Shown here in pieces: positions 1 to 64,000 of a DNA stretch of 64,000 nucleotides. Positions within the stretch are counted from its first letter, which is position 1. Each line of letters opens with the position of its first letter. Below the pieces are notes generated by a model, which saw nothing but the letters and a program-made list of their open reading frames with translations, searched no databases and had not been told where the DNA came from. This DNA is from Methanothrix soehngenii GP6 (lineage in GTDB: Archaea > Halobacteriota > Methanosarcinia > Methanotrichales > Methanotrichaceae): the NCBI RefSeq assembly GCF_000204415.1, contig NC_015416.1:1240001-1304000 (forward strand). Reading direction: 5' to 3'. Made by a program: the position numbers and the translations under genes.

Positions 1-179
1 TCATCTGCCCTTTCAAACCAGTAGACCCCCTCCCGGCTGAGGGTCTCGCCTTTAAAGGGAATGGTGCTCGGAATTACCTTGTCGAAGACGGAGATATTGT
101 CAGTGAATTGAAACTCCAGTCGGTCTCCCAGGTCGTATGCCTCTTTAACCTTGCCTTTCAATAGAAGCGTGCGTTCCAT
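1..179 (-). CDS. purC: Phosphoribosylaminoimidazole-succinocarboxamide synthase (SAICAR synthetase), N-terminal part
   Basis: The minus-strand frame opens with ATG at 177-179 and runs off the left edge, giving 59 codons. The visible protein has the start of the PurC fold: a glycine-containing nucleotide loop (LLKGKVKEAYDLGD) followed by FTDNISVFDKVIP and FKGETLSREGVYWFE, which match the family's conserved N-terminal strand order. PurC ligates aspartate to CAIR in purine biosynthesis in the cytoplasm. The gene lies downstream of the thermosome gene on the same strand, but a T-tract separates the two, so they are probably transcribed separately. No strong ribosome binding site is visible before the ATG. 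The C-terminal three quarters lie outside the window. Confidence 0.85.
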   Translation of the reverse strand, partial: MERTLLLKGKVKEAYDLGDRLEFQFTDNISVFDKVIPSTIPFKGETLSREGVYWFERAD

Positions 180-236
180 TGCCGGAGATGAACCTGGCAA
201 GAAGATAACACTTTTGCTATTATGTCTCGCAGACTT

Positions 237-243
237 AAAAAAA
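237..243 (-). terminator. Oligo-T terminator of the thermosome gene
   Basis: Seven consecutive T residues on the minus strand (A on plus) lie about 20 bases after the thermosome stop codon and before purC. Archaeal RNA polymerase terminates at such T-tracts. No hairpin is needed and none is obvious. Confidence 0.5.
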
Positions 244-261
244 GGGGATGATCGGAGAGGT

Positions 262-1899
262 TTATTCGAAGTCCTCTCCACCCATGCCGCCGGGCATTCC
301 GCCTGGTCCGCCCGCAGGCCCGCCTGCCTTGGAGGCGATGACATCGTCGATCCTGAGTATCATGACTGCTGCCTCGGCAGCTGAGTTGATGGCCTGGGTC
401 TTGACCCGCAGGGGCTCGACCACACCCAGCTTCATCATGTCTACAGGAACGCCGGTATCCATGTCCAGGCCGGAGCTCTTGATACCCTTCTCATGCTGGC
501 TGCGCAGGGCAACCAGAGAGTCGATCTGGTCCAGACCGGCGTTCTCGGCCAGGGTCTTGGGTATGACCTCCATGGAGTCGGCGAAGGCCTCGATGGCCAG
601 CTGCTCCCTGCCACCGACGGTTGCTGCATACTCTCTGAGACGAAGCGCCAGCTCTACCTCTGGAGCGCCGCCGCCGGGAACGAGCATCTTGTCCTCCACT
701 ACGACCCCCACCACTCGCAGGGCATCCTCCATCGCTCTGTTCAGCTCATCCACTACGTGCTCAGTGCCTCCTCTCAGGATGATAGAGACCGACTTGGGAT
801 TCTCGCATTCCTCGACAAAGGTCATCTTCTCGTCGCCGATCTTTCTCTCCTCGACCAGGCCTGCTCTTCCCAGATCCTTCTCCGTCAGGTCATGGATGCT
901 GGTGACAACCCTGCCGCCAGTGGCGCGAGCCAGCTTCTCCATGTCGCTCTTCTTGACCCGGCGCACAGTGTAGATCCCTTCTTTGGCCAGGAAGTGCTGG
1001 GCCAGATCATCGATGCCCTTCTGGCAGAATACCACATTGGCCCCGGTCTTGATTACGTTGTCCACCATGCCCTTGAGCATGCTCTCTTCCTGATCCAGGA
1101 AGGCCTGAAGCTGATCTGGGGATGTGATCTCTATTTTGGCATCGACCTCGGTCTTCTCGATCTCGATGGCAGCATTGAGCAGGGCGATCTTGGCCCCGGT
1201 TACCTTCTTTGGCATATTGGGGTGGAGCCTATCCTTGTCGATGACCATGCCGTGAACCAGCTCGGAGTCAGTTATCCCTCCTCCTACCTTCTTCTCCACG
1301 GTGATGTTATCGGTGTCCACAGAGCCGTCCTCATCCACCACGGCCTTAACTGCCTCCACGGCCAGCGCGGCAAGCTCCTCTCTGGCGGTCCCTGATCCCT
1401 TGCCCGTCATGGAGGTGATGGCAATCTTCTTGAGAAAATCGGCATCATTGACAGTGACGCTGACGGCAATCTTATTTAGGATCTCCATGGCTTTGTCTGC
1501 TGCTGCCCTGTAGCCCGCGGCGATGACTGTGGGATGAATCTCCTGGTCCAGCAGTCCTTCTGCCTGCTTGAGGAGCTCTCCTGCCAGGACTACGGCAGTG
1601 GTTGTGCCGTCTCCGACCTCAGCATCCTGGGTCTTGGCGATCTCTACCATCATTTTGGCTGCCGGATGCTCGATGTCCATCTCCTTTAGAATGGTGACGC
1701 CGTCATTGGTTATTACCACATCTCCCAAGTTGTCGACCATCATCTTGTCCATGCCCTTGGGGCCGAGTGTGGTTCTCACGGCACCTGCGACTGCCTTTGC
1801 AGCCATGATGTTTGACTTCTGTGCCTCACGACCTGCAGTTCTCTGGCTTCCTTCTTTAAGAATAATTATGGGCTGTCCGCCCAGTTGTCCTGCTGCCAT
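262..1899 (-). CDS. thsA: Thermosome subunit (group II chaperonin)
   Basis: The 545-residue protein has the normal length for an archaeal CCT/TCP-1-like chaperonin subunit. It begins with the ATP-binding equatorial segment ([12 protein letters not shown], then [19 protein letters not shown] and [15 protein letters not shown], carrying the catalytic Asp). Apical-domain sequence follows, then the second equatorial half with [19 protein letters not shown]. It ends in a Gly/Met-rich [12 protein letters not shown] tail typical of group II chaperonins. The complex folds proteins in the cytoplasm as an eight-membered double ring with a built-in lid. A strong GGAGGAG ribosome binding site lies five bases before the ATG. 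Only one subunit is in this window; paralogues may exist elsewhere, so the choice of A or B symbol is uncertain. Confidence 0.97.
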
Positions 1900-2070
1900 T
1901 TAATCTCCTCCGTTGAATTAGTTCAAAGCGTGATATCCGGTGTTTAAACTTCTATATGAATATTGCGATAGGTGAGCAACTCATTCCAGCTGCGAGCTTA
2001 AAGATAAAAAGGAAAATAAGGAACGATAGATGCAGTCGAAATGCCCCAAATCGGGGCCTATCTCACCATT

Positions 2071-2790
2071 CTATCGCCCTTTCCAGCAGTCGGACTCCAG
2101 CTCCTCCAGAGCCTCTATGAGCCCTTCCGCCGCCATTGCCAGGAAGTTCTGTCCCTTCTTTATGGTGGCTGGGGCGGGATTTCCCATGATCCCATTTCCC
2201 ATCAGGTGGCGGACATCCTTCATTATCAGGAATCTGGGCCTTGGGGGAAAATGCTCCTCTGGCAGTCCCTTGACCAGGTCTTTGCGAATGACCATCATCA
2301 TCGAGGTCTCTATCTCTCCGGCATGCCCGTCATGTGGCGTCTCTGCTGCCTGAGGATCGATCAGATCGAACAGAGATACCAGGCTGACCCGGAATTCGCG
2401 TTCCTCCAATGCCATCTGGCAGGCCTCTTTTAGGGCGGACATATGCTGGCTCCCGGCATGGCCGGTTAGGATCAGGACATTTTCGAATCCGCTATCTGTA
2501 AATGATATCAGCACCTCTTTCACATATGAGCGCAGGGCATCATGCCCCACAGTGATGGTGCCGGGAAAGCCTCGGGTGCTGCGACAGACCCCGTAGTGGA
2601 TGGGCGGAGCCAGGAATACCTCTCGCTTCTGGGCAACAGTGCGTGCCGTCTCCATGGCCTGGATGGTATCGGTGATCGTGGGGAGATGAGGGCCATGCTC
2701 CTCGGTCGCTCCCACGGGCAGGATCACCGTTCTGGTTACCTTCAGCCCCTCTTCGATCTCCGGCCAGCTCATCTCCTCCAAGAGCTTCAT
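2071..2790 (-). CDS. Creatininase-family amidohydrolase (possible ArfB-type formamide hydrolase)
   Basis: The 239-residue protein shows creatininase-family metal-site motifs: LPVGATEEHGPHLP near residues 25-38, GHAGSQHMSAL in the middle and DGHAGEIETS further on. These supply the Glu, His and Asp ligands of a two-metal hydrolase. In methanogens one member, ArfB, deformylates the first intermediate of the riboflavin and F420 pathway (EC 3.5.1.102). Other members act on creatinine or on mycofactocin precursors, so the substrate here is an inference. Its ATG overlaps the aglB stop codon in an ATGA junction, implying translational coupling with the oligosaccharyltransferase gene, although no functional link is known. 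Confidence 0.8.
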   Translation of the reverse strand: MKLLEEMSWPEIEEGLKVTRTVILPVGATEEHGPHLPTITDTIQAMETARTVAQKREVFLAPPIHYGVCRSTRGFPGTITVGHDALRSYVKEVLISFTDSGFENVLILTGHAGSQHMSALKEACQMALEEREFRVSLVSLFDLIDPQAAETPHDGHAGEIETSMMMVIRKDLVKGLPEEHFPPRPRFLIMKDVRHLMGNGIMGNPAPATIKKGQNFLAMAAEGLIEALEELESDCWKGR

Positions 2791-5588
2791 ATGTTGATGC
2801 TCGCTCCTGCCAGAACATACTCCTCTGGGACCCTCAGACCGTAGACGACATTGCCTACGTATAGGGTGTAGTTCCCCCCCGCCTTGGTGTCAAATTGCGT
2901 CCCACCGGATATAGGGCCTTCAGTCGAATATGGCAGCACCAGGACAAACTGGCCATCTGAATTGCTCACATTTGATTGTCTGTACTCGAACATCCTGTTC
3001 TGATTGGTCTGGATGTCTATGGAGGCCATAACCGGAGTTCCTGCCGGAGCACTCCCTTTGACCACTGCACCCGGCACATTCTCGAAGATCTTGACCCACT
3101 TCTGGCCGCTGGAGGTGACTGGCGTCTCTGACTCATGCACCAGGCGGAAGTGCTGCAGGGCCTCTAAGGGTACGGGGGAAACTGCCGGGCTGGTGGAACC
3201 GATCTCTGCCATATATCCTTTCTCTTTGCTGGTTCGGACGAACTCCTCCAGTTCGGTGAAGTTGCTGCTTATCTTAGGCGCTTCGGTGAGGACGGGAACT
3301 ATCACTCCCTCTTCCATCTCCACTCCCTTATAGGACAATCCTATTCCCTGATTTCCTGCCATCTCCGATCCATCGAAGAAGAACATTCGCGCAGTCATGG
3401 ATTTAAAGTAGGGCTCTCGCCAGATCTGGAACTGGCCATATTCTCCACCTTGTTCCTGCAAAAATCCGCCGACATAATTCGAATTAGATATGCCGCTCCA
3501 TGCGGCCATGGCATGGAACTTTCCGGTGGCCATCTGCTGATCGACCATGACGTACTTGGTATTCATATACTTAGATCTATTCTGGTCCAGCTCAGCCAGC
3601 ACCTTCTCCGCCTGGCTCTCGTTCTCCGCCAGGAAGAAGGGAGATGATCCCGGCGTGTTCTGGGTGACGCTGCCTATTCCCTGCTGGAAGGGATTGGCAT
3701 TGGGAATTCTGTGGCCAACGACCTCTATCAGGTGGCCGTAATCCCACCAGGACATAATGCCGTAAGCAGAATCATTATACTCGTACTTGCCGCTGGCAGG
3801 GTATTGGTACTTCTCATAGAGCTCCATTCCCGGGCTGGGGGTATTGTCCTTTAGCCAGGTGGTGGAGGTCAGCCAGTCAGATTCCGGGCCGCTTGCGCCT
3901 CGAGCGTAGACTGTGCTCCAGCTCATGCTGGGCAGTATGATCAAAGCGAAGATGAATATCGCAGCGGCAATTGTCTTGAGGTTTGACCTTACAAGCCTGG
4001 AGGGATCCTTCAGGTTACCAATATCCAGGTCCATATCCTCGATGCCCAGCTTTTGGAGGATATATACCACCAGAAATGCCGTTAGCACGGCCACATTAAC
4101 CCCATAGTAATAGCCAAATCTGTTCTGGGCGAGGATCATGACCAGCATGATCAGTGACCATGATAATATCGCTATATCCACAGGCCTCTGCCTCCAGATA
4201 TTCCTGAATGCAAGCAGGAGAAGAGCCACCAGGGCGAAGGTGAATGTCGACAGGAGAAGGGCGATCATGCTATTGGTATGGAAGGAAAAGATGCCTTCTA
4301 TCCAGCCGATGCCTGGGAACCAGGTTAGAACATTGTTGACATTGGCAAATAATGGCGATGCCTCGCCGATGGTGGCAGCTCCTCCTGTCTTCTGCTGGAA
4401 GATGGACAGTCCCGCCAGCAGGGGACGGGTGAACTGGGGGATGGCGATATAGAGTATGCCTGTGCCGATCAGCGTCGCAGCAGCGATCGATCCAGGATAA
4501 TAGTACCTCTTGAGGCCTTTCTGGTTGAGATATCGGGACAGAAGGGCGAAGACCAACGCCGCTGCCGCGCCTATGAGAAGGCTGGTCGGCTGGAAGAGAC
4601 TGTAGTAATAATGGTTGAATCCGTAGTAGGGCTTGACGAAGGGAAGAATGGGAATGATCGCCACTATGAAGGCGATGGCTGCGATGATGCCCAGGTAATC
4701 GATGCTCTTCCCCTTCATATGATCGAAGATGCTCTGCCAGAAGACGAAGAAGAGTATCACGCCTACAAACAGGAATCCAGACGACCAGGCATCGATGTAC
4801 AGCCCCAAGAAAAGCCCTGACAGGGCGGAGAAGATGAGTGGGCTCTTGAACTTGGACCAGTCATCTTTGAGGGAATCGAAGGTCATGCGTCTTCCGGAGC
4901 GGAGTGCCATGAGCAGGAACATCATGGCTATGGTGCTGAGCAGGATCTCGGCCGCATGGTGATCAGTGAATCCCAATGTGGTGCGGCTGAATACCTGGCC
5001 GGGAATGACGGCGATGATTAATGCCGATATCAGTCCACAGTTCTTGCCTGCCAATTCCCTTCCAATGAAGTAGATGGGGAAGACCAGAAGCGCTCCCAGA
5101 ACAGCAGGCATAATGGCTCCAACCGTATCCACCAGATGCATGCTGGGGTTGCCCAGGCCCAGTATTTCAGAGACCAGGGCGATTGCCCAGCTGTGAAATG
5201 GGCCGAAATGCAATGTCGTTCCATTGGGGAAGTTGGTCATGGGATCGAACCACAGCCTCTGATGGTTGATCACCACTCCTCTGGCCAGCATCATGTGGTA
5301 CCATGCATCAGTTTCGCTGCTGAAGACGACGCCGTTATCTGTGAATACCAATTTCCAATTGTAATAGGTGCGCAAAAAGAGCGAGACTGCTGCAGCAACA
5401 ATTAATCCTGCGTAAATCAGGATATCGTTGTTCTGCCACAAGCACGCTGCGCTTTTTGATTTTGCCTTCTTTTCCAAAGGGGTAGGCGGCAAATCCTGCG
5501 GCTTGGCCTCCTGAACGCCAGCGGCGGTTTTTTTGCCATCATCACCCTTTCCTACGGATCTCTTAGACATCAGAGCCCACAAGACCAT
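2787..5588 (-). CDS. aglB: Dolichyl-phosphooligosaccharide-protein glycotransferase (AglB/STT3)
   Basis: The large membrane enzyme of about 933 residues transfers the lipid-linked glycan to Asn of secreted proteins such as the S-layer. The N-terminal half is a series of hydrophobic segments with the luminal TDAWYHMMLARG stretch (DxD-like acidic site). The soluble C-terminal half carries the hallmark SWWDYGH motif (WWDYG). Several starts are possible. The ATG at 5586-5588 is chosen because GAGG lies five bases upstream; ATGs at 5615 and 5570 are alternatives. The Lys-rich N-terminus before the first membrane segment is likely cytoplasmic. It is followed by a coupled creatininase-family gene. 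The glycan-assembly genes at 15-20 kb may supply related surface sugars. Confidence 0.95.
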   Translation of the reverse strand: MVLWALMSKRSVGKGDDGKKTAAGVQEAKPQDLPPTPLEKKAKSKSAACLWQNNDILIYAGLIVAAAVSLFLRTYYNWKLVFTDNGVVFSSETDAWYHMMLARGVVINHQRLWFDPMTNFPNGTTLHFGPFHSWAIALVSEILGLGNPSMHLVDTVGAIMPAVLGALLVFPIYFIGRELAGKNCGLISALIIAVIPGQVFSRTTLGFTDHHAAEILLSTIAMMFLLMALRSGRRMTFDSLKDDWSKFKSPLIFSALSGLFLGLYIDAWSSGFLFVGVILFFVFWQSIFDHMKGKSIDYLGIIAAIAFIVAIIPILPFVKPYYGFNHYYYSLFQPTSLLIGAAAALVFALLSRYLNQKGLKRYYYPGSIAAATLIGTGILYIAIPQFTRPLLAGLSIFQQKTGGAATIGEASPLFANVNNVLTWFPGIGWIEGIFSFHTNSMIALLLSTFTFALVALLLLAFRNIWRQRPVDIAILSWSLIMLVMILAQNRFGYYYGVNVAVLTAFLVVYILQKLGIEDMDLDIGNLKDPSRLVRSNLKTIAAAIFIFALIILPSMSWSTVYARGASGPESDWLTSTTWLKDNTPSPGMELYEKYQYPASGKYEYNDSAYGIMSWWDYGHLIEVVGHRIPNANPFQQGIGSVTQNTPGSSPFFLAENESQAEKVLAELDQNRSKYMNTKYVMVDQQMATGKFHAMAAWSGISNSNYVGGFLQEQGGEYGQFQIWREPYFKSMTARMFFFDGSEMAGNQGIGLSYKGVEMEEGVIVPVLTEAPKISSNFTELEEFVRTSKEKGYMAEIGSTSPAVSPVPLEALQHFRLVHESETPVTSSGQKWVKIFENVPGAVVKGSAPAGTPVMASIDIQTNQNRMFEYRQSNVSNSDGQFVLVLPYSTEGPISGGTQFDTKAGGNYTLYVGNVVYGLRVPEEYVLAGASINI

Positions 5589-5650
5589 TCTATCCTCATA
5601 AACGTTTTGAATCACCGGTAGCCAAAAGCAGAGATATGCAAAAAAAATTA

Positions 5651-5724
5651 TGGGCCCGACGCGATTTGAACGCGTGACCTCACGGTTATCAGCCGTGCGC
5701 TCAACCTGGCTAAGCTACGGGCCC
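5651..5724 (-). tRNA. tRNA-Ile (GAT anticodon)
   Basis: The 74-base cloverleaf on the minus strand has a perfect seven-pair acceptor stem (GGGCCCG/CGGGCCC), a D arm, an anticodon loop CTGATAA with GAT, and a T arm with GTTCAAATC. The discriminator is A. The CCA tail is not encoded and there is no intron. An AT-rich TTATTAAT stretch about 30 bases upstream is a plausible promoter. Confidence 0.97.
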
Positions 5725-5965
5725 GGTCCGCACTCTGCATTGATGGACCCATTAATAACTGTTTCCCTGCCAGAGCTCCCGATCGCTTGAAGGGAGCCCG
5801 GATAAATGCTGTCAGGCGAACCTAGGCTGGATTTGACTGCCTTCAAGGGGTTGCGGATCGATAAGATTCGCAGAGGCGGCGTCTGCTTAGCGATGGCGGG
5901 TGGGGGCAGATCTTCAGCTCTTCGACAGCCTTAAATCGATGCAGATTGATTAAGTACTGGTGCTT

Positions 5966-6379
5966 ATGGACTCTACCAATATTGAAAATGATGATGCTAA
6001 AGAGATTAGAGAGGACAGGGAGAATAGGGGAGATCTCGAAGGCCTTTACGATCTGGCTATACCCTTGAGCATGCCGATTACCGTTATACGCGAGCTGGTG
6101 GAGAAGTTCGATGTCGAGCCTGTATTGCGGCCGGGTAAGATGGATATGACCGGCGAGGTGATGGACAGAGAGATACTGGTGCTTAGGGGGGACCTGGAGA
6201 CTGTTAAAGCGGTCGAGAAGTACATGTTCGAGGCCCTGGACAGGAAGATTGCAGAATGGAATAGCACTGATAAAGAAGAGAAATATAAGAAGTACTATGA
6301 GGAGCAGTCCCGTCTGAGGTTGAAGGAGGTAAAGGATAATCCAGATGCAGTCAGCAACTGGGAGCTTACTTCCGATTGA
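5966..6379 (+). CDS. Uncharacterised acidic protein, 137 residues
   Basis: I do not recognise this family. The protein is highly charged: an acidic N-terminal tail of about 25 residues, then a compact alpha/beta-looking region (YDLAIPLSMPITVIRELVEKF, ILVLRGDLETVKAVEKYMFEAL) that could form a small ferredoxin-like fold. A Lys/Glu-rich C-terminal helix follows. No signal peptide, membrane segment or metal motif is visible. The ATG at 5966 is preferred over the GTG at 5960; a TTAAAT element about 30 bases upstream suggests a very short leader. It stands alone, convergent with queD. The 235 bases between it and tRNA-Ile hold only the two promoters and GC-rich sequence in which I see nothing further. 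Confidence 0.7.
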   Translation: MDSTNIENDDAKEIREDRENRGDLEGLYDLAIPLSMPITVIRELVEKFDVEPVLRPGKMDMTGEVMDREILVLRGDLETVKAVEKYMFEALDRKIAEWNSTDKEEKYKKYYEEQSRLRLKEVKDNPDAVSNWELTSD

Positions 6380-6398
6380 TGGCGATTTCTATCAAGAA

Positions 6399-6746
6399 TC
6401 AATCTATCAATACCCATTTGTTCTTTCCCTCCCAGAGCTTCAGGGAATAGAGCTTGATCGATGTGGTCTCCATCTCTTTTTTCAGCCGCTCTGCAATCCA
6501 CAAAGCGATGCTCTCAGCGGTGGGATTTGGAAGAGTATCATTCAGGCAGCTATGATCCAGCTCCTGCAAGGTGGCCCCAATTATCTTCTTGAGCTGATAG
6601 AAGTCGATGACAAAGCCGTCTTCTCCTACCTCCCCTTCCACCACCATCTCCACCTGGTAGGTATGCCCGTGCATGCAGGCGCATTTGCCCTGATAGCCGG
6701 GAAGGCTGTGGGCGGCATCGAACTCTGTGGTCAGGCCTAGCTTCAT
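6399..6746 (-). CDS. queD: 6-carboxytetrahydropterin synthase-like protein (QueD/PTPS family)
   Basis: The 115-residue protein has the full set of QueD/6-pyruvoyltetrahydropterin synthase features: zinc-ligand His in FDAAHSLPG, the CACMHGHTY motif giving Cys-x3-His-Gly-His (catalytic Cys plus two zinc His), LDHSCLND with the Asp/His pair, PTAESIA, and a final Glu in LWEG. In archaea this enzyme makes 6-carboxytetrahydropterin from 7,8-dihydroneopterin triphosphate, leading to preQ0 and archaeosine in tRNA. Its start overlaps the stop codon of a small ribbon-helix-helix gene (ATGA junction). A pterin-biosynthesis role instead of archaeosine cannot be excluded from sequence alone. Confidence 0.9.
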   Translation of the reverse strand: MKLGLTTEFDAAHSLPGYQGKCACMHGHTYQVEMVVEGEVGEDGFVIDFYQLKKIIGATLQELDHSCLNDTLPNPTAESIALWIAERLKKEMETTSIKLYSLKLWEGKNKWVLID

Positions 6747-6913
6747 TCCTGAGCGCGCCCCCGCCTTCTGTCTATCTCATCCAGTTGATCGAGCATCTTT
6801 CGCAGAGCAGATCTAACTGCATCTGAGAAGCTCACGAACTTCTTTCTCTCTCCTACATGGGCCTGAACATCATCGAAGATGTGCTGGGGTATCTCCACTG
6901 TGACCTTGGGCAT
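6743..6913 (-). CDS. Ribbon-helix-helix (CopG-like) DNA-binding protein, 56 residues
   Basis: The short minus-strand frame starts at ATG 6911-6913 and ends in an ATGA overlap with queD. The protein opens with a beta strand (PKVTVEIPQHIFDDVQAHV), then a helix-turn-helix-like segment (FVSFSDAVRSALRKMLDQL), and ends in a basic tail. This is the layout of MetJ/Arc/CopG regulators, in which the N-terminal strand of a dimer inserts into the DNA major groove. The overlap with queD implies coupled translation, so it may autoregulate the pair; that is inference. The 152 bases between it and dphB are AT-rich and look like promoter sequence. Confidence 0.75.
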   Translation of the reverse strand: MPKVTVEIPQHIFDDVQAHVGERKKFVSFSDAVRSALRKMLDQLDEIDRRRGRAQE

Positions 6914-7065
6914 AAATCCTCTCTATGGAAATCGATCTTGGGCGCAAGCTGGCAAGGCGCCTTCTTGCAGCATGGCCCAAAGAATACTCCGGGCTTATTA
7001 ATAGCTTTTCATAGCAGCAGATAAGATCCCGATTAATGGGCTCATCGCTTCGTATCCACATCCCC

Positions 7066-7863
7066 TTAGCACTGGACGGCATCTGCGGGTGCATCCGCCA
7101 GAATCCGCAGAGCCTCTGCCTCCATGAAGTGCAGTCTTGCAGGGATGATCAGGATATGTAACGGACCGCCCAGGCTATAGCCCTGCAGACGGGGGAGGAG
7201 GTCAGCCTTCACTGAGGCGTCAGGGGCTCCTGCCCTGGCGATGCCCACAGCAATCGCCTCCATAAGACCGCTTTCTCCTGCATTGGCCTCCATCTCCATG
7301 AGCAGAGCTGTCCCCTCATTCGCCGTCATGTACCTCTCAACCGGCTCCATCTGGATGTCGAGGAATAGCATGGTATGGAGATTGCGCTTCTGGTTCTCCC
7401 TCAACACCTGGTATGGTGTCTGAGGAATGATCCTGCGGCCACGGGAGACGTAGGGGAAGGGAATGGTGGTTGATCGGCCGAAACGGTAGTTTTGCAGTCC
7501 GCACAGGCCGGACACGGCTGTGACAATGGAGCTGGAATGAATCACGCGAGTCTCAATTCCCATCTTGATCGCTCTGAGCCTCAGGTCCAGGTGGGTGGTG
7601 GAGACCATGGCGTCGCCCCCGGAGAGAAAGACTATATCCTTATTTCGGCCTTCCTCCAGCCAGGATGGGTCCACCTCTACCTCCTGTCGCGAGAGGGGAT
7701 GGATCTTTCGCCCATAGAGCGCTTCCATCTTCTCCAATGTGGTTCCCATCAGCCGGGAGGTATAGAACTCGGCGTAGATGCAGTCTGCGGCGCGGACCGC
7801 CTCCAGGCCTTTGAGAGATATATCTCTTTCATCATAAAGCCCGAGACCAACAAAGTGGAGCAT
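7066..7863 (-). CDS. dphB: Diphthine synthase (elongation factor 2 methyltransferase)
   Basis: The 265-residue SAM-dependent methyltransferase has the tetrapyrrole-methylase fold. Visible signatures are [22 protein letters not shown] at the N-terminus, [11 protein letters not shown], the [11 protein letters not shown] loop and the [26 protein letters not shown] stretch, all characteristic of DphB. It methylates the carboxypropyl group on the conserved His of archaeal EF-2 during diphthamide synthesis. Length and start agree with the family. It is transcribed divergently from mcrC, and the roughly 85 bases between the two starts must hold both promoters. Confidence 0.95.
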
Positions 7864-7948
7864 GGTTATTCCTGGGGTCGCCGGTTTAAAAAACTCCCTC
7901 TGGAGGCAGTTCGTCAGATCTATATTCCATCCCTGTAGAGATGGAGGT

Positions 7949-8602
7949 ATGATTGGCAGGACAACTCAAGTAGTCGATTGCCGGGAGAGCATGGGCCTGG
8001 CCAAGGGGGGCGGACTGGCCCAGAGGGGCACACTCTCTGAGGCGACAAAACCGGATGTAATCGCTATAGCCATGTCACCGGGGCGGCGACATATTACCAA
8101 GCCCGTCTGCGAGATGACATATGGCCTGCGCAGGGAGGGGATCCAGACCAGCGTTCTGGTTTTAGAGGCAGGGACCGGGGTTCCGGAGAGCTTTCCTCAG
8201 GGGTCGCGAGGTTACGGCCCGACCTTCGGCCTTTCCGAGAAAGAGGTAGAGCAGATAGCGCGCCATAAGATCGCCGTCTTCCATCTGGGAAACGTGCGAT
8301 CCCATGTGATCTTTAAGGCGAAGGAGATCCTCTCTCAGGTGGACATTCCCGCGGTGGTGGTGGCCCAGTGTCCCATGGACCTGGAGGACTTCGCTAAAGA
8401 GGGGGTGAAGACCAGGTTGGTCAAGCCCTCCCGCCAGAAGACGCAGACCCTTGGGGAGGTGGTGGATCTTGTCACCGGCATCACCAGGGGGGCGACCTGC
8501 AATCGGGTCAAGCTCAACCAGCTGGCCAAGGTTTTAAACAAGCATCTGGCAGAGATAAGCGAGCGCGAAGCGCGAGAACTGGCCAAAAAGCAGAAGCGAT
8601 GA
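7949..8602 (+). CDS. mcrC: Methyl-coenzyme M reductase activation protein C (McrC)
   Basis: The 217-residue protein matches the McrC family throughout: [82 protein letters not shown] and [18 protein letters not shown]. McrC is part of the ATP-dependent complex that reductively activates the Ni(I) F430 centre of methyl-coenzyme M reductase. The ATG at 7949 directly follows GGAGGT, an unusually short spacing, but protein similarity begins only after this point, so longer versions from 7862 are unlikely. The mcrBDGA genes are not adjacent, so this is a detached copy. Family members are often found outside the mcr operon. Confidence 0.93.
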
Positions 8603-8631
8603 ATGGATTTTAATACTATTTTTTCATAGGG

Positions 8632-9816
8632 ATGGCGCGAATGAAGCTGATGGTGATTTTAGGGGACGGTATGGCCGATCTCCCCCTGGGGGAGCTGCAG
8701 GGAAAAACTCCCCTAAAGGTGGCAAAAAAGCCCAATATGGACCTACTGGCACGGCTGGGGAGAAGCGGACTGGCATTGACAGTCCCGGATGGATTTCCAC
8801 CGGGCAGCGACGTAGCCAACCTCTCAGTGGTCGGTTACGATCCTCGCAGGTATTATACCGGCCGCGCTCCTCTGGAGGCGGCCTCCATGGGAGTGCATCT
8901 AGGTGAGAGTGATATCGCTTTTCGCTGCAACCTGGTCACCATAGAAGATGGCATAATGAGAGATTACAGTGCCGGGCACATCAGCACCGGAGAGGCCAGT
9001 GAGCTGATCGAGGCAATAAAGCCCCTGATGCCGAATGAGAGATTGTATGCCGGTGTTAGCTACCGACATCTCCTGGTCCTGCAAAAGGGGGCGGGAGCAG
9101 TCTGCACCCCGCCTCATGACATCAGCGACCAGCCGGTGGCTGACTATCTGCCCCAGGGAGAGGACGCAGAGGTGCTTTTAGAGCTTATGGAGTCGGCAAA
9201 ATCGGTGCTGTCCGGCCATCCGGTGAACCGGAAAAGGATCCAAGAGAATAAGAGGCCAGCCAATGCCATCTGGCTATGGGGCCAGGGTCCAGGGCCATCG
9301 ATGCCCTCCTTCCTGAGCCTGTATGGCCTGACCGGGGCCATGATCTCTGCCGTGGATCTCCTCCGGGGCATCGCCGTTTATGCCGGATTGGAGGTGATAG
9401 AGGTTCCCGGAGCCACGGGAACGATTGACACCAACTACTCCGGTAAGGTGAAGGGAGCTCTTGAGGCTCTCTCCCGTCACGACTTCGCCTATCTGCATGT
9501 CGAGGCCCCGGACGAGGCCAGCCACGAGGGCGACCTGGAGGGGAAGATCCGGGCTATTGAGCTTCTGGACCAGATGGTGGTGGGACCGGTGATCGAGGGG
9601 CTGGAAAAGAGCGGAGAGGACTGGCGCATTCTCCTCCTGCCAGATCATGCCACCCCCATATCCATCAGGACCCATAGCCGGGATCCGGTTCCTTTTGTCA
9701 TCATGGGACGGGGCATCGAGCCGGACGGCTTAGACCGCTTTGATGAGCAGTCGGCGGAGCAGGGTGGATATGGCAGGGTCGATGCAACCGCTCTAGTCCG
9801 AATGCTGGCCGCATAA
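8632..9816 (+). CDS. apgM: 2,3-bisphosphoglycerate-independent phosphoglycerate mutase, archaeal type
   Basis: The 394-residue enzyme of the alkaline-phosphatase superfamily interconverts 3- and 2-phosphoglycerate in gluconeogenesis and glycolysis. N-terminal metal ligands are in MVILGDGMAD. The conserved GSDVANLSVVGYDP and YYTGRAPLEAASMG segments carry the phosphoserine site. C-terminal metal ligands are seen in HVEAPDEASHEGD and LLPDHATPISIRTHSRDPVPF. Length is normal. A second in-frame ATG at 8641 is an alternative start. A T-rich stretch plus TTTTAATAC just upstream can serve both as the mcrC terminator and as this gene's promoter. The stop codon overlaps the next gene (TAATG). Confidence 0.95.
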   Translation: MARMKLMVILGDGMADLPLGELQGKTPLKVAKKPNMDLLARLGRSGLALTVPDGFPPGSDVANLSVVGYDPRRYYTGRAPLEAASMGVHLGESDIAFRCNLVTIEDGIMRDYSAGHISTGEASELIEAIKPLMPNERLYAGVSYRHLLVLQKGAGAVCTPPHDISDQPVADYLPQGEDAEVLLELMESAKSVLSGHPVNRKRIQENKRPANAIWLWGQGPGPSMPSFLSLYGLTGAMISAVDLLRGIAVYAGLEVIEVPGATGTIDTNYSGKVKGALEALSRHDFAYLHVEAPDEASHEGDLEGKIRAIELLDQMVVGPVIEGLEKSGEDWRILLLPDHATPISIRTHSRDPVPFVIMGRGIEPDGLDRFDEQSAEQGGYGRVDATALVRMLAA

Positions 9817-10781
9817 TGGCTCTTCTGGGTATGGATAAGCTGGATCGCTTTCGAGGCTGTCTGTTGGGGGGTGCAGCAGGGGACGCACTGGGGATGCCTA
9901 CAGAAGGGTATACAGCAGGAGAGATCCAATCCATTTTCGGTCGGATGGTGGATATGATGCCCCCTCCGGTGGGGCATTTTCATGCTGGCCTCCGGGCCGG
10001 CCAGTTCACCGATGATACAGAAGAGACTCTGATCCTTGCCGAGTCGCTCATTGAGCACTCCGGCTTCTCAGCAGACGGTTTTTCCAGCAAGCTCGCCAGT
10101 TGGGGATCTAGCTGGTGCCTGAACGAGCGGCTCTGGAGCGGAGTGGGATTTGCCACCCGTTCTGCAATAATGAGCATGATCGCTGGCACCCCCTGGCAGG
10201 AGTCGGGCATCAGCATCCCCACATGCGGATCAGCCATGCGCGCGGCTCCCATCGGTCTATTATATCATTCCGACCTGGACCTGGTAAGAAGCTATGCCGA
10301 TCTGCAGAGCCTGCCCACCCATTCCGCACCCGCCTCTCGGGCAGGAGCGGTCGCTGTAGCAGTGGGCGTCGCCCTCTGTCTTATCGACCTCCCCAAGGAG
10401 ACAATCCTTGAGAGTGCCGCCCGCCAGGCTGGCCGGGTGGATCGGGAACTGGCAGAGCGGCTCATTTGGGTCCAATCCCTTCTCGATCTTCCGCCGGAGG
10501 AGGCCATGGGCCGGATCAGAACTTCTCCTCTGTCTAAAGAGACGGTGGTATCTGCTTTTTACTGCTTTTTGCGATTCCGGCCGGAGGAGGGGCTGATTGC
10601 TGCAGCCAGCGGCGGAGGTGACACCGATTCTATCGCCTCCATCGCTGGAAACCTATTTGGCGCAGCTTATGGAACCAGATGGATACCGCAGCGCTGGCTC
10701 GTGAGCCTCGAGCAGAAGGAGAGGATTGAAGGCATCGCAAAGGAGCTTTTCCATCTATGTGAATCCTGCTGTCCCCAATAG
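9816..10781 (+). CDS. ADP-ribosylglycohydrolase family protein
   Basis: The 321-residue protein has the di-magnesium binding motifs of the DraG/ARH family: GCLLGGAAGDALGMPTE near the N-terminus, GQFTDDTEETLILAESL and the C-terminal GGGDTDSIASIAGNLFGA. Family members remove ADP-ribose from protein side chains or act on related ADP-ribosyl compounds. The substrate here cannot be told from sequence. Its ATG overlaps the stop codon of the phosphoglycerate mutase gene by one base, so the two are probably translated together, although no biochemical link is established. No dinitrogenase reductase or ADP-ribosyltransferase gene is nearby, so a nitrogenase role is not supported. Confidence 0.88.
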   Translation: MALLGMDKLDRFRGCLLGGAAGDALGMPTEGYTAGEIQSIFGRMVDMMPPPVGHFHAGLRAGQFTDDTEETLILAESLIEHSGFSADGFSSKLASWGSSWCLNERLWSGVGFATRSAIMSMIAGTPWQESGISIPTCGSAMRAAPIGLLYHSDLDLVRSYADLQSLPTHSAPASRAGAVAVAVGVALCLIDLPKETILESAARQAGRVDRELAERLIWVQSLLDLPPEEAMGRIRTSPLSKETVVSAFYCFLRFRPEEGLIAAASGGGDTDSIASIAGNLFGAAYGTRWIPQRWLVSLEQKERIEGIAKELFHLCESCCPQ

Positions 10782-10791
10782 GCGCGGCGAA

Positions 10792-10798
10792 TTTATAT
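10792..10798 (+). promoter_or_regulatory. TATA element of argC
   Basis: TTTATAT lies 29 bases before the argC ATG at 10821. Archaeal transcription starts roughly 22-27 bases downstream of the TATA box, so the message would begin at or next to the ATG. A leaderless argC transcript is therefore predicted, consistent with the lack of a ribosome binding site. Confidence 0.55.
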
Positions 10799-10820
10799 CA
10801 GTAGCTCTCTGGGAACCTTC

Positions 10821-11846
10821 ATGATAGATGTAGGAATTATCGGTGGATCGGGCTACACCGGTGGGGAGCTCTTGCGTCTCCTTGCAAACCATCCCGAGGT
10901 CGATGTGAAGCTTGTCACCTCCCGCAAGCTCTCGGGAAAGCCTGTGAGCCTGGTTCATCCTCATCTTAAGAGCATTTACGCTTTGAATTTCGAGGCGCTC
11001 AACGCGAAAGAGGCGGCTGAGCGCTGCGATATAATCTTCACTGGGGTTCCCCATGGGACGGCAATGGATTGGGTGCCCGATCTCCTGGATGCCGGGACGA
11101 GGGTGATCGATCTATCCTCCGATTACCGCCTGCCAGTGGATGTGTTCGAGAAGACCTATGGCATGAAACACCGCGCTCCAAGGGATGCTATCTTTGGCCT
11201 GCCGGAGCTTCATTCTGAGGTGGCAGAGGCAAAGCTTATCGGTAACCCTGGTTGCTATCCTACGGGAGCCATCCTGGCCTTGGCACCTCTCGCCCATGCT
11301 GGGCTGGTGGATCGGGTGGTCTATGACTCCAAATCGGGGATCTCTGGTGCAGGCATTGAGCCTACGGAGACCAGCCACTATCCCAATATGTCCCAGAATG
11401 TTATTCCCTATAAGATCACTACCCACAGGCATGTCCCAGAGATAAAGCAGGAGCTTGGGCTTCTCTCGCCTGGGATCAAGGTGAACTTCACCCCCCATGT
11501 CATTCCCTCAGTCCGCGGTATTCTGACCACTGCTCACGTATTTGCCAAAGAGGGGGCAGAGACCACCCTGCAGGATCGTGAGGCTGTGGCCCGGATATAC
11601 CGGGATTTCTATAAAGATGCCCCCTTCGTCCGCATGGCAGATGTCGTTCCCCGCCTTGGCGCTGTCCGGGGATCCAACTTCTGCGATATAAGCTTCGAGC
11701 CGGAGAAGGGCAGCGACAGAATCGTGGTAGTATCCGCCATAGACAACCTGGTGAAGGGCGCATCCGGCCAGGCCATCCAGAACATGAACCTCATGGCGGG
11801 ACTGGATCAGAGGACTGGGTTGTGGTTCCCGGGAATGGCGCCTTAA
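10821..11846 (+). CDS. argC: N-acetyl-gamma-glutamyl-phosphate reductase
   Basis: The 341-residue enzyme reduces N-acetylglutamyl phosphate to the semialdehyde with NADPH, the third step of arginine biosynthesis. The nucleotide-binding GIIGGSGYTGGELLRLL lies at the N-terminus and the catalytic Cys145 sits in IGNPGCYPTGA. The SGISGAG stretch and the HRHVPEI motif with the catalytic His are present. Length is standard. It is the first gene of a plus-strand arginine cluster with a CBS-domain protein, argJ and argH. Pairing ArgC with a complete ArgJ indicates the acetyl-cycling version of the pathway. argB and argD are not in this window. Confidence 0.96.
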   Translation: MIDVGIIGGSGYTGGELLRLLANHPEVDVKLVTSRKLSGKPVSLVHPHLKSIYALNFEALNAKEAAERCDIIFTGVPHGTAMDWVPDLLDAGTRVIDLSSDYRLPVDVFEKTYGMKHRAPRDAIFGLPELHSEVAEAKLIGNPGCYPTGAILALAPLAHAGLVDRVVYDSKSGISGAGIEPTETSHYPNMSQNVIPYKITTHRHVPEIKQELGLLSPGIKVNFTPHVIPSVRGILTTAHVFAKEGAETTLQDREAVARIYRDFYKDAPFVRMADVVPRLGAVRGSNFCDISFEPEKGSDRIVVVSAIDNLVKGASGQAIQNMNLMAGLDQRTGLWFPGMAP

Positions 11847-11876
11847 AAGAGGCAAACGTAGAAGAGGTGGATACAA

Positions 11877-12359
11877 ATGAAGGTCAGAGATGTGATGAAC
11901 GTCATGCCGGTTTCGGTGCAGGCATCGGCGAACGTGAGCGAGGCAGCCAGGCTCCTCAAGGAAAACAAGATCAGCGGGATGCCGGTTTTAGATGGTGAGA
12001 GGCTGGTGGGAATTGTATCAGAGTCGGACCTTCTCCGTCTCTTATCGGTGGAGGACGAGTCTGAGGGGAGTCTGTGGCTCCCCAGCCCCTTCGAGATATT
12101 CGAGGTCCCCTTTCGGGACCTGGTGAAATGGGAGCGGATGCGGTCCAGTTTGAAAGAGATCCCCGAAAAGGAGGTTGCTGATGTGATGAGCCGGAACCTG
12201 CATGAGATCGGGCCGGACGACTCCATAGAGGAGGCAGCAAGCATTATGACCCGCCACCGGATCAACCGCCTTCCGGTGGTCGAGGACGGTCGGTTGGTAG
12301 GGATAGTGACCCGTGGCGATATCATATCCGGTCTGGGGATGGCCCATGCAGAGGATTAA
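11877..12359 (+). CDS. Two-CBS-domain protein
   Basis: The 160-residue protein consists almost only of a CBS pair: repeat one from about residue 1 to 60 (VRDVMNVMPVSVQASANVSEAARLL, ISGMPVLDGERLVGIVSESDLLRLL) and repeat two from about 100 to 155 (VADVMSRNLHEIGPDDSIEEAASIM, INRLPVVEDGRLVGIVTRGDII). A linker rich in aromatic and acidic residues separates them. CBS pairs bind adenine nucleotides or SAM and sense energy or metabolite state. GAGGTG seven bases before the ATG is a good ribosome binding site. The gene is sandwiched between argC and argJ and overlaps the argJ start by 14 bases, so it belongs to the arginine operon. A regulatory role there is inference. Confidence 0.92.
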   Translation: MKVRDVMNVMPVSVQASANVSEAARLLKENKISGMPVLDGERLVGIVSESDLLRLLSVEDESEGSLWLPSPFEIFEVPFRDLVKWERMRSSLKEIPEKEVADVMSRNLHEIGPDDSIEEAASIMTRHRINRLPVVEDGRLVGIVTRGDIISGLGMAHAED

Positions 12360-13509
12360 GGGCGGGATATGCGCCATTGACGGGGTGCGCGCCTGCGGAG
12401 TGCGGGCGGGCAAGTACGGCCTGGCTCTAATTGCTGCTTCTGGAACAGCAGCCGGCATGTTCACCACCAACCGGGTAAAGGCTGCTCCGCTGGCTGTCAC
12501 CGCAGAGCATCTGGCCAAAGGCCATCTGGATGGCATAATCGCTAATAGTGGCTGCGCGAACGCCTACACCGGGCCGCAGGGGGTCGAAGATGCGAGGATG
12601 ATGGCCTCTCTATTGGCCGGATTTCTGAAGAGCGATGAGGAGCGGATCGCCGTGGCCTCGACTGGGGTCATAGGCCGTTATATGGATATGGATATCATCG
12701 GCCGCCTCTTCGAGGAGGCAAGAGGGCGCTTGAGGTCTGATGGGGAGGCCGGCCTGGAGGCGGAGAGGGCGATCATGACCACCGACACCAGGGAGAAGGA
12801 GGTAGCTGTAGAGCACCAGGGACTCCGGGTGGCAGGAATAGTCAAGGGTGCGGGCATGATCGAGCCTAATATGGCTACTATGCTATGCTTTCTATTTACC
12901 GATGCCGACTTCTCCCCGGAAGTGCTCAAGAGCTGCCTGGCTGATGCCGTCCGGGATAGCTTCAATATGCTCACCGTGGATGGAGATACAAGCACCAATG
13001 ATATAGTCCTCCTCACCGCGACCGGTCGGGCGCAGGGCAGGATAGAGGACTTCCAGCAGGCTTTGCGGTACGTCTGCGTGGATCTCGCCCGCCAGATGGC
13101 CAGGGACGGGGAGGGGGCGAGCAAATTCTTCGAGACCCTGGTTACCGGGGCCCGCAATGAGGCTGATGCCCGGCTGGCGGCCAAAGCGGTGGCAAAGAGC
13201 AGTCTGGTTAAGACTGCAGTCTATGGGGCGGATCCCAACTGGGGAAGGATCATCTGCGCTGTGGGCTACTCCGGGGCGGAGATGAATCCGGACCTGGTCA
13301 CCTTGGGGCTGGAAGGCTCGGGGCTGAAGGTCGATCTCGTCTGGAAGGGCCGGATCGCAGAGGAGGTTCTGGACAAGGCCCGAGAGATCATGTCCGGGGA
13401 GGAGATCATAATAAACATCGACCTGGGCCTGGGAATGGGGAGCGCGCGCAGCTTTGGCTGCGACTTGACCCATGAGTATGTGAATGTGAACGCCAACTAT
13501 ACCACCTGA
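12346..13509 (+). CDS. argJ: Bifunctional ornithine acetyltransferase / N-acetylglutamate synthase
   Basis: The 387-residue Ntn-type enzyme self-cleaves before Thr178 in MIEPNMATML; the free Thr becomes the nucleophile that moves acetyl from N-acetylornithine to glutamate. Other conserved stretches are GIIANSGCANAYTG, ASTGVIGRYM, LTVDGDTSTNDIVLL and KTAVYGADPNWGRI. The ATG at 12346 is chosen because GGGGAT lies about seven bases upstream and similarity begins right there (MQRIKGGICA). This places the start inside the 3' end of the CBS gene. One base separates its stop codon from argH. Confidence 0.96.
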   Translation: MQRIKGGICAIDGVRACGVRAGKYGLALIAASGTAAGMFTTNRVKAAPLAVTAEHLAKGHLDGIIANSGCANAYTGPQGVEDARMMASLLAGFLKSDEERIAVASTGVIGRYMDMDIIGRLFEEARGRLRSDGEAGLEAERAIMTTDTREKEVAVEHQGLRVAGIVKGAGMIEPNMATMLCFLFTDADFSPEVLKSCLADAVRDSFNMLTVDGDTSTNDIVLLTATGRAQGRIEDFQQALRYVCVDLARQMARDGEGASKFFETLVTGARNEADARLAAKAVAKSSLVKTAVYGADPNWGRIICAVGYSGAEMNPDLVTLGLEGSGLKVDLVWKGRIAEEVLDKAREIMSGEEIIINIDLGLGMGSARSFGCDLTHEYVNVNANYTT

Positions 13510-13510
13510 T

Positions 13511-14977
13511 ATGTTCCGGGATCAGCGTTTGGGGGAGATCAGCGAGGACATTCTCGATTATCTGTCCAGCCGTAAGGCTGATCAGAGGATATTCCTGGCC
13601 GATCTGCTGGTGGACAGGGCCCACCTGGTGATGCTGAAAGAGATGGGCCAGATATCCGAAGAGGTCGCATCGAAGATCATTGCTGCTCTGGATGAGATCG
13701 AAGAGGGATCTGCCCTTGGGGCTGGAGAGGATGTTCATGAGGCCATTGAGGCGGCAGTCATTGCTCTGGTGGGTCCTGAAGGGGGGCGAATGCATACCGG
13801 CCGCTCTCGTAACGATGAGGTGGCGACATGCATTCGCATCGCACTGAGGGATGATCTGCTCGATCTGATGGACGGGGAGCTCTCTTTCATCAAGACGCTC
13901 GTCCGCCTGGCGGCGAATCACAGGGAATCCGTCATCCCTGGGTTCACTCACACCCAGCATGCTCAGCCCACCACCCTGGCCCATCATCTACTGGCCCATG
14001 CCGATGCTGCCCTTCGGGATCTGGATAGGCTAAAGGATGCCTATAGGAGGGTCAATAAGAGCCCCCTGGGCGCAGCTGCCTTCGCATCCACTGGATTTGA
14101 TATCGATCGTGCCCGGACTGCTGATCTCCTGGGATTTGACAGCCTGGTGGAGAACAGCATGGATGCCGTCTCCAGCCGGGATTTCGTCCTGGAGGTCCTG
14201 GCGGCACTCTCCATTGCCATGGTCAATTGCAGCCGCCTGGCAGAGGAGTTGATCCTCTGGTCCTCATCCGAGTTCGGCTATCTGGAATTGGACAACCTCT
14301 ATGCTACCACCAGCTCCATCATGCCCCAGAAGAAAAATCCGGATACTGCGGAGCTGGCCCGCGCCAAGACCGGCTCGGTGATAGGATCTCTAGTGGCCGC
14401 TTTATCCATCTGCAAGGCTCTGCCAATGAGCTATAACCGGGACCTCCAGGAGGTGACGCCCCATCTATGGCGAAGCCTGGACTGGACGCTGAGCACAGTT
14501 AGGATCCTGGATGGATGCCTATCCTCATCGAGGTTCAACCTTGAGCATCTGAAAGAGAGTTCAGTCTTGGGTTTTTCCACCGCCACCGAGCTGGCCGACT
14601 CACTGGTGAGAATCACAGGAATGCCATTTCGCACCGCTCATAGTATCGTGGGCCGGATCGCGGCCGGAAAGGGTGAGCCCACAATGAGGACCTTAGATGA
14701 GATCAGTCTGGAGATCTGGGGGTCTCCTGCCAGCGAACGGGGCTTCTCCAATGACCATCTATTGAGGGCGTTGGACCCGGTGAGCAATGTGGCTCTGCGA
14801 GCGAACGCCGGCGGCCCTGCTCCGGAGGAGACTGCAAGGATGATTGAAGAGAGGATGAGACTGATCGCAGAGGAGGAAAAGAATCTGGCCGGAATGCGAA
14901 GTCGAGTGGACGGAGCGATTGAGGTTCTGCGGGCCATAGGGCGGTCGGATATCCTAAGGGACTTGAAAGGAGATTGA
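13511..14977 (+). CDS. argH: Argininosuccinate lyase
   Basis: The 488-residue member of the fumarase/aspartase superfamily splits argininosuccinate into arginine and fumarate, the last step of the pathway. Visible signatures are MHTGRSRNDEVATCIRIALR, GFTHTQHAQPTTLAHHLLAH with the catalytic His, and the flexible-loop signature SSIMPQKKNPD with the catalytic Ser. Length is standard. It begins one base after argJ and its stop overlaps the next gene's ATG (TGATG), so the surface-sugar genes that follow may be co-transcribed with the arginine genes. Confidence 0.96.
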   Translation: MFRDQRLGEISEDILDYLSSRKADQRIFLADLLVDRAHLVMLKEMGQISEEVASKIIAALDEIEEGSALGAGEDVHEAIEAAVIALVGPEGGRMHTGRSRNDEVATCIRIALRDDLLDLMDGELSFIKTLVRLAANHRESVIPGFTHTQHAQPTTLAHHLLAHADAALRDLDRLKDAYRRVNKSPLGAAAFASTGFDIDRARTADLLGFDSLVENSMDAVSSRDFVLEVLAALSIAMVNCSRLAEELILWSSSEFGYLELDNLYATTSSIMPQKKNPDTAELARAKTGSVIGSLVAALSICKALPMSYNRDLQEVTPHLWRSLDWTLSTVRILDGCLSSSRFNLEHLKESSVLGFSTATELADSLVRITGMPFRTAHSIVGRIAAGKGEPTMRTLDEISLEIWGSPASERGFSNDHLLRALDPVSNVALRANAGGPAPEETARMIEERMRLIAEEEKNLAGMRSRVDGAIEVLRAIGRSDILRDLKGD

Positions 14978-15882
14978 TGATTATGAGCACACTGGTGACA
15001 GGTGGCGCGGGTTTTATCGGCTCGAATCTGGTTGAGGATCTCTTGCGGGCAGGAGAGGATGTGCTTGTACTGGATAATATGCACACCGGAAGCGCTGAGA
15101 ACCTGGCGGGTTTGGAGGGCCGCCTGGAGCTGATCCAGAAGAGCTGCAACGATCTGTCCACCCTGGATATTCATCCCCAGAAGATCTACCATCTGGGAAT
15201 ACCCTCATCCTCGCCCATGTACAAGAGGAATCCATACCTGGTGGGGGAGGCCATTAACGGCTTTATCTCGATCTATGAGCTGGCCCGGAGGTCAGGATCG
15301 AGGGTGGTCTATGCCTCATCCTCCTCTCTTTACAATGGTATTCTTCCTCCCCACCGCGAGGATATGGCCATTGGGGTGGCCGACTACTACACCGAGGCCC
15401 GGCTGGCCATGGAGCGCATGGCAGAGCTTTATCAGAGGCTTTACGGCATAGCCTCGGTGGGCTTGAGGTTCTTTTCCGTTTACGGTCCCCGGGAGGAGGC
15501 AAAAAAGCAGTATGCGAACATGGTCACTCAGTTCCTCTGGGATATGAAAGCGGGCAAAAGGCCGCTTGTATACGGAGATGGCACTCAGACCAGGGATTTC
15601 ACCTATGTTCTGGATGTAGTGCGGGCAATGCGGCTGGCCATGGATTCGGACTACCATGGGATACTGAATGTGGGAACGGGCGAGGCCTGGAGCTTCAATG
15701 AGGTGATAGAGCTCTTGAACCGGATGATGGATCTGTCCCTGGAAGCTCAGTACACCGAAAATCCCATAAAAAACTATGTCCTGCAAACCCTGGCTGATAC
15801 CGCCAAAGCGAAAAGCACGATTGGATTCCGGTCGAGGTTCGGCCTGAAAGAGGGAATCGGAGAGCTGATCCGGTTCTACTGA
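14977..15882 (+). CDS. Extended SDR, NAD-dependent sugar epimerase/dehydratase
   Basis: The 301-residue protein has the Rossmann signature VTGGAGFIGSNLVEDLL at the N-terminus, a conserved VVYASSSSLYN strand with the active-site Ser region, LRFFSVYGPRE and YGDGTQTRDFTYVLDVV. These place it with UDP-sugar epimerases and dehydratases of the GalE/RmlB type. The usual active-site Tyr-x3-Lys is Tyr138-Thr-Glu-Ala-Arg142 here, so the catalytic Lys is replaced by Arg. The DNA reads cleanly as a CGG codon. The exact sugar nucleotide is unknown. The gene overlaps argH by one base and heads a run of glycan genes. Confidence 0.85.
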   Translation: MIMSTLVTGGAGFIGSNLVEDLLRAGEDVLVLDNMHTGSAENLAGLEGRLELIQKSCNDLSTLDIHPQKIYHLGIPSSSPMYKRNPYLVGEAINGFISIYELARRSGSRVVYASSSSLYNGILPPHREDMAIGVADYYTEARLAMERMAELYQRLYGIASVGLRFFSVYGPREEAKKQYANMVTQFLWDMKAGKRPLVYGDGTQTRDFTYVLDVVRAMRLAMDSDYHGILNVGTGEAWSFNEVIELLNRMMDLSLEAQYTENPIKNYVLQTLADTAKAKSTIGFRSRFGLKEGIGELIRFY

Positions 15883-15921
15883 TGTCAGATAATATTCGCG
15901 AATCAGGAATTTTCTGCCGCC

Positions 15922-16626
15922 ATGAATCTGTTATCTTTATACCATAACGTCGATCTGGAGAACCGCAAGACTGTACTGGACCTGATCGAGGTGAACGAGA
16001 GGGCGAAGATAATGGATTTGGGGTGCTCTGATGGCGAGTTTGCCCTGAGGATTGCCCAGAAGGCGAAAACGTTGAACATCTTCGGAGTCGAGTTTTTAAA
16101 GGAGGCTGCGCAGCGGGCCAGGAGCCGAGGAATCAGAGTCTGCCAGGCGGATCTGAACGAAATCCTGCCCCTGGCAGCAGAGAGCTTTGATGTCGTTCAT
16201 GCCAATCAGGTGCTTGAGCACCTGTCCGAGACAGATCGGTTCATCAAAGAGGTTCACAGAATTCTCAAGCCCGGTGGTTATGCTGTCATATCTACACCCA
16301 ATCTCGCCGGTCTGCATAACATATTATCCTTAGTTTTTGGCAAGCAGCCGTTCACTGCCCATGTGAGCAATGAGGTGATTGTGGGCAACTCTCTGGACCC
16401 TAAATGCGGAATGCTTCATGCGAGCAGGGGTGAGGTTCATTTGAGGATCTTCACCCCAGAATCTCTGCGAGAGCTGTTCAGCTACCATGGATTTGATGTG
16501 GAGCAACTGATTGGAGTGGGGTATTATCCCTTTCCCGGTCCGCTGGCCTCTGTTCTCTCGAGGCTGGATAGGATTCATTCCGTCTATCTGACTATGAAAG
16601 TGCGCAAAGCGGCAAAAATGATCTAA
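15922..16626 (+). CDS. SAM-dependent class I methyltransferase
   Basis: The 234-residue protein has motif I IMDLGCSDGEFALRIAQKA, an acidic motif II region (FGVEFLKEAAQRAR), FDVVHANQVLEHL and the post-motif HRILKPGGYAVISTPN. These are typical of small-molecule or sugar O-methyltransferases. It sits between the SDR and two glycosyltransferases, so methylation of a glycan or its lipid carrier is the likely job, though the acceptor is unknown. A hydrophobic C-terminal half with PFPGPLASVLSRL may contact the membrane. No strong ribosome binding site is visible in the 40-base gap before it. Confidence 0.88.
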   Translation: MNLLSLYHNVDLENRKTVLDLIEVNERAKIMDLGCSDGEFALRIAQKAKTLNIFGVEFLKEAAQRARSRGIRVCQADLNEILPLAAESFDVVHANQVLEHLSETDRFIKEVHRILKPGGYAVISTPNLAGLHNILSLVFGKQPFTAHVSNEVIVGNSLDPKCGMLHASRGEVHLRIFTPESLRELFSYHGFDVEQLIGVGYYPFPGPLASVLSRLDRIHSVYLTMKVRKAAKMI

Positions 16627-16641
16627 CATAAGGCAGTAGAC

Positions 16642-17742
16642 ATGAAAATACTACAGACCCCGGCGAGGATCTTTGCCACCGGCGGAGTGGAGAGCTATGT
16701 TCGCAACCTCTCCAGAGAACTCATCGGGATGGGGCATGATGTGGGGGTGATATGCGCGGACGGGCCGGGGGAAAACGATATTGATCAGCGTATTCACACA
16801 AAAACACTGAAAAGCAGGGGGAAAATAGCCAATACCAGCATCAACCCGTATTTGCCATTGGCCTTGTATAGGGAGGATTTCGATATCCTTCACACTCATC
16901 TTCCCACTCCCTGGAGCGCTGACTGGAGCGGCCTGATCTCACGGTTAAAGAAAAGGCCTCTTGTCCTGACATATCATAATGACATAGTGGGTGAAGGATG
17001 GGCAGGCCAGATCGCCTGGATCTACAATAAAACCGCTCTGAAGCTGCTCTTGAAGTCCGCCGGCGGCATCATTGTGACCCGAAACCGGTATGTATCGCCA
17101 TATCTTAAGGATTATGCCAGCAAGGTCTTCTTCGTACCCCTGGGCATAGATGTTGATGCCTTCAGGCCCAAGGAGGCTCCCCCGAAAGGCGATATATTTT
17201 TCCTCAGCGTCCTGGATGAGTTCCATAGGTACAAAGGGCTGGAGGTCCTCTTTGCTGCCTTGAAGATCATGAAGCAAGAATTGCCCGATGTGCGACTGGT
17301 GGTGGGAGGGAGGGGCTGCATGTTCGACCATTATAGGCGTATGGCCGACTCTCTGGGCATCGGTGATAACGTAAGCTTCGCTGGCTTTATCCCCTCCGAG
17401 AAGCTCATCGAGTACTACAATGGATGCAAGCTTTTTGCCCTCCCCTCCACCGATCCCAGTAGAGAGGGTTTTGGGATCGTTCCCCTGGAGGCTATGGCCT
17501 GCGAAAGGCCGGTGGTTGTCACCGAGATCATGGGCATGGCCAGAGACATTAATGAATGTGGGGCAGGAATGGTGGTGAGATGCAATGATAAAGAGGCTCT
17601 GGCATCGTCCATGCTCGCCATCCTGAAGGATGATGACCTGGCAGGAAGGATGGGAGCCGAAGGCAGGAAGCTCGCAATTGGAAAGTATAGCTGGCGAAGA
17701 GCAGCAGAGCAGATTGAAAGGGTCTACCGGGAATTGCTCTAG
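16642..17742 (+). CDS. Glycosyltransferase family 4 (GT-B fold)
   Basis: The 366-residue retaining glycosyltransferase has an N-terminal glycine-rich loop (FATGGVESYVRNLSREL) for acceptor binding and DILHTHLPTPWSADW. The C-terminal donor domain is entered at VFFVPLGIDVDAFRP and contains the E-x7-E signature in EGFGIVPLEAMACERPVV. It probably adds one hexose during assembly of a surface polysaccharide on the cytoplasmic face of the membrane. It lies two bases before the next glycosyltransferase and 16 bases after the methyltransferase. Confidence 0.92.
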   Translation: MKILQTPARIFATGGVESYVRNLSRELIGMGHDVGVICADGPGENDIDQRIHTKTLKSRGKIANTSINPYLPLALYREDFDILHTHLPTPWSADWSGLISRLKKRPLVLTYHNDIVGEGWAGQIAWIYNKTALKLLLKSAGGIIVTRNRYVSPYLKDYASKVFFVPLGIDVDAFRPKEAPPKGDIFFLSVLDEFHRYKGLEVLFAALKIMKQELPDVRLVVGGRGCMFDHYRRMADSLGIGDNVSFAGFIPSEKLIEYYNGCKLFALPSTDPSREGFGIVPLEAMACERPVVVTEIMGMARDINECGAGMVVRCNDKEALASSMLAILKDDDLAGRMGAEGRKLAIGKYSWRRAAEQIERVYRELL

Positions 17743-17744
17743 AG

Positions 17745-18689
17745 ATGGAATTGATTAGCGTAATCGTGCTGAATTATAATGGCAAAGGATTCTTGGATGG
17801 CTGCCTCTCCTCCCTTGCCTCCCAGACCTATTCAGATTTTGAAGTGATAGTGGTGGATAATGGATCGAGGGACGGCAGTCCTGAGTATGTTAAGGAAAAT
17901 TATCCCTGGGTCAGGCTGGCCAAAAACGATGAGAACCTGGGGTTTGCCGGTGGAACCAATGTCGGAATAAGGGCAGCGAAAGGGGAATTCGTCATCACCC
18001 TGAACAACGATTCCAGGGCGGACAGCCGATTCATAGAGGAGCTGATCAAGCCCATGGCCGATCCCGAGGTCGGAGTCTGTGCTGCAAAGATGCTGTTTCC
18101 CGATGGGCGCATCAACTCTGCCGGGATATGCATCTCCAGGAGCGGAGCTGCCTGGGACCGGGGGATGTTCGAGCCGGATCGAGGGCAGTATGAATTCGTG
18201 GAAGAGGTATTTGGAGCCTGTGCGGGAGCGGCGCTCTACAGAAGGGAGATGCTGGATGAGATCGGTCTTTTCGATGAGGATTTCTTTCTATACCTGGAGG
18301 ATGTGGATCTGGCCTTTCGGGCCCGTCTGGCCGGCTGGAAGTGCTTATATGTGCCTGGTGCCAGGGTAATTCACCACCATGGAGGAACTGCCGGAGTGGG
18401 ATCGGATCTGGCCGTCTATTATGGCAACAGGAATATTGTATGGTATCCGATCAAGGATTTTCCGTTCAGGCTTCTGATCACCTCTCTGCCTTTTATAGTG
18501 GCCAGAAATTTGGCAGTTATCCCCTACTATGCTCTGCGCGGCCAGGGTGGGGTCATCCTTAAATCGAAGCTCGATGCTCTGAAGGGCGTCGTAAAGATGA
18601 TGGAAAAGCGAAAGGATGTCGTGTGCCGGGCAGATTATTCCCAGATCAAGAGATTCGTTGAGATCTGGGGCAGGATGAAGGGGCATTAG
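17745..18689 (+). CDS. Glycosyltransferase family 2, rhamnosyltransferase-like
   Basis: The 314-residue GT-A enzyme begins ISVIVLNYNGKGFLDGCL, has the nucleotide-binding VVDNGSRDGSPEYVK, the metal-site region TLNNDSRADSRFIEEL and the acceptor-side EVFGACAGAALYRREML and DEDFFLYLEDVDLAFRARLAGW. That combination is common in rhamnosyl- and related transferases that extend O-antigen-like chains. The C-terminal third carries a hydrophobic stretch (LLITSLPFIVARNLAVIPYYAL) suggesting membrane attachment. It is packed two bases after the previous gene and followed by the ABC exporter. Confidence 0.92.
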   Translation: MELISVIVLNYNGKGFLDGCLSSLASQTYSDFEVIVVDNGSRDGSPEYVKENYPWVRLAKNDENLGFAGGTNVGIRAAKGEFVITLNNDSRADSRFIEELIKPMADPEVGVCAAKMLFPDGRINSAGICISRSGAAWDRGMFEPDRGQYEFVEEVFGACAGAALYRREMLDEIGLFDEDFFLYLEDVDLAFRARLAGWKCLYVPGARVIHHHGGTAGVGSDLAVYYGNRNIVWYPIKDFPFRLLITSLPFIVARNLAVIPYYALRGQGGVILKSKLDALKGVVKMMEKRKDVVCRADYSQIKRFVEIWGRMKGH

Positions 18690-18706
18690 GATAAAGAGGT
18701 ATTAAG

Positions 18707-19468
18707 ATGTGGATCTTTGAATATAGGGAGCTGATCAAGATTCTCACCATCAGCGACCTTAAGGTAAAATACCAGAGCTCCGTTTTGGGCTTTGCCTGGT
18801 CGCTCTTGAATCCGCTTCTTATGATGCTGGTCCTCTATCTGGTATTCAGTAATGTGTTCAATGCTAATCAGGACAATTTCGCTCTTTACCTGCTGATCGG
18901 CATCGTAAGCTGGCGATTCATGGCCATAGGAAGCTCAGCTGCCATGGGGGCTATCGTGGGCAAACCCAGCCTGGTGAACAAGATCTATATCCCACGCCAG
19001 GTTCTGGTGACGAGCGTGGTTCTGTCCAACCTGATAAGCTCAATTCTGGAGTTCCTGGTGCTTGTGCCCCTGCTCATTATCCTTGGCGCGGGAATCTCGC
19101 CTTATATCCTGCTCTTCCCTTTTATACATATGATTTATTTCCTTATCGTATATGGAATAAGCTTAATCCTGGCAGCTCTTTATGTCTATTACCGTGATCT
19201 TAACCAGATATGGGATGTGCTCATTCAGATCGGATTTTTCCTCTCGCCGATAGTCTATCCCCTCAGCACTGTGCCGCCGAAGTATCTGGACTATTATATG
19301 CTCAATCCCATGACCGCATTGATACAGATGTATAGGGATGTGCTGCTCTACCATCAACTGCCTGCACCGCAGGATGTGGCCGTAACAATTGCAGCTGGTC
19401 TGTTCATCATGGTTGTTGGCACTTTAGTCTTCAAGAAGCTGGAGCGTAGGTTTGCGGAGGAGATCTGA
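18707..19468 (+). CDS. wzm: Polysaccharide ABC exporter, permease subunit (Wzm-like)
   Basis: The 253-residue ABC-2 type permease has about six hydrophobic segments and the family N-terminus YRELIKILTISDLKVKYQSSVLGFAWSLLNPLLMM. With the next gene it forms an exporter that moves lipid-linked polysaccharide, or teichoic-acid-like chains, across the cytoplasmic membrane. GAGGT six bases before the ATG is a clear ribosome binding site. It lies three bases before the ATPase gene. The pairing with upstream glycosyltransferases supports glycan export instead of drug export. Confidence 0.93.
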   Translation: MWIFEYRELIKILTISDLKVKYQSSVLGFAWSLLNPLLMMLVLYLVFSNVFNANQDNFALYLLIGIVSWRFMAIGSSAAMGAIVGKPSLVNKIYIPRQVLVTSVVLSNLISSILEFLVLVPLLIILGAGISPYILLFPFIHMIYFLIVYGISLILAALYVYYRDLNQIWDVLIQIGFFLSPIVYPLSTVPPKYLDYYMLNPMTALIQMYRDVLLYHQLPAPQDVAVTIAAGLFIMVVGTLVFKKLERRFAEEI

Positions 19469-19470
19469 AT

Positions 19471-20295
19471 ATGTCTCTGCCTCTCGCCGAGATCAATAAG
19501 GGCCTGGATAAGTTGAACCTGGTGAAGGGCGGCATAGGCCGGGGGACTAACGGCAATGCAATAGTGGTGGAGGGCATCTCCAAGAATTTTAGAATACCGA
19601 AAGAGAAGAAGCTCACCGTCTTCGAGCACCTGGCCGGGCTGGTGGGGAGAGGCACCAGCTCTTATGATGAGTTCATGGCCCTGCAGGATGTCAGCTTCGC
19701 TGTAAAACATGGCGAGACCTTTGGGGTGATCGGGCCCAACGGCTGCGGCAAGAGCACTCTGCTTAAGGTTCTGGCGGGAGTTCTCTATCCGGATAGCGGC
19801 AGAGTGGAGATAAACGGAAAAATCGCGCCTTTTCTGGAATTGGGAGTTGGCTTTCAGCCGGAGCTCTCCGCCCGGGATAACGTCTACTTATACGGGGCGA
19901 TAATGGGCCTGACTCATAAAGAGGTAGACCAGAGATACGATGAGATAATGGAGTTCTCTGAGCTGCAACGCTTCGAGAACATGAAGCTGCGCAACTTCTC
20001 CTCGGGGATGTATGTGCGGCTGGCCTTTGCCACTGCCATCCAGACCAATCCGGATGTCATGCTGGTGGATGAGGTCTTATCGGTGGGGGATGAGTCCTTC
20101 CAGAAGAAATGCAGCGATAAAATAGATGAGATTCGCAAAGCGGGCAAGACCATCCTCCTGGTCTCTCACTCTTTGGCCACGGTGCGTTCGCTATGCAGCC
20201 GCTGCATGCTCATGAACCGCGGCCAGGTAGTGGCCTTGGGGGAGACTGAGGGGGTCTTGGCGGAGTATGAAAGGATGAGGGGGGCCGGCACATAA
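19471..20295 (+). CDS. wzt: Polysaccharide ABC exporter, ATP-binding subunit (Wzt-like)
   Basis: The 274-residue ATPase has Walker A GPNGCGKST, the Q-loop region, the signature LRNFSSGMYVRLAFA, Walker B VMLVDEVLSVGDESF and the switch His in LLVSHSLATV. The extended N-terminus before the nucleotide-binding domain (AIVVEGISKNFRIPKEKK) is typical of Wzt/TagH-type subunits. There is no long C-terminal carbohydrate-binding domain, so export probably does not need recognition of a modified chain end. GGAGGAG lies just upstream of the ATG. Confidence 0.93.
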   Translation: MSLPLAEINKGLDKLNLVKGGIGRGTNGNAIVVEGISKNFRIPKEKKLTVFEHLAGLVGRGTSSYDEFMALQDVSFAVKHGETFGVIGPNGCGKSTLLKVLAGVLYPDSGRVEINGKIAPFLELGVGFQPELSARDNVYLYGAIMGLTHKEVDQRYDEIMEFSELQRFENMKLRNFSSGMYVRLAFATAIQTNPDVMLVDEVLSVGDESFQKKCSDKIDEIRKAGKTILLVSHSLATVRSLCSRCMLMNRGQVVALGETEGVLAEYERMRGAGT

Positions 20296-20660
20296 GGCAT
20301 ATGAATGAGTCCCCTGGAAGGAGAAGGGATGCAGCTATGGCCAGACAGCCGGTGATTCTGTCACAAAAATCCTCTCTGCCTGGAGAGATATCCACTTTTC
20401 GTCTCCGGTCTCCATCTCGATGTCTGGCAGTATGATGAGCTCGCAGGCGCTGGCGGATTGACAGCACAGATGCATGCTATCGCCTCTCAATATCAAAATC
20501 CAGAACGCTCAGGCGCTTAAACAGCCATGGTTTGAGGTAGTGCAATATAACTGGGCAAAGCCTAATTATTATGCTGTATTACTGTAGAAAAATTTATATA
20601 ACTTAAGAGAATTCTGATCCACACCTTAAATCAGGGAATTGACATTAAGGAGAATAAAAA
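20296..20660 (+). other. Intergenic region with promoter of the lamin-tail gene
   Basis: The first 250 bases after wzt show no convincing gene on either strand and no recognisable RNA. At 20593-20600 TTTATATA forms a strong TATA element, about 61-68 bases before the next ATG. AAGGAG at about 20648-20653 is its ribosome binding site. I see nothing else. Confidence 0.5.
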
Positions 20661-21095
20661 ATGAAAAAACAACTACTTGCAGGGATTTTTGGCATCTTTC
20701 TTGCCATCACATTCCTCGGCACAGCCCTTGCCGAAGAGGAGAACGCCAGCACGACAGATCTCCAGATCGCCATAACCTCCGCCAACTTCGTGGCCACCAG
20801 TCCGGAGAAGGAGAACCTGGATGATGAGTGGGTAGAGATCACCAACAAAGGCTCTTCAGACGTGAACATGGCCGGATGGACTCTAGCCGATGCGCAGAAC
20901 CACACCTATACCTTCCCCGACTTCGCCCTTGCTGCCGGGGCTAAAGTTGTCGTGCACACGGGCGAGGGAGACGACGATACAGAGAACCTCTTTTGGGACC
21001 GGAGCACATCCATCTGGAACAACAGCGGCGATCTGGCCGTCCTGTTGGATCCCGAGGGCAACATGGTCTCCCAGTACCCCGAGGACGAGGCCTGA
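20661..21095 (+). CDS. Secreted lamin-tail-domain protein
   Basis: The 144-residue protein has a Sec signal peptide (MKKQLLAGIFGIFLAITFLGTALA, cleavage near residue 24). It then consists of a single lamin-tail domain: NLDDEWVEITNKGSSDVNMAGWTLADAQNHTYTFP, ALAAGAKVVVHTGEGDDD and STSIWNNSGDLAVLLDPEG. Such immunoglobulin-like domains occur in exported bacterial and archaeal proteins, often with nucleases or as surface adhesion modules, but here the domain stands alone. It has its own promoter and a clear terminator. The mature protein is acidic. Function is unknown. Confidence 0.88.
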   Translation: MKKQLLAGIFGIFLAITFLGTALAEEENASTTDLQIAITSANFVATSPEKENLDDEWVEITNKGSSDVNMAGWTLADAQNHTYTFPDFALAAGAKVVVHTGEGDDDTENLFWDRSTSIWNNSGDLAVLLDPEGNMVSQYPEDEA

Positions 21096-21115
21096 GGCCT
21101 CACGTTTTTTCTTTT
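21087..21115 (+). terminator. Hairpin plus T-tract terminator of the lamin-tail gene
   Basis: GAGGCC and GGCCTC form a perfect six-pair stem whose three-base loop is the TGA stop codon itself. A T-rich tract (TTTTTTCTTTT) follows at 21105-21115. This looks like a bacterial-type intrinsic terminator, although archaeal termination needs only the T-tract. Confidence 0.6.
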
Positions 21116-21777
21116 ATCCCGATTTTGTGGTAGAACAAACCGATTCGACCATCCATTCAGATAAAATTTGGCTCTTCGCTGAATTATGTGGAGCCTAAAA
21201 TTTATCTAGCTAAACTGTCCATTTTCTCCCAGGAGGCAGAGCTTCTGAGTCGAATTCATGGTTTGGTCCTGGCTTTTCTTTTTTTTATAATCGGATTATC
21301 GGCAGGGATGCCTGATGATAGAATCATTCCGGCGGAAGATGTTTTAGAGGTCATCAAGTCTGGCAAGCCCGCGGAATTTAAAAATTGCACTATTGAAGGT
21401 GATTTGAGCCTCAAGGGAATGACGATTGAGCCGCCAGTCTATTTTGATCAGGCAGTCTTTCGGGATTCAGTAGATTTTGACTCAACCATCTTTAATGGAG
21501 ATGTCCACTTCGGGCACTCGGAATTCCATAAAGATGCCAACTTCATGCGCTCAAAATTCAATGGCCATGCCTACTTCGGAGACTCAGAATTCAAAGATAA
21601 TGCGAACTTCATTTTCTCTGAGTTCAACGGCCCTGCGAGCTTCATGCTCTCGGAATTCAACGGATCTGCCTACTTTTGGGGCTCGAAATTCAACGGCGAT
21701 GCCGGATTCATTAATGATCGATTTTATAGAGATACCTACTTTAGCGATGTGGTGTTCAATAAAGATGCCAGTTTCCC

Positions 21778-21788
21778 ATGGAAAACCA
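21778..21788 (+). repeat. IS subterminal inverted repeat, transposase 3' side
   Basis: ATGGAAAACCA, two bases inside the left edge of the element. It is a perfect reverse complement of 23319-23329. Confidence 0.7.
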
Positions 21789-21813
21789 AAAAAAATCAAA
21801 TGCAAGAGGCTAG

Positions 21814-23133
21814 CTATCCACCTCCATCAGATGACCTTTTCTGGTCGGGCTTGTTCACAGAAATATCTTCAAGCGCTCGCAAGAGAGCCTTCTTCCGGCT
21901 ACTATCGCTCATTCCATAAAAGGCATCTACAATTGCAGCTACCTTATCCGTCAGATGCTCATCCTTCAAAGAAGGTTCATGGCAGGACTCATTTCGACCT
22001 TTTTTCCTCTTTCTGCAATCAACCTCTTGATAGAACTCCTGGTTGATCAGAAGATGATAAATCAGACAGATGAGTTTCCTGGCTACGGCAACGATTGCCA
22101 CATTGTGCTCCTTCTTTTTGCTCAGCCTCTTGTAGAATCTGGACAGCCCTGTATTTTTCATATTAGCTATTGTCTGGGCAGCCTCGACAAGTACAACTCG
22201 GATATACTTGGAACCGCGCTTTGTGATCCCGCATTTCCTCTTTTTGCCGGCAGATTCATTTTCTCCAGGATTGAGGCCACACCATTTCGCCAGCTGTTCA
22301 GGGGTCTGAAAATCTCTGTAATTTCCGATCTCTGACAGGATGACCGAACCTGAGATAAATGCGATTCCAGGAATGGACATAACGATAGCCAGATCCTTGC
22401 TCTTATTTTGAATCTTTTTCAGAATGTTTAGGCTTGTCTTCTCTATTTTGGATTCGACATTGTCCATGATTTCAAGAGAATCGCTGATCAGCATTCGATT
22501 TGTCTCGCTCAGTTCATTGGCAAGTGCTGATCTGATCTCGTCTTGCTTTTTCCTGATCTTTCCGGAGGGTATGCCTTTCAGGATCTCTTCGACGGGCTTG
22601 TCTTCAGCCAGACCTCTTATGATATGTGTTCCTGATTTGCAGAATATGTCGTCCATAGAAGAGCTGAGTTTAATGCCGTTTGATGAGAGATATTTGTGTA
22701 TCCGATTCTTGAACTGAGTTCGTGTCTTGACATATCCTGACCTGGCTCGCGTTAGGTTCCTGAGCTCTCGGTCTTCATCGGAAAAAACCCGAGATCTCTT
22801 GATTTGATTATTCAAGCACAGAGTTGCAATACGCTTTGAATCTTTTGAATCTGATTTATCGTTTGGAATGGACTTTATCTGCAGCGGATTGGCAACAATG
22901 GTATCTATGGTTCGGCTCAGAACATCATAAATCGGGATCCAATAGACTCCTGTAGCTTCAAATGCAACCTGTTCGCATTTGTTGTCTGCAAGCCAGTTTC
23001 TGAATCTATCAAGCTCGGATTTTGTTGTCCCAAAATTCTCTCGAATCGACGGCACTTCGTCGCCAGTTATTGTGGCAACGATCAGATCTTTATGGACATC
23101 TGCACCGCAAACTCTTTCTCTTCGTTTTTTCAT
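21814..23133 (-). CDS. IS110-family transposase (DEDD recombinase)
   Basis: The 439-residue recombinase has the RuvC-like N-terminal domain: VCGADVHKDLIVATI with the first Asp, VAFEATGVYWIPIYDVL with Glu, and NDKSDSKDSKRIATL with the last acidic pair. A coiled linker follows, then the C-terminal Tnp20 domain (MSIPGIAFISGSVILSEIG, KWCGLNPGENESAGKKRKCGITKRGSKYIR) with the serine nucleophile region. The ATG at 23133 is preferred to a start at 23301 because family similarity begins at once with VCGADVHKD. The extra upstream codons fall in the structured 5' end of the element. All catalytic motifs are intact, so it may be active. Confidence 0.93.
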   Translation of the reverse strand: MKKRRERVCGADVHKDLIVATITGDEVPSIRENFGTTKSELDRFRNWLADNKCEQVAFEATGVYWIPIYDVLSRTIDTIVANPLQIKSIPNDKSDSKDSKRIATLCLNNQIKRSRVFSDEDRELRNLTRARSGYVKTRTQFKNRIHKYLSSNGIKLSSSMDDIFCKSGTHIIRGLAEDKPVEEILKGIPSGKIRKKQDEIRSALANELSETNRMLISDSLEIMDNVESKIEKTSLNILKKIQNKSKDLAIVMSIPGIAFISGSVILSEIGNYRDFQTPEQLAKWCGLNPGENESAGKKRKCGITKRGSKYIRVVLVEAAQTIANMKNTGLSRFYKRLSKKKEHNVAIVAVARKLICLIYHLLINQEFYQEVDCRKRKKGRNESCHEPSLKDEHLTDKVAAIVDAFYGMSDSSRKKALLRALEDISVNKPDQKRSSDGGG

Positions 23134-23145
23134 ATATGTCTCTGC

Positions 23146-23292
23146 CTGATATGGGCAGATGATCATTCCCTTATATGGGATAATTTCCCATACGCGTTCT
23201 ATGACGCAGTCCCGTATTCGAGGGATATTGGCTGGTTTCAATCGCGGGATCAAGCGTCCCATAAACTTGTCAGCCTTCACTGCCCATATCAG
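23146..23292 (-). ncRNA. Candidate IS110 bridge RNA
   Basis: On the minus strand, directly upstream of the transposase, 147 bases are closed by a perfect 13-bp inverted repeat (CTGATATGGGCAG at 23146-23158 and its complement at 23280-23292). Inside are further possible stems: GGCTG/CAGCC around GGGA/TCCC, then TCCCT/AGGGA and TATGGGA/TCCCATA (23174-23192). GTTTCAAT at 23235-23242 repeats the sequence across the insertion junction at 23365-23372. Known IS110 bridge RNAs lie in this position and have two loops that pair with target and donor DNA. The fold and boundaries are by eye only. Confidence 0.55.
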
Positions 23293-23318
23293 ACTTAACA
23301 TGGACGGATTAAAATATC

Positions 23319-23329
23319 TGGTTTTCCAT
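23319..23329 (-). repeat. IS subterminal inverted repeat, transposase 5' side
   Basis: TGGTTTTCCAT on plus, the perfect complement of 21778-21788, about 40 bases inside the right edge. A GAGCCC/GGGCTC hairpin (23341-23358) lies between it and the end. Confidence 0.65.
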
Positions 23330-24047
23330 CCGTCACGTGTGAGCCCCTGCCTGGGCTCATGGGCGTTTCAATGGCAGTCTGTTTAAGGAAGATTTGATCT
23401 TCGAGAATGCCACCTTTCATCGCAAGCTCTCGCTGACAAGGACGAGATATGATGAGCTCTTTGTCAGATGGCATGACATTGCAGGGCACCTTGTCTATGA
23501 CGATGCTGCTTATATGTCTTTGATGAAGAACTTTAACGGCCTGGGCTATTTCGAGGATCATGATAGCTGCTACTTCCAGTACCGGAAGGAGCATAGAGCA
23601 GAGCCTTGGCCCGCGGCAAATGCGGGAGAAGAATGGCTCAGGAAGCTCATAGACTATCCGCTGGAATGGTTTTATGGATATGGCACAAAGCCGTTCAATG
23701 CGCTTCTCTTCTCGATCGCCATTGTTCTGGTCTATGCCTTATTCTGGTGGAGACAGGGGCTTGGCGGTCCCAACGATATGACGCCATCCGTTCTGCCGGG
23801 GGGCGAAGAGTGGATTGATAATGATATCTTAGATATCCTGGGCTTCAGCTTCACAGTCTTCCTGTCCGGTACTCGGTTATTTATCGATCCCCCTCTCCTG
23901 CCTCTAATACAAGGAAGATCCAGATTCTGGACAAAATGGGCTTTCATTTTTGAGAGGCTGCTCGGAGCGTTGTTTTCCATATTGTTATTCATCGCCATCT
24001 GCGGAACAATAGTTAGATCCTCTTAGGTGGCGCCATAGATATGGCTC

Positions 24048-24079
24048 CGAAAGAGATATATTTGCTCATCTCTCTTTCG
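24048..24079 (+). promoter_or_regulatory. por operon promoter with inverted repeat around the TATA element
   Basis: CGAAAGAGA (24048-24056) and its exact complement TCTCTTTCG (24071-24079) flank a 14-base spacer that contains TATATTT. The position is 45-76 bases before porC, so the spacer is the probable TATA box and the repeat a probable operator. A hairpin acting as terminator of the upstream gene is less likely because no T-tract follows. Confidence 0.5.
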
Positions 24080-24123
24080 CAGCAGTTGAGGAGATCAGTG
24101 CGCAAGATACAGGAGGTCAGCCC

Positions 24124-24660
24124 TTGAAAGAGATACGATTACACGGCCGTGGAGGTCAGGGATCGGTCACGGCAGCTGAGATAATAGCCGTTGCCGCCTT
24201 TGAGGATAAGAGGTTCTCTCAGGCATTTCCTGCCTTTGGAGTAGAACGGAGGGGTGCGCCGGTTATGGCCTTTGCCCGAATAGCCGATAAACCCATCCGA
24301 GTGAGGAGCCAGATATACGAACCAGACTATGTCATCGTCCAGGACGTGACCCTTTTGGACGTGGTCGATGTGGCCAGTGGACTCAAACCGGACGGCAAGA
24401 TAATAATCAACACCGACCGTTCAGGTGAGCAGCTCAAGCTTGACACAAAGGCCGAGGTCATCACCATCGATGCCACCAAGATCGCCATGGAGGTTTTGGG
24501 AAGGCCCATTGTGAACACCACAATGCTGGGCGCATTCTGCGGTGCCAGCGGAGAGGTGGGGCTGGAGAGCCTGAACAAAGCCATATCCGAGCGTTTCCGG
24601 GGAGAATTGGGGAAGAAAAACCTGCTGGCCATTAAAACAGCCTACGAGAGGGTTTCTTGA
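24124..24660 (+). CDS. porC: Pyruvate:ferredoxin oxidoreductase (pyruvate synthase), gamma subunit
   Basis: The 178-residue gamma subunit begins [24 protein letters not shown] and contains [20 protein letters not shown] and [12 protein letters not shown], all characteristic of 2-oxoacid oxidoreductase gamma chains. The start codon is TTG: a strong AGGAGGT lies six bases upstream and no ATG fits. It is the first gene of porCDAB. In an acetate-using methanogen this enzyme makes pyruvate from acetyl-CoA, CO2 and reduced ferredoxin for biosynthesis. The stop codon overlaps the porD ATG (TGATG). Pyruvate as substrate is supported by the four-subunit order and sequences but not proved. Confidence 0.93.
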
Positions 24661-24917
24661 TGGAAATTAAGGCTGGTAAACTGGTAGATCCGTGCAGCAC
24701 CAGAATAACGAAGACCGGTGCCTGGCGGACTTTTGTGCCCGTTGTCGATCATAAGGCATGTATAAAATGCAGCCTCTGTGCGATCTACTGTCCAGAGGGC
24801 TGCATCCACCAGGTAGATGGGCAGTTTGTCCCTGACCTGGATTACTGCAAAGGCTGCAGCGTGTGTGCCAATGAATGCCCACGCATGGCGATTACCATGG
24901 TCTTGGAGGATAAGTGA
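24660..24917 (+). CDS. porD: Pyruvate:ferredoxin oxidoreductase, delta subunit (2[4Fe-4S] ferredoxin)
   Basis: The 85-residue subunit carries two classical cluster motifs, CIKCSLCAIYCPEGC and CKGCSVCANECPRM, that relay electrons between the thiamine site in PorB and external ferredoxin. The N-terminal extension TKTGAWRTFVPVVDH is typical of PorD. It overlaps porC by one base and porA by one base, so translation of the three is coupled. Confidence 0.95.
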   Translation: MEIKAGKLVDPCSTRITKTGAWRTFVPVVDHKACIKCSLCAIYCPEGCIHQVDGQFVPDLDYCKGCSVCANECPRMAITMVLEDK

Positions 24918-26134
24918 TGAGCAAAGGAAGCGATAGCAGTATGCCCCAGAATACTGCAAATATGAGAGTGGTTGAGGGCTCCTATGCAGTGGCCCATGCG
25001 GTCATGTGTTGCCGGCCGGATGTGATCTCCGCCTATCCCATTACCCCTCAGACCCATATTGTGGAAAACCTCTCCCAGTTGGTGGCTGATGGCGAGCTGG
25101 ACAGCGCATTCCTGACGGTTGACTCCGAGTTCTCGGCGCTCTCCCTCCTGGTCGGCTCCACCGCATGCGGCGGCAGAGGCTACTCCTCGACCACCAGCCA
25201 GGGATTGGCTCTGATGTACGAGGTCCTCTACAACGTCTCAGGCATGAGGCTTCCCATTGTGATGACCGTGGCCAACCGCGCCATTGGGGCTCCCCTGAAC
25301 ATCTGGAACGACCAGCAGGATTCCATTGGCGCTCGCGACGTGGGATGGCTGCAGATCTATGTGGAGAATGTGCAGGAAGCAGTGGATGCCACCCTTCAGG
25401 CCTATAAGATCGCCGAAGATCCGGAGATCCGAACTCCGATCATGGTCTGCATGGACGGGTTCATCCTCACCCATGTCTACGAGCCGGTGGAGCTCCTGGA
25501 CAAAGAGAAGGCAAGGGAATTTCTGCCTGATTTCAAGCCGGCAAACATCCTGGACCCGAACAATCCCCTTACCTTTGGAGCCTTCGCCGATCCATCCACC
25601 TATACGGAGTTCCGCTATCAGCAGTTCGAGGCCCATCAAAAGGCGCTGGAAAAGATAGAGCAGGTGGCCAGGGACTTCGAGAAGGCCTTTGGCCGATATT
25701 ACGGTGGGCTCATAGACAGCTATTACGCCGATGATGCAGAGGTGGTTTTAGTCACTTTGGGCTCAGTCATCGGCACCGTCAAGGATGCCATCGATGAATT
25801 GAGGGCGGAGGGCCTCAAGGTGGGCCTGATCAAGATCAGATGCTATCGGCCTTTCCCGGTTGCAGCCCTGCGCAAGGCCCTGTCCGGCGCCAAGGTGATC
25901 GCGGTGTTGGAGAAGGACGTCGCCATAGGAAGCGAGGCTGGTCTGCTGACGGATCTCAAGGCAGCATTCTATAACACCCAGATCAGAACGCCTATTATCG
26001 GCTTTGCCGCCGGTCTGGGAGGCCGGGACATCACTCTCAAGGACATAAGAAAGATAGTAGAGAAAGCCCTTGCCGCCGAGAAGGGAATCGAGTGCGAGTT
26101 CGAGTTCCTGGATCTGAGAAAGGAGATTCTTTAG
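24917..26134 (+). CDS. porA: Pyruvate:ferredoxin oxidoreductase, alpha subunit
   Basis: The 405-residue alpha chain has EGSYAVAHAVMCCRPDVISAYPITPQTHIVENLSQ with the conserved YPITPQT active-site segment and SEFSALSLLVGSTACGGRGYSSTTSQGLALM. Later it has MDGFILTHVYEPVELLD and a C-terminal transketolase-like domain (VVLVTLGSVIGTVKDAIDELR). Length is standard. The ATG at 24917 overlaps the porD stop; a GTG one codon earlier is unnecessary. Confidence 0.96.
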   Translation: MSKGSDSSMPQNTANMRVVEGSYAVAHAVMCCRPDVISAYPITPQTHIVENLSQLVADGELDSAFLTVDSEFSALSLLVGSTACGGRGYSSTTSQGLALMYEVLYNVSGMRLPIVMTVANRAIGAPLNIWNDQQDSIGARDVGWLQIYVENVQEAVDATLQAYKIAEDPEIRTPIMVCMDGFILTHVYEPVELLDKEKAREFLPDFKPANILDPNNPLTFGAFADPSTYTEFRYQQFEAHQKALEKIEQVARDFEKAFGRYYGGLIDSYYADDAEVVLVTLGSVIGTVKDAIDELRAEGLKVGLIKIRCYRPFPVAALRKALSGAKVIAVLEKDVAIGSEAGLLTDLKAAFYNTQIRTPIIGFAAGLGGRDITLKDIRKIVEKALAAEKGIECEFEFLDLRKEIL

Positions 26135-26147
26135 GAGGCTTCTAAAA

Positions 26148-27023
26148 ATGGAAAGATCTTTGCTGGCACCGGGCCACCGGGCCTGTGCGGGATGCGCCAT
26201 GCCCACCACCATCAGGCTGGTCTTGGATGCGGCCGGGCCGAATACCATTGTGGTCTCGCCCACCGGCTGCCTGGAGGTTGTCACCACCCCCTTCCCGGAG
26301 AGCGCCTGGTGCGTTCCCTGGATTCACTCCCTGTTCGAAAACCCAGCTGCAGTGGCCTCTGGCGTGGAGGTCATGCTCAAGCGCCGGGGCCAGGATACCA
26401 ATGTTGTGGTGATAGGAGGAGACGGGAGCACATTCGATATCGGTATGGGCTCGAACTCCGGCATGTTCGAGCGCGGCCATAAGGTGCTTTATGTCTGCTA
26501 TGACAACGAGGCTTATATGAACACCGGAGTGCAGCGCAGCGGCTCCACGCCCTTCTGCGTTCACACAACCACCACCCCATCAGGATCAGAATCGATGGGC
26601 AATCCCCGGCCCAAGAAGGATATGCCGGCCATCGCCCTGGCTCATGGTGTGCCCTATGTGGCTACCGCCTCAGTGGCCTATCCGGTGGACCTGAGAAGGA
26701 AGGTCAAGGAGGCTCTAAAGGCCAATGGACCATCCTATATCCAGGTCAACGCTCCCTGCATCACTGGCTGGACATTCGATGCTGGAACCATGATTGAGCT
26801 AGCTCGTCTCGCAGTGGAGACTGGCCTGTGGCCCCTCACGGAGTATGTCGATGGAAAGCTGGTGGGGGTGAAGAAGATCCGCCGACCCAAACCTGTCGAG
26901 GAGTATCTCCGCCTGCAGGGCCGCTACAAGCATCTCTTCAAGAAGCCCAATGGCGCGGATATGTTGAAGCATATCAAAGCACTGGCAGATGGAAACATCG
27001 CCAGGTATAATCTGGTTGATTGA
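26148..27023 (+). CDS. porB: Pyruvate:ferredoxin oxidoreductase, beta subunit (thiamine pyrophosphate-binding)
   Basis: The 291-residue beta chain opens with GHRACAGCAMPTTIRLVLDA (Cys pair for the proximal [4Fe-4S] cluster). It has the TPP/Mg motif GGDGSTFDIGMGSNSGMFERG followed by YVCYDNEAYMNTGVQRSGST, and a further cluster Cys in VNAPCITGW. It completes the porCDAB operon, 13 bases after porA with an AGGAGG ribosome binding site in the gap. Two bases separate its stop from the purO ATG. Confidence 0.96.
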   Translation: MERSLLAPGHRACAGCAMPTTIRLVLDAAGPNTIVVSPTGCLEVVTTPFPESAWCVPWIHSLFENPAAVASGVEVMLKRRGQDTNVVVIGGDGSTFDIGMGSNSGMFERGHKVLYVCYDNEAYMNTGVQRSGSTPFCVHTTTTPSGSESMGNPRPKKDMPAIALAHGVPYVATASVAYPVDLRRKVKEALKANGPSYIQVNAPCITGWTFDAGTMIELARLAVETGLWPLTEYVDGKLVGVKKIRRPKPVEEYLRLQGRYKHLFKKPNGADMLKHIKALADGNIARYNLVD

Positions 27024-27025
27024 AG

Positions 27026-27637
27026 ATGTATGTAGGCCGGATCGTGGTCGCAGGCCGTGCCCAGGGAAGGAGCTTTGTCGCCTACAGAGTCTCCTCCCGC
27101 TCTTTTCCCAACCGGAGGGCAGAGGTCCATGATAAATCGATAACAGTTATGCCTTTGGATCCTGCGGACCTGGCGCGGAACCCTTACATCTCCTACAACT
27201 GCATTCGGGTGGCAGATGATGTGGCAGTGGTCACCAATGGCACTCATACCGATATGATCACAGAGAGGATAGAGGACGGGCAGAGTCCGGGAGATTCCAT
27301 GGCCTTGAGCCTGCTCGCTTACGGCCACGAGAGGGATGAGCTGGACACACCCCGCATCGCTGGGGCTGTGCGCGGGAACAGGGCATGGCTGGGGATCGCC
27401 AGGAAGGACGAGCTCCGGGTGCAGCAGTTCAGGTTGGATGAGGACCAGGCCTTAATGGTGGCGACATATGAGAAGACCAATTTCGAGGATGTCTCGATGT
27501 CGGCCTGGGATGTGGCCGGGATAGCCCGCAAAGCCTATGATCTCTCCTTTGAGAGGCCGGTCTGCGCGGCTGCTGCCCTGGCTTGCTCTGCTGAGCCTAA
27601 TGGGGGATTTATTCTCGCGGCATATAATCCGGATTGA
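27026..27637 (+). CDS. purO: IMP cyclohydrolase, archaeal type
   Basis: The 203-residue protein matches PurO from its first residues: MYVGRIVVAGRAQGRSFVAYRVSSRSFPNRRAEV, then NPYISYNCIRVADDVAVVTNGTHTDMI and a C-terminal FILAAYNPD. PurO closes FAICAR to IMP, the last purine step, replacing the bacterial PurH domain. The ATG at 27026 is favoured over a TTG overlapping porB. It follows porB by two bases and is probably part of that transcript, which ties purine synthesis to central carbon supply in expression only. Confidence 0.95.
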   Translation: MYVGRIVVAGRAQGRSFVAYRVSSRSFPNRRAEVHDKSITVMPLDPADLARNPYISYNCIRVADDVAVVTNGTHTDMITERIEDGQSPGDSMALSLLAYGHERDELDTPRIAGAVRGNRAWLGIARKDELRVQQFRLDEDQALMVATYEKTNFEDVSMSAWDVAGIARKAYDLSFERPVCAAAALACSAEPNGGFILAAYNPD

Positions 27638-27670
27638 AAGGCACCGGAAGTGAACTTTGAGGTGTTGTTT

Positions 27671-28561
27671 ATGGAGATCAATGGTGTGCAAATTGATGAT
27701 ACCTTTGCTGAAGCTTTTCCCATTAAGATGGCAAGGGTGCAGATCACAGCAGTGACAGAGAGGTGGGCACTGGAGGCGGCGAGGGAAGCCACGGGATTTG
27801 GAACCTCAGTGATTGGATGTCCTGCCGAGGCGGGCATAGAATGCCTCGTGGATGGAAGAGAGACCGTCGACGGCCGGCCTGGTGTGAACATCCTCTTATG
27901 CAACATGGGCTTCAAGAACCTGGAGAACTCATTGCTCATGAGGCTGGGCCAGTGCGTGCTCACTGCGCCCACTGCTGCTGCTTTTAGCGGCATGCATGAT
28001 GCGGAAAAACAGTTTGATACCGGCAAGAAGCTGAGCTTCTTCGGGGATGGCTACCAGAAGACAGAGGAGATGTTTGGACGAAACATCTGGAAGATACTTC
28101 TCATGTCCGGCGACTTCATCATCGAGAACAGCTTTGGAGCGGTCGAAGGAATCGCTGGAGGCAATTTCCTGATACTGGGCCAGAATCAGATGTCCGGCCT
28201 GATGGCAGCCGAGGCGGCGATAGACTCCATTCGCAAGGTCAAGGGCGCTATCACCCCCTTCCCGGGAGGTGTCGTCTCCAGCGGATCGAAGGTGGGCTCA
28301 AAGTACAAGTTCCTCAAGGCCTCCACCAACTCCGCCTTCTGCACATCGCTCCGGGAGGATGGTGTCTGCGTTCTGGCGGAGGATGTCTCTTGCGTCTTTG
28401 AGATAGTGATCAATGGCGTTGACCGGGAGGCCATAGAGAACGCCATGCGGGCGGGAATCCATGCTGCCTGTCAAGTGCCTGGCATTCTGAAGATAACCGC
28501 AGCCAATTACGAGGGGAAGCTGGGCATTCATCATTTCCCGCTGCATAGCGTGCTGGAGTAG
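27671..28561 (+). CDS. ftr: Formylmethanofuran-tetrahydromethanopterin N-formyltransferase
   Basis: The 296-residue enzyme is recognised from MEINGVQIDDTFAEAFPIKMARVQITA, EATGFGTSVIGCPAEAGIE, ENSFGAVEGIAGGNFLI and FPGGVVSSGSKVGSKYKFLKASTNSAFC. Ftr transfers the formyl group between methanofuran and tetrahydromethanopterin (or tetrahydrosarcinapterin), the second step of CO2 reduction or, in reverse, methyl oxidation. GAGGTG seven bases before the ATG fixes the start. Acetate-specialised methanogens keep this branch for biosynthesis and redox needs. It follows purO by 33 bases and ends before a long T-tract. Confidence 0.97.
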   Translation: MEINGVQIDDTFAEAFPIKMARVQITAVTERWALEAAREATGFGTSVIGCPAEAGIECLVDGRETVDGRPGVNILLCNMGFKNLENSLLMRLGQCVLTAPTAAAFSGMHDAEKQFDTGKKLSFFGDGYQKTEEMFGRNIWKILLMSGDFIIENSFGAVEGIAGGNFLILGQNQMSGLMAAEAAIDSIRKVKGAITPFPGGVVSSGSKVGSKYKFLKASTNSAFCTSLREDGVCVLAEDVSCVFEIVINGVDREAIENAMRAGIHAACQVPGILKITAANYEGKLGIHHFPLHSVLE

Positions 28562-28581
28562 AGCAAGACCCAGACACATTC

Positions 28582-28596
28582 TTTTTTTTAGTTTTT
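28582..28596 (+). terminator. T-tract terminator after ftr
   Basis: Eight T residues (28582-28589) and five more (28592-28596) lie 20 bases after the ftr stop. The TTATTAAAATATTT that follows is the likely promoter of the next gene. Confidence 0.55.
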
Positions 28597-28630
28597 ATTA
28601 AAATATTTGAATCATAGGAGTTGATAGCTC

Positions 28631-29144
28631 GTGATGGTCGCCCCAGAAATAGCCGATGTTCGGGATCGAATTAAGACCTGGCTTGTACAGGAGGACATAT
28701 TCAAGGAAGAGGTGCCCCAGCGAGAGCCTATACTATCAGATCGCTGCTGAATATCCTGCCCGGTCAGGCAGGCATTTGAGCATCATTCAGCCCCAGGGCC
28801 ACGAGGATATGGTTGTGATCTTCAGCCGGATAATGCTGGCTGATGTCCATCAAAAGGCCATCATGCATCTTTTGCCTCAGCAGAAAGAGAGGCTCATGTG
28901 GCAGATACGCTACGACCTCCTGTTCCGCCAGTCCAGCTTCGAGATCGAGCCTGCAGGAGAGGATATGCGGAGCATTCGTTTCACCCGGGAGATCTACTAC
29001 GACGGCCTGACCAAGGACAGGCTGATGGAAGCGATAAGAGAGAACTTCAAGTGTGAGCTTTACGTGGTCTGGAAATTCCAGGAGCTGTTTGGCGAGGGAT
29101 CAGCAGCAAAGGACTCAAAGCCGCCTGAACCGATGTATATCTAG
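28631..29144 (+). pseudogene. DUF2299-like protein with a single-base frameshift
   Basis: The frame beginning GTG-ATG at 28631 reads APEIADVRDRIKTWLVQED, then stops at TGA 28748-28750. The following frame continues the same protein (SLYYQIAAEYPARSGRHLSII, EDMVVIFSRIMLADVHQKAI, LYVVWKFQELF). Removing one C from the CCCC run at 28715-28718 joins them as KEEVPSESLYYQ, and 514 bases equals 171 codons plus one. The restored 170-residue protein resembles archaeal DUF2299 proteins (helix, mixed sheet, no catalytic motif known). AGGAG lies nine bases before the GTG. Either the gene is newly broken or the base is a sequencing error. Confidence 0.75.
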
Positions 29145-29198
29145 CCGATATGGATCTGGTGGATAGAAAATAGAGGCATGAGGCCTCTTGAGGACATC

Positions 29199-29900
29199 TC
29201 AAGAGATCTCATAAACCAGATTCACGCTGGCCGTCACTTCCATCTCTCCTGGCTGGATCGGGGTAGCATCCATTGCATATGAATAGCTTCTGGAAGCCTC
29301 CATGACATATCCATAGCCTACTGTTATCTCCAGGATCTTTCCCAGCTCCAATCCGGCGGCGCTGGCGGCAACCTGAGCCTTCCTTTGCGCATCCTTGATG
29401 GCAATAGTCATGGCCTCATCATTCTGAGGGGTTGGATCCTTGAGGTCGAACTTGACTTCCTGGATGCTGTTTGAGCCCGCGCTTACCGCCGCATCCAAGA
29501 CCCGGCCCACGTCCGCAGTATTCTCCAGCCTCACTGTTACCTGGTTCGTGGCCAGGAAGGTCGGAGGCTCTTGCGTTGCATCAGCGCCCCGGGGCTCGTC
29601 CTGAGGCATTGTGGTCAGGCTGAACCTGCTGGTCTGCATCTGGCTCTCATTGATGCCCGCATCGAGCAGGGCATTGATGGTTTGGTTCATCAGGATAGCA
29701 TTCTCTTCAGCTGCTTCTGCTGCGCTTGTGCTCCGGGTCTCAACCCCAAGAACTATCGTTGCCATATCCGGGGCAGCTTTCACCTTGCCCTCGCCATCCA
29801 CTCTCAGCTTAGATACATCTGTTCCATTATCCGCCGCCATTGCAGGTATGACCAATGACAATAGCAGCATCCCCATTAATACACTGCATATCTTTTTCAT
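29199..29900 (-). CDS. SIMPL-domain (DUF541) exported protein
   Basis: The 233-residue protein has a signal peptide (KKICSVLMGMLLLSLVIPAMA, cleavage after about residue 22) and a SIMPL domain: LRVDGEGKVKAAPDMATIVLGVETRS, ALLDAGINESQMQTSRFSL and VTVRLENTADVGRVLDAAVSAGSNSI, AMTIAIKDAQRKAQVAASAAGL. SIMPL proteins assemble into periplasmic or extracellular channel-like oligomers in some bacteria, but their role is poorly known. A paralogue lies immediately upstream, 36 bases away, on the same strand, so the pair is probably one operon. Confidence 0.9.
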   Translation of the reverse strand: MKKICSVLMGMLLLSLVIPAMAADNGTDVSKLRVDGEGKVKAAPDMATIVLGVETRSTSAAEAAEENAILMNQTINALLDAGINESQMQTSRFSLTTMPQDEPRGADATQEPPTFLATNQVTVRLENTADVGRVLDAAVSAGSNSIQEVKFDLKDPTPQNDEAMTIAIKDAQRKAQVAASAAGLELGKILEITVGYGYVMEASRSYSYAMDATPIQPGEMEVTASVNLVYEIS

Positions 29901-29936
29901 AGACTAACCCCTTTATACCGATGTCATTGAAGTGTC

Positions 29937-30635
29937 TTATAAGATAAACTCATAGGTCACCATGACCCTGGAGTTGACATCCATCATCCTGCCCTCGCCC
30001 GAGCCTCCGCCATAGGAATAGTCTATTCCCAGATCGGGATAAGCGAAGATATCCATGGCCTTTCCCAGGCTTCCCCCAGCATCCGCGGCTATGGCAGCTG
30101 CATTCTTTCTGGCATCGGCCAGAGCTTTCTTGCGGGCTTCTGCCCGGGCGTCGCTTGAGTCCTTCAGGTAGTATCCCGCCACATAGGCGTTGGCCCCTGC
30201 CGATCGAGCGGCATCCAGCACCTTATCGATCCCGGACTCATCTTTGGCCTGGAGACGGATGACTGTGGACCTTTGCAGAGTGGATGCGCTCTCTGTGACA
30301 TTCTCGCATACAGTGGTGTTATTCACCGTCTTGCAGACTTTGCTCGATGACTGGAAGCTGGATATGCCGCTTCCCTGGCCGGGCAGGATCTCCTCGTCCT
30401 TGACCCCCGCTTTCTTCAAGGCGGATATCACCCGGTTCATCTCCTCTCCGACCTCATACTGGGCTTGAGTAATATTTTCATTGCTGCTCTCAACCGAGAC
30501 GGAGATAGTGACTATATCTGCAGGAACGGTCACCGTTCCCACCCCCTCAACCGTCAGAGGGTAGACGTCACCCACTGCAGCTCCAAAGAGCGCGTTCCAT
30601 ATTATAACGCAGAATAAGACAACCGACCACTTCAT
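29937..30635 (-). CDS. SIMPL-domain (DUF541) exported protein, paralogue
   Basis: The 232-residue protein has a signal peptide (KWSVVLFCVIIWNALFGAAVG) and the same domain as its neighbour: LTVEGVGTVTVPADIVTISVSVES, ALKKAGVKDEEILPGQGSG, VIRLQAKDESGIDKVLDAARSAGANAY and ARKKALADARKNAAAIAADAGG. It differs by a Cys pair in an inserted loop (SSKVCKTVNNTTVCENV) that could form a disulfide outside the cell. The ATG at 30635 is preferred to 30647 because GGGG lies a few bases upstream. Tandem duplication of the ancestral gene is likely. Confidence 0.9.
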   Translation of the reverse strand: MKWSVVLFCVIIWNALFGAAVGDVYPLTVEGVGTVTVPADIVTISVSVESSNENITQAQYEVGEEMNRVISALKKAGVKDEEILPGQGSGISSFQSSSKVCKTVNNTTVCENVTESASTLQRSTVIRLQAKDESGIDKVLDAARSAGANAYVAGYYLKDSSDARAEARKKALADARKNAAAIAADAGGSLGKAMDIFAYPDLGIDYSYGGGSGEGRMMDVNSRVMVTYEFIL

Positions 30636-30790
30636 ATTAATCCCCATCTATGGAAATACTCGAAGATATTTAAGCGCTCTGCTGGTCTCGTTGCCCATCA
30701 GAGACCCGTTCCATCCACTCCTGTCATTTCATTCTCCTCTTCTTCATTCGACCACCATCTTTAATTTCAGAATAAACATCCACCACCTTC

Positions 30791-31588
30791 ATGAGCAAGA
30801 TCGGAAAGGCGATCAGGCTGGAGCGCATCCTGGATCGCAAGACGCACAGGACCATCATCATTCCCATGGACCATGGAATATCTGTAGGACCCATTGCCGG
30901 ACTGATAGATATGCCGGCCACGGTAGACAAAGTGGCAGAAGGCGGGGCCAACGCCGTCCTGGGACATATGGGCCTGCCATTGCATGGCCACCGGGGATAT
31001 GGAAGGGATGTGGGATTGATCATTCATCTCTCTGCATCCAGCTCACTAGGTCCTGATCCAAATCACAAGGTTTTGGTGACGGACGTCGAGGACGCCATAA
31101 GAGTGGGAGCGGATGCCGTGAGCATCCACGTTAACGTCGGCGCCGACGATGAGGCGGAGATGCTCCATGACCTGGGAAGGGTGGCACGAAGCTGCGACCA
31201 ATGGGGCATACCCCTGATCGCCATGATGTATCCACGCGGGCCAAAGGTGAAGTCTGAGCATAATGTAGAACATGTGAAGCTGGCCGCACGCATAGGCTCG
31301 GAGTTGGGGGCGGATATAGTCAAGACGAATTACACCGGCTCGCCTGACACCTTCCAGGAGGTGGTAAGAGGCTGCAGCGTGCCTGTTGTCATCGCCGGCG
31401 GACCGAAGATGGACACTGAACGGGATCTATTGCAGATGGTCTACTATGCGGTTCAGGTGGGCGGAGCAGGGGTGGCCTTCGGCCGCAATGTCTTCCAGGC
31501 AGAGAATCCAACTCTCCTTGTAAGAAGGCTGTGCAAGGTAGTCCACGAGGGATATACCCCGGATGAGGCGGAGAAGGTCACCCTCTAA
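30791..31588 (+). CDS. aroA': 2-amino-3,7-dideoxy-D-threo-hept-6-ulosonate synthase / class I fructose-bisphosphate aldolase family
   Basis: The 265-residue Schiff-base aldolase has [59 protein letters not shown], the catalytic Lys in [16 protein letters not shown] and [38 protein letters not shown]. In methanogens such proteins start the alternative shikimate route from aspartate semialdehyde and a 6-deoxyketohexose phosphate; close relatives are archaeal class I fructose-bisphosphate aldolases. The two cannot be separated with certainty by eye. CTTTAATTT about 28 bases before the ATG suggests a leaderless message. aroC at 57.7 kb is a later step of the same pathway. Confidence 0.85.
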
Positions 31589-31709
31589 GGCGGGCCTTCC
31601 TTCTAATAATTTTTATATCATGACTATAAAACTCTGAATTGATCCGTCTGCTCGATGACAGCCAAATCGACCGCAACCTATATCCACTTATTCGAATACA
31701 TTAGGAAGC

Positions 31710-32489
31710 ATGAAGCTCATAGCTCCCTTTCTTCTTGCCATTTTGATGCTTGCCATCCCTGCTGCAATGGGCCAGGATGCTGAGCACTGGATCGCCAAGA
31801 CGAAAAGCGATTATTATAACGGCTCATACCCACTTGCCTTGGATGATATCGATCAATATCTGAAGATCAATCAGAGCGACACCTGGGCCTGGAGCTTCAG
31901 GGCCAATCTCCTGCTGAAGATGGAAAGATACGAAGAGGCGCTGGAGAGCTTTGACAGGATCATTTCTCTGGACCAATCCAATGCAAAAGCCTACAATGAT
32001 CGCGCTCTCGTCCTCTCAGGTGGGCTGAACCAGGATGAAGAGGCACTGGCTTCTCTGGAAGCGGCCCTGCAGATCGATGCCCTTAATGCTAACGCCTGGT
32101 ACAACAAAGGAATGGTTCTGGAGAAGATGGAACGGTACAATGAGTCACTGGAAGCCTACAGAAAGGCGATTGATCTGGATGGGGATCTAGATCGAGCCTG
32201 GTACCGTCAGGGCCATGTCCTCCTGATAGTCCAGAGATTCGATGAGTCTCTCGCTTCCCTGGATAAGGCGGTCGAATTCAACCCCGAGAACGCAGAGGCA
32301 TGGAATGATAAGGGCGTGGTTTTGAGGAAACTGGAACGGAATGAGGAGGCACTCGATTGCTTCCAGAGGGCGATCCAGCTCGATCCCTCAAATGAGCTCT
32401 ATCGGGAGAATTTGAATGATCTTGGCGGGGTTGAGCCCATCGTAAACTCTCCAGGAGTAATCTCGGAGAAGGTATTGGACTTCTCCTAG
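31710..32489 (+). CDS. Exported tetratricopeptide-repeat protein
   Basis: The 259-residue protein has a signal peptide (KLIAPFLLAILMLAIPAAMG) and six or so TPR units from about residue 27 to 235, for example AWSFRANLLLKMERYEEALES, AWYNKGMVLEKMERYNESLEA and AWNDKGVVLRKLERNEEALDC, each ending in an ID/LDPSN-type turn. It is probably a surface or exported scaffold that binds other proteins. The partners are unknown. A T-rich stretch with TATATC at 31605-31622 separates it from the aldolase gene. The roughly 190 bases after its stop contain only the palindromic promoter of the next small gene. Confidence 0.9.
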   Translation: MKLIAPFLLAILMLAIPAAMGQDAEHWIAKTKSDYYNGSYPLALDDIDQYLKINQSDTWAWSFRANLLLKMERYEEALESFDRIISLDQSNAKAYNDRALVLSGGLNQDEEALASLEAALQIDALNANAWYNKGMVLEKMERYNESLEAYRKAIDLDGDLDRAWYRQGHVLLIVQRFDESLASLDKAVEFNPENAEAWNDKGVVLRKLERNEEALDCFQRAIQLDPSNELYRENLNDLGGVEPIVNSPGVISEKVLDFS

Positions 32490-32623
32490 GCCCATTACTG
32501 ATGCGCCATGATCCATCAGTTGCTGAGATTATGGCGCTCGGGCATTCCGCTACTCTGATATTTCCGCAAAATCCAAGATATGCCTCTGGATCATCTCATT
32601 TATGCTTATTAGCGACTGAACGA

Positions 32624-32663
32624 ATACCAGTATTTTTATAGGTTCAAAAGCCAATACTAGTAT
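32624..32663 (+). promoter_or_regulatory. Two palindromic operators flanking a TATA element
   Basis: ATACCAGTAT (32624-32633) and the perfect palindrome ATACTAGTAT (32654-32663) lie 30 bases apart centre to centre, about three helical turns. TTTTTATA sits at 32633-32640 between them. The same 10-base motif recurs at 47759-47817. A dimeric repressor bound at both sites would cover the promoter of the following small gene. Confidence 0.55.
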
Positions 32664-32678
32664 CAGGTGATATAAATC

Positions 32679-32810
32679 ATGATCAAAGGTCTATTAAAAT
32701 TGTTCATCAGCCTGATGGCCTTCACTTGGCTTGCTAAAAGACTACTTCGCCGCCGCATCCAGCAGGAGGAGGAGACTGAGGAGGTCTCCTCAGATCCCTG
32801 GCATAGTTGA
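32679..32810 (+). CDS. Small membrane-associated protein, 43 residues
   Basis: The short frame starts at ATG 32679 with AGGTGAT about eight bases upstream, a good ribosome binding site, and its own TATA element. The protein is a hydrophobic helix (IKGLLKLFISLMAFTWLAKRLL), then three Arg, then an acidic tail (QQEEETEEVSSD), as expected for a single-pass small membrane protein with the tail in the cytoplasm. I do not recognise a family. Support is positional (promoter, operator, ribosome binding site) more than by similarity. Confidence 0.5.
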   Translation: MIKGLLKLFISLMAFTWLAKRLLRRRIQQEEETEEVSSDPWHS

Positions 32811-32920
32811 AGGCCAAACCAGATCCATCTCAGGTGCTCCCGGGCAGGCAGATCCAGCCCTGCCCGGAGCCGGTCTCTGATGCATTAAATGATCTGCTGA
32901 TCTAGCGATCCATTGATGAT

Positions 32921-33367
32921 CTATCTAGCCTTCACCACCACCGTTCTGGCCACGCTATCGCCCAATCTCTGCTGTTTATCGGATCGCCAGATCAATATTG
33001 CGCCAATGAGGTAGGCAAATAGGCCATCAATTATGCGCAGGATGTTTCTTGTGAACGCCTGGCTCATGTCTATGGGGCTGCCATCCTCTCTGACCACCTT
33101 TATTTTGGTGATCATCTTGCCCACGGTCTGGCCTTTCGATCCCTCCAGTAGGGTGAAGTATGCTATGTATATCGCAAAGTAAAGCACCCCCCAATACCAG
33201 GGAAACATATCCCCCTGCATACCTCCAGCTCCCAAAATATTTCCCAGAGCACCAAATATAAGGCCAAAAATTATGCTGTCTATCACCAGCGATACCAATC
33301 TAATTCCTATTCCTTGGTATTCCATCTGCTCCGGACCGTTGACCTCCAATTCAACCTGACCTGCCAT
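32921..33367 (-). CDS. RDD-family membrane protein
   Basis: The 148-residue protein contains the RDD domain: an N-terminal GIGIRLVSLVIDSIIFGLIF with the conserved Arg and Asp, a second membrane segment around WGVLYFAIYIAYFTLLEGSKGQTVGKMITKIKVV, and a third near the end after the second Asp (LRIIDGLFAYLIGAILIW). RDD proteins are three-pass membrane proteins of mostly unknown function; some are linked to ion transport. AAGGTGA lies six bases before the ATG at 33367, so the start at 33406 is rejected. It ends in a basic tail and appears to be a single gene. Confidence 0.88.
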   Translation of the reverse strand: MAGQVELEVNGPEQMEYQGIGIRLVSLVIDSIIFGLIFGALGNILGAGGMQGDMFPWYWGVLYFAIYIAYFTLLEGSKGQTVGKMITKIKVVREDGSPIDMSQAFTRNILRIIDGLFAYLIGAILIWRSDKQQRLGDSVARTVVVKAR

Positions 33368-33454
33368 GATATTCACCTTGCATATATGCTGGACCGCAAA
33401 CATCAAATAACTTTCTGAGTTCCTAGGACAGGTTTTTAAAAAAATGAGATTTTA

Positions 33455-33528
33455 AGCCTCGGACGGGATTCGAACCCGCGACCTCGTCCTTACCAAGGAC
33501 GCGCTATACCGGGCTAAGCTATCGAGGC
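33455..33528 (-). tRNA. tRNA-Thr (GGT anticodon)
   Basis: The 74-base cloverleaf on minus has acceptor GCCTCGA with CCGAGGC (one A-C mismatch at the last pair), an anticodon stem CGTCC/GGACG closing the loop TTGGTAA with anticodon GGT, and T arm GGGTTCGAATCCC. The discriminator is U and CCA is not encoded. No intron is seen. Confidence 0.95.
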
Positions 33529-33658
33529 GCCAAGAGCCCCTTGTGCTCGCCCTTCATGAACCTTTCGGTCTGAATGAGGAAAAAGAGGTGGGATAAGGTT
33601 TTCAGCAAAATTGGCAAGCAAACCACGACCCATGGCGACCCTTGCTCAACGGTTTTGC

Positions 33659-34822
33659 TCAGTGGCTTTGCTCAATAGCCTGCTCATAGACCTTTTCCGT
33701 ACTCTCAGCTATGTGATCCCAGGAGAACTCGCTCTCTATCCTGGTCCAACCGGCCCGGGCCAGGTGTTTCATCTCTTTCGGATTGCTGATAATCCGGTTT
33801 ATGCACCAGGCTATGGACTCGGGCTGGATATAAGCCAGCAGCCCATCCTGGAAGTTGTTGATTATGCTCACCGCATCAGTGGCCACCACCGGCTTGCAGG
33901 CGTCCCATGCCTCCAGCACGACCACTCCAAAGGGCTCGTTGCGAGAGGGAACGCACATCATATCGCAGGCATTGATCAGCATCTGCTTCTCCGCACTGGA
34001 TGTGTACCCCAGGAACCGGCAGGAATCTGCGATGCCTAGATAGCGAGCCTTTTGCTCGCATTCCGATCTCATGCCCCCCTCGCCGATGAAGACGAAACAG
34101 ACATCTGGTCTATTTCTCAGCACCTGAGGTATGGCCTCCACCAGCAGGTCCGGCCCCTTCTGGACGCTCATCCTGCCGCAGAAGAGCACCACAGGGGCCA
34201 GGGGATGGATGCCGTACTTCTCCTTGATCCGGCCGGCGTCTACGCCTCTCCGCATCTTGCCCACGATAATGCCATTGGGAATGATGGGAATCTTGTCCTT
34301 GGGCAGGCTGTAGATCTGCATCAGCTCGTCCTGCATCCTCCTGGTGGTCACAATAACCTTAGCCGCCTCATAGCATCCCTGCCACTCTCGATGAGATATC
34401 TCCTCGGATATGCCGTATCCAAAGGTGTTCCCGTTCCTACCCCATTCAGTGCTATGCATGGTCAGCAGGAAGGGCAGATGATAGTCGCTCTTTATTCGGG
34501 TCAGGGCTAGGACGGGATGCCAGTCATGGCCGTGCACTACATCGAAGTTGCCGAAGAGCTGCTGCACCGCACCGAAACGATGATAGAGGGCATCGCACAT
34601 CCGGTTCATCTGATCGACGATATCGCCATGGTCGTCTACATCAGCCCGCTGGTAGTGCACCCCGTTTATCTTGTCATAGGACTCAAAGTCCCCTCTTCGG
34701 GTAAAAATATGGACCTCATGGCCCCGCCTGGCCAGCGCTTCCGATAGCTCTGAGACATGAGGGGCAACGCCACCTACTTTTATTGAATACAGACTCTCCC
34801 AGGAGAGCATTCCAATTCGCAT
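33659..34822 (-). CDS. Glycosyltransferase family 4, alpha-glucan synthase-like
   Basis: The 387-residue GT-B enzyme starts MRIGMLSWESLYSIKVGGVAPHVSELSEAL with the acceptor-loop Gly pair. It has DVVHGHDWHPVLAL and MHSTEWGR in the N-terminal domain, and FCGRMSVQKGPDLLVEAI and NEPFGVVVLEAWDACKPVV (E-x7-E type) in the donor domain. These features resemble archaeal maltose-1-phosphate or glycogen-related transferases, but the product is not determined. It lies near galT, a second GT4 and glycogen synthase. The 208 bases upstream hold a leader with a CATGCT/AGCATG hairpin at 34856-34871 and an AT-rich promoter. GGTGA lies four bases before the ATG. Confidence 0.88.
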   Translation of the reverse strand: MRIGMLSWESLYSIKVGGVAPHVSELSEALARRGHEVHIFTRRGDFESYDKINGVHYQRADVDDHGDIVDQMNRMCDALYHRFGAVQQLFGNFDVVHGHDWHPVLALTRIKSDYHLPFLLTMHSTEWGRNGNTFGYGISEEISHREWQGCYEAAKVIVTTRRMQDELMQIYSLPKDKIPIIPNGIIVGKMRRGVDAGRIKEKYGIHPLAPVVLFCGRMSVQKGPDLLVEAIPQVLRNRPDVCFVFIGEGGMRSECEQKARYLGIADSCRFLGYTSSAEKQMLINACDMMCVPSRNEPFGVVVLEAWDACKPVVATDAVSIINNFQDGLLAYIQPESIAWCINRIISNPKEMKHLARAGWTRIESEFSWDHIAESTEKVYEQAIEQSH

Positions 34823-35030
34823 CTATTCACCATTCATCCCTAAAGGCATCCAGCGCATGCTGCCGAGCATGTTGCAGATTGTGCGCAGGTCGTTCTGCTG
34901 AGCGTATTGCTGAAAGGATGCCAAATTATTATCAGTACGACCATTTTTTTGCTATCGTTTCTTATTGTTTGCCTGTTTAAAAGCATTTCAAGCTGATCAA
35001 ATCCTTAAATCACTTAAGTCCGATAATTCA

Positions 35031-36014
35031 TTAATCTTTCGGCGGCAGGCAAAAATTTCTCAATTCTGCTGCTGCCAATTCCGGGGGAACGGGATTCACA
35101 TATATACCTGAACTCCTCTCAAAGCCTGCTATCCTGGAGACTATGGGCTGGATCCTGATGTTGAAGTGATACTCTTTTGGAAGCTGGAAGATCATCAGGT
35201 TGTAGGGGGGATCGTCCAGGGTGGAATAGAGGATCCGAAGGATCTCTGCCAGCATACTGGCCAGGCTTTTTTGTTCTTCGTCCCTCAAATCCGCCAGGTT
35301 TCCCAAATGCCTTTTAGGTAGAATCCAGGTCTCATAGGGCATAAGAGAGTAGAAGGGGGCAAATAGGATCCAGTGATTGTTCTCGGCGACGAGCCGGCAT
35401 GACGCACTCTCTCGGTCCACGATATTGCAGTAAGGGCAGAAGGATGACCTGGATATGGCCTCCTCCTCTCTCTTCATCTGCGGGGGTAGAAAGGGAAGGG
35501 TGATGAGCTGAGAATGGCTGTGGGATAGCGAGGCCCCCGATTCTTTGCCCCAGTTTTTAAAGATGGTGATATATTTCACATCCTCATGGGTGGAATAGCG
35601 TCGGTAACGATCGGTGTAGGCCGAAACGAGCATCTCCAGGTGTTTTTTGCCGAAATCCCTCGGATTTTTGCGGTGGTCTCTTGAATCCACAATCACCTCG
35701 TGATATCCCTGGCCGGGCAGGGATATCCATTCTGCCGCCGGAGGCTCGGGCCTGGGGATCATGGTGGGATAAGCATTGAGAAACACTCTGATCTGCCAGA
35801 GATCTGATCCAGTTTCATCCTGGAGCAGGATGCCATCGTCGGTGTAGGCGGCGATGGTGGGCGGAGTCCTATCCTCGTGGCCCGGGCAAAAAGGGCAGTC
35901 CTTTTCGTCTCCTGGGACCGCCTTAGCCACCAGGAAATCTGAGGGCCTTTTGTTGCGTTCGGCGGCGATGATGCAGTACTCTTCCAGAAAATAGTGCCGT
36001 CTGATCTCGGGCAT
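35031..36014 (-). CDS. galT: Galactose-1-phosphate uridylyltransferase-like nucleotidyltransferase
   Basis: The 327-residue HIT-superfamily protein has the zinc-site Cys pair in DCPFCPGHEDRTPPTI and a second CPYCNIVDRE. The catalytic SGASLSHSHSQLITLPF carries the His-x-His-x-Gln motif in which the second His carries UMP or another nucleotide. GalT exchanges sugar 1-phosphates on UDP; archaeal members may use other sugars or ADP. The gene starts two bases after the upstream GT4 stop, so the two form an operon on minus. The role here is probably supply or recovery of activated hexose for glucan metabolism. Confidence 0.88.
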   Translation of the reverse strand: MPEIRRHYFLEEYCIIAAERNKRPSDFLVAKAVPGDEKDCPFCPGHEDRTPPTIAAYTDDGILLQDETGSDLWQIRVFLNAYPTMIPRPEPPAAEWISLPGQGYHEVIVDSRDHRKNPRDFGKKHLEMLVSAYTDRYRRYSTHEDVKYITIFKNWGKESGASLSHSHSQLITLPFLPPQMKREEEAISRSSFCPYCNIVDRESASCRLVAENNHWILFAPFYSLMPYETWILPKRHLGNLADLRDEEQKSLASMLAEILRILYSTLDDPPYNLMIFQLPKEYHFNIRIQPIVSRIAGFERSSGIYVNPVPPELAAAELRNFCLPPKD

Positions 36015-36016
36015 GC

Positions 36017-37264
36017 CTATAATCCCTCTGATCTCTTTCTGAAAAACGCGATTGCCTCCTCGTAGATGGCCAGGGTGCTCTCCGCTGCCTTCTGCCAGCT
36101 GAAGTTGGTTTGGGCTCTCTTTCTGGCGTTTTTTCCCCAGGACAGGAGACGTTCTTTATCCTCCAGGGCGAGGTTGATTCCCCAGGCCAGATCGGCTGGA
36201 TCGCGGGCATTGACATGAACCCCCGTCGGCTCATCTTCAGCCGGATTCTTGACGATCTCCGCCAGGCCGCTGGTGCCTGCCGCCCCTACCACAGCCGCCT
36301 TGCCCATGGCCGCTGCCTCAAGGGCCACTATTCCGAACGGCTCATACAGGCTGGGAAATACGCATAGGTCGGCAAGGGCATAGTGAAGCCTCTTCTCCTC
36401 GGCATCGACGAAATCGGTGACGAGAGTTATATTGCCCTGCCGCTCAGCCTCTACTTTAGCCCATCCATCCAGGCTGCCGACCCCCAGCACCAGGAGCTTA
36501 ACCCTATTGTACTCCGACTGAACACTGGGCAGGGCGGAGAAGAGCTCTCTGATACCTTTGACCGGCTCCAGCCGTCCTACGAAGAGAATTACGATATCAT
36601 CCTCATCAAAGCCGTATCTCTCTCTCAAAGCAACCAGGGATTCTCGATCTACCTTTTCAGGATCGAAGAACTCGCAGTCCACTCCATGATAGCAGACCCG
36701 GATTTTGTCCTCAGAAATCCCCTGACCGGCCAGCTCCCTTTTCATGGCCTCGGATACGGTTATCACCAGGTCTGCTACCTCTAGGCCCTTGTGCTCTAGA
36801 GCCACGATTTGCGGGTTAGGATTTGAGGACCGGCCGGTCTCCAGGCCATGGACATGATAAATCAGTGGAGTCCCTTCTCTCCTGGCAGCCATGCCACCAG
36901 GGAGGGCCAGCCAGTCATGGGAGACGAGCAGATCAAAACGATCCTCTTCTTTCAGATGGTCAAGAGCGAGCTGGTTGTAGCTGAACAGGTTGAGCAGATA
37001 ATCCAAGCCCTGACCCCACCGCAAGGTCTGGGGGGAGAGAAAGATCTCCATTCCGTCCCTCATCGCAAGGGGCATCTCTCGGAAGACATCCACCCCGACC
37101 AGCATCTCATGCCTGGGAGACTCCTTCGAACCCCAGGAGAAGACGGTGACCTTCTGGCCAAGGGCAACCAAAGAGCGAGATATGTTATCTGCATAGACCC
37201 CCAGCCCACCATAGACTAGGGGGGGGTACTCGGTGCTGAAATAGGCGATTCGCATTGACTTCAA
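36017..37264 (-). CDS. Glycosyltransferase family 4, glycogen synthase-like
   Basis: The 415-residue enzyme begins MRIAYFSTEYPPLVYGGLGVYADNISRSL, the KxGG-like acceptor loop of starch/glycogen synthase relatives. It continues with FDLLVSHDWLALPGGMAAR, FVGRLEPVKGIRELFSAL and EPFGIVALEAAAMGKAAVV (E-x7-E). A TTG at 37264 has AGGAG nine bases upstream, so it is preferred to the ATG at 37255, although both give the same protein core. TTAAAATAA about 30 bases further upstream is the likely TATA box. It is the promoter-proximal gene of a pair with galT. Donor (ADP- or UDP-glucose) is not known. Confidence 0.88.
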   Translation of the reverse strand: MKSMRIAYFSTEYPPLVYGGLGVYADNISRSLVALGQKVTVFSWGSKESPRHEMLVGVDVFREMPLAMRDGMEIFLSPQTLRWGQGLDYLLNLFSYNQLALDHLKEEDRFDLLVSHDWLALPGGMAARREGTPLIYHVHGLETGRSSNPNPQIVALEHKGLEVADLVITVSEAMKRELAGQGISEDKIRVCYHGVDCEFFDPEKVDRESLVALRERYGFDEDDIVILFVGRLEPVKGIRELFSALPSVQSEYNRVKLLVLGVGSLDGWAKVEAERQGNITLVTDFVDAEEKRLHYALADLCVFPSLYEPFGIVALEAAAMGKAAVVGAAGTSGLAEIVKNPAEDEPTGVHVNARDPADLAWGINLALEDKERLLSWGKNARKRAQTNFSWQKAAESTLAIYEEAIAFFRKRSEGL

Positions 37265-37320
37265 TCGATGTCACTCCTGATGATGGTTTATTTTAATTCA
37301 GACCGGAATTTTATCCGAGG

Positions 37321-39105
37321 TCAGACGGTCAGATTTTTATAATACTCCATTACGGGCTGGTCCCAACTGAACTGCCTGGCCAGGGAGAACGACTCCTCGC
37401 ACAGCAGCCGGTATTTCACATCGTCCTCCAGATAGGTCCGGGAGAAGTAATCCAGAGCTAGGGCATAGTCCATAACCGTCTCCTGAGGCTGCAGTTCGAT
37501 GTTGTCCACAACTACAACCCCACCCAGCCCTGGCACCCGATGCTCGACCTTTTTCAGGGCATCGCTGAATCCTGCGCTCCGGCTGACGATGCTGGGGGTT
37601 CCTTCCCTTCCCGCCTCCAATGCGGTGAGAAGAAAGGGTTCGTACTGTGAGGGGAAGATGCCAGCGACGCAGCCGGCCATGACCTCGTCCGTTCTCATTC
37701 CCAGGCCGCCGTCATTCGGTCCCAGCCATTGGGGATACAGAACGGCAGCCACCGATCTCCGGCCGGAGATCAGCTCATCCTTGTTGAGCCGTCGATCATT
37801 GATCATATTCTCCAGGCGGATCTCATCGCCCAACAGAACCTCTATGGGAAGGTTGATGGGAAAGCCCTCGGGAAGCTTATCCTTGGATTTGGGCCCATGG
37901 GAGGCGATGAGGAAGCACACCACCCGAGTCTGATCTGCATGTCGCTGTCCCATCATTCTGTGCCGCAGGAGATGATCCTGAAGCACCAGGGCATCGAGAA
38001 GCTGAGGATAACCTTTGTTCTCTATCTCTATCCTGGAAATGGAGAATACGGGAATGATATTTTCCCTCTCCGGGCAGCTGCCCTCGCAGTTCTTATAGAG
38101 GTTATTGATGATGAAATCCTGAATCCGTGCCCGGCAGCGCTCCTTCTTATTCCAATCGATTCGATCGACCCTAACATCGATTCCATTGCGAATGACGACC
38201 CCTTTCATGCGGTAAAAGAGCATTGCCTCCTTCATCGTCGAGTCGCCCACGAATGTGACCCCATCGGCATAGCGGGCCAGCGCCTCCAGAGCGGCAAAGC
38301 CCAGAGGGGTTCCAGGTTCCATTTTTGAGTCATTCTTTCTGATCTTCTCCAGCGACCGGTAGCCTGCCGTCCTGCCGGGAACGGTTGCATGGAAGGTGCA
38401 GAGAGTTCTTACCGGAATGCCCAGCTTCTCCAGCCTGGCGGCGGCATAGAAGATCCCAAACTCATGGCAGTGCAGTGAGGCCCTCACCCTGGGCATAACC
38501 GACCGGGCAAACTCGACCACCGCCTTATCTGCATACTTCTTTGTGCTCTCCTCAGGTGACTGAGCGAGGATACGCACCAGCTCCGAGACCGCATAGGAGA
38601 GGTTTAAATAGTGATTATACTCCCAGCCATAGTGCTCCTTCTCAAATCTCATTGAGTCCAGTCCCAATAGATCGAAGGCCTCTGTCTTAATGGCATTATT
38701 CAATGTCATCTCTCGGTCCTTCCAGCGCACCAATCGAGACTGATAGTAATTGGTATTAAACAGAACATAGCCGATGGGAACGCTTTCCTCGACCCGTTGG
38801 CCGGTGACGCTCTCCATTCCCAGGGAGTTCAACTCCGCCAGGGTTAGGGCGAGCTCCTCACCCATGTCCAGCCGGTTGAGTGCCGATATGTCCGTCACCC
38901 GGTTTCGGCCGGTATTCCAATCCGATCCGGCAGTGGGATAGTTGGGGCCGACCACCAGGATACGAAATTCGCTATCTAATTCCCCTTTAGCCACCAGACG
39001 GGCGAGGGTCGTGGCCTCGGCATCCACCACATTCCATATGCCTCCCATTTTATTGGAGACGGGGCCCGCTTCCTCTGCTGCCAGGATGATCCACCTTTCT
39101 ATCAT
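37321..39105 (-). CDS. Glycogen synthase, GT3-like (eukaryote-type)
   Basis: The 594-residue protein has the N-terminal EEAGPVSNKMGGIWNVV, RASLHCHEFGIFYAAARLEKLG, TLCTFHATVPGRTAGY and later GLGMRTDEVMAGCVAGIFPSQYEPFLLTALEAGREG. This matches GT3 glycogen synthases of animals and yeast more than bacterial GlgA, including the paired Glu in the donor site. It elongates alpha-1,4-glucan from a nucleotide glucose. The ATG at 39105 is chosen because GAGGTT lies three to four bases upstream; a start at 39150 would overlap the KaiC-like gene. It follows that gene by seven bases. Confidence 0.88.
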   Translation of the reverse strand: MIERWIILAAEEAGPVSNKMGGIWNVVDAEATTLARLVAKGELDSEFRILVVGPNYPTAGSDWNTGRNRVTDISALNRLDMGEELALTLAELNSLGMESVTGQRVEESVPIGYVLFNTNYYQSRLVRWKDREMTLNNAIKTEAFDLLGLDSMRFEKEHYGWEYNHYLNLSYAVSELVRILAQSPEESTKKYADKAVVEFARSVMPRVRASLHCHEFGIFYAAARLEKLGIPVRTLCTFHATVPGRTAGYRSLEKIRKNDSKMEPGTPLGFAALEALARYADGVTFVGDSTMKEAMLFYRMKGVVIRNGIDVRVDRIDWNKKERCRARIQDFIINNLYKNCEGSCPERENIIPVFSISRIEIENKGYPQLLDALVLQDHLLRHRMMGQRHADQTRVVCFLIASHGPKSKDKLPEGFPINLPIEVLLGDEIRLENMINDRRLNKDELISGRRSVAAVLYPQWLGPNDGGLGMRTDEVMAGCVAGIFPSQYEPFLLTALEAGREGTPSIVSRSAGFSDALKKVEHRVPGLGGVVVVDNIELQPQETVMDYALALDYFSRTYLEDDVKYRLLCEESFSLARQFSWDQPVMEYYKNLTV

Positions 39106-39112
39106 TCTAACC

Positions 39113-39841
39113 TCATGGATAAGGGGAGAGCGTTGATACGGAGATGCCATCGTCCGATATGTCCAGCACCCGGATGCTATTAGCGATCTTCGAGCCCCTC
39201 ATCTTCATTACATAGATCGATCTGATGAGCGTATTGCCTATTCTCTCCCGGTTCAGCATGGTGGCGGAGTCTGCTCCATACTCCAGGAACTGATTGGTGC
39301 CAAAAGCGGTGCCTATGGTGACCAAGCAGGTCACTCCGCTGGAACGGATGGTGCCGAAGAGGTCATCCGTCAGCGAACGGATCTTGAAGGGCGCTTCTAC
39401 CGCCATAAAAAATGCAGTCAGATCGTCGATGAATAGCCTTTTAGGCTTTTCTTCCTGCAGCTTTCTCTCCACAAGCTTTCTGAAGTTGATGAGAAAATCC
39501 ACCGGATCGACATCGATGCTCTTCTGCAGCCTGAGAACTGGGTCTGTAACGTCTATGAGGCTCAGCTTCCCATCATTTTCCAATGCGCCAAAGTCCCAGC
39601 CAAAGGAGGACATCATCTCCCGTCTCATGTATTCTGCGCTCTCAGAGGGTGTGATGATCATTCCCTTCTCCCCCTGTCCTATGCCATGGTGAATGAACTG
39701 GCTGGCGAAAACAGTCTTGCCGGTGCCTGAGGAACCGGTTATGGTATTTACAGTTCCTTGATGAAATCCGCCACCTACCATTTCATCAAAACCAGGTATG
39801 CCGGATTTCATTCTAGGAAATTTGCTGCCTTGTACTGCCAT
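39113..39841 (-). CDS. KaiC-like RecA-superfamily ATPase
   Basis: The 242-residue single-domain protein has SGIPGFDEMVGGGFHQGTVNTITGSSGTGKTVFASQF (Walker A GSSGTGKT with the KaiC GxPGFDE signature), RLFIDDLTAFFMAVEAP as Walker B, and a C-terminal RecA-like strand set with RGSKIANSIRVLDISDDGISV. Archaeal KaiC-like proteins are ATPases, some autophosphorylating, with regulatory roles. It has only one domain instead of the two of cyanobacterial KaiC. The ATG at 39841 follows GGGGTG. The gene is seven bases ahead of glycogen synthase and presumably co-transcribed with it. Confidence 0.88.
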   Translation of the reverse strand: MAVQGSKFPRMKSGIPGFDEMVGGGFHQGTVNTITGSSGTGKTVFASQFIHHGIGQGEKGMIITPSESAEYMRREMMSSFGWDFGALENDGKLSLIDVTDPVLRLQKSIDVDPVDFLINFRKLVERKLQEEKPKRLFIDDLTAFFMAVEAPFKIRSLTDDLFGTIRSSGVTCLVTIGTAFGTNQFLEYGADSATMLNRERIGNTLIRSIYVMKMRGSKIANSIRVLDISDDGISVSTLSPYP

Positions 39842-40011
39842 AATTAACACCCCTTGCAGCTCTTGCGCTTTAGTTTGCAGCGCCCGCTGCAGTTTATTTT
39901 CTCAATTATGCTAGTTAGCCCTTTCGGTTAAGCTTGCTGGTTATTCCGTCTGAAAATATGGGAATCTTCAGACAGATCACTGCTCAAGAAGCTTTAGGCT
40001 CCCGCCAGAGA

Positions 40012-41616
40012 TCAAAAGTCGAATAGGGACTTCTGCCTTTTCCCTGACTTGAAGGTGGATTCCTTGATATCCTTTTTGCCTTCATTAGCCTCACCCTCTG
40101 TCTTCCTTGGCCTGCCTCTTCTCCCAGGCTCTTTCGCCTCCGGTCCATTCAGCCCTGTTTCCGGGCGGTGAACGGAAGGGGCAGCAGACTGGCTGTCCTG
40201 CCCTGCCGGCGCCCTTGCAGGGTGACGAGTCTCATCATCTGGCAGGCCCTCCACAGAGAGCGTCTGGAGAAGGCCATCAGATCTCTTATTGAGGGTGGGT
40301 TGGCTGCTCTTCCGCCATGCCAGCTCTATCTCCTCGATCTGTTCTCTGCTTTGAATTCTCATCGCTTCCTCGAAGATGTTCTGCACCTTCTTTGTGCCAG
40401 GAGAGCTTCCCATGAGCAGAGCGATCTCCTCTGCGGTCAGATCCAACCGGGCGGCCAGTTGGGGAGCGCCTTTCTTGTCTTTGAGCAGCATTCCCACAAA
40501 GTCCATCAGCTCCGAGCGGGCGAAGGCGAGCGATACATGGCAGTGCCTGCCGATCTTTCTGGCGGCAGAGTCCCTTATCGATCTGACTTTGCGGGTCTGG
40601 CCCATCCTTCGCCACAGGCTGGGTGGACGGAAGGCCACATAACCATGCCTGCGCTCCTTCTTTGCCGCCTGCACTCCGCCGGTCATGAGATAGCTGGCAT
40701 AGCGCCACAGGCCGTAGTTCTGCCTCCGCCGTACCCTGCCCAGAAATATGTCGCTTCGAGCCAGGGTCTCGAAGCCCCGGAGGAGATCCTGGCCGGAGTA
40801 TGCCAGGGGCAGGTTCTCATCCACCCAGTTGATCAGATCCTCCGGGCTCTCGTCCAGATTATAGGACGCTTCCAGGGCCTCCTTGGCGTTATTGCCCTTG
40901 TAGATCACCTCCAGCACCCGGAAGATGGAGGATTTGACATCCCTCTGGGCAGTGGCCAGATCCTCTTCCCTGAGCGTCTCCTGGCCTTCGGCGGCTGCCT
41001 GCAGATCGTTGATCCCGGAGCGCATGTCTCCCCCTGCCCTCTCGGCGATCGTAACCAGCAGATCGGGATTGCAGTCTATGCCCTCAGCCTGGCAGATCGC
41101 CCTCAATGCCTGGGCGATGGTGGTGGAGCGCACCGACCGGAACTGAATTCCCCGGGTCGCATCTCGGAGTGACTTATCGATCTCATAGTACTCATTGGCA
41201 ATCAGTATCACTGGCTGGAGAGTATTCCTGACCAGGCGGAGCATGGCCGCTGCTCCGCCTCGGTCGGCAGTGCCATGGAGGTTGTCTGCTTCATCTAAAA
41301 TAACCAGCCTCGGTTTTCCGGAGAACGTCTGACTTCGCGATGCTGGAACGGCAATCTTCTCGATCATGCCTGCGGTGCGAGCATCTGAGGCATTCATCTC
41401 AATGTAATCCCAATCGAAATCATGTGCCAGGGCTAAAGCCGCCGAAGTCTTTCCCGTTCCCGCCGGGCCGTATAGAATGACCGCGCCGGTGATGGGCTCG
41501 CTTCTCTCCCAGGAGAGAGCCCACTCCCGCAGGTCGTCTATCGCCTTGCCATTGCCAAGAACCTGCTTGAGGGTGGCTGGACGATACTTCTCCGTCCACT
41601 TTAAAGGTGCGGGCAT
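40012..41616 (-). CDS. rfcL: Replication factor C large subunit (clamp loader)
   Basis: The 534-residue AAA+ subunit starts LKWTEKYRPATLKQVLGNGKAI. It has Walker A LYGPAGTGKTSAA, Walker B LVILDEADNLHG and a sensor region with LRDATRGIQFRSV, followed by the clamp-loader collar. A long polar linker then ends in the PCNA-interacting box QKSLFDF at the extreme C-terminus. It loads PCNA (encoded at 61.6 kb) onto primed DNA with the small subunit, which is not in the window. It begins immediately after the stop codon of the upstream FMN-binding protein gene with no gap, so the two are co-transcribed. Confidence 0.96.
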   Translation of the reverse strand: MPAPLKWTEKYRPATLKQVLGNGKAIDDLREWALSWERSEPITGAVILYGPAGTGKTSAALALAHDFDWDYIEMNASDARTAGMIEKIAVPASRSQTFSGKPRLVILDEADNLHGTADRGGAAAMLRLVRNTLQPVILIANEYYEIDKSLRDATRGIQFRSVRSTTIAQALRAICQAEGIDCNPDLLVTIAERAGGDMRSGINDLQAAAEGQETLREEDLATAQRDVKSSIFRVLEVIYKGNNAKEALEASYNLDESPEDLINWVDENLPLAYSGQDLLRGFETLARSDIFLGRVRRRQNYGLWRYASYLMTGGVQAAKKERRHGYVAFRPPSLWRRMGQTRKVRSIRDSAARKIGRHCHVSLAFARSELMDFVGMLLKDKKGAPQLAARLDLTAEEIALLMGSSPGTKKVQNIFEEAMRIQSREQIEEIELAWRKSSQPTLNKRSDGLLQTLSVEGLPDDETRHPARAPAGQDSQSAAPSVHRPETGLNGPEAKEPGRRGRPRKTEGEANEGKKDIKESTFKSGKRQKSLFDF

Positions 41617-42054
41617 CTACCAGACGCCCTCTCTTCCCGTCAGCTCATCGATGACAATCTCCCATATGGTCATATCCATCCTCTCCAGGTCCTGGCGTTG
41701 AAAGCTCTTGCCTCCATGGCCGCCCAAACCCTTTCTGGTGAAGACATCGAACATCCTCTGCTTGGCTTCTATGTCATCCGATAGCTCTGCCCTGCCGAAG
41801 GCATTGACGCTCGTCCATTTTCCCTTCTCCAGATGGTCTACCTGAAAGCAGATCCGCGGATTTTCAGCAGCATACTGGACCTTTCTTCCCATCCCACGGG
41901 AATGAAGGTAGATTTTGCCCTCGTGGTACACAAAGGACATTGGAACCACATAAGGCTGGTCTTCTCTGGATAGTCCTAGCCTGCCGTATCTGGCTGAGGA
42001 GAGGAGTGCTATGCATTCATCATCTGATAGCTCCCTGGGTTTCATGATCTGCAT
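41617..42054 (-). CDS. Pyridoxamine 5'-phosphate oxidase-like FMN-binding protein
   Basis: The 145-residue split-barrel protein has [35 protein letters not shown], then [36 protein letters not shown], typical of the general stress/NimA-like branch of flavin-binding PNPOx proteins. These bind FMN or F420 and reduce small molecules; the substrate here is unknown. The ATG at 42054 has GGAGG five bases upstream, so the longer start at 42084 is rejected. It is divergent from pycA, with about 60 bases between the starts. No functional link with the downstream rfcL is evident. Confidence 0.88.
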
Positions 42055-42113
42055 TTGGTCCTCCAGGTTTTTATCTTTTGCCAAAAAGGTTTTACCCTGG
42101 CAGAGACTTTCAT

Positions 42114-43604
42114 ATGCGGATGTTCAACAAGATCCTGATAGCCAACCGGGGAGAGATCGCCATCCGGGTTATGCGAGCCTGCCGGGAGCTGGGCATCCCG
42201 AGCGTGGCCGTCTACTCCGAAGCGGACAAAAATGCCCTCTTCGCCAAGTACGCTGATGAAGCAGTCTTCATAGGCCCATCTCCATCCAGCCAGAGCTACC
42301 TGAAGATAGACAACATAATCAAGGCCGCCCTGGAGACCGGTGCAGAGGCTATCCATCCTGGATATGGCTTTTTATCCGAGAACACCGTCTTCGCCTCCAC
42401 CTGCAAGGAAAATGGCATCGTGTTCATTGGACCACCATCCACTGCCATTGACGCTATGGGCTCGAAGATCACCGCCCGTCAGACCATGAAGGAGGCAGGG
42501 GTGCCAATCGTTCCGGGCATTGAAGAGGGGATCAACGATCCGGATGAAGCGATGGACCTGGCGGACGGCATCGGCTACCCGATCATCCTCAAGCCGGCGG
42601 CAGGCGGTGGGGGAATCGGCATGAAGATCGTGGGAAGCCGGGAGGAGATGCTGCCCGCTCTGACCTCATCTCAGTCCGTAGCCCGCAATGCCTTCGGCGA
42701 CGATACGATATACATCGAGAAGTATCTCACCGAGCCCAGACATATCGAGTTCCAGATCCTGGCGGATGAGATGGGAAAGACGATATATGTCTCCGACCGG
42801 GAGTGCTCCATCCAGCGCCGCCACCAAAAGCTTATAGAGGAGTCACCCTCGCCGGTGATGAGCGATGAGCTGCGCGAGAGGATGGGCTCCATCGCCGTCA
42901 AAGCGGCCAAAGCCATTGGATACGCCAGCGCCGGGACGGTGGAGTTCATGTACTCCCGGGGAGACTTCTACTTCCTGGAGATGAACACCCGCTTGCAGGT
43001 TGAGCATCCCATCACCGAGATGGTGACCGGGGTGGACCTGGCCAAAGAGCAGATCCTCATCGCCGCCGGCCAGCCCCTGAACTACGATCAGAGCGACATG
43101 CAAATACGGGGCTGGGCAATAGAGTGCCGAATAAATGCAGAAGACCCGTTAAACGATTTCTCTCCTGCTCCTGGGAGGATCAAGGGATACAGGAGTCCCG
43201 GCGGTCCGGGGATCAGGGTGGACAGCGGGGTATATTCCGGCTACCTGATTCCTCCTTACTACGATTCCTTGATCTCCAAGCTCGTCGCCCATGGCAAGGA
43301 CCGTAGAGAAGCAATTGCCAGAATGGAGCGGGCCCTCTATGAGTATATCATCGTGGGGGTTAAGACCAACCTCATCTTCCATAAGGCAGTGCTCAGGAAT
43401 GCCAGGTTCAGAAGTGGTGACTTCAATACCGGCTTCATCAAGGAGGAGAACATCGCCGAAGCGGTGAAGAGGGTAGCAGCAGAGGATCATGACAAGAACG
43501 AGTCTTTAGCGTCTGCTCTTGGGGCTGATAACCGCAAAGTGGCAGCGATCGCAGCTGCAGTGGGTTCATACCTGAGCCAGCAGAAGCTGGAGGAGAAGAG
43601 CTGA
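42114..43604 (+). CDS. pycA: Pyruvate carboxylase subunit A (biotin carboxylase)
   Basis: The 496-residue enzyme has [35 protein letters not shown], the glycine-rich ATP lid [30 protein letters not shown] and [21 protein letters not shown]. It carboxylates biotin with bicarbonate and ATP. Methanogens carry a split pyruvate carboxylase (PycA plus PycB) that makes oxaloacetate for biosynthesis; PycB is not here. The next gene encodes the biotin ligase needed to charge PycB, which supports the Pyc assignment over acetyl-CoA carboxylase. Starts at 42114 or 42120 are both possible. TTTTTATC near 42067 is the probable TATA box. Confidence 0.93.
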
Positions 43605-43606
43605 TA

Positions 43607-44476
43607 GTGGCTGCTTACGGGGGTGATGCATCATCCGCTGAGGCTCGCCGGAGGTCCAAGCTGAGCGCCGGTCCCCATCACAGGGATAGAGAGTTGGCTC
43701 CACTGGACAAAGATCGGATCCTCTCCTGCCTCGGTACCAGGTGGCTGGGAAGGGACATGCGCCTCTTTGCCCAGCTTGCCTCCACCAATGAATTGGCCAT
43801 TTCGCTGGCTCAAAAAGGCGAGAGTGGCACAGTCATCTTGGCTGAGGTTCAGACCAGGGGGCGGGGCAGGCTCTCCAGACACTGGGAATCGCCATCAGGA
43901 GGAATCTGGATGAGCCTCATTCTGAGGCCGGATATCCCCATAGCTCTCGCCTATCAGATCAATATGGCAATCTGCGTTGCCGTCTGCAGAGCCATATCCA
44001 ATTTGCTCGGCCTCAATCCGGGAATCAAGTGGCCCAACGACCTTCTGATCGGGGAGAGGAAGGTGGGAGGCATATTGATGGAAGTTCAGGCAGAGGGGGA
44101 ACGGCTGGAATATGCCGTTGTGGGTGTGGGCATCAACGCCAATATCGATCCGTCCGCTTTCCCAGATGACTGGATGGCGACATCTTTGTCCCGAGAGGGT
44201 GGATCTGAGGTCTCTCGCACTGCTCTGATCCAGAGAACTCTCCTGGAGATAGAGAGGGCATATGAGAATTTGGGATCGATGGAGATCTATGATGAGTGGC
44301 GCCGCCGCTCCGTAACCATTGGCAGGATGGTGCGCATCTCTGCAAACTCTGGAGAGCTGGTGGGTGAGGTGGAGGACCTGGCGGAAGATGGGGCCTTATT
44401 GTTGAGGAGGGATGACGAGCTGGTTCGAGTTCTGGCAGGGGACTGTATCCATCTGCGGGGAATGGGAGGACTATGA
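43607..44476 (+). CDS. birA: Biotin-[carboxyl carrier protein] ligase
   Basis: The 289-residue ligase has FAQLASTNELAISLAQKGESGTVILAEVQTRGRGRLSRHWESPSGG (biotin and ATP loops), IKWPNDLLIGERKVGGILME and VVGVGINANI. The C-terminal SH3-like domain ends in DCIHLRG. There is no N-terminal helix-turn-helix repressor domain, only a short basic tail, so it is not a bacterial-type biotin repressor. The start is GTG, two bases after pycA. Its role is to attach biotin to the carrier domain of pyruvate carboxylase subunit B. It overlaps the next gene in an ATGA junction. Confidence 0.94.
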   Translation: MAAYGGDASSAEARRRSKLSAGPHHRDRELAPLDKDRILSCLGTRWLGRDMRLFAQLASTNELAISLAQKGESGTVILAEVQTRGRGRLSRHWESPSGGIWMSLILRPDIPIALAYQINMAICVAVCRAISNLLGLNPGIKWPNDLLIGERKVGGILMEVQAEGERLEYAVVGVGINANIDPSAFPDDWMATSLSREGGSEVSRTALIQRTLLEIERAYENLGSMEIYDEWRRRSVTIGRMVRISANSGELVGEVEDLAEDGALLLRRDDELVRVLAGDCIHLRGMGGL

Positions 44477-44889
44477 GAAGGAAGCGGATAGCTGGCATTG
44501 CCAGAGACACTCTGAATTTTATACTGGAGGCATCGCGGTCCACAGCCCCGTCGGAGTTCGCCGGACTTCTCCAGGCGGATGGTGAGATCATAACCGAGGT
44601 TCTGATACTGCCTGGCACAGAGAGCTCCCGCATGAGCGCTCTGGTCCGGCTCTATATGCTTCCCAATATGCAGGTTGCGGGTTCTGTTCACAGCCATCCC
44701 TCAGGAGCGCTCCGCCCCTCAGAGCCGGATCTCCTGTTCTTCTCTCGCACCGGCGACTACCATATCATCGTCGGCCCGCCGTTCGATGAGCAGAGCTGGG
44801 TCTGCTATAATGCATCAGGAGTGAGGCGAGACCTTCCTATCCTGGATGTAAAGTTCGATGACGATGACTTTGATGATGATCTCGATTGA
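44473..44889 (+). CDS. JAMM/MPN-domain metalloprotease-like protein
   Basis: The 138-residue protein has the JAMM metal site: Glu in PSEFAGLLQ, His-x-His in GSVHSHPSGALRPSEPDLLFF and the downstream Ser-x2-Asp. This is the zinc centre of isopeptidases that remove ubiquitin-like SAMP tags in archaea. It ends in a strikingly acidic tail (KFDDDDFDDDLD). It is translationally coupled to birA by an ATGA overlap. Whether it deconjugates SAMPs, processes a sulfur carrier or does something else is not shown; the acidic tail is not part of the domain. Confidence 0.88.
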   Translation: MRRKRIAGIARDTLNFILEASRSTAPSEFAGLLQADGEIITEVLILPGTESSRMSALVRLYMLPNMQVAGSVHSHPSGALRPSEPDLLFFSRTGDYHIIVGPPFDEQSWVCYNASGVRRDLPILDVKFDDDDFDDDLD

Positions 44890-44923
44890 AGAGGCGGCAC
44901 AAGCCGGGAACGGAGATTGAGCA

Positions 44924-45355
44924 GTGACGCTGGTAGTTGCCACCGGCACCTTCGACCTTCTCCATCCCGGGCATGTCCTTTATCTGGAGCGATCAAAAGC
45001 CCTGGGAGATGAGCTGGTGGTGATAGTCGCCAGGGATGTAAATGTGCGCCATAAGGCCAAACCCATCCTGCCCGAGGAGCAGAGGCGGAGGATGATAGAA
45101 TCCTTAAAGCCGGTGGATAGAGCGATTCTGGGCGAGGTGGGCGATATCTTCCGGACCATAGAGGACCTCCGGCCGGACATAATCACCCTGGGCTTTGACC
45201 AGCACTTCGATCCCTTACGCCTGGAGCATGATCTCTTCCGTCGCGGCCTGCATCCCAGGATTGTGAGAATAGAAGAGCAGGAGCCCTGTGAGCTGTGCAG
45301 CTCCAGGCGTATCGTCAACAAGATCCTTGAACGATTCCGGGGTCGTCGTATCTAG
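44924..45355 (+). CDS. ribL: FAD synthase (FMN adenylyltransferase), archaeal RibL
   Basis: The 143-residue nucleotidyltransferase begins VVATGTFDLLHPGHVLYLERSKALGDELVVIVARD with the HxGH motif (HPGH). It has PILPEEQRRRMIESLKPVDRAILG and LRPDIITLGFDQHFD, characteristic of RibL, and a Cys pair in CELCSSRRIVNKIL typical of these oxygen-sensitive enzymes. It makes FAD from FMN and CTP or ATP. The start codon is GTG with GGAG nine bases upstream. It lies between the JAMM gene and coaD on the same strand, giving a run of cofactor genes (biotin, FAD, CoA). Confidence 0.93.
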   Translation: MTLVVATGTFDLLHPGHVLYLERSKALGDELVVIVARDVNVRHKAKPILPEEQRRRMIESLKPVDRAILGEVGDIFRTIEDLRPDIITLGFDQHFDPLRLEHDLFRRGLHPRIVRIEEQEPCELCSSRRIVNKILERFRGRRI

Positions 45356-45396
45356 CCGCCAAGTACTTATACGGCACTGATAGTTTGCGGGCCTGT

Positions 45397-45861
45397 ATGG
45401 CCAGAGTCGCGGTAGGAGGCACCTTCGATCCCATTCATGACGGTCATTTAGCCCTGCTCCGGCGCGCTTTTGAGTTGAGTGGAGATGGGGAGGTGGTTAT
45501 AGGCCTAACCTCAGACGAGATGGCCAGGTCGAGCAGGACCAGATCGGTGCGCAACTATGAGGTACGAGAGAAGAACCTGCGCGCGGTAATCAAGAAATGC
45601 TTTGGGATTGACGATGTTCATATCACGAAGATCACAGACCAATGCGGTCCATCGATCTATGAGTGCTTCGATTTTATTGTGGTATCCCCTGAGACCCTGC
45701 CTATGGCGGAGAAGATAAACCGCCTCCGGGCCAAGAAGAACCTGCCGCCCCTGCAGATATCAGAGATAGAGTATCAGATGGCCCAGGATAAGGTCCGGAT
45801 TAGCTCCACCAGGGTATCTGAGGGGAAGATCGACCGGCATGGTCGGGTCTTAGTTGGCTGA
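45397..45861 (+). CDS. coaD: Phosphopantetheine adenylyltransferase, archaeal type
   Basis: The 154-residue protein begins ARVAVGGTFDPIHDGHLALLRRAFELS with an HDGH nucleotide-binding motif, then GEVVIGLTSDEMARSS, and ends in the ISSTRVSEGKIDRHG signature. This is the eukaryote/archaeal-like branch that makes dephospho-CoA from 4'-phosphopantetheine and ATP. ACTTATAC at 45364-45371 lies 26 bases before the ATG, so the transcript is probably leaderless and the gene has its own promoter despite following ribL by 41 bases. Confidence 0.92.
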   Translation: MARVAVGGTFDPIHDGHLALLRRAFELSGDGEVVIGLTSDEMARSSRTRSVRNYEVREKNLRAVIKKCFGIDDVHITKITDQCGPSIYECFDFIVVSPETLPMAEKINRLRAKKNLPPLQISEIEYQMAQDKVRISSTRVSEGKIDRHGRVLVG

Positions 45862-45883
45862 AGACGGATCGAAACCCTATATT

Positions 45884-46948
45884 CTACTTAAATCTCTTGA
45901 TAAATGACTTATCGATCCAGCTCTTCAGAGAGTAGATCAGCCTGGTGGGCACTCCAATGCAGGTCTTCCCCACCACACCCACTGCGCAGTCCGAGCCCAG
46001 GGATATGAGCGCTACCTGGCTGTCGGTGCTGGCCCGGACCGAATACCTCTCCAGGGCCCTACCTTTTATCAGATGAGAGAGATGGCGAGCGAGGTACTTG
46101 GCCTGCCTCTCCGCCTCCAGACCGGTCTTGGTGGCCAGACGGCCATCGATCTCCACCCAGGCGCAATCGCCTATAGCAAACAGATTGCTCTTTAAATTGA
46201 GGTAGGGGTCCACCAGCAGCCAGCCGTTCTTCTTGGGCAGGTCCAGATCCTGGATAAACTGGGAGGGCTTCACTCCTGCCGTCCATATGGCCATATCGCA
46301 GTCCAGGCAGGTATCGTCGGTGAACATTATGCAGTCCTTCTTGACCTCAGCCACCTGGGTGGAGGTGAGGATGTTCACCCCCCTCTTGGACAGGGCCCTC
46401 TCCACCAGCTCGGACGTTTGAGCTGAGAACTGGGGCAGGACGCGCTCCCTCGCCTCAATGACATATATGCTGGCATCAAGGCTCTCCGCCAGGATGGATG
46501 CCGCCTCCACCCCGGTGAGGCCCGAGCCCATGATCATGATCCTCTCCGGATAGTTATCCTCCACGAATCGTCGGGCCCTCTTGGTCTCCTCCAGGGTGTT
46601 GATGGAGAAGGTGTTCTCGACGCCCCGGATGCCGAAGTAGTTCTGAGCGGCACCGGTGGCGATGACTGCATAGTCGAACTCCACCTGTGACCTCTCGCAG
46701 ACCACGGTGCTTCCCTCCAGGCGGAGGGCCTTCTCCTGGATGTGATGGGCTCCCACCCGCTCGCAAAATGGTTTGAGGGGGGCGGCCAGGTCCTGCAGCC
46801 TGGCGACCCCTCCCAGATACTCGGGATAGAGGGCTTGCATCTCTATCTGCTTTTTGGGCTCGATCAGGGTGAACTCCAGTGGGCAGGGTGCCGCCACTCT
46901 TATCAGCTCTGCGCCGGCAATGCCTCCGCCAATAACCGCTACCTTCAT
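45884..46948 (-). CDS. Type II NADH dehydrogenase-like FAD oxidoreductase
   Basis: The 354-residue two-dinucleotide-binding flavoprotein has KVAVIGGGIAGAELIRVA (FAD Rossmann motif), YAVIATGAAQNYFGI, a second motif IMIMGSGLTGVEAASILAES for NAD(P)H, and LFAIGDCAWVEIDGRLATKTGLEAERQAKYLA, the C-terminal FAD contact. No active-site CxxxxC disulfide is present, which points to the NDH-2 group rather than thioredoxin- or glutathione-reductase-like enzymes. An amphipathic, Lys-rich C-terminus (IYSLKSWIDKSFIKRFK) may attach it to the membrane. The acceptor (methanophenazine or other) is unknown. Confidence 0.88.
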   Translation of the reverse strand: MKVAVIGGGIAGAELIRVAAPCPLEFTLIEPKKQIEMQALYPEYLGGVARLQDLAAPLKPFCERVGAHHIQEKALRLEGSTVVCERSQVEFDYAVIATGAAQNYFGIRGVENTFSINTLEETKRARRFVEDNYPERIMIMGSGLTGVEAASILAESLDASIYVIEARERVLPQFSAQTSELVERALSKRGVNILTSTQVAEVKKDCIMFTDDTCLDCDMAIWTAGVKPSQFIQDLDLPKKNGWLLVDPYLNLKSNLFAIGDCAWVEIDGRLATKTGLEAERQAKYLARHLSHLIKGRALERYSVRASTDSQVALISLGSDCAVGVVGKTCIGVPTRLIYSLKSWIDKSFIKRFK

Positions 46949-47250
46949 GATCTTTTGAACCTCTCAGACCCGTGGCTGTGAATCGTCGATTTCTCTGATT
47001 GGACACGTCGGTTATAAATGCATCGAATCTGAAGACCTCTTTTAAGCCTATCGATGATGTATTTTCATTAGGCCAGGGAAAGCAAAAGGGAATTCAGATC
47101 TACACTACTGGAGTGCCTCCTGGGGCGAGGGTGATAAGACTCAAAATGAGCACCTGGGAAGCACTAGGAAAATTGATTCGGAGACGGCTAGGCAGAAGGC
47201 CAGAACTATGAAGTTGACGGTCCCGGTGAAATTAGAAGCTGGATCAATAT
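46949..47250. other. Intergenic region with NDH promoter and a possible gene fragment
   Basis: ATTTATAAC on minus at 47011-47019 is a good TATA element for the flavoprotein gene, and GAGAGGT lies before that gene's ATG. On plus, the frame from about 47036 to 47211 reads VFSLGQGKQKGIQIYTTGVPPGARVIRL and ends RRRLGRRPEL. Its composition looks protein-like, but there is no convincing start codon or ribosome binding site. It may be a decayed or transferred gene end. I recognise no family. Confidence 0.3.
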
Positions 47251-47694
47251 TCATTCATTAGCTAACAGCAGCTGTTCATTCCGGTCTCTTTCATCACTGG
47301 GCGAATCGCTCTCATACTTGATGATCTCTTTTATCAAATCCTGGCCCGGCCCTACTACATCTGAAATGTCATTGCAGGAACATGCCCTAGAGTCGCAGTA
47401 TTTCAGAGCAAAATACTCGGAGATCGTGTCATCCAGCTCCATGAGCTTCTTTACGATGGGGTTCTTTTTATTCAACCTGTACATCTTCGCTTGGCCTACT
47501 GACCTGGTGGCGGTAATCAGGTCCAACGCCTCTAATTTAGGCCACGCCTTGAATAGTGTGGCTCTACTTAGATTTGCACCTTCTGCTATATCTGTTTTTG
47601 AATAATCAAAGCACTCGTTATCCATTAAAAAGTCCAGTACCTTTAGCACTGGGCTTTTAATTCCAAGTACTCTTATGAATAAGGACTCATCCAT
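47251..47694 (-). CDS. Winged-helix transcriptional regulator
   Basis: The 147-residue protein has an N-terminal winged-helix domain: SPVLKVLDFLMDNECFDYSKTDIAEGANLSRATLFKAWPKLEALDLI, with the recognition helix at LSRATLFKAWPKL, and a wing with VGQAKMYRLNKKNPIVKKLMEL. The C-terminal half contains CDSRACSCND, three Cys close together that could bind a metal or a cluster, and ends in an acidic tail. GGAGGAGGAAG lies just before the ATG at 47694, so the longer basic N-terminus is rejected. The upstream region has tandem 10-bp operators, suggesting autoregulation. Such small archaeal regulators often ride on mobile DNA. Confidence 0.82.
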   Translation of the reverse strand: MDESLFIRVLGIKSPVLKVLDFLMDNECFDYSKTDIAEGANLSRATLFKAWPKLEALDLITATRSVGQAKMYRLNKKNPIVKKLMELDDTISEYFALKYCDSRACSCNDISDVVGPGQDLIKEIIKYESDSPSDERDRNEQLLLANE

Positions 47695-47758
47695 TTTCTT
47701 CCTCCTCCTCTTCCGTTTTCCCCATATCAATGCACATGGGTGTACGGATAAGTAGTAG

Positions 47759-47817
47759 ATACTAATATGTACTAGTATGTACTAGTATGCAATAAGGTTT
47801 AAATACTTTGCTAGTAT
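47759..47817. promoter_or_regulatory. Tandem 10-bp operators (TACTAG core) around a shared TATA element
   Basis: Three contiguous 10-base units, ATACTAATAT (47759-47768), GTACTAGTAT (47769-47778) and GTACTAGTAT (47779-47788), are followed by TTGCTAGTAT at 47808-47817. Between them TTTAAATA (47798-47805) can serve as TATA for either direction. One-turn spacing places protein dimers on one helix face. The same motif occurs at 32624-32663. Confidence 0.6.
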
Positions 47818-47890
47818 TGTTTTAAAAAGTGAACACAAATAAAATATAACTGAATATTTAGGGGTTGAATGGCTGAGCGAAGATATAAAT

Positions 47891-48142
47891 TTGATCTTAA
47901 AAGCGCAGATCTTAAAGAAGCTCCGCAGGCATGGGTATTGGGGCGGTCGTCATACCGCATACGACGATCTCACAAAGGGCATCCCGAAACATCTTCGCGG
48001 CCAAGCGAAAGACGCAGCAGAAGAGCTTATCATAGGGGAGTTCTTGCTTCCCAAGCAAACTGGTTATGGCCTTCATGTGTCATTGAACCCGCAAAAGAAG
48101 GCTGATATAGATAATCTCATCCGGGATGTCTTAAAAGAATAA
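47891..48142 (+). CDS. Small uncharacterised archaeal protein, 83 residues
   Basis: The frame encodes ILKAQILKKLRRHGYWGGRHTAYDDLTKGIPKHL, then AAEELIIGEFLLPKQTGYGLHVSLNPQKKADIDNLI. The pattern, a helical start, the HGYWGGRHT turn and TGYGLHVSLN, looks like a genuine small winged-helix-like protein found in archaea. I cannot name it. The start is uncertain: TTG at 47891 has no clear ribosome binding site, while an ATG at 47869 with GGGG upstream opens a different frame that overlaps it. TTTAAATA at 47798 is a possible promoter. It ends just before the RNase HI promoter. Confidence 0.6.
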   Translation: MILKAQILKKLRRHGYWGGRHTAYDDLTKGIPKHLRGQAKDAAEELIIGEFLLPKQTGYGLHVSLNPQKKADIDNLIRDVLKE

Positions 48143-48214
48143 AAATGTTTTTTTAATGGGACAGGAACAGTTGCATACAATTTTTATAATGGCACATGCA
48201 GTCTGACTCTTGAG

Positions 48215-48664
48215 ATGATCACTGTTTACTTCGACGGCCTCTGCTATCCCAAAAATCCCGGTGGAGTGGCGGCCTATGGCTATCTGATCTGCCGCGACAA
48301 GGAGCCGATCTGGAAGGGCTTTGGCGCTGTAGGGGAGGGCCGGGGGATGACCAACAACGTGGCGGAGTACGAGGGCCTCTTGGCCGCAGCCCGGTGGCTG
48401 AATGACGAGGAGATCGATGAGAAGATACAGATCCGGGGGGACTCGGAGCTGGTGATCAAGCAGATGAAAGGGGAGTACCGGGTGAACTCGGCCACCTCCA
48501 AGAGGTATGTCCCCCAGATCAAGGAGCTTCTGGTGGGAAAGGAGGTGAGCTTTCAATGGGTTCCGCGAGAGAAGAACGAAGAGGCAGACCGGCTCTCACG
48601 GGTGGCGTATGAGAGCTATGTGCGAAGGAAAAAGAGCGGCTCTGATTCGGTATCTGCTAATTGA
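48215..48664 (+). CDS. rnhA: Ribonuclease HI family protein
   Basis: The 149-residue protein has the RNase H catalytic tetrad: Asp in ITVYFDGLCYP, Glu in MTNNVAEYEGLLAAARWL, Asp in IRGDSELVIKQMKGEYRV and the last Asp in REKNEEADRLSRVAYE. It degrades the RNA strand of RNA-DNA hybrids. It lacks the hybrid-binding domain of eukaryotic RNase H1. TTTTTATAAT at 48181-48190 lies about 30 bases before the ATG, predicting a nearly leaderless transcript. Its relation to neighbouring accessory genes is not clear; it may be a core gene at the island edge. Confidence 0.93.
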   Translation: MITVYFDGLCYPKNPGGVAAYGYLICRDKEPIWKGFGAVGEGRGMTNNVAEYEGLLAAARWLNDEEIDEKIQIRGDSELVIKQMKGEYRVNSATSKRYVPQIKELLVGKEVSFQWVPREKNEEADRLSRVAYESYVRRKKSGSDSVSAN

Positions 48665-48791
48665 TGCCGCTTGTGCCTTTTGCTTGGCTTAGAAGCTGAG
48701 TGATAAATTGAGTTGCAGAGCGATCCTTTGGATAAGGACAGAAAAGATACACACCGTAACGGGCGCAGTATTGCCTATAAGGAGTTCATTG

Positions 48792-48930
48792 TCAAAAAGC
48801 TTGGCTGGCATGTCCGAGATGCCCGGCTACATCCCCGATATGAATCCCGGCATCCAGCCACCATGAAGCAGCACTATGCCTTAGTAGATGCGGTTTTATG
48901 CGTTTCCGATTTCTCTTCAGGACCGGGCGT
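48792..48930 (-). pseudogene. Tyrosine recombinase (phage-type integrase) C-terminal remnant
   Basis: On minus, the frame reads KRNRKRIKPHLLRHSAASWW and continues LDAGIHIGDVAGHLGHAS, which is the box II HLLRH and LGHAS region of integrase-family recombinases. It then hits a stop before the catalytic Tyr. The upstream part of the integrase is missing: the sequence runs directly into the 3' end of the DUF1016 gene. No att-like duplication or intact tRNA target is seen nearby. It marks past integration in this stretch. Confidence 0.65.
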
Positions 48931-50073
48931 TCATCCTGAAGAACCGCTATTGTGGCGATCCCATCCAGGAGGCTTTTCTTCTCTTGCTTCCACCTGCCCC
49001 TTAGCCAGCCGTATGGCCTCATGCAACTTGGCCTCCAGCATCTCCCTCGGTGGTAGCTCCACCAGATATTCAGCCACCCTGATCTCGCCCCGGTCGAGCT
49101 GCAAAAGTTCAATCTGCTCCCGGTTCTTCTCGCCGCACAGGATCAGCCCTATGGGCGGCTCCTCACCCGGCCGACGCTCGTATCTGTCCAGCCAGCGCAG
49201 ATAAAGCTCCATCTGGCCCTTGTAGGCAGCATCGAAGCTGCCCAGCTTGAGCTCTATGGCCACCAGACGATGCAGGCTGCGGTGATAGAAGAGCAGGTCG
49301 AGGTAGAAGTCCCTGTCTCCGATGGTCATACGCTTCTGCCGGGCGATGAAGCTGAAGTCCGTACCCAACTCCAGCAGGAACCTCTCCAGCTCCCGGAGGA
49401 TGGCTGCCTCCAGATCCCGCTCGCTGTAGATGTCCTCCAGCCCCAGGAAGTCCAGTAGATAGGGATCCCGGAAGACCAGATCGGGGGTCATGCGGTCATC
49501 ATCCTGCAGAGCCACCAGCTCCTGTCTGGCCAGCTCCTCCGGCTTACGGGAGATGGCGGTGCGCTCATAAAGCATGCCCTGGATCTTCTTTCTCAAGGTT
49601 CGCACGCTCCAGCGCTCCACCCTGGCCATCTCGGTGTAGAACTGTCGCTGCAGAGGATCCTTGAGGTAGATGATCTCAATGAAATGGGACCATGATAATT
49701 GTCCAGACAGTGTCTGGACTATCTTGGCATCATCGAAGACCTCGGCAAAATGGATCATGTGAAAGACATTGCTGCGGCGAAAGCCCTTCCCGTACTCTGC
49801 AGCCAGCCTCTCGCTCACCAGCTCGACAACTTTCGCCCCATACTCAGCCCGGCTCTCGGCTGGCAGATCATAGCGGATGCGCTTGCCGATTTGCCAGTAG
49901 AGGAGCACAAGCTCGGAGTTTACTGATTGAGCGACACGGGCCTTTGCCTGCTCTATGAGTGGCCGGATGCTGCCGACAAGCTCTTCGGAGGCAACGGATA
50001 CCTCATTCTCTTCCGATTCTGCTATTTTGCCAGCAGGGTCCTGTTCTTCTCTCATTCGGAAGGCTTTCTTCAT
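48931..50073 (-). CDS. DUF1016-family PD-(D/E)XK nuclease (YhcG-like)
   Basis: The 380-residue protein has the DUF1016 N-terminal domain (about residues 30-180: VLLYWQIGKRIRYDLP, YGAKVVELVSERLAAEYGKGFRRSNVFHMIHFAEVF, LSWSHFIEIIYLKDPLQRQFY). The C-terminal PD-(D/E)XK nuclease domain (about 195-350) has Asp259 in FYLDLLFYHR and Glu274-Leu-Lys276 in VAIELKLG. Such proteins are widespread near restriction-modification and mobile loci, but their biology is largely unknown. The last dozen residues (PPGWDRHNSGSSG) look like read-out past a junction with the integrase remnant. It is coupled by an ATGA overlap to the upstream gene. Confidence 0.9.
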   Translation of the reverse strand: MKKAFRMREEQDPAGKIAESEENEVSVASEELVGSIRPLIEQAKARVAQSVNSELVLLYWQIGKRIRYDLPAESRAEYGAKVVELVSERLAAEYGKGFRRSNVFHMIHFAEVFDDAKIVQTLSGQLSWSHFIEIIYLKDPLQRQFYTEMARVERWSVRTLRKKIQGMLYERTAISRKPEELARQELVALQDDDRMTPDLVFRDPYLLDFLGLEDIYSERDLEAAILRELERFLLELGTDFSFIARQKRMTIGDRDFYLDLLFYHRSLHRLVAIELKLGSFDAAYKGQMELYLRWLDRYERRPGEEPPIGLILCGEKNREQIELLQLDRGEIRVAEYLVELPPREMLEAKLHEAIRLAKGQVEAREEKPPGWDRHNSGSSG

Positions 50074-50516
50074 GGCATCATCGTCTCCTCAAGCATCATA
50101 AGTAATGTGAGACAAGGCTCTGCATTGGGGACATATGACCTCATTATCTGCCCATAACATTTACTGGTTATAGTAACCTTCGTCTCTGCACTCGTCCTAT
50201 CTCCTTGGATCCCCAACACCTCTGCTTTCATCATCCTGGCCAGCTCCCGAGCGTTCCCCTGCAATGCCATCGGCCGGTTGGGTGTCAGCTGCAGAAGTTT
50301 CAGAACTTCTGGGGGTAGCCTGAACTCCATGCGGCCAATGATCGTGCTGTCTACGGCTTTGTATACAAATGATACGCTGCCATTCAATGCCATGACGATC
50401 TGGCCTGAGTCTCGAGCTTGAACCAGATTTCGGAAGTCCTCTGGGCACCTGAGTTCAGAAATGAGGGGCTCTACAACCTCTTCCAGTGAATCATTCGTTA
50501 GGGGCCATTTAATCAC
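50070..50516 (-). CDS. Uncharacterised protein coupled to the DUF1016 nuclease
   Basis: The 148-residue protein is not one I recognise. It begins with GTG at 50516 and ends in an ATGA overlap with the nuclease gene, so translation is coupled. It looks alpha/beta: an acidic helical N-terminus (NDSLEEVVEPLISELRCPEDFRNLVQARD), a strand-rich middle (GQIVMALNGSVSFVYKAVDSTIIGRMEFRLPPEVLKLL) and a segment NARELARMMKAEVLGIQGD. It has no membrane segment or signal. A partner, regulator or immunity role for the nuclease is possible but rests only on gene order. Confidence 0.65.
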   Translation of the reverse strand: MIKWPLTNDSLEEVVEPLISELRCPEDFRNLVQARDSGQIVMALNGSVSFVYKAVDSTIIGRMEFRLPPEVLKLLQLTPNRPMALQGNARELARMMKAEVLGIQGDRTSAETKVTITSKCYGQIMRSYVPNAEPCLTLLMMLEETMMP

Positions 50517-50521
50517 ATTTA

Positions 50522-50810
50522 CTACTCAGACTTCTCGTCAGAACTACTATAACTGGCCGTGATACCTCCGCCAGAGATGGGATCTTGTAGCTTACACGTA
50601 CTCATGAGGGCTGGAATCAGCTCGTATAGCCCCAGCTCTTTGGCTTTGGCAAAGACTTCAATAGCCTTATTGTGGCTCCTCGCCGAATTGTGTGGGTGAG
50701 GTCCAGCTGAAACTATTGCCTTTGCACCTCTGCTTTCTGAGGTTGGGTTAGTGCATAGCCCTTCACCACAGGCGCGGAGACACAGAGAATATACGATTAG
50801 AGTTTACCCA
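50522..50810 (-). other. Decayed reading frame without a start codon
   Basis: The 332-base gap to hemB contains, on minus, an open frame ending at TAG 50522-50524. It includes AIVSAGPHPHNSARSHNKAI and EVFAKAKELGLYELIPALMS, which look protein-like. No start codon exists upstream before an in-frame TAA, so it is probably the 3' end of a lost gene. Its 5' part contains ACAGGCGCGGAGACACAGAG on plus, similar to a low-complexity repeat type seen dispersed in many prokaryotes. Confidence 0.35.
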
Positions 50811-50848
50811 TACTAAATAGCGAGGAGCCGTATCGATTATCTGCAGGA

Positions 50849-51805
50849 TCATCCTTCGCATTGCCTGGCATACTCCTTCGCCCAGTAGGTGATGATCATA
50901 TCCGCCCCCGCCCTCTTAATACACATCAACGACTCCAGAAAGGCGGCCCGCTCATCCAGCCAGCCCCGCTCAGCGGCGGCCTGGATCATGGAGTACTCTC
51001 CAGATACCTGATAGGCAGCAGTGGGCATGCCGAACATCTCCTTTACTGCCCGGAGCACATCCAAATAGGGCATGGCCGGCTTGACCATCACCATATCCGC
51101 CCCTTCCTCGATGTCCAGCTGCACCTCCCACAGGGCTTCGGCAAAGTTGGCCGGATCCATCTGGTATCCCCGGCGATCGCCGAATGCGAAGCCCGACTGG
51201 GCCGCCTCCCGGAAGGGACCGTAGAATGTGGAGGCATACTTGGCGGAATAAGAGAGAATGGGGGTATCGGCGAATCCCTCCCAGTCCAAAGAGGTGCGAA
51301 TGGCTCGCACCATATGATCCATCATTCCGCTGGGGGCGACTATATCCGCTCCCGCCTGGGCCTGGCTCACTGCCACCTCACCCAGCAGGGGAAGGGTCTC
51401 ATCGTTCAGTACTCGCTCTCCCCGGACCAGGCCGCAGTGGCCGTGGCTGGTGTACTCGCACAGACACAGGTCGGTTATGACCAAAAGACTGGTGCATTCC
51501 TTGATTGCCCGCACCGCCTTCTGGATCACGCCATCGGGATCGGCTGCAGCCGAGCCCATCTCATCCTTGGTGGAGGGCAGGCCGAATAGCAGCACTGCTG
51601 GCACCCCCAGATCCTCCAGCGCTCCTGCCTCTGCTGCCACGCTCTCTATGCTCTGATGATACTGGCCGGGCATGGATTCGATCATCCTCGGCTCGGTTAT
51701 CCTCTCATCTACAAATATGGGCTGGACCAGGTTCTGGATGCCCAGATCCGTCTCGGAAACCATCTCTCTGATCCCCGGCACTCTCAGCCGCCTCATTCTC
51801 CTCAT
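50849..51805 (-). CDS. hemB: Porphobilinogen synthase (delta-aminolevulinic acid dehydratase)
   Basis: The 318-residue enzyme condenses two aminolevulinate molecules. It has the zinc-binding Cys cluster in DLCLCEYTSHGHCG, the first Schiff-base Lys in LSYSAKYASTFYGPFREAAQS and the second in DMVMVKPAMPYLDVLRAVK. A start at 51805 overlaps the hemA stop in an ATGA junction; the longer frame from 51835 is unlikely. It is the last gene of a minus-strand tetrapyrrole cluster feeding siroheme, F430, cobamides and possibly heme. The last residues KEYARQC end normally. Confidence 0.96.
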   Translation of the reverse strand: MRRMRRLRVPGIREMVSETDLGIQNLVQPIFVDERITEPRMIESMPGQYHQSIESVAAEAGALEDLGVPAVLLFGLPSTKDEMGSAAADPDGVIQKAVRAIKECTSLLVITDLCLCEYTSHGHCGLVRGERVLNDETLPLLGEVAVSQAQAGADIVAPSGMMDHMVRAIRTSLDWEGFADTPILSYSAKYASTFYGPFREAAQSGFAFGDRRGYQMDPANFAEALWEVQLDIEEGADMVMVKPAMPYLDVLRAVKEMFGMPTAAYQVSGEYSMIQAAAERGWLDERAAFLESLMCIKRAGADMIITYWAKEYARQCEG

Positions 51806-53049
51806 ATCTTCTCCTCCAGCCGGAACAGCTCGCACAATGACTTCAGTATCTCCAGGTCTCCCCTCTCCGCAGCGCTCTTCAGCGATTTGGTCGGCTCCGA
51901 TAATATTTTATTCACAATGGAGCGGCTCATATCGCACAGGACCTGCTGCTCGATCTCGCCCAGGGTATGCCTGGCTGAGAGCTTGTTCATGGCCTTTCTG
52001 ACCTCCTGGTCCTTGATCAGCTCCGCCTGAGAGTAAAGCCGAGCCAGCAGCTCTTCCGCCTCCTTCCTCTTGTACTTGGCCCGGAGAAGCTGCAGCTCTT
52101 CTGTTATGATCTCCTCCACCCGTGTCGCCTCTGCCATCCTCTGCATCATGTTCTCCCGGCTGATGTTCTTGAGGCTGTCGATGTTATGCAGCTCGACCCC
52201 TGAAACCTCGGCAGCAGCCTGGTCCACGTCCCTGGGGTTAGCGATATCGATTATGAGAAGCTTGTTGCTTCTATCGGCCATGGCCATCTCTATGTCGCTC
52301 TTGAGGAGGATGTAATGGGGGGCAGAGGTGGCGCTGATCACCACATCTGCAGTATGAAGGCGGCGGGGCATATCATCAAATGGAACTGCCTCTCCCCCCA
52401 GGCTCTCCGCCAGACAGACCGCTGAGCTAAGGGTCCGATTGGTGACTGCCAGCGATCCGATCTCCCGGCTGAGCAGTGCCCGGGATATTAGCTCCCCAGT
52501 CTCGCCAGCGCCTATTACCAGCACTGATTTGCCCTTCAGGTCACCCAGGATCTCCTCAGCCAGGTCGACAGCTGCAGAGCCTACCGACACCGAGCGCTCG
52601 TTGATGCGGGTCTCTTTGCGCACCCTCTTGCCCACCTGAATGGCCTTCTTAAAAGCAGTCTCCAGCATCCAGCCAGTTGTTCCCGCCTTCATCGCGATTT
52701 GGGTCAACTCCTTCATCTGTCCCAGGATCTGGTCCTCTCCGATGATCATGGACTCCAAGCCCGAGGCCAGGCGGAGAAGATGGAGCAGGGATTCGTCGTG
52801 ATCATGAAAATCGATGATTCGAGATGATACGCGCGCTTTCTTGGCCAGGTCGAAGAGCACCTTCTCCCCTCGCGGTGCCACCACATAAACCTCGACTCGG
52901 TTGCAGGTCTTGAGAACAGCGCATTCCTCTACCCTGTCCTGAGACATCACCCATTTAAGAATGGTCTCTACGTCACCGTGCCAGGCTCTCTCAATCTCGT
53001 CTATGGAGGCGGTGCGGTGAGTAACCAGCATCGAGGCTATCTCGCTCAT
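51802..53049 (-). CDS. hemA: Glutamyl-tRNA reductase
   Basis: The 415-residue enzyme reduces Glu-tRNA to glutamate semialdehyde, the first committed step of the C5 tetrapyrrole pathway. The catalytic Cys is in VLKTCNRVEVYVV. LLRLASGLESMIIGEDQILGQMKE and the NADPH-binding VLVIGAGETGELISRALL are intact, followed by the dimerisation helix with RMAEATRVEEIITEELQ. The ATG at 53049 (MSEIASMLVTHRTAS) matches methanogen homologues. This overlaps the 3' end of sirC by 59 bases, an unusually long but plausible overlap in this compact operon. Confidence 0.96.
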   Translation of the reverse strand: MSEIASMLVTHRTASIDEIERAWHGDVETILKWVMSQDRVEECAVLKTCNRVEVYVVAPRGEKVLFDLAKKARVSSRIIDFHDHDESLLHLLRLASGLESMIIGEDQILGQMKELTQIAMKAGTTGWMLETAFKKAIQVGKRVRKETRINERSVSVGSAAVDLAEEILGDLKGKSVLVIGAGETGELISRALLSREIGSLAVTNRTLSSAVCLAESLGGEAVPFDDMPRRLHTADVVISATSAPHYILLKSDIEMAMADRSNKLLIIDIANPRDVDQAAAEVSGVELHNIDSLKNISRENMMQRMAEATRVEEIITEELQLLRAKYKRKEAEELLARLYSQAELIKDQEVRKAMNKLSARHTLGEIEQQVLCDMSRSIVNKILSEPTKSLKSAAERGDLEILKSLCELFRLEEKI

Positions 53050-53692
53050 CCTGGCATGCATGTGAGCGGGCTCTCATATAGGCCTTTTCATAGGAGTGGC
53101 CCAAAAGCCTCCAGACCTCTTTGTCCTCCAGGATGTTCCTGATTGCCCGGGCGCGATCCTCCTGTCCGGGTATGAGCTCCTTCAGTTCAGGCCTCAACCG
53201 ACCAAGAAGCTTTGCCATACCCTGGTAGTCCTCGGTCAGCTCCTCCTCCAGCCGGAGGCGGAGGTACCGGGTCAAGCCGGGGGACTCGGTAGAAATGGCG
53301 ATGGAGATCTGGCCCTTTCTGATAATGGAAGGAACCACCACCTCCCCTCTGCCCTCCACCCGGTTAACCAGAATTCCCACCCGGATCGCCTCCTCCTCTA
53401 TCGACCGGTTCAACTGGGAGTTGCTGGTGGCGGGAATGGCGATGAATGCGCCCTGCAGATATCTCTTGAAATCAACCCTAAGATCGCACTCTGTCAGCTC
53501 CCACCGATCCTTTGATGCCAGGAGTTTAGGGGTGAAACTCTGGCTGACCACCTGCACCGGCCCGTAATCGGAAAAGAGGAGGGCCTTTCTCTCCGCCACC
53601 TTTCCCCCACCGAAGATCACCACCAGCCTCTGGCTCATATCCAGAAAAAGGGGGAGGAGGGGCCTATAAGAGCAGTCATCCGGTGCAACCAT
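52991..53692 (-). CDS. sirC: Precorrin-2 dehydrogenase (possible sirohydrochlorin ferrochelatase)
   Basis: The 233-residue protein has an N-terminal NAD-binding domain (LPLFLDMSQRLVVIFGGGKVAERKALLFSDYGPVQVVSQ), a dimerisation segment with FIAIPATSNSQLNRSIEEEAIRVGILVNRVEGRGEVVVPSIIRKG, and a helical C-terminus (LRLRLEEELTEDYQGMAKLLGRLRPELKE). It oxidises precorrin-2 to sirohydrochlorin. Some Met8-like members also insert iron or cobalt. GGGAG lies just upstream of the ATG. Its place between ahbB and hemA fits synthesis of siroheme and F430 precursors. Confidence 0.93.
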   Translation of the reverse strand: MVAPDDCSYRPLLPLFLDMSQRLVVIFGGGKVAERKALLFSDYGPVQVVSQSFTPKLLASKDRWELTECDLRVDFKRYLQGAFIAIPATSNSQLNRSIEEEAIRVGILVNRVEGRGEVVVPSIIRKGQISIAISTESPGLTRYLRLRLEEELTEDYQGMAKLLGRLRPELKELIPGQEDRARAIRNILEDKEVWRLLGHSYEKAYMRARSHACQDERDSLDAGYSPHRLHRRD

Positions 53693-53716
53693 AAGACTCC
53701 CGTATCATATTAGGCA

Positions 53717-54175
53717 TCATATCCTGGCGCTTATCTTCTTGTACTCCTTCTCGCTGAAAAGGACGATATAGTCGCTTATGCCGGACCGCGAAGAGAGCCG
53801 TTCTGCAATCTGGAGGCATTCTTCTCTGCTGCGAGAATGGACCATGGTGTAAATGTTATAAGGCCAGTCCTGGGCGGTTGCCCGTTCATAGCAGTGAGTG
53901 ACCTCCTCAGCTGCAGCAAAGATCGCTCCTGCCTCATCCACCTTCTCTGGCGGCACCCTCCAGGCGATAAGGGCGTTGGCCAGAATTCCCAGGGCTCTGT
54001 GCCCTATGGTGGCAGCAAAACGGCGGATGATGCCCTCCCCCTCCATAGCGCGGAGACGGGATATGATCTCATCCTCCCCCATCCCCAAGACCTCACCCCA
54101 AACCCGGTACGGCCTCTCCGTCAGATCCAATCCATCCTGAGCGACCTTGAGAAGCTCTAGGTCCAACTCGTCCAT
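53717..54175 (-). CDS. ahbB: Siroheme decarboxylase subunit (AhbA/AhbB family, AsnC-like)
   Basis: The 152-residue protein has an N-terminal AsnC-type winged helix (LDLELLKVAQDGLDLTERPYRVWGEVLGMGEDEIISRLRAMEGEGIIRRF) and a C-terminal ferredoxin-like domain with VTHCYERATAQDWPYNIYTMVHSRSREE, the His/Tyr/Trp-containing signature of siroheme decarboxylases. AhbAB removes two acetate carboxyls from siroheme to give didecarboxysiroheme in the alternative heme pathway. Only one subunit is here; its partner must be elsewhere. Assignment to B instead of A is tentative. Its ATG overlaps the stop of the upstream beta-helix gene (TGATG). Confidence 0.88.
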   Translation of the reverse strand: MDELDLELLKVAQDGLDLTERPYRVWGEVLGMGEDEIISRLRAMEGEGIIRRFAATIGHRALGILANALIAWRVPPEKVDEAGAIFAAAEEVTHCYERATAQDWPYNIYTMVHSRSREECLQIAERLSSRSGISDYIVLFSEKEYKKISARI

Positions 54176-56313
54176 CAACCCCAGCCTCCTGGATGCTGGA
54201 ATGGATAACGATCCTGGCCCTGGGCGGGAATGGTGCGGGGCACGCTTCCCGGATCGCCCACCACCTCATGATCGCTCCAGTAGTTGCCTCCCGCTTCAGC
54301 CCCAGCGTCCCAGTGGTTATTGCCATTGTCCGCGGCATTCTGGATGATGTTATCTCTGATTATGTTATGATAGAGGAAGTTGTCAGTGCAGTCGACCAGA
54401 TTGATGCCAGCTATCTGATTTGAGCAGATCTCATTTCCGGTGATGTTGCAGCTAGTGCTGGTGCTCATGCGCAGGCCGTAGCGGCTATTGTTACAGAGGA
54501 CGTTTCCGCTGATCTTCGATCTCTTGGACGACTGGACAAAGATGCCTTGGCCATTATTGGTGGCATTATTGCCTTTAACCTCTGCATCGGATAGCTGCTC
54601 TATTGATATGCCGTCTTTCTGATTAGAGATGGCGAAATTGGACTCAAGAGCGCAGGCGTTGCTGCCGGTGAGGGCGATGCCTCGGTCGTTTGAGGCGGCC
54701 TGGTTGCCCACCAGAGAGCACCGATGGGAGAGGCTCAGAAGGAGCCCTTCCTTTGCATTTCGAACTGCGCTGCAGTCTTGCACTCTGCATAGTCGGGAGC
54801 TGTGAAGGGATATGCCGCTATTAGATGCGGTGGAGTTGCACTTGAGCAGAAGCAGGTTAAGCGAGCCGTCCACCCTGAAGCCCTCGGCAGCGCAGTCTTG
54901 GGCATGGTCAGCCACAAACTGAATTCCTCTAGAGTCCCGGCTGTCGAAGCCGACATTGCACTCCCGGACCCGACAGTCGGAGATGATGCAGTCATTGCTG
55001 GCCCGGAGGAGAATGCCCTCCTCGGATAGATCGATGCTGCTGTTTTGAATGCGGCAGCCAGAGGAGTTCACCAGCAGCATGCCTACGCTGCTATTGGATA
55101 TGGTCAGATTCCTAGCAGATATCTCCCGGCATGATATCAATCCCAAAAAGGCACAGTCTTCCGGCACATTCATCCCCGATTTTCCCACCAGATAATAGAT
55201 AGGCCTGCCATCGATCATATTGCTCCTGTCTATGTCCTGATCATAATAGTCTTGAAGAGACAAATCTGCTCCATCGCCGTCGTCAATGCGCAGGTTGTAG
55301 CGATTCAATTCCATGAGGTTATCCTGGAGGAGGTTTTTCGCTGATCCGCGCAATGAAATACCGTAGACGTTATGAGAGGCGAGATTGGACCGGATGATGT
55401 TGTCGGCTGAGGCAGAGAGGAGTATCCCGTTGCCGTTTTCAATAAGGTCATTCTCTGCCAGCATCAATCCGCTTGCCTCGTTGCCGTAGATCCCTGCCCT
55501 CTCATTTCCCAGGCACCAATTGGAGGTCACATTGCAGTGTTCCGTCACTCTCAAGCTGATGCCCACCTTGCCCCCTTCGATCTTATTCGCCGCGATATCG
55601 TTAAACCGGGAATTGAGCATATCTATGCCGCTCACAAAAGCCCCGCTGAGGTTATTTCCCGATGCCACATTTCCATCCGACCGGGTGAGGACCAGGCCCA
55701 GTCCGTCTGTGAGAATGGTGTTGTTAACCACCCCATTCCTATCCGAGTCCTCGATTAGCACTCCCTGCAAAGCGGCGATTGTGCAATCTTCAACCCAGCA
55801 GCCAGAGGTCTGGTTTATCCTTACCCCAATCCCACTGCCCTGGATGTGGCAGCCAAGGACCCGGTTGTCCGGGGCGAAGATCTCTATTCCCGCGGGGGAG
55901 CTGATGCTGCAATTAGCAATTGTATTGTTGCTACCCTCTGAGCTTACTGCCGCTTTTTCCCCTGATATGGTGCAGCGGATGACCTGACAGTCACCTGAAA
56001 GCAGGCTTAAAGAGGCATCACTTCTGCTGGTGTTGATCTTGAGGTCGTATATCTCGCATCCCGGTGCATTGATGCTGAGCGGCCCCTCTATGGAGACGCC
56101 CTCTTGTCCATAGATCTTGAGGCTTCGATCGATGATTGCGCCAGGGTATCTGCCGGGCTGAATTTGAATTGTATCTCCTGGAATGGCTTTAAATACGGCA
56201 GCAGAAATGGTCTTAGCATCGCTACTGTCGCCAGGATCGACGATCAAGACGCGCGCCTGGACTGAGCTTGCCAGGAGAATCGAAATAAGAATGAAGGCGG
56301 CAACTGGTCTCAT
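54175..56313 (-). CDS. Exported NosD-like right-handed beta-helix protein
   Basis: The 712-residue protein has a signal peptide (RPVAAFILISILLASSVQA). It then opens with the pectate-lyase-like ISAAVFKAIPGDTIQIQPGRYPGAII. At least two dozen short beta-helix rungs follow, many with N-x-I-x-x-N motifs (NNTIANCSI, NDIAANKIEGG, NIIRSNLASH). This CASH/NosD architecture is common in large exported proteins of methanogens and often binds or cleaves polysaccharides; a copper role as in bacterial NosD is not implied. TTTAAT about 27 bases before the ATG predicts a leaderless message. It is the promoter-proximal gene of the tetrapyrrole cluster, coupled by a one-base overlap to ahbB. Confidence 0.9.
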   Translation of the reverse strand: MRPVAAFILISILLASSVQARVLIVDPGDSSDAKTISAAVFKAIPGDTIQIQPGRYPGAIIDRSLKIYGQEGVSIEGPLSINAPGCEIYDLKINTSRSDASLSLLSGDCQVIRCTISGEKAAVSSEGSNNTIANCSISSPAGIEIFAPDNRVLGCHIQGSGIGVRINQTSGCWVEDCTIAALQGVLIEDSDRNGVVNNTILTDGLGLVLTRSDGNVASGNNLSGAFVSGIDMLNSRFNDIAANKIEGGKVGISLRVTEHCNVTSNWCLGNERAGIYGNEASGLMLAENDLIENGNGILLSASADNIIRSNLASHNVYGISLRGSAKNLLQDNLMELNRYNLRIDDGDGADLSLQDYYDQDIDRSNMIDGRPIYYLVGKSGMNVPEDCAFLGLISCREISARNLTISNSSVGMLLVNSSGCRIQNSSIDLSEEGILLRASNDCIISDCRVRECNVGFDSRDSRGIQFVADHAQDCAAEGFRVDGSLNLLLLKCNSTASNSGISLHSSRLCRVQDCSAVRNAKEGLLLSLSHRCSLVGNQAASNDRGIALTGSNACALESNFAISNQKDGISIEQLSDAEVKGNNATNNGQGIFVQSSKRSKISGNVLCNNSRYGLRMSTSTSCNITGNEICSNQIAGINLVDCTDNFLYHNIIRDNIIQNAADNGNNHWDAGAEAGGNYWSDHEVVGDPGSVPRTIPAQGQDRYPFQHPGGWG

Positions 56314-56430
56314 CGTTCTTGTTTATGCCCTGTTGCCTATTAAACCTAATGCAGTGAACCAGCAGAGACTTTAGCAGAAAGATATAAAATACAGATAAAG
56401 CATCCTTCTTCTTGACAAGGATGGTTTCTA

Positions 56431-57684
56431 ATGGCAGGGCCTTATCGCATTCTCATCATTGAGGACGATCCAGAGCATGCAGAGCTGATCAAAATGGGCT
56501 TCCGAAGGCATGATGAGTTCTTCTTGAATTTTGCCGCCACAGGAGAGAATGGCCTGGAGATGATATCCCAGGATAGATACGATCTGATCTCTGTGGACTT
56601 GGTTCTGCCGGGGATTGGAGGCCTGGATGTTTTAGTGAGGATCAGAAGGCTGGACCCAGATATCCCCGTGGTCATGGTCTCCGGCCACGGCACAACGGAG
56701 ATGGCAGTGGTTGCCTTCGAGAATCGGGCGACTAAATATGTGGTCAAGAGCCTGGAGAGCTTCAAGAGCCTCCCCTATGTCTTTGAAAACCTCATACAAG
56801 AGGCACGGTTCAAGGCAAATGAGAGGCAGATGAGGGAGTGCATCGAAAGGTCGGAGAGAATTCACAGAAATGTTGTGGAGAATGCCCTGGCTGGCATTTA
56901 TATCCTCCAGGAGGGGGTCTTCAAGCTGGTCAATCCGAGGCTGGGAGAGATCTTCGGTTGCTCTGCGGATAGCCTCCTGGGGATGCCCTTCTGGCAGCTG
57001 ATCACGCCTGATGACATTCAGTGCGCGATCCGGCTGGAAAAAGACCGGCAGTCCGGCGTGCCGATTTATGAATCAAGGGTTCTGCGCAAGGACGGAACAT
57101 GTCGCTGGATAGAGTTCCGGACGATGCCCATAGAGCACGAGGGGCAGAGGGCGGTCCTGGGAAATCTCCTGGATATAACGGATAGAAAGGAGAGGGAGAT
57201 CGAGATCCTCAGGGCCAACCGGGAACTGGAAGCAATGGATCGGATATCTGAGATCTGTTTTTCCTCCAAGGAAGATCTGGACAAGGTGCTAGCCGATTCC
57301 CTGGCCTTTATCGTCTCTGGGGCAGGCGGGGCGGATGTCGGGGGCATATTCCTCCAGGAGAATAGGGGCCTGGTGCTGAGGGCTCTGCATGGATCGGTGG
57401 AGGTCTTGATCGAGTTCGTCAATGATATCCAGGCAGGCTGCGACCTTCTCGGCAAGCCTCTGGTTCACGAGGTTAAAGATGGATCGAGGGGATCTTGGAT
57501 ATCAGCGCCGATAATCTCCGGAGCGCAGAAGAAGGGGGCGCTGGTCCTGGCCTGCGAGGAGCTTGAATGCCTGCATTTTCTGGAAAGAGCATCGTTGCGC
57601 ATCGGATATATTTTGGATCGATCTGAGAAGCCCCCCACCATTCTCTCCGAAAACGAGATCGAGGTTATGAAATATGCCTGGTAG
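56431..57684 (+). CDS. Response regulator with REC, PAS and GAF-like domains
   Basis: The 417-residue protein begins with a receiver domain ([19 protein letters not shown] with the acidic pair, [18 protein letters not shown] with the phosphoacceptor Asp, VVMVSGHGT and the conserved Lys in TKYVVKSLE). A PAS domain follows at about residues 145-260 ([44 protein letters not shown]). The C-terminal part resembles a GAF domain ([35 protein letters not shown]). There is no kinase or DNA-binding output domain. It overlaps aroC by 11 bases. TATAAAATA at 56383-56391 is the likely promoter. Confidence 0.9.
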
Positions 57685-58762
57685 CTCCTTTGGAACCCTA
57701 TTTCGCATCACCACCTGGGGCGAGTCTCATGGCAGAGCGGTGGGCGTTGTTTTAGACGGCTGCCCAGCAGAACTGGCATTAACGGAATATGATATTCAAA
57801 AGGAGCTGGACCGCAGGCGTCCGGGCCAGAGCCGGGCATCCACCCAGAGAACGGAGGCGGATCGGGTGGAGATCCTCTCCGGCATCTTCGAGGGAAAGAC
57901 CACCGGCACCCCCATATCCATGCTGATCTGGAACCGGGATGCAGACTCGGCCAGCTACGACCTCTTGCGCAACAGGCCCCGGCCAGGTCATGCCGATTAT
58001 GCTTATCAGATGAAGTATGGCCTGCGCGACCATCGGGGCGGGGGCAGGTCGTCCGCTCGAGAGACGGCTGGCCGGGTGGCTGCGGGAGCGGTGGCCAAGA
58101 AGCTGCTGCAGCATTTTGGGGTGGAGGTCGCAGCCTTTGTGACCGAGCTTGGAGGGATCAAGTCCAGGACCGATTCGGTAGATTTGGCTGAGCTTCGCGC
58201 CCGGGTGGAGGCCAACCCCATACGCTGCCCGGATCCTAATGCTGCAATGAGGATGATGGAGCAATTGGATCTTGTCCGGCAGGAGGGTGATAGCCTGGGG
58301 GGCATGGTAACGATCATCGCCCGGGGGGTGCCGCCGGGCCTGGGAGATCCGGTCTTCGACAAGCTGGATGCTGACCTGGCCAAAGCGCTCATGAGCCTGG
58401 GGGCGGTAAAGGCGGTGGAGATAGGGGCGGGTATTGGCTGCGCCGGTATGCGGGGAAGCGAGATGAACGATCCTCTCCGAATGGAGGGAGGGAAGATCGG
58501 CTTTGAGGGCAACAATGCCGGTGGCATTTTAGGCGGAATATCCACGGGAATGGATATAGTCTGCCGGATTGCAGTCAAGCCCACCCCGTCCATCGCCAAA
58601 AAGCAGCATACCGTGGACCTAGCTGCCGGAATGGATGCGGAGATAGAGATCAAAGGGAGGCACGATCCGGCCATACCCCCCAGGATGGTACCGGTAGCCG
58701 AGGCCATGGTCGCAATAGTCCTGGCAGACCACCTTCTGCGTCAGAGAATGTCAAGGCTCTGA
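57674..58762 (+). CDS. aroC: Chorismate synthase
   Basis: The 362-residue enzyme forms chorismate from EPSP using reduced FMN. Signatures are [68 protein letters not shown] and [28 protein letters not shown]. Length is standard. The ATG at 57674 lies within the 3' end of the response-regulator gene, so expression of the two is linked. It shares the aromatic pathway with the aldolase at 30.8 kb. Confidence 0.96.
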
Positions 58763-58794
58763 TTTTATATCTTTTCGGGGCTTATTGGGGCGGC

Positions 58795-60564
58795 ATGCCC
58801 AAGGAGTTTCGCAGCCTCATCTCATTACAGGAAGCCAAATCGATCATCTCAGACCACCTGCCGCCAGCCCGGGAAAAGGCCGTTGCCCTGGGCTCGTCTC
58901 TTGGCTGTATCCTGGCGGAGAAGGTGATATCAAGCCAGGATGTTCCCGGCTTTGGCCGCGCCTCTATGGACGGTTATGCGGTCATCTCTCAGGACACTAT
59001 CGTAGCGAGAGAGGACCGGCCTGTATCTCTCCGCCTGGCGGGATCGGTGCCCATGGGCAGAAGGCCTGAGATTGAGATCTCGCGGGGCGAGGCAGCGGAG
59101 GTCTCCACCGGTTCCATGATGCCCAAAGGTGCAGATGCGGTGGTCATGATCGAGTACTCCCTGGCCCAGAAGGGCATCGTTTACATCCGCAGGCCGGCCT
59201 TTGGGGGGGAGAACGTTCAGGCGGCTGGAAGCGACATATCCTTTGGGGAGGCAGTCCTCTTTCCCGGAACGCCGATTGCAGCCCGCGAGATAGGCGTTCT
59301 GGCCGCTCTGGGAAGGGAGAGCGTCCGGGTACGAAGCCTGGATGTGGGCCTGGCCTCCACCGGAGCGGAGCTAATTCCCCCCGGCCGGGAGCTCTTGCTC
59401 GGCCAGATCTATGATATCAATAGCTACACCATAGCTGCGGGAGTGGAGGACTGCGGCGCCCGTCCCAGGAGCTATGGCATTCTGCCGGACGATAAGGAAC
59501 AGATGGCGAGAACCCTGCTGAGGATGGCAGAAGAGTGCGATATGATCCTGGTGAGCGGCAGCACCTCAGCCGGGGCAGGGGATATGATCTATCAGGTTAT
59601 AGAGGAGGTCGGAGAACTGATATTTCACGGGGTAAACTTCAAGCCGGGAAAGCCCACCATCTTCGGGATAATCCGGGGCAAGCCATGTATCGGACTGCCA
59701 GGCTATCCCACTAGCGCTCTGACCGTCTTTGCCGAGCTGGCCGCCCCCGCCATACGCTCTGTCCTGGGCCGTGGGCATTCTGAGAACAAAACCGCCGGAA
59801 GGCTGGCCGGCCCTCTGCGCACGGAAGGAAGGCAGCAGATGCTGGCAGTGGGCGTATCGGGGGATCTGGTCTATCCGGTGGACAAGGGCAGCGGCTCGAT
59901 TACCACCCTGGCCCTGGCTGACGGAGTGATAGAGATTCCGGCAGGTGTGGAGTTCTTAGAGGGAGGATCACCGGTCCAGGTCCGACTCTTCTCGCCAGCC
60001 CAGGGTCCCTGTCTGGTGGTGGCAGGAGAGAACTCCCTATTCCTCGAGCGGCTGGCAGAGGATCTGCCCTGGAGGCTGATGCTCTTGAACACCGGTTCGT
60101 ACCGGGGACGGATCTATTTGGAGGATGGCATTGCAGACCTGGCAGCGGTTTCAAGCCCATTGGAAGAGGCTCCCAAGGGCGAGGCGAAGGTCGTCTGGAG
60201 CGGCAAAAGAGAGCTGGGGCTGATCTACCGGGACCCTTCAGCTCCGGTCGACCCGGCCAGTCAGAGGATAGTGGGCTGGCCGAGGGATTCCGCTATGAAA
60301 GAGGCATTCGAGCAGGCCCTGACGGAAATGGGCATCGGCGCTCCCGTTTACGTGCGCCTGGCCAAGACCCACACTGCCATGGCGGCCATCGTTGCCTCCG
60401 GCCGGGCGGACCTTGGATTTGGGGAAAAGGAGGCAGCAAGCCAGGCCGGACTGGGATTCAAGCCGGTAGTAGAGGACGAATTGTACCTCTTGGCAGGGCC
60501 CAAGGGCCTGGGAAATCCCCGGATAAAATCGCTTATGTCTGCCCTTCCTTTGCAGACGATATAG
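58795..60564 (+). CDS. moeA: MoeA molybdopterin molybdotransferase fused to a periplasmic-binding-protein-like domain
   Basis: The 589-residue protein has two parts. Residues 1 to about 400 are MoeA: PGFGRASMDGYAVI, GEAAEVSTGSMMPKGADAVVMIEY, the domain III nucleotide motif ILVSGSTSAGAGDMIYQVIEE and GKPCIGLPGYPTSALTVFAEL. It inserts molybdate or tungstate into adenylylated molybdopterin. Residues from about 400 on (CLVVAGENSLFLERLAEDLP, YVRLAKTHTAMAAIVASGRADLGFG) resemble the substrate-binding domain of LysR/ModE-like proteins and may sense the oxyanion. This fusion is common in archaea. It overlaps priL convergently by 32 bases. The metal matters for formylmethanofuran dehydrogenase. Confidence 0.93.
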   Translation: MPKEFRSLISLQEAKSIISDHLPPAREKAVALGSSLGCILAEKVISSQDVPGFGRASMDGYAVISQDTIVAREDRPVSLRLAGSVPMGRRPEIEISRGEAAEVSTGSMMPKGADAVVMIEYSLAQKGIVYIRRPAFGGENVQAAGSDISFGEAVLFPGTPIAAREIGVLAALGRESVRVRSLDVGLASTGAELIPPGRELLLGQIYDINSYTIAAGVEDCGARPRSYGILPDDKEQMARTLLRMAEECDMILVSGSTSAGAGDMIYQVIEEVGELIFHGVNFKPGKPTIFGIIRGKPCIGLPGYPTSALTVFAELAAPAIRSVLGRGHSENKTAGRLAGPLRTEGRQQMLAVGVSGDLVYPVDKGSGSITTLALADGVIEIPAGVEFLEGGSPVQVRLFSPAQGPCLVVAGENSLFLERLAEDLPWRLMLLNTGSYRGRIYLEDGIADLAAVSSPLEEAPKGEAKVVWSGKRELGLIYRDPSAPVDPASQRIVGWPRDSAMKEAFEQALTEMGIGAPVYVRLAKTHTAMAAIVASGRADLGFGEKEAASQAGLGFKPVVEDELYLLAGPKGLGNPRIKSLMSALPLQTI

Positions 60565-61558
60565 CTCCTGGTTTGAGCATGATTGACCTTCTCTCATAGT
60601 AGCTGAGAGGATGGCGAATCCTCCGGCAGAGATCGTCCTCCCCAGGGCAGTTGCCATATGTGGCCATGGTAGCACATGCAGGCGGCTTGTACCGGGTTCC
60701 TGTCGCTCCAGCGATATGCTCAACCTGGTAGCGGGTGCGATCCTGGTCGAAGTCCGGGCTGGTGGCAAAAAGGGCGATCACCTCATCAGGGGTCATATTG
60801 ATCTGCAAGAGGAAGCTGACCAGAGCAAACCGGGCGCTATGAGCTAGGTTGGCGCCTTTTGAGACCTCAGAGAGCATCTTTTTGATGCAGGGGGGAAAAG
60901 CGCCCTCTTTGACCTCTCCCAAATCGATCTTCTGCTTGGCAGCCAGGGCCTCTAGGTCTCTCTTGACCGGGGCAAGATACTCCTCCAGGCCCTGGCAGAT
61001 CCTCTCGTCCACAGATACTGGCAGACCCTTGAGGACCTTCTCTCTGATCGCCTCCTCCAACAACCGCCTGAGCTCGACATCGGTGACCGTAAGATATCCC
61101 TCAGACAGATCGCGGTTGGTGAGCTTCCATTTGGGGCTGTGCATGCGGTGTGCTGCCCGGATGTATTCAGAAAAATGGATCTTCCAGGGCCCCTGCCCCT
61201 GAGGATTGATCCCCAGGTCGTTGGCCAGGACGACCAGCCCTTCCTTTTCATGCTGCATCCTCCGGAAGGCCAGCTTCGCCTCTGCCAGAGCGTATCGGCG
61301 CAGAAGAATGGGATCGTTCAGACAGGAGACCATGACCCTGGCCAGTGGATAGCTGAGAAGTTCAAAGAGCTGCTCAGACTCGCTGCTCGCCCGCCCATCG
61401 GGAATGGCTTCACCGCCGACCGCTCCTCGCAGGCGTTCTGCCGCTCTGGATCGCACCGACTGGAAAAGGGATTTGTCCAGAAGGCTATCCAGGGAGATAT
61501 TTCGGCTGCGGACTGCTTCTGCCGCCTCCTGAGTAAAAGGATAGTCCGAGATCTTCAT
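60533..61558 (-). CDS. priL: DNA primase large subunit
   Basis: The 341-residue protein has an N-terminal helical domain (LFELLSYPLARVMVSCLNDPILLRRYALAEAKLAFRRM) and the C-terminal iron-sulfur domain with four spaced Cys: FPPCIKKMLSEV, then PPACATMATYGNCPGEDDLCRRIRHPLSYY. PriL directs and extends primers made by PriS, which is elsewhere. The stretch RFALVSFLLQINMTPDEVIALFATSPDFDQDRTRYQVEHI is the conserved primer-contacting region. Its ATG overlaps the PCNA stop in an ATGA junction, so clamp and primase are translated together. Confidence 0.95.
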   Translation of the reverse strand: MKISDYPFTQEAAEAVRSRNISLDSLLDKSLFQSVRSRAAERLRGAVGGEAIPDGRASSESEQLFELLSYPLARVMVSCLNDPILLRRYALAEAKLAFRRMQHEKEGLVVLANDLGINPQGQGPWKIHFSEYIRAAHRMHSPKWKLTNRDLSEGYLTVTDVELRRLLEEAIREKVLKGLPVSVDERICQGLEEYLAPVKRDLEALAAKQKIDLGEVKEGAFPPCIKKMLSEVSKGANLAHSARFALVSFLLQINMTPDEVIALFATSPDFDQDRTRYQVEHIAGATGTRYKPPACATMATYGNCPGEDDLCRRIRHPLSYYERRSIMLKPGAISSAKEGQT

Positions 61559-62289
61559 TCCTGCTCAATTCGGGGAGCGAGGAGATAGTTGATGTCCACG
61601 GACTGGCCTAGCTTGAAGGTTACCCGCAGGGGGTAGTCTATGCCCATCTCCAGCGTGACCTCTCCTGCTTTGCTGATGGACTTTGACATATCCTGCAGAT
61701 AGTCTAAAGAGAAGAGGCTCCTGGCCTCGCCTGGCTTCATGCCTAAGAGCTCAGTGCTGGGGATCTTGAGCTTGAGGGAGTCGATATCCCCCTTGGCTTC
61801 CATATAAAAGCCCTCATCAGAGACGCCCAGGATCACGTGGTCGCTCACCTTTTCCGCTGCTTTTACTGCTCTTCTCAACTCCCCGCCGGGAAGCGTCACA
61901 TGAGCCGGCAGGTCCAGATCGGGGATGCGTGGTTCCTTCCTTATGGCCGTGGGATCGATAAGGCTTAGGGTGTAGGAAAGTGAGCCCACGCCGATCTTCA
62001 GCTTGTGGCTCTCCTCGTCCAGCTCCAGCTGCACATTCTCACCCCTGTCAGCCATGCTCAAGACATCGCTTAAGCGAACCAGGTCCACGCCGATCTCTCC
62101 TTGATCGGCCTTGAAGTACTCGAAGGCGTCGCTGCCTATCTTGAGAGACACCATGGCTACGTTCGCAGGATCTACTGCCTTCAGCTCCAGACCATTTTCG
62201 GATATGGAGAACTTAACCTCATCCACGAGAGAAGAGACTGAGTCGATTGCATCGCGCAGAGTTTCTGCATTGATTACTGCCTTGAACAT
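61555..62289 (-). CDS. pcn: DNA polymerase sliding clamp (PCNA)
   Basis: The 244-residue protein has the two repeated clamp domains: FKAVINAETLRDAIDSVSSLVDEVKFSISENGLELKAVDPANVAMVSLKI and a second copy from VTLPGGELRRAVKAAEKVSDHVILGVSDEGFYMEAKGD, joined by the interdomain loop. It ends VDINYLLAPRIEQE, where the C-terminal strand and tail receive PIP-box partners such as RfcL above. A homotrimer encircles DNA. It is first in a minus-strand pair with priL. AT-rich sequence (ATTTAATATTTAATATAG on plus) just upstream is its promoter. Confidence 0.97.
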   Translation of the reverse strand: MFKAVINAETLRDAIDSVSSLVDEVKFSISENGLELKAVDPANVAMVSLKIGSDAFEYFKADQGEIGVDLVRLSDVLSMADRGENVQLELDEESHKLKIGVGSLSYTLSLIDPTAIRKEPRIPDLDLPAHVTLPGGELRRAVKAAEKVSDHVILGVSDEGFYMEAKGDIDSLKLKIPSTELLGMKPGEARSLFSLDYLQDMSKSISKAGEVTLEMGIDYPLRVTFKLGQSVDINYLLAPRIEQE

Positions 62290-62339
62290 TCCTTGAGCCT
62301 CCTGGGGAATGACAATTTAATATTTAATATAGTTGATGC

Positions 62340-62648
62340 CTAGTCGTACTCTCGCCAGGTGTTGCTGCATTTAGTGCATCGGAAGAACCTAACCTCGCTC
62401 TCATCTGCACTGCGCAACTGGCGCAGCCACCAGTATGCGACATTATTGCCGCATTCCGGGCAGCGGGCGGTGGTGGTGGGAAGGCCAGCAGATTCCTGTT
62501 CCAGCACGGGAACTATGCGAGAGAGCTGCTCAGTCTTGCTGACCAGGGACTCGCTGTTGGCTTTGGGCAGCTTATGGCCGCACTTGCGACAGACCATCAT
62601 TCCATCTTTGGGCATCATCATGCTCTTGCATTGGGGACAAAATTCCAT
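62340..62648 (-). CDS. tfs: Transcription factor S (RNA cleavage factor)
   Basis: The 102-residue protein has two zinc ribbons: MEFCPQCKSMMMPKDGMMVCRKCGHK at the N-terminus, as in RPB9, and RCPECGNNVAYWWLRQLRSADESEVRFFRCTKCSNTWRE at the C-terminus, with the acidic Asp-Glu hairpin tip that promotes RNA cleavage by stalled polymerase, as in TFIIS. The ATG at 62648 matches the family start. CTTTAATAT on minus about 26-32 bases upstream and the lack of a ribosome binding site suggest a leaderless message. It lies 50 bases before pcn on the same strand. Confidence 0.95.
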   Translation of the reverse strand: MEFCPQCKSMMMPKDGMMVCRKCGHKLPKANSESLVSKTEQLSRIVPVLEQESAGLPTTTARCPECGNNVAYWWLRQLRSADESEVRFFRCTKCSNTWREYD

Positions 62649-62732
62649 TGAGATTAGGGTGGACACTCGTCATATTAAAGTTTGCCAGGTGCGCTATTGG
62701 CGTGAAGAGCAAAAAAAGCACAGAGGCGAGAA

Positions 62733-63398
62733 ATGAGCATAGCGATAAACGTGATCTGCCTGGACCGCCCGGGAATGCTGCGCGATATTGCCGGCGTGGT
62801 GGCAAAGATGGGTGGCAATATAGTCTACACCCAGCAGTTTGTGGTGGAGAGAGGAATCAACAGCGACAAAGCATCGGTCTACATGGAGATCGATTGCTCC
62901 ACCCAGGATGTCAATAGAATGATCGAGGAGCTGGATGGGTTTGACTCCATCACCGAGGTCTCAGTCCATGATCCATTCGAGAAGATCTACGGATCCAGGG
63001 TGATAATAATAGGGGGCGGGGCCCAGGTAGCCCAGGTGGCAGTAGGAGCGGTCAATGAGGCCGATCGGCACAATCTGCGGGGGGAGAGGATCAGCGTGGA
63101 TACCATCCCCCTGGTTGGTGAAGTGGCCATAGCCGATGCCGTAAGCGCAGTGAGCCGTCTGCCCAGGGCCAGCATTCTGGTCCTAGCAGGAGCTCTCATG
63201 GGAGGGCGCATCACTCAGGAGGTGGCCCGGCTTCAGGAGGAGGGAATACCGGTCATCGCCCTGAAGATGGCGGGCTCAGTTCCCGGTCAGGCGGATATGG
63301 TGGTCACAGACCCCATTCAGGCAGGCACATTTGCCGTTATGCATGTGGCCAGCACCGCCGTCTTCGATATCGCCCGGGTGAGAGGAAGGGAGTTCTAG
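62733..63398 (+). CDS. ACT-domain protein with a DUF5612-like C-terminal domain
   Basis: The 221-residue protein begins with an ACT domain (IAINVICLDRPGMLRDIAGVVAKMGGNIVYTQQF) that in other proteins binds amino acids. From about residue 85 comes an alpha/beta domain: GSRVIIIGGGAQVAQVAVGAVNEADRHNLRGERISVDTIPLVGEVAIADAVSAVSRLPRASILVLAGALMGGRITQEVARLQEEGIPVIALKMAG. This pairing is found in methanogens, where the C-terminal domain (DUF5612) has no assigned activity. GAGG lies six bases before the ATG. It shares an AT-rich promoter with the divergent tfs gene. A regulatory or sensing function is inferred. Confidence 0.85.
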   Translation: MSIAINVICLDRPGMLRDIAGVVAKMGGNIVYTQQFVVERGINSDKASVYMEIDCSTQDVNRMIEELDGFDSITEVSVHDPFEKIYGSRVIIIGGGAQVAQVAVGAVNEADRHNLRGERISVDTIPLVGEVAIADAVSAVSRLPRASILVLAGALMGGRITQEVARLQEEGIPVIALKMAGSVPGQADMVVTDPIQAGTFAVMHVASTAVFDIARVRGREF

Positions 63399-63643
63399 CC
63401 CTTGAGGATGCCCGCCAGATCGCGAAGGTTATCGCCAGAGAAAAGGTCCTCTAAGGTATAGAAATTATCTTCCTCCTGGAGCACTGGAGCGGAGAGGGTG
63501 AAAACGCCATTTATGCGCAGCTCGGTGAGGGCCTCGGGAGTGCCCATATCGATGTTCTCAAAAGCGATGCCAGCCTTGACAAGAGCTGCTTTGAGCTGCT
63601 CGCATTTGGGGCAGGATTTGGTGGAATAGACTCTATAGACCAA
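63395..63643 (-). CDS. Glutaredoxin-like thiol protein
   Basis: The 82-residue protein of thioredoxin fold has the redox motif CPKC in YRVYSTKSCPKCEQLKAAL, the cis-proline segment LSAPVLQEEDNFY and a compact C-terminal helix. A TTG start at 63643 is favoured: GAGG is seven bases upstream and a TATA-like TAATATTTTAC at 63674-63683 would place the transcript start downstream of the competing ATG at 63670. It converges with the ACT-domain gene, overlapping its last codon. It probably reduces protein disulfides or passes electrons in one-carbon or cofactor metabolism; the partner is unknown. Confidence 0.82.
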   Translation of the reverse strand: MVYRVYSTKSCPKCEQLKAALVKAGIAFENIDMGTPEALTELRINGVFTLSAPVLQEEDNFYTLEDLFSGDNLRDLAGILKG

Positions 63644-63710
63644 TTGTAAACCTCGGCCATTGTTTTTCATGTTGTAAAATATTAGATTTGTGGTTTCAAA
63701 ACAAAAGGCT

Positions 63711-64000
63711 TCAGCGCAGTGCCATAGGATAGGATTTCTTGGACCAGACCGCATATCCCTGGGCCACAGCCTTCTCTGCGCACTCCCGGCAGCAGGAGAA
63801 GTTGGCCATGTACTCGACGCCTTCCATCTCATGCTCAAAGATATTGCTGCAGCTCATTCCCGAAATCCTGCGGTAATCCAGGCCCTTGCAGAAGTCATCG
63901 CATTCTGCTTGGTGGGGCCGTTCCAGCACCACCCAGTCCCGGGGAAGAAGGACTGGCAATGTGGCCAGGGTCATACCGCAGCCGCAGGGGCCATACACAT
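63711..64000 (-). CDS. Cys-rich protein of unknown function, truncated at the window edge
   Basis: The minus-strand frame runs off the right edge and ends at 63711. The visible 96 codons hold eight Cys: PCGCG, ECDDFCKG, MSCSNIF and SCCRECAEKA. The spacing of the last group (Cys-x18-Cys-Cys-x2-Cys) is reminiscent of YHS/TRASH-type treble-clef metal-binding domains, but the match is loose. No signal or membrane segment is seen. It precedes the glutaredoxin-like gene on the same strand, separated by a promoter-like AT-rich gap, so a redox or metal role is conceivable. Confidence 0.55.
   Translation of the reverse strand, partial: VYGPCGCGMTLATLPVLLPRDWVVLERPHQAECDDFCKGLDYRRISGMSCSNIFEHEMEGVEYMANFSCCRECAEKAVAQGYAVWSKKSYPMALR

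Follow-up and report, generated by a model that had tools for sequence, protein, structure and literature searches.

Matching operator-like palindromes at two promoters of Methanothrix soehngenii GP6 suggest a small regulon of a putative winged-helix autorepressor

Two promoters in the window, a 64,000-nucleotide stretch of the genome of the acetate-using methanogen Methanothrix soehngenii GP6 (bases 1,240,001-1,304,000 of 3,026,645, in two contigs), lie 15 kb apart and carry operator-like palindromes on both sides of the TATA box in nearly the same arrangement. One promoter precedes a 43-codon ORF for a small membrane protein and the other precedes the gene of a winged-helix regulator. The best explanation, which we hold with reasonable though far from full confidence, is a small regulon in which the regulator would repress both its own gene and the small membrane gene. 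The geometry common to both promoters is the strongest part of the case and was absent from the original prediction. Coordinates of all features are given in Table 1.

The small membrane gene had been described as having palindromes 30 bp apart around its TATA element, and both were found there: ATACCAGTAT and ATACTAGTAT lie with their starts 30 bp apart, and TTTATAGG lies between them, ahead of the ORF. On the strand of its gene, the regulator promoter reads ATACTAGCAA-AG-TATTTAAA-CCTTATTGC-ATACTAGTAC-ATACTAGTAC-ATATTAGTAT, with palindromic operator-like sites flanking the TATA box of the core promoter, as expected of an autorepressor. The motif was said to be repeated four times in this region (47759-47817). 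Four sites do occur, but only two are exact; one has a single mismatch and the last has two. On the other side of the intergenic region, the ATG at 47869 (region 47864-47895) is out of frame with the GP6 partner gene. Since this gene has no in-frame ATG, either it starts at the TTG at 47891 or its start region has been altered.

Table 1. Features of the two promoter regions (positions in the window)
Feature	Position	Strand	Remark
Upstream operator-like palindrome ATACCAGTAT	32624..32633	.	overlaps BRE position of small gene
Small-gene TATA element TTTATAGG	32635..32642	+	TTTTATAG kept in most family members
Downstream operator-like palindrome ATACTAGTAT	32654..32663	.	predicted start-site region; 30 bp start-to-start from first
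43-codon ORF (MIKGLLKLFISLMAFTWLAKRLLRRR...)	32679..32810	+	single hydrophobic helix, basic flank; Methanotrichaceae family
Winged-helix regulator, 147 aa	47251..47694	-	MarR-like / TubR-like DNA-binding fold
Operator-like site ATACTAATAT, 1 mismatch	47759..47768	.	third in tandem array, downstream of regulator TATA box
Operator-like palindrome GTACTAGTAT	47769..47778	.	second in tandem array
Operator-like palindrome GTACTAGTAT	47779..47788	.	first in tandem array, 9 bp downstream of regulator TATA box
Regulator TATA box TATTTAAA (minus-strand reading)	47798..47805	-	kept in relatives
Degenerate upstream site TTGCTAGTAT (minus strand: ATACTAGCAA)	47808..47817	.	between back-to-back TATA boxes
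Partner-gene TATA box TTTTAAAA	47820..47827	+	kept in relatives
Divergent partner ORF, 83 aa, TTG start, no in-frame ATG	47891..48142	+	predicted winged-helix fold

The sites that bracket the TATA box are offset by 30 bp at the small gene and by 29 bp at the regulator. From the start of the upstream site to the TATA box there are 11 and 12 bp, respectively, and from the TATA box to the downstream palindrome 11 and 9 bp, an agreement in TATA placement within 1-2 bp. In the window, the pattern RTACYRGTAY was found four times against 0.10 expected. Genome-wide (3.03 Mb), it was found 23 times, where an order-3 Markov model of the window predicts 17.7, and thus single sites are not special; 4 of the 23 fall in the two promoters. 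The TACTAGTA octamer occurs at 8 genome positions. The palindrome had been called rare, which does not hold for the single motif, scattered at about chance frequency, but does apply to the paired arrangement. An exact pair with N20 spacing (0 mismatches) occurs once in the genome, at the small gene, and the next best match has two mismatches; with N19 spacing the regulator promoter ranks at the top with two mismatches, and every other match has three. Genome-wide, chance pairs at offsets of 29-31 are expected about 3e-4 times under the order-3 Markov model, or about 5e-4 times when computed from the 23 real sites; it should be noted that the search pattern was derived from these same sites, but that neither the uniqueness of the pair nor the agreement in TATA placement formed part of it. 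The paired motif is unique to the small-gene and regulator promoters in the GP6 genome, as a two-promoter regulon would have it, and the tandem triplet array was found in GP6 only, nowhere else in 50 family genomes.

The extent of the regulon is two promoters and three genes, counting the divergent partner, and no convincing third member was found. Copies of TACTAGTA at three other loci (L001, L002 and L003) sit in coding sequence; the one at L002 is a perfect ATACTAGTAT. Locus L003 is a prophage-like stretch of the GP6 genome with terminase-like and primase/helicase-like genes. At L004:1524 (genome position 1816723), a single copy of ATACTAGTAA precedes a 56-aa ORF (MLKSNENIGSSRSVRSEIRYFDDELNP...) by about 25 bp, and at L005:1499 (genome position 2638598) another occurs upstream of a csl4-like exosome gene, where it follows a TTTATACC box by 9 bp. 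One site each is no more than chance would give, and because each has only a single site these two genes were not counted as members; the csl4-like gene is a possible but unsupported third target. In nine other family genomes, matches to the paired pattern resembled repetitive coding sequence, and none was at these promoters. Scans of the sigma-70 promoter and terminator type, with models that are not applicable to archaea, returned nothing.

The regulator is modelled as a winged helix, with pLDDT of about 95-98 over residues 20-90. In structure it comes closest to MarR-type repressors, ZitR among them, at TM-scores of only 0.4-0.5, and the best solved sequence match to its profile is TubR (E 4e-4). 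The protein falls below every Pfam and NCBIfam cut-off, and against Pfam MarR (PF01047/PF12802) it scores 12.4 bits where the cut-off is 24.6. The Pfam TrmB domain (PF01978) is absent from the window regulator at E up to 1; the same model gives weak matches in 3 of 13 relatives (best E 1.1e-3). Homologues were found in 19 of the 50 family genomes and also in Archaeoglobi, ANME archaea, Nitrososphaeria, Bathyarchaeota, DPANN archaea and two viral contigs, and the recognition helix is nearly identical in relatives (SRATLFK-W).

The exact palindrome was not found beside the regulator homologues. In close relatives, the TATA boxes of the two genes stand back to back in the intergenic region, and (C)GGTAAAG lies between them where GP6 has ATACTAGCAAAG; the degenerate GP6 site at 47808-47817 aligns with this conserved GGTAAAG element. 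Methanosaeta sp. PtaU1.Bin112 has the inverted repeat ATACGGTAA/TTACCGTAT, exact at 9/9 positions, astride the regulator TATA box: the geometry is that of GP6, in other letters. From the GGTAAAG element and this repeat, we conclude that the place is conserved while the letters drift; the part common to the different species is the (R)GTA half-site.

The small ORF was predicted to encode a membrane protein, and it does belong to a real Methanotrichaceae family of single-helix membrane proteins: these basic micro-proteins of 29-47 aa, each with a single hydrophobic helix, were matched in about 15 of 50 genomes, although the weakest matches are uncertain. In this family, promoters retain an TTTTATAG-like box as well as GGTGA ahead of the start. 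An orthologue search by way of the downstream RDD gene found the small ORF near that gene in G039 only, where the copy is orthologous by synteny, with the TPR gene upstream and the RDD gene downstream, as in GP6. The G039 promoter has only ATATTAGTAA; the upstream palindrome is absent, and the downstream position reads TAATATTAGTAATGG, two changes from the GP6 site, so that part of the GP6 downstream site is inherited promoter sequence. Four further small-gene family promoters had no palindromes, and the operator-like pair was thus found neither at the G039 orthologue nor at these four. G039 has no close copy of the regulator, its homologue being more distant (59%). Since the palindromes are missing at the small genes of relatives, control of the small gene, if real, would be confined to GP6 or its close relatives. 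The proposal of one small regulon is borne out in part: the two promoters rank as the top two genome-wide for the paired architecture, with TATA boxes placed alike, and the regulator promoters of relatives keep an element where GP6 has its upstream site, but the palindromes at the small gene are not conserved.

In the mechanism that we infer, the regulator, presumably as a dimer, would bind the 10-bp palindrome, with half-site AGTAT, in its own divergent promoter and in the small-gene promoter. The sites, at an offset of 29-30 bp or about three helical turns, would place one bound protein over the BRE and the other over the predicted start site, near 32660 at the small gene and near 47775 at the regulator, and from these positions the bound regulator would keep TBP/TFB and RNA polymerase off the promoter. 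Known archaeal repressors have their sites at the BRE/TATA region or downstream of it, where they block TBP/TFB or RNA polymerase; TrmB (TACT-N3-AGTA), MDR1 and Phr are precedents for such placement (PMC4158304). As each of the two TATA boxes has sites at both its edges, repression with autoregulation appears the most likely mode, and the regulator probably switches off both promoters. Both genes, and probably the divergent partner too, would be kept off until some signal releases the regulator. Against the regulator as repressor of both genes, its own upstream site is degenerate and 10 bp is short for the site of a winged-helix dimer.

The main rival is that the small-gene palindromes arose by chance, an AT-rich BRE and initiator having drifted into a match, leaving the regulator in control of its own divergent promoter alone. 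We think this unlikely but worth serious attention: G039 has, at the same place, a sequence two changes away from the GP6 site, other small-gene family members do not conserve the palindromes, and the single motif occurs at about chance frequency genome-wide. However, a pair at such spacing is unique where 3e-4 to 5e-4 would be expected per genome, and it has its TATA placement in common with the regulator promoter. It is less probable again that a different archaeal winged-helix regulator with a TACT/AGTA half-site targets both promoters, the gene at 47251 being merely one of its targets. Sequence alone does not assign the site to the neighbouring gene, the exact palindrome does not accompany regulator homologues, and TrmB of Thermococcales recognizes a related half-site, TACT-N3-AGTA (PMC4158304), yet the regulator's own promoter holds the densest array, a usual feature of autoregulators, and relatives have a conserved element, in one case an inverted repeat, at the same position.

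The palindromes placed over the predicted starts in both promoters, three in tandem at the regulator, fit blocking and make it improbable that the regulator instead activates one or both promoters by recruiting TBP/TFB from the upstream site, even though archaeal activators such as Ptr2 bind upstream and each of the two TATA boxes has a site immediately before it, the position from which activators of this type act (PMC4158304). Least probable, to the point that we give it little weight, is a partition or nucleoid-type module of the TubR/AspA kind with the array as its nucleation site. The tandem 10-bp repeats would suit such a module, as would TubR being the best solved match of the regulator profile (E 4e-4) and AspA the top fold match of the partner (E 1.6e-3), but these matches are weak and generic to winged helices, no TubZ or ParA-like NTPase recurs at the loci, the sites lie on core promoters, and the genes are chromosomal in GP6.

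The proposed repression has several known counterparts. TrmB of Pyrococcus/Thermococcus, at the malE operator, is likewise an archaeal winged-helix repressor with TACT/AGTA half-sites over the BRE/TATA, the repressor role being predicted in the present case; however, the GP6 regulator has no sugar-binding domain, and its half-sites abut (TACTAGTA) with no N3 spacer, which differs from the TrmB operator. Lrs14 of Sulfolobus is a small winged-helix autorepressor at its own core promoter, as we propose for GP6, but the Lrs14 family is crenarchaeal and differs from the GP6 regulator in sequence and binding sites. The winged-helix fold is common to the MarR family, although the GP6 regulator is under the Pfam gathering score and would be a dimer only by presumption. 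TubR and AspA, the best if weakly scoring matches of regulator and partner, bind iterated sites, whereas the GP6 pair has no partition NTPase nearby and its sites are on core promoters. MDR1 of Archaeoglobus fulgidus, a metal-dependent repressor, has multiple operators at its own promoter. It acts downstream of the BRE/TATA, hindering recruitment of RNA polymerase (PMC4158304); the GP6 regulator comes from a different protein family, and a metal-binding domain was not seen in it. The proposed mechanism is ordinary, akin to those of TrmB, MDR1 and Lrs14, and the newer element is a conserved, unnamed archaeal regulator-partner pair.

The regulator and the divergent partner of about 83 aa occur as a gene pair in different archaeal phyla, and neither Pfam nor NCBIfam has a family for the pair. 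A partner of this type lies beside the regulator in 43 of 56 genome loci, usually divergently. The partner matches no Pfam or NCBIfam family and no solved relative by sequence; it is modelled as a winged helix (pLDDT 92), and its top fold match, a weak one, is the archaeal plasmid centromere-binding protein AspA. Across 58 loci, no third gene recurs widely beside the pair, including any TubZ or ParA-like NTPase. PADLOC has no family for the partner and gave only weak generic HTH matches for the regulator, and a literature search for the pair found nothing. As a tentative proposal, which we consider less likely than not, the pair may be an undescribed two-protein winged-helix module present in some viruses as well as in many archaeal phyla. 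Its proteins would perhaps bind DNA jointly as regulator and co-regulator at operators that change fast between species, with a lineage-specific small membrane protein captured as a second target in GP6. Only very few regulons of the acetate-using Methanothrix are known. If the regulon is real, it would offer a small system, with just two promoters, in which to examine how an archaeal repressor works from sites on both sides of the TATA box, and would give a first handle both on the unnamed pair recurring across archaea and on the Methanotrichaceae family of single-helix membrane micro-proteins. Copies of the regulator or partner are frame-disrupted in several relatives (L007, L016 and L023), which suggests that the pair is accessory and often lost. 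The divergent regulator-partner pair is also present in two viral contigs, L099 and L100, and terminase-like genes occur on each of them.
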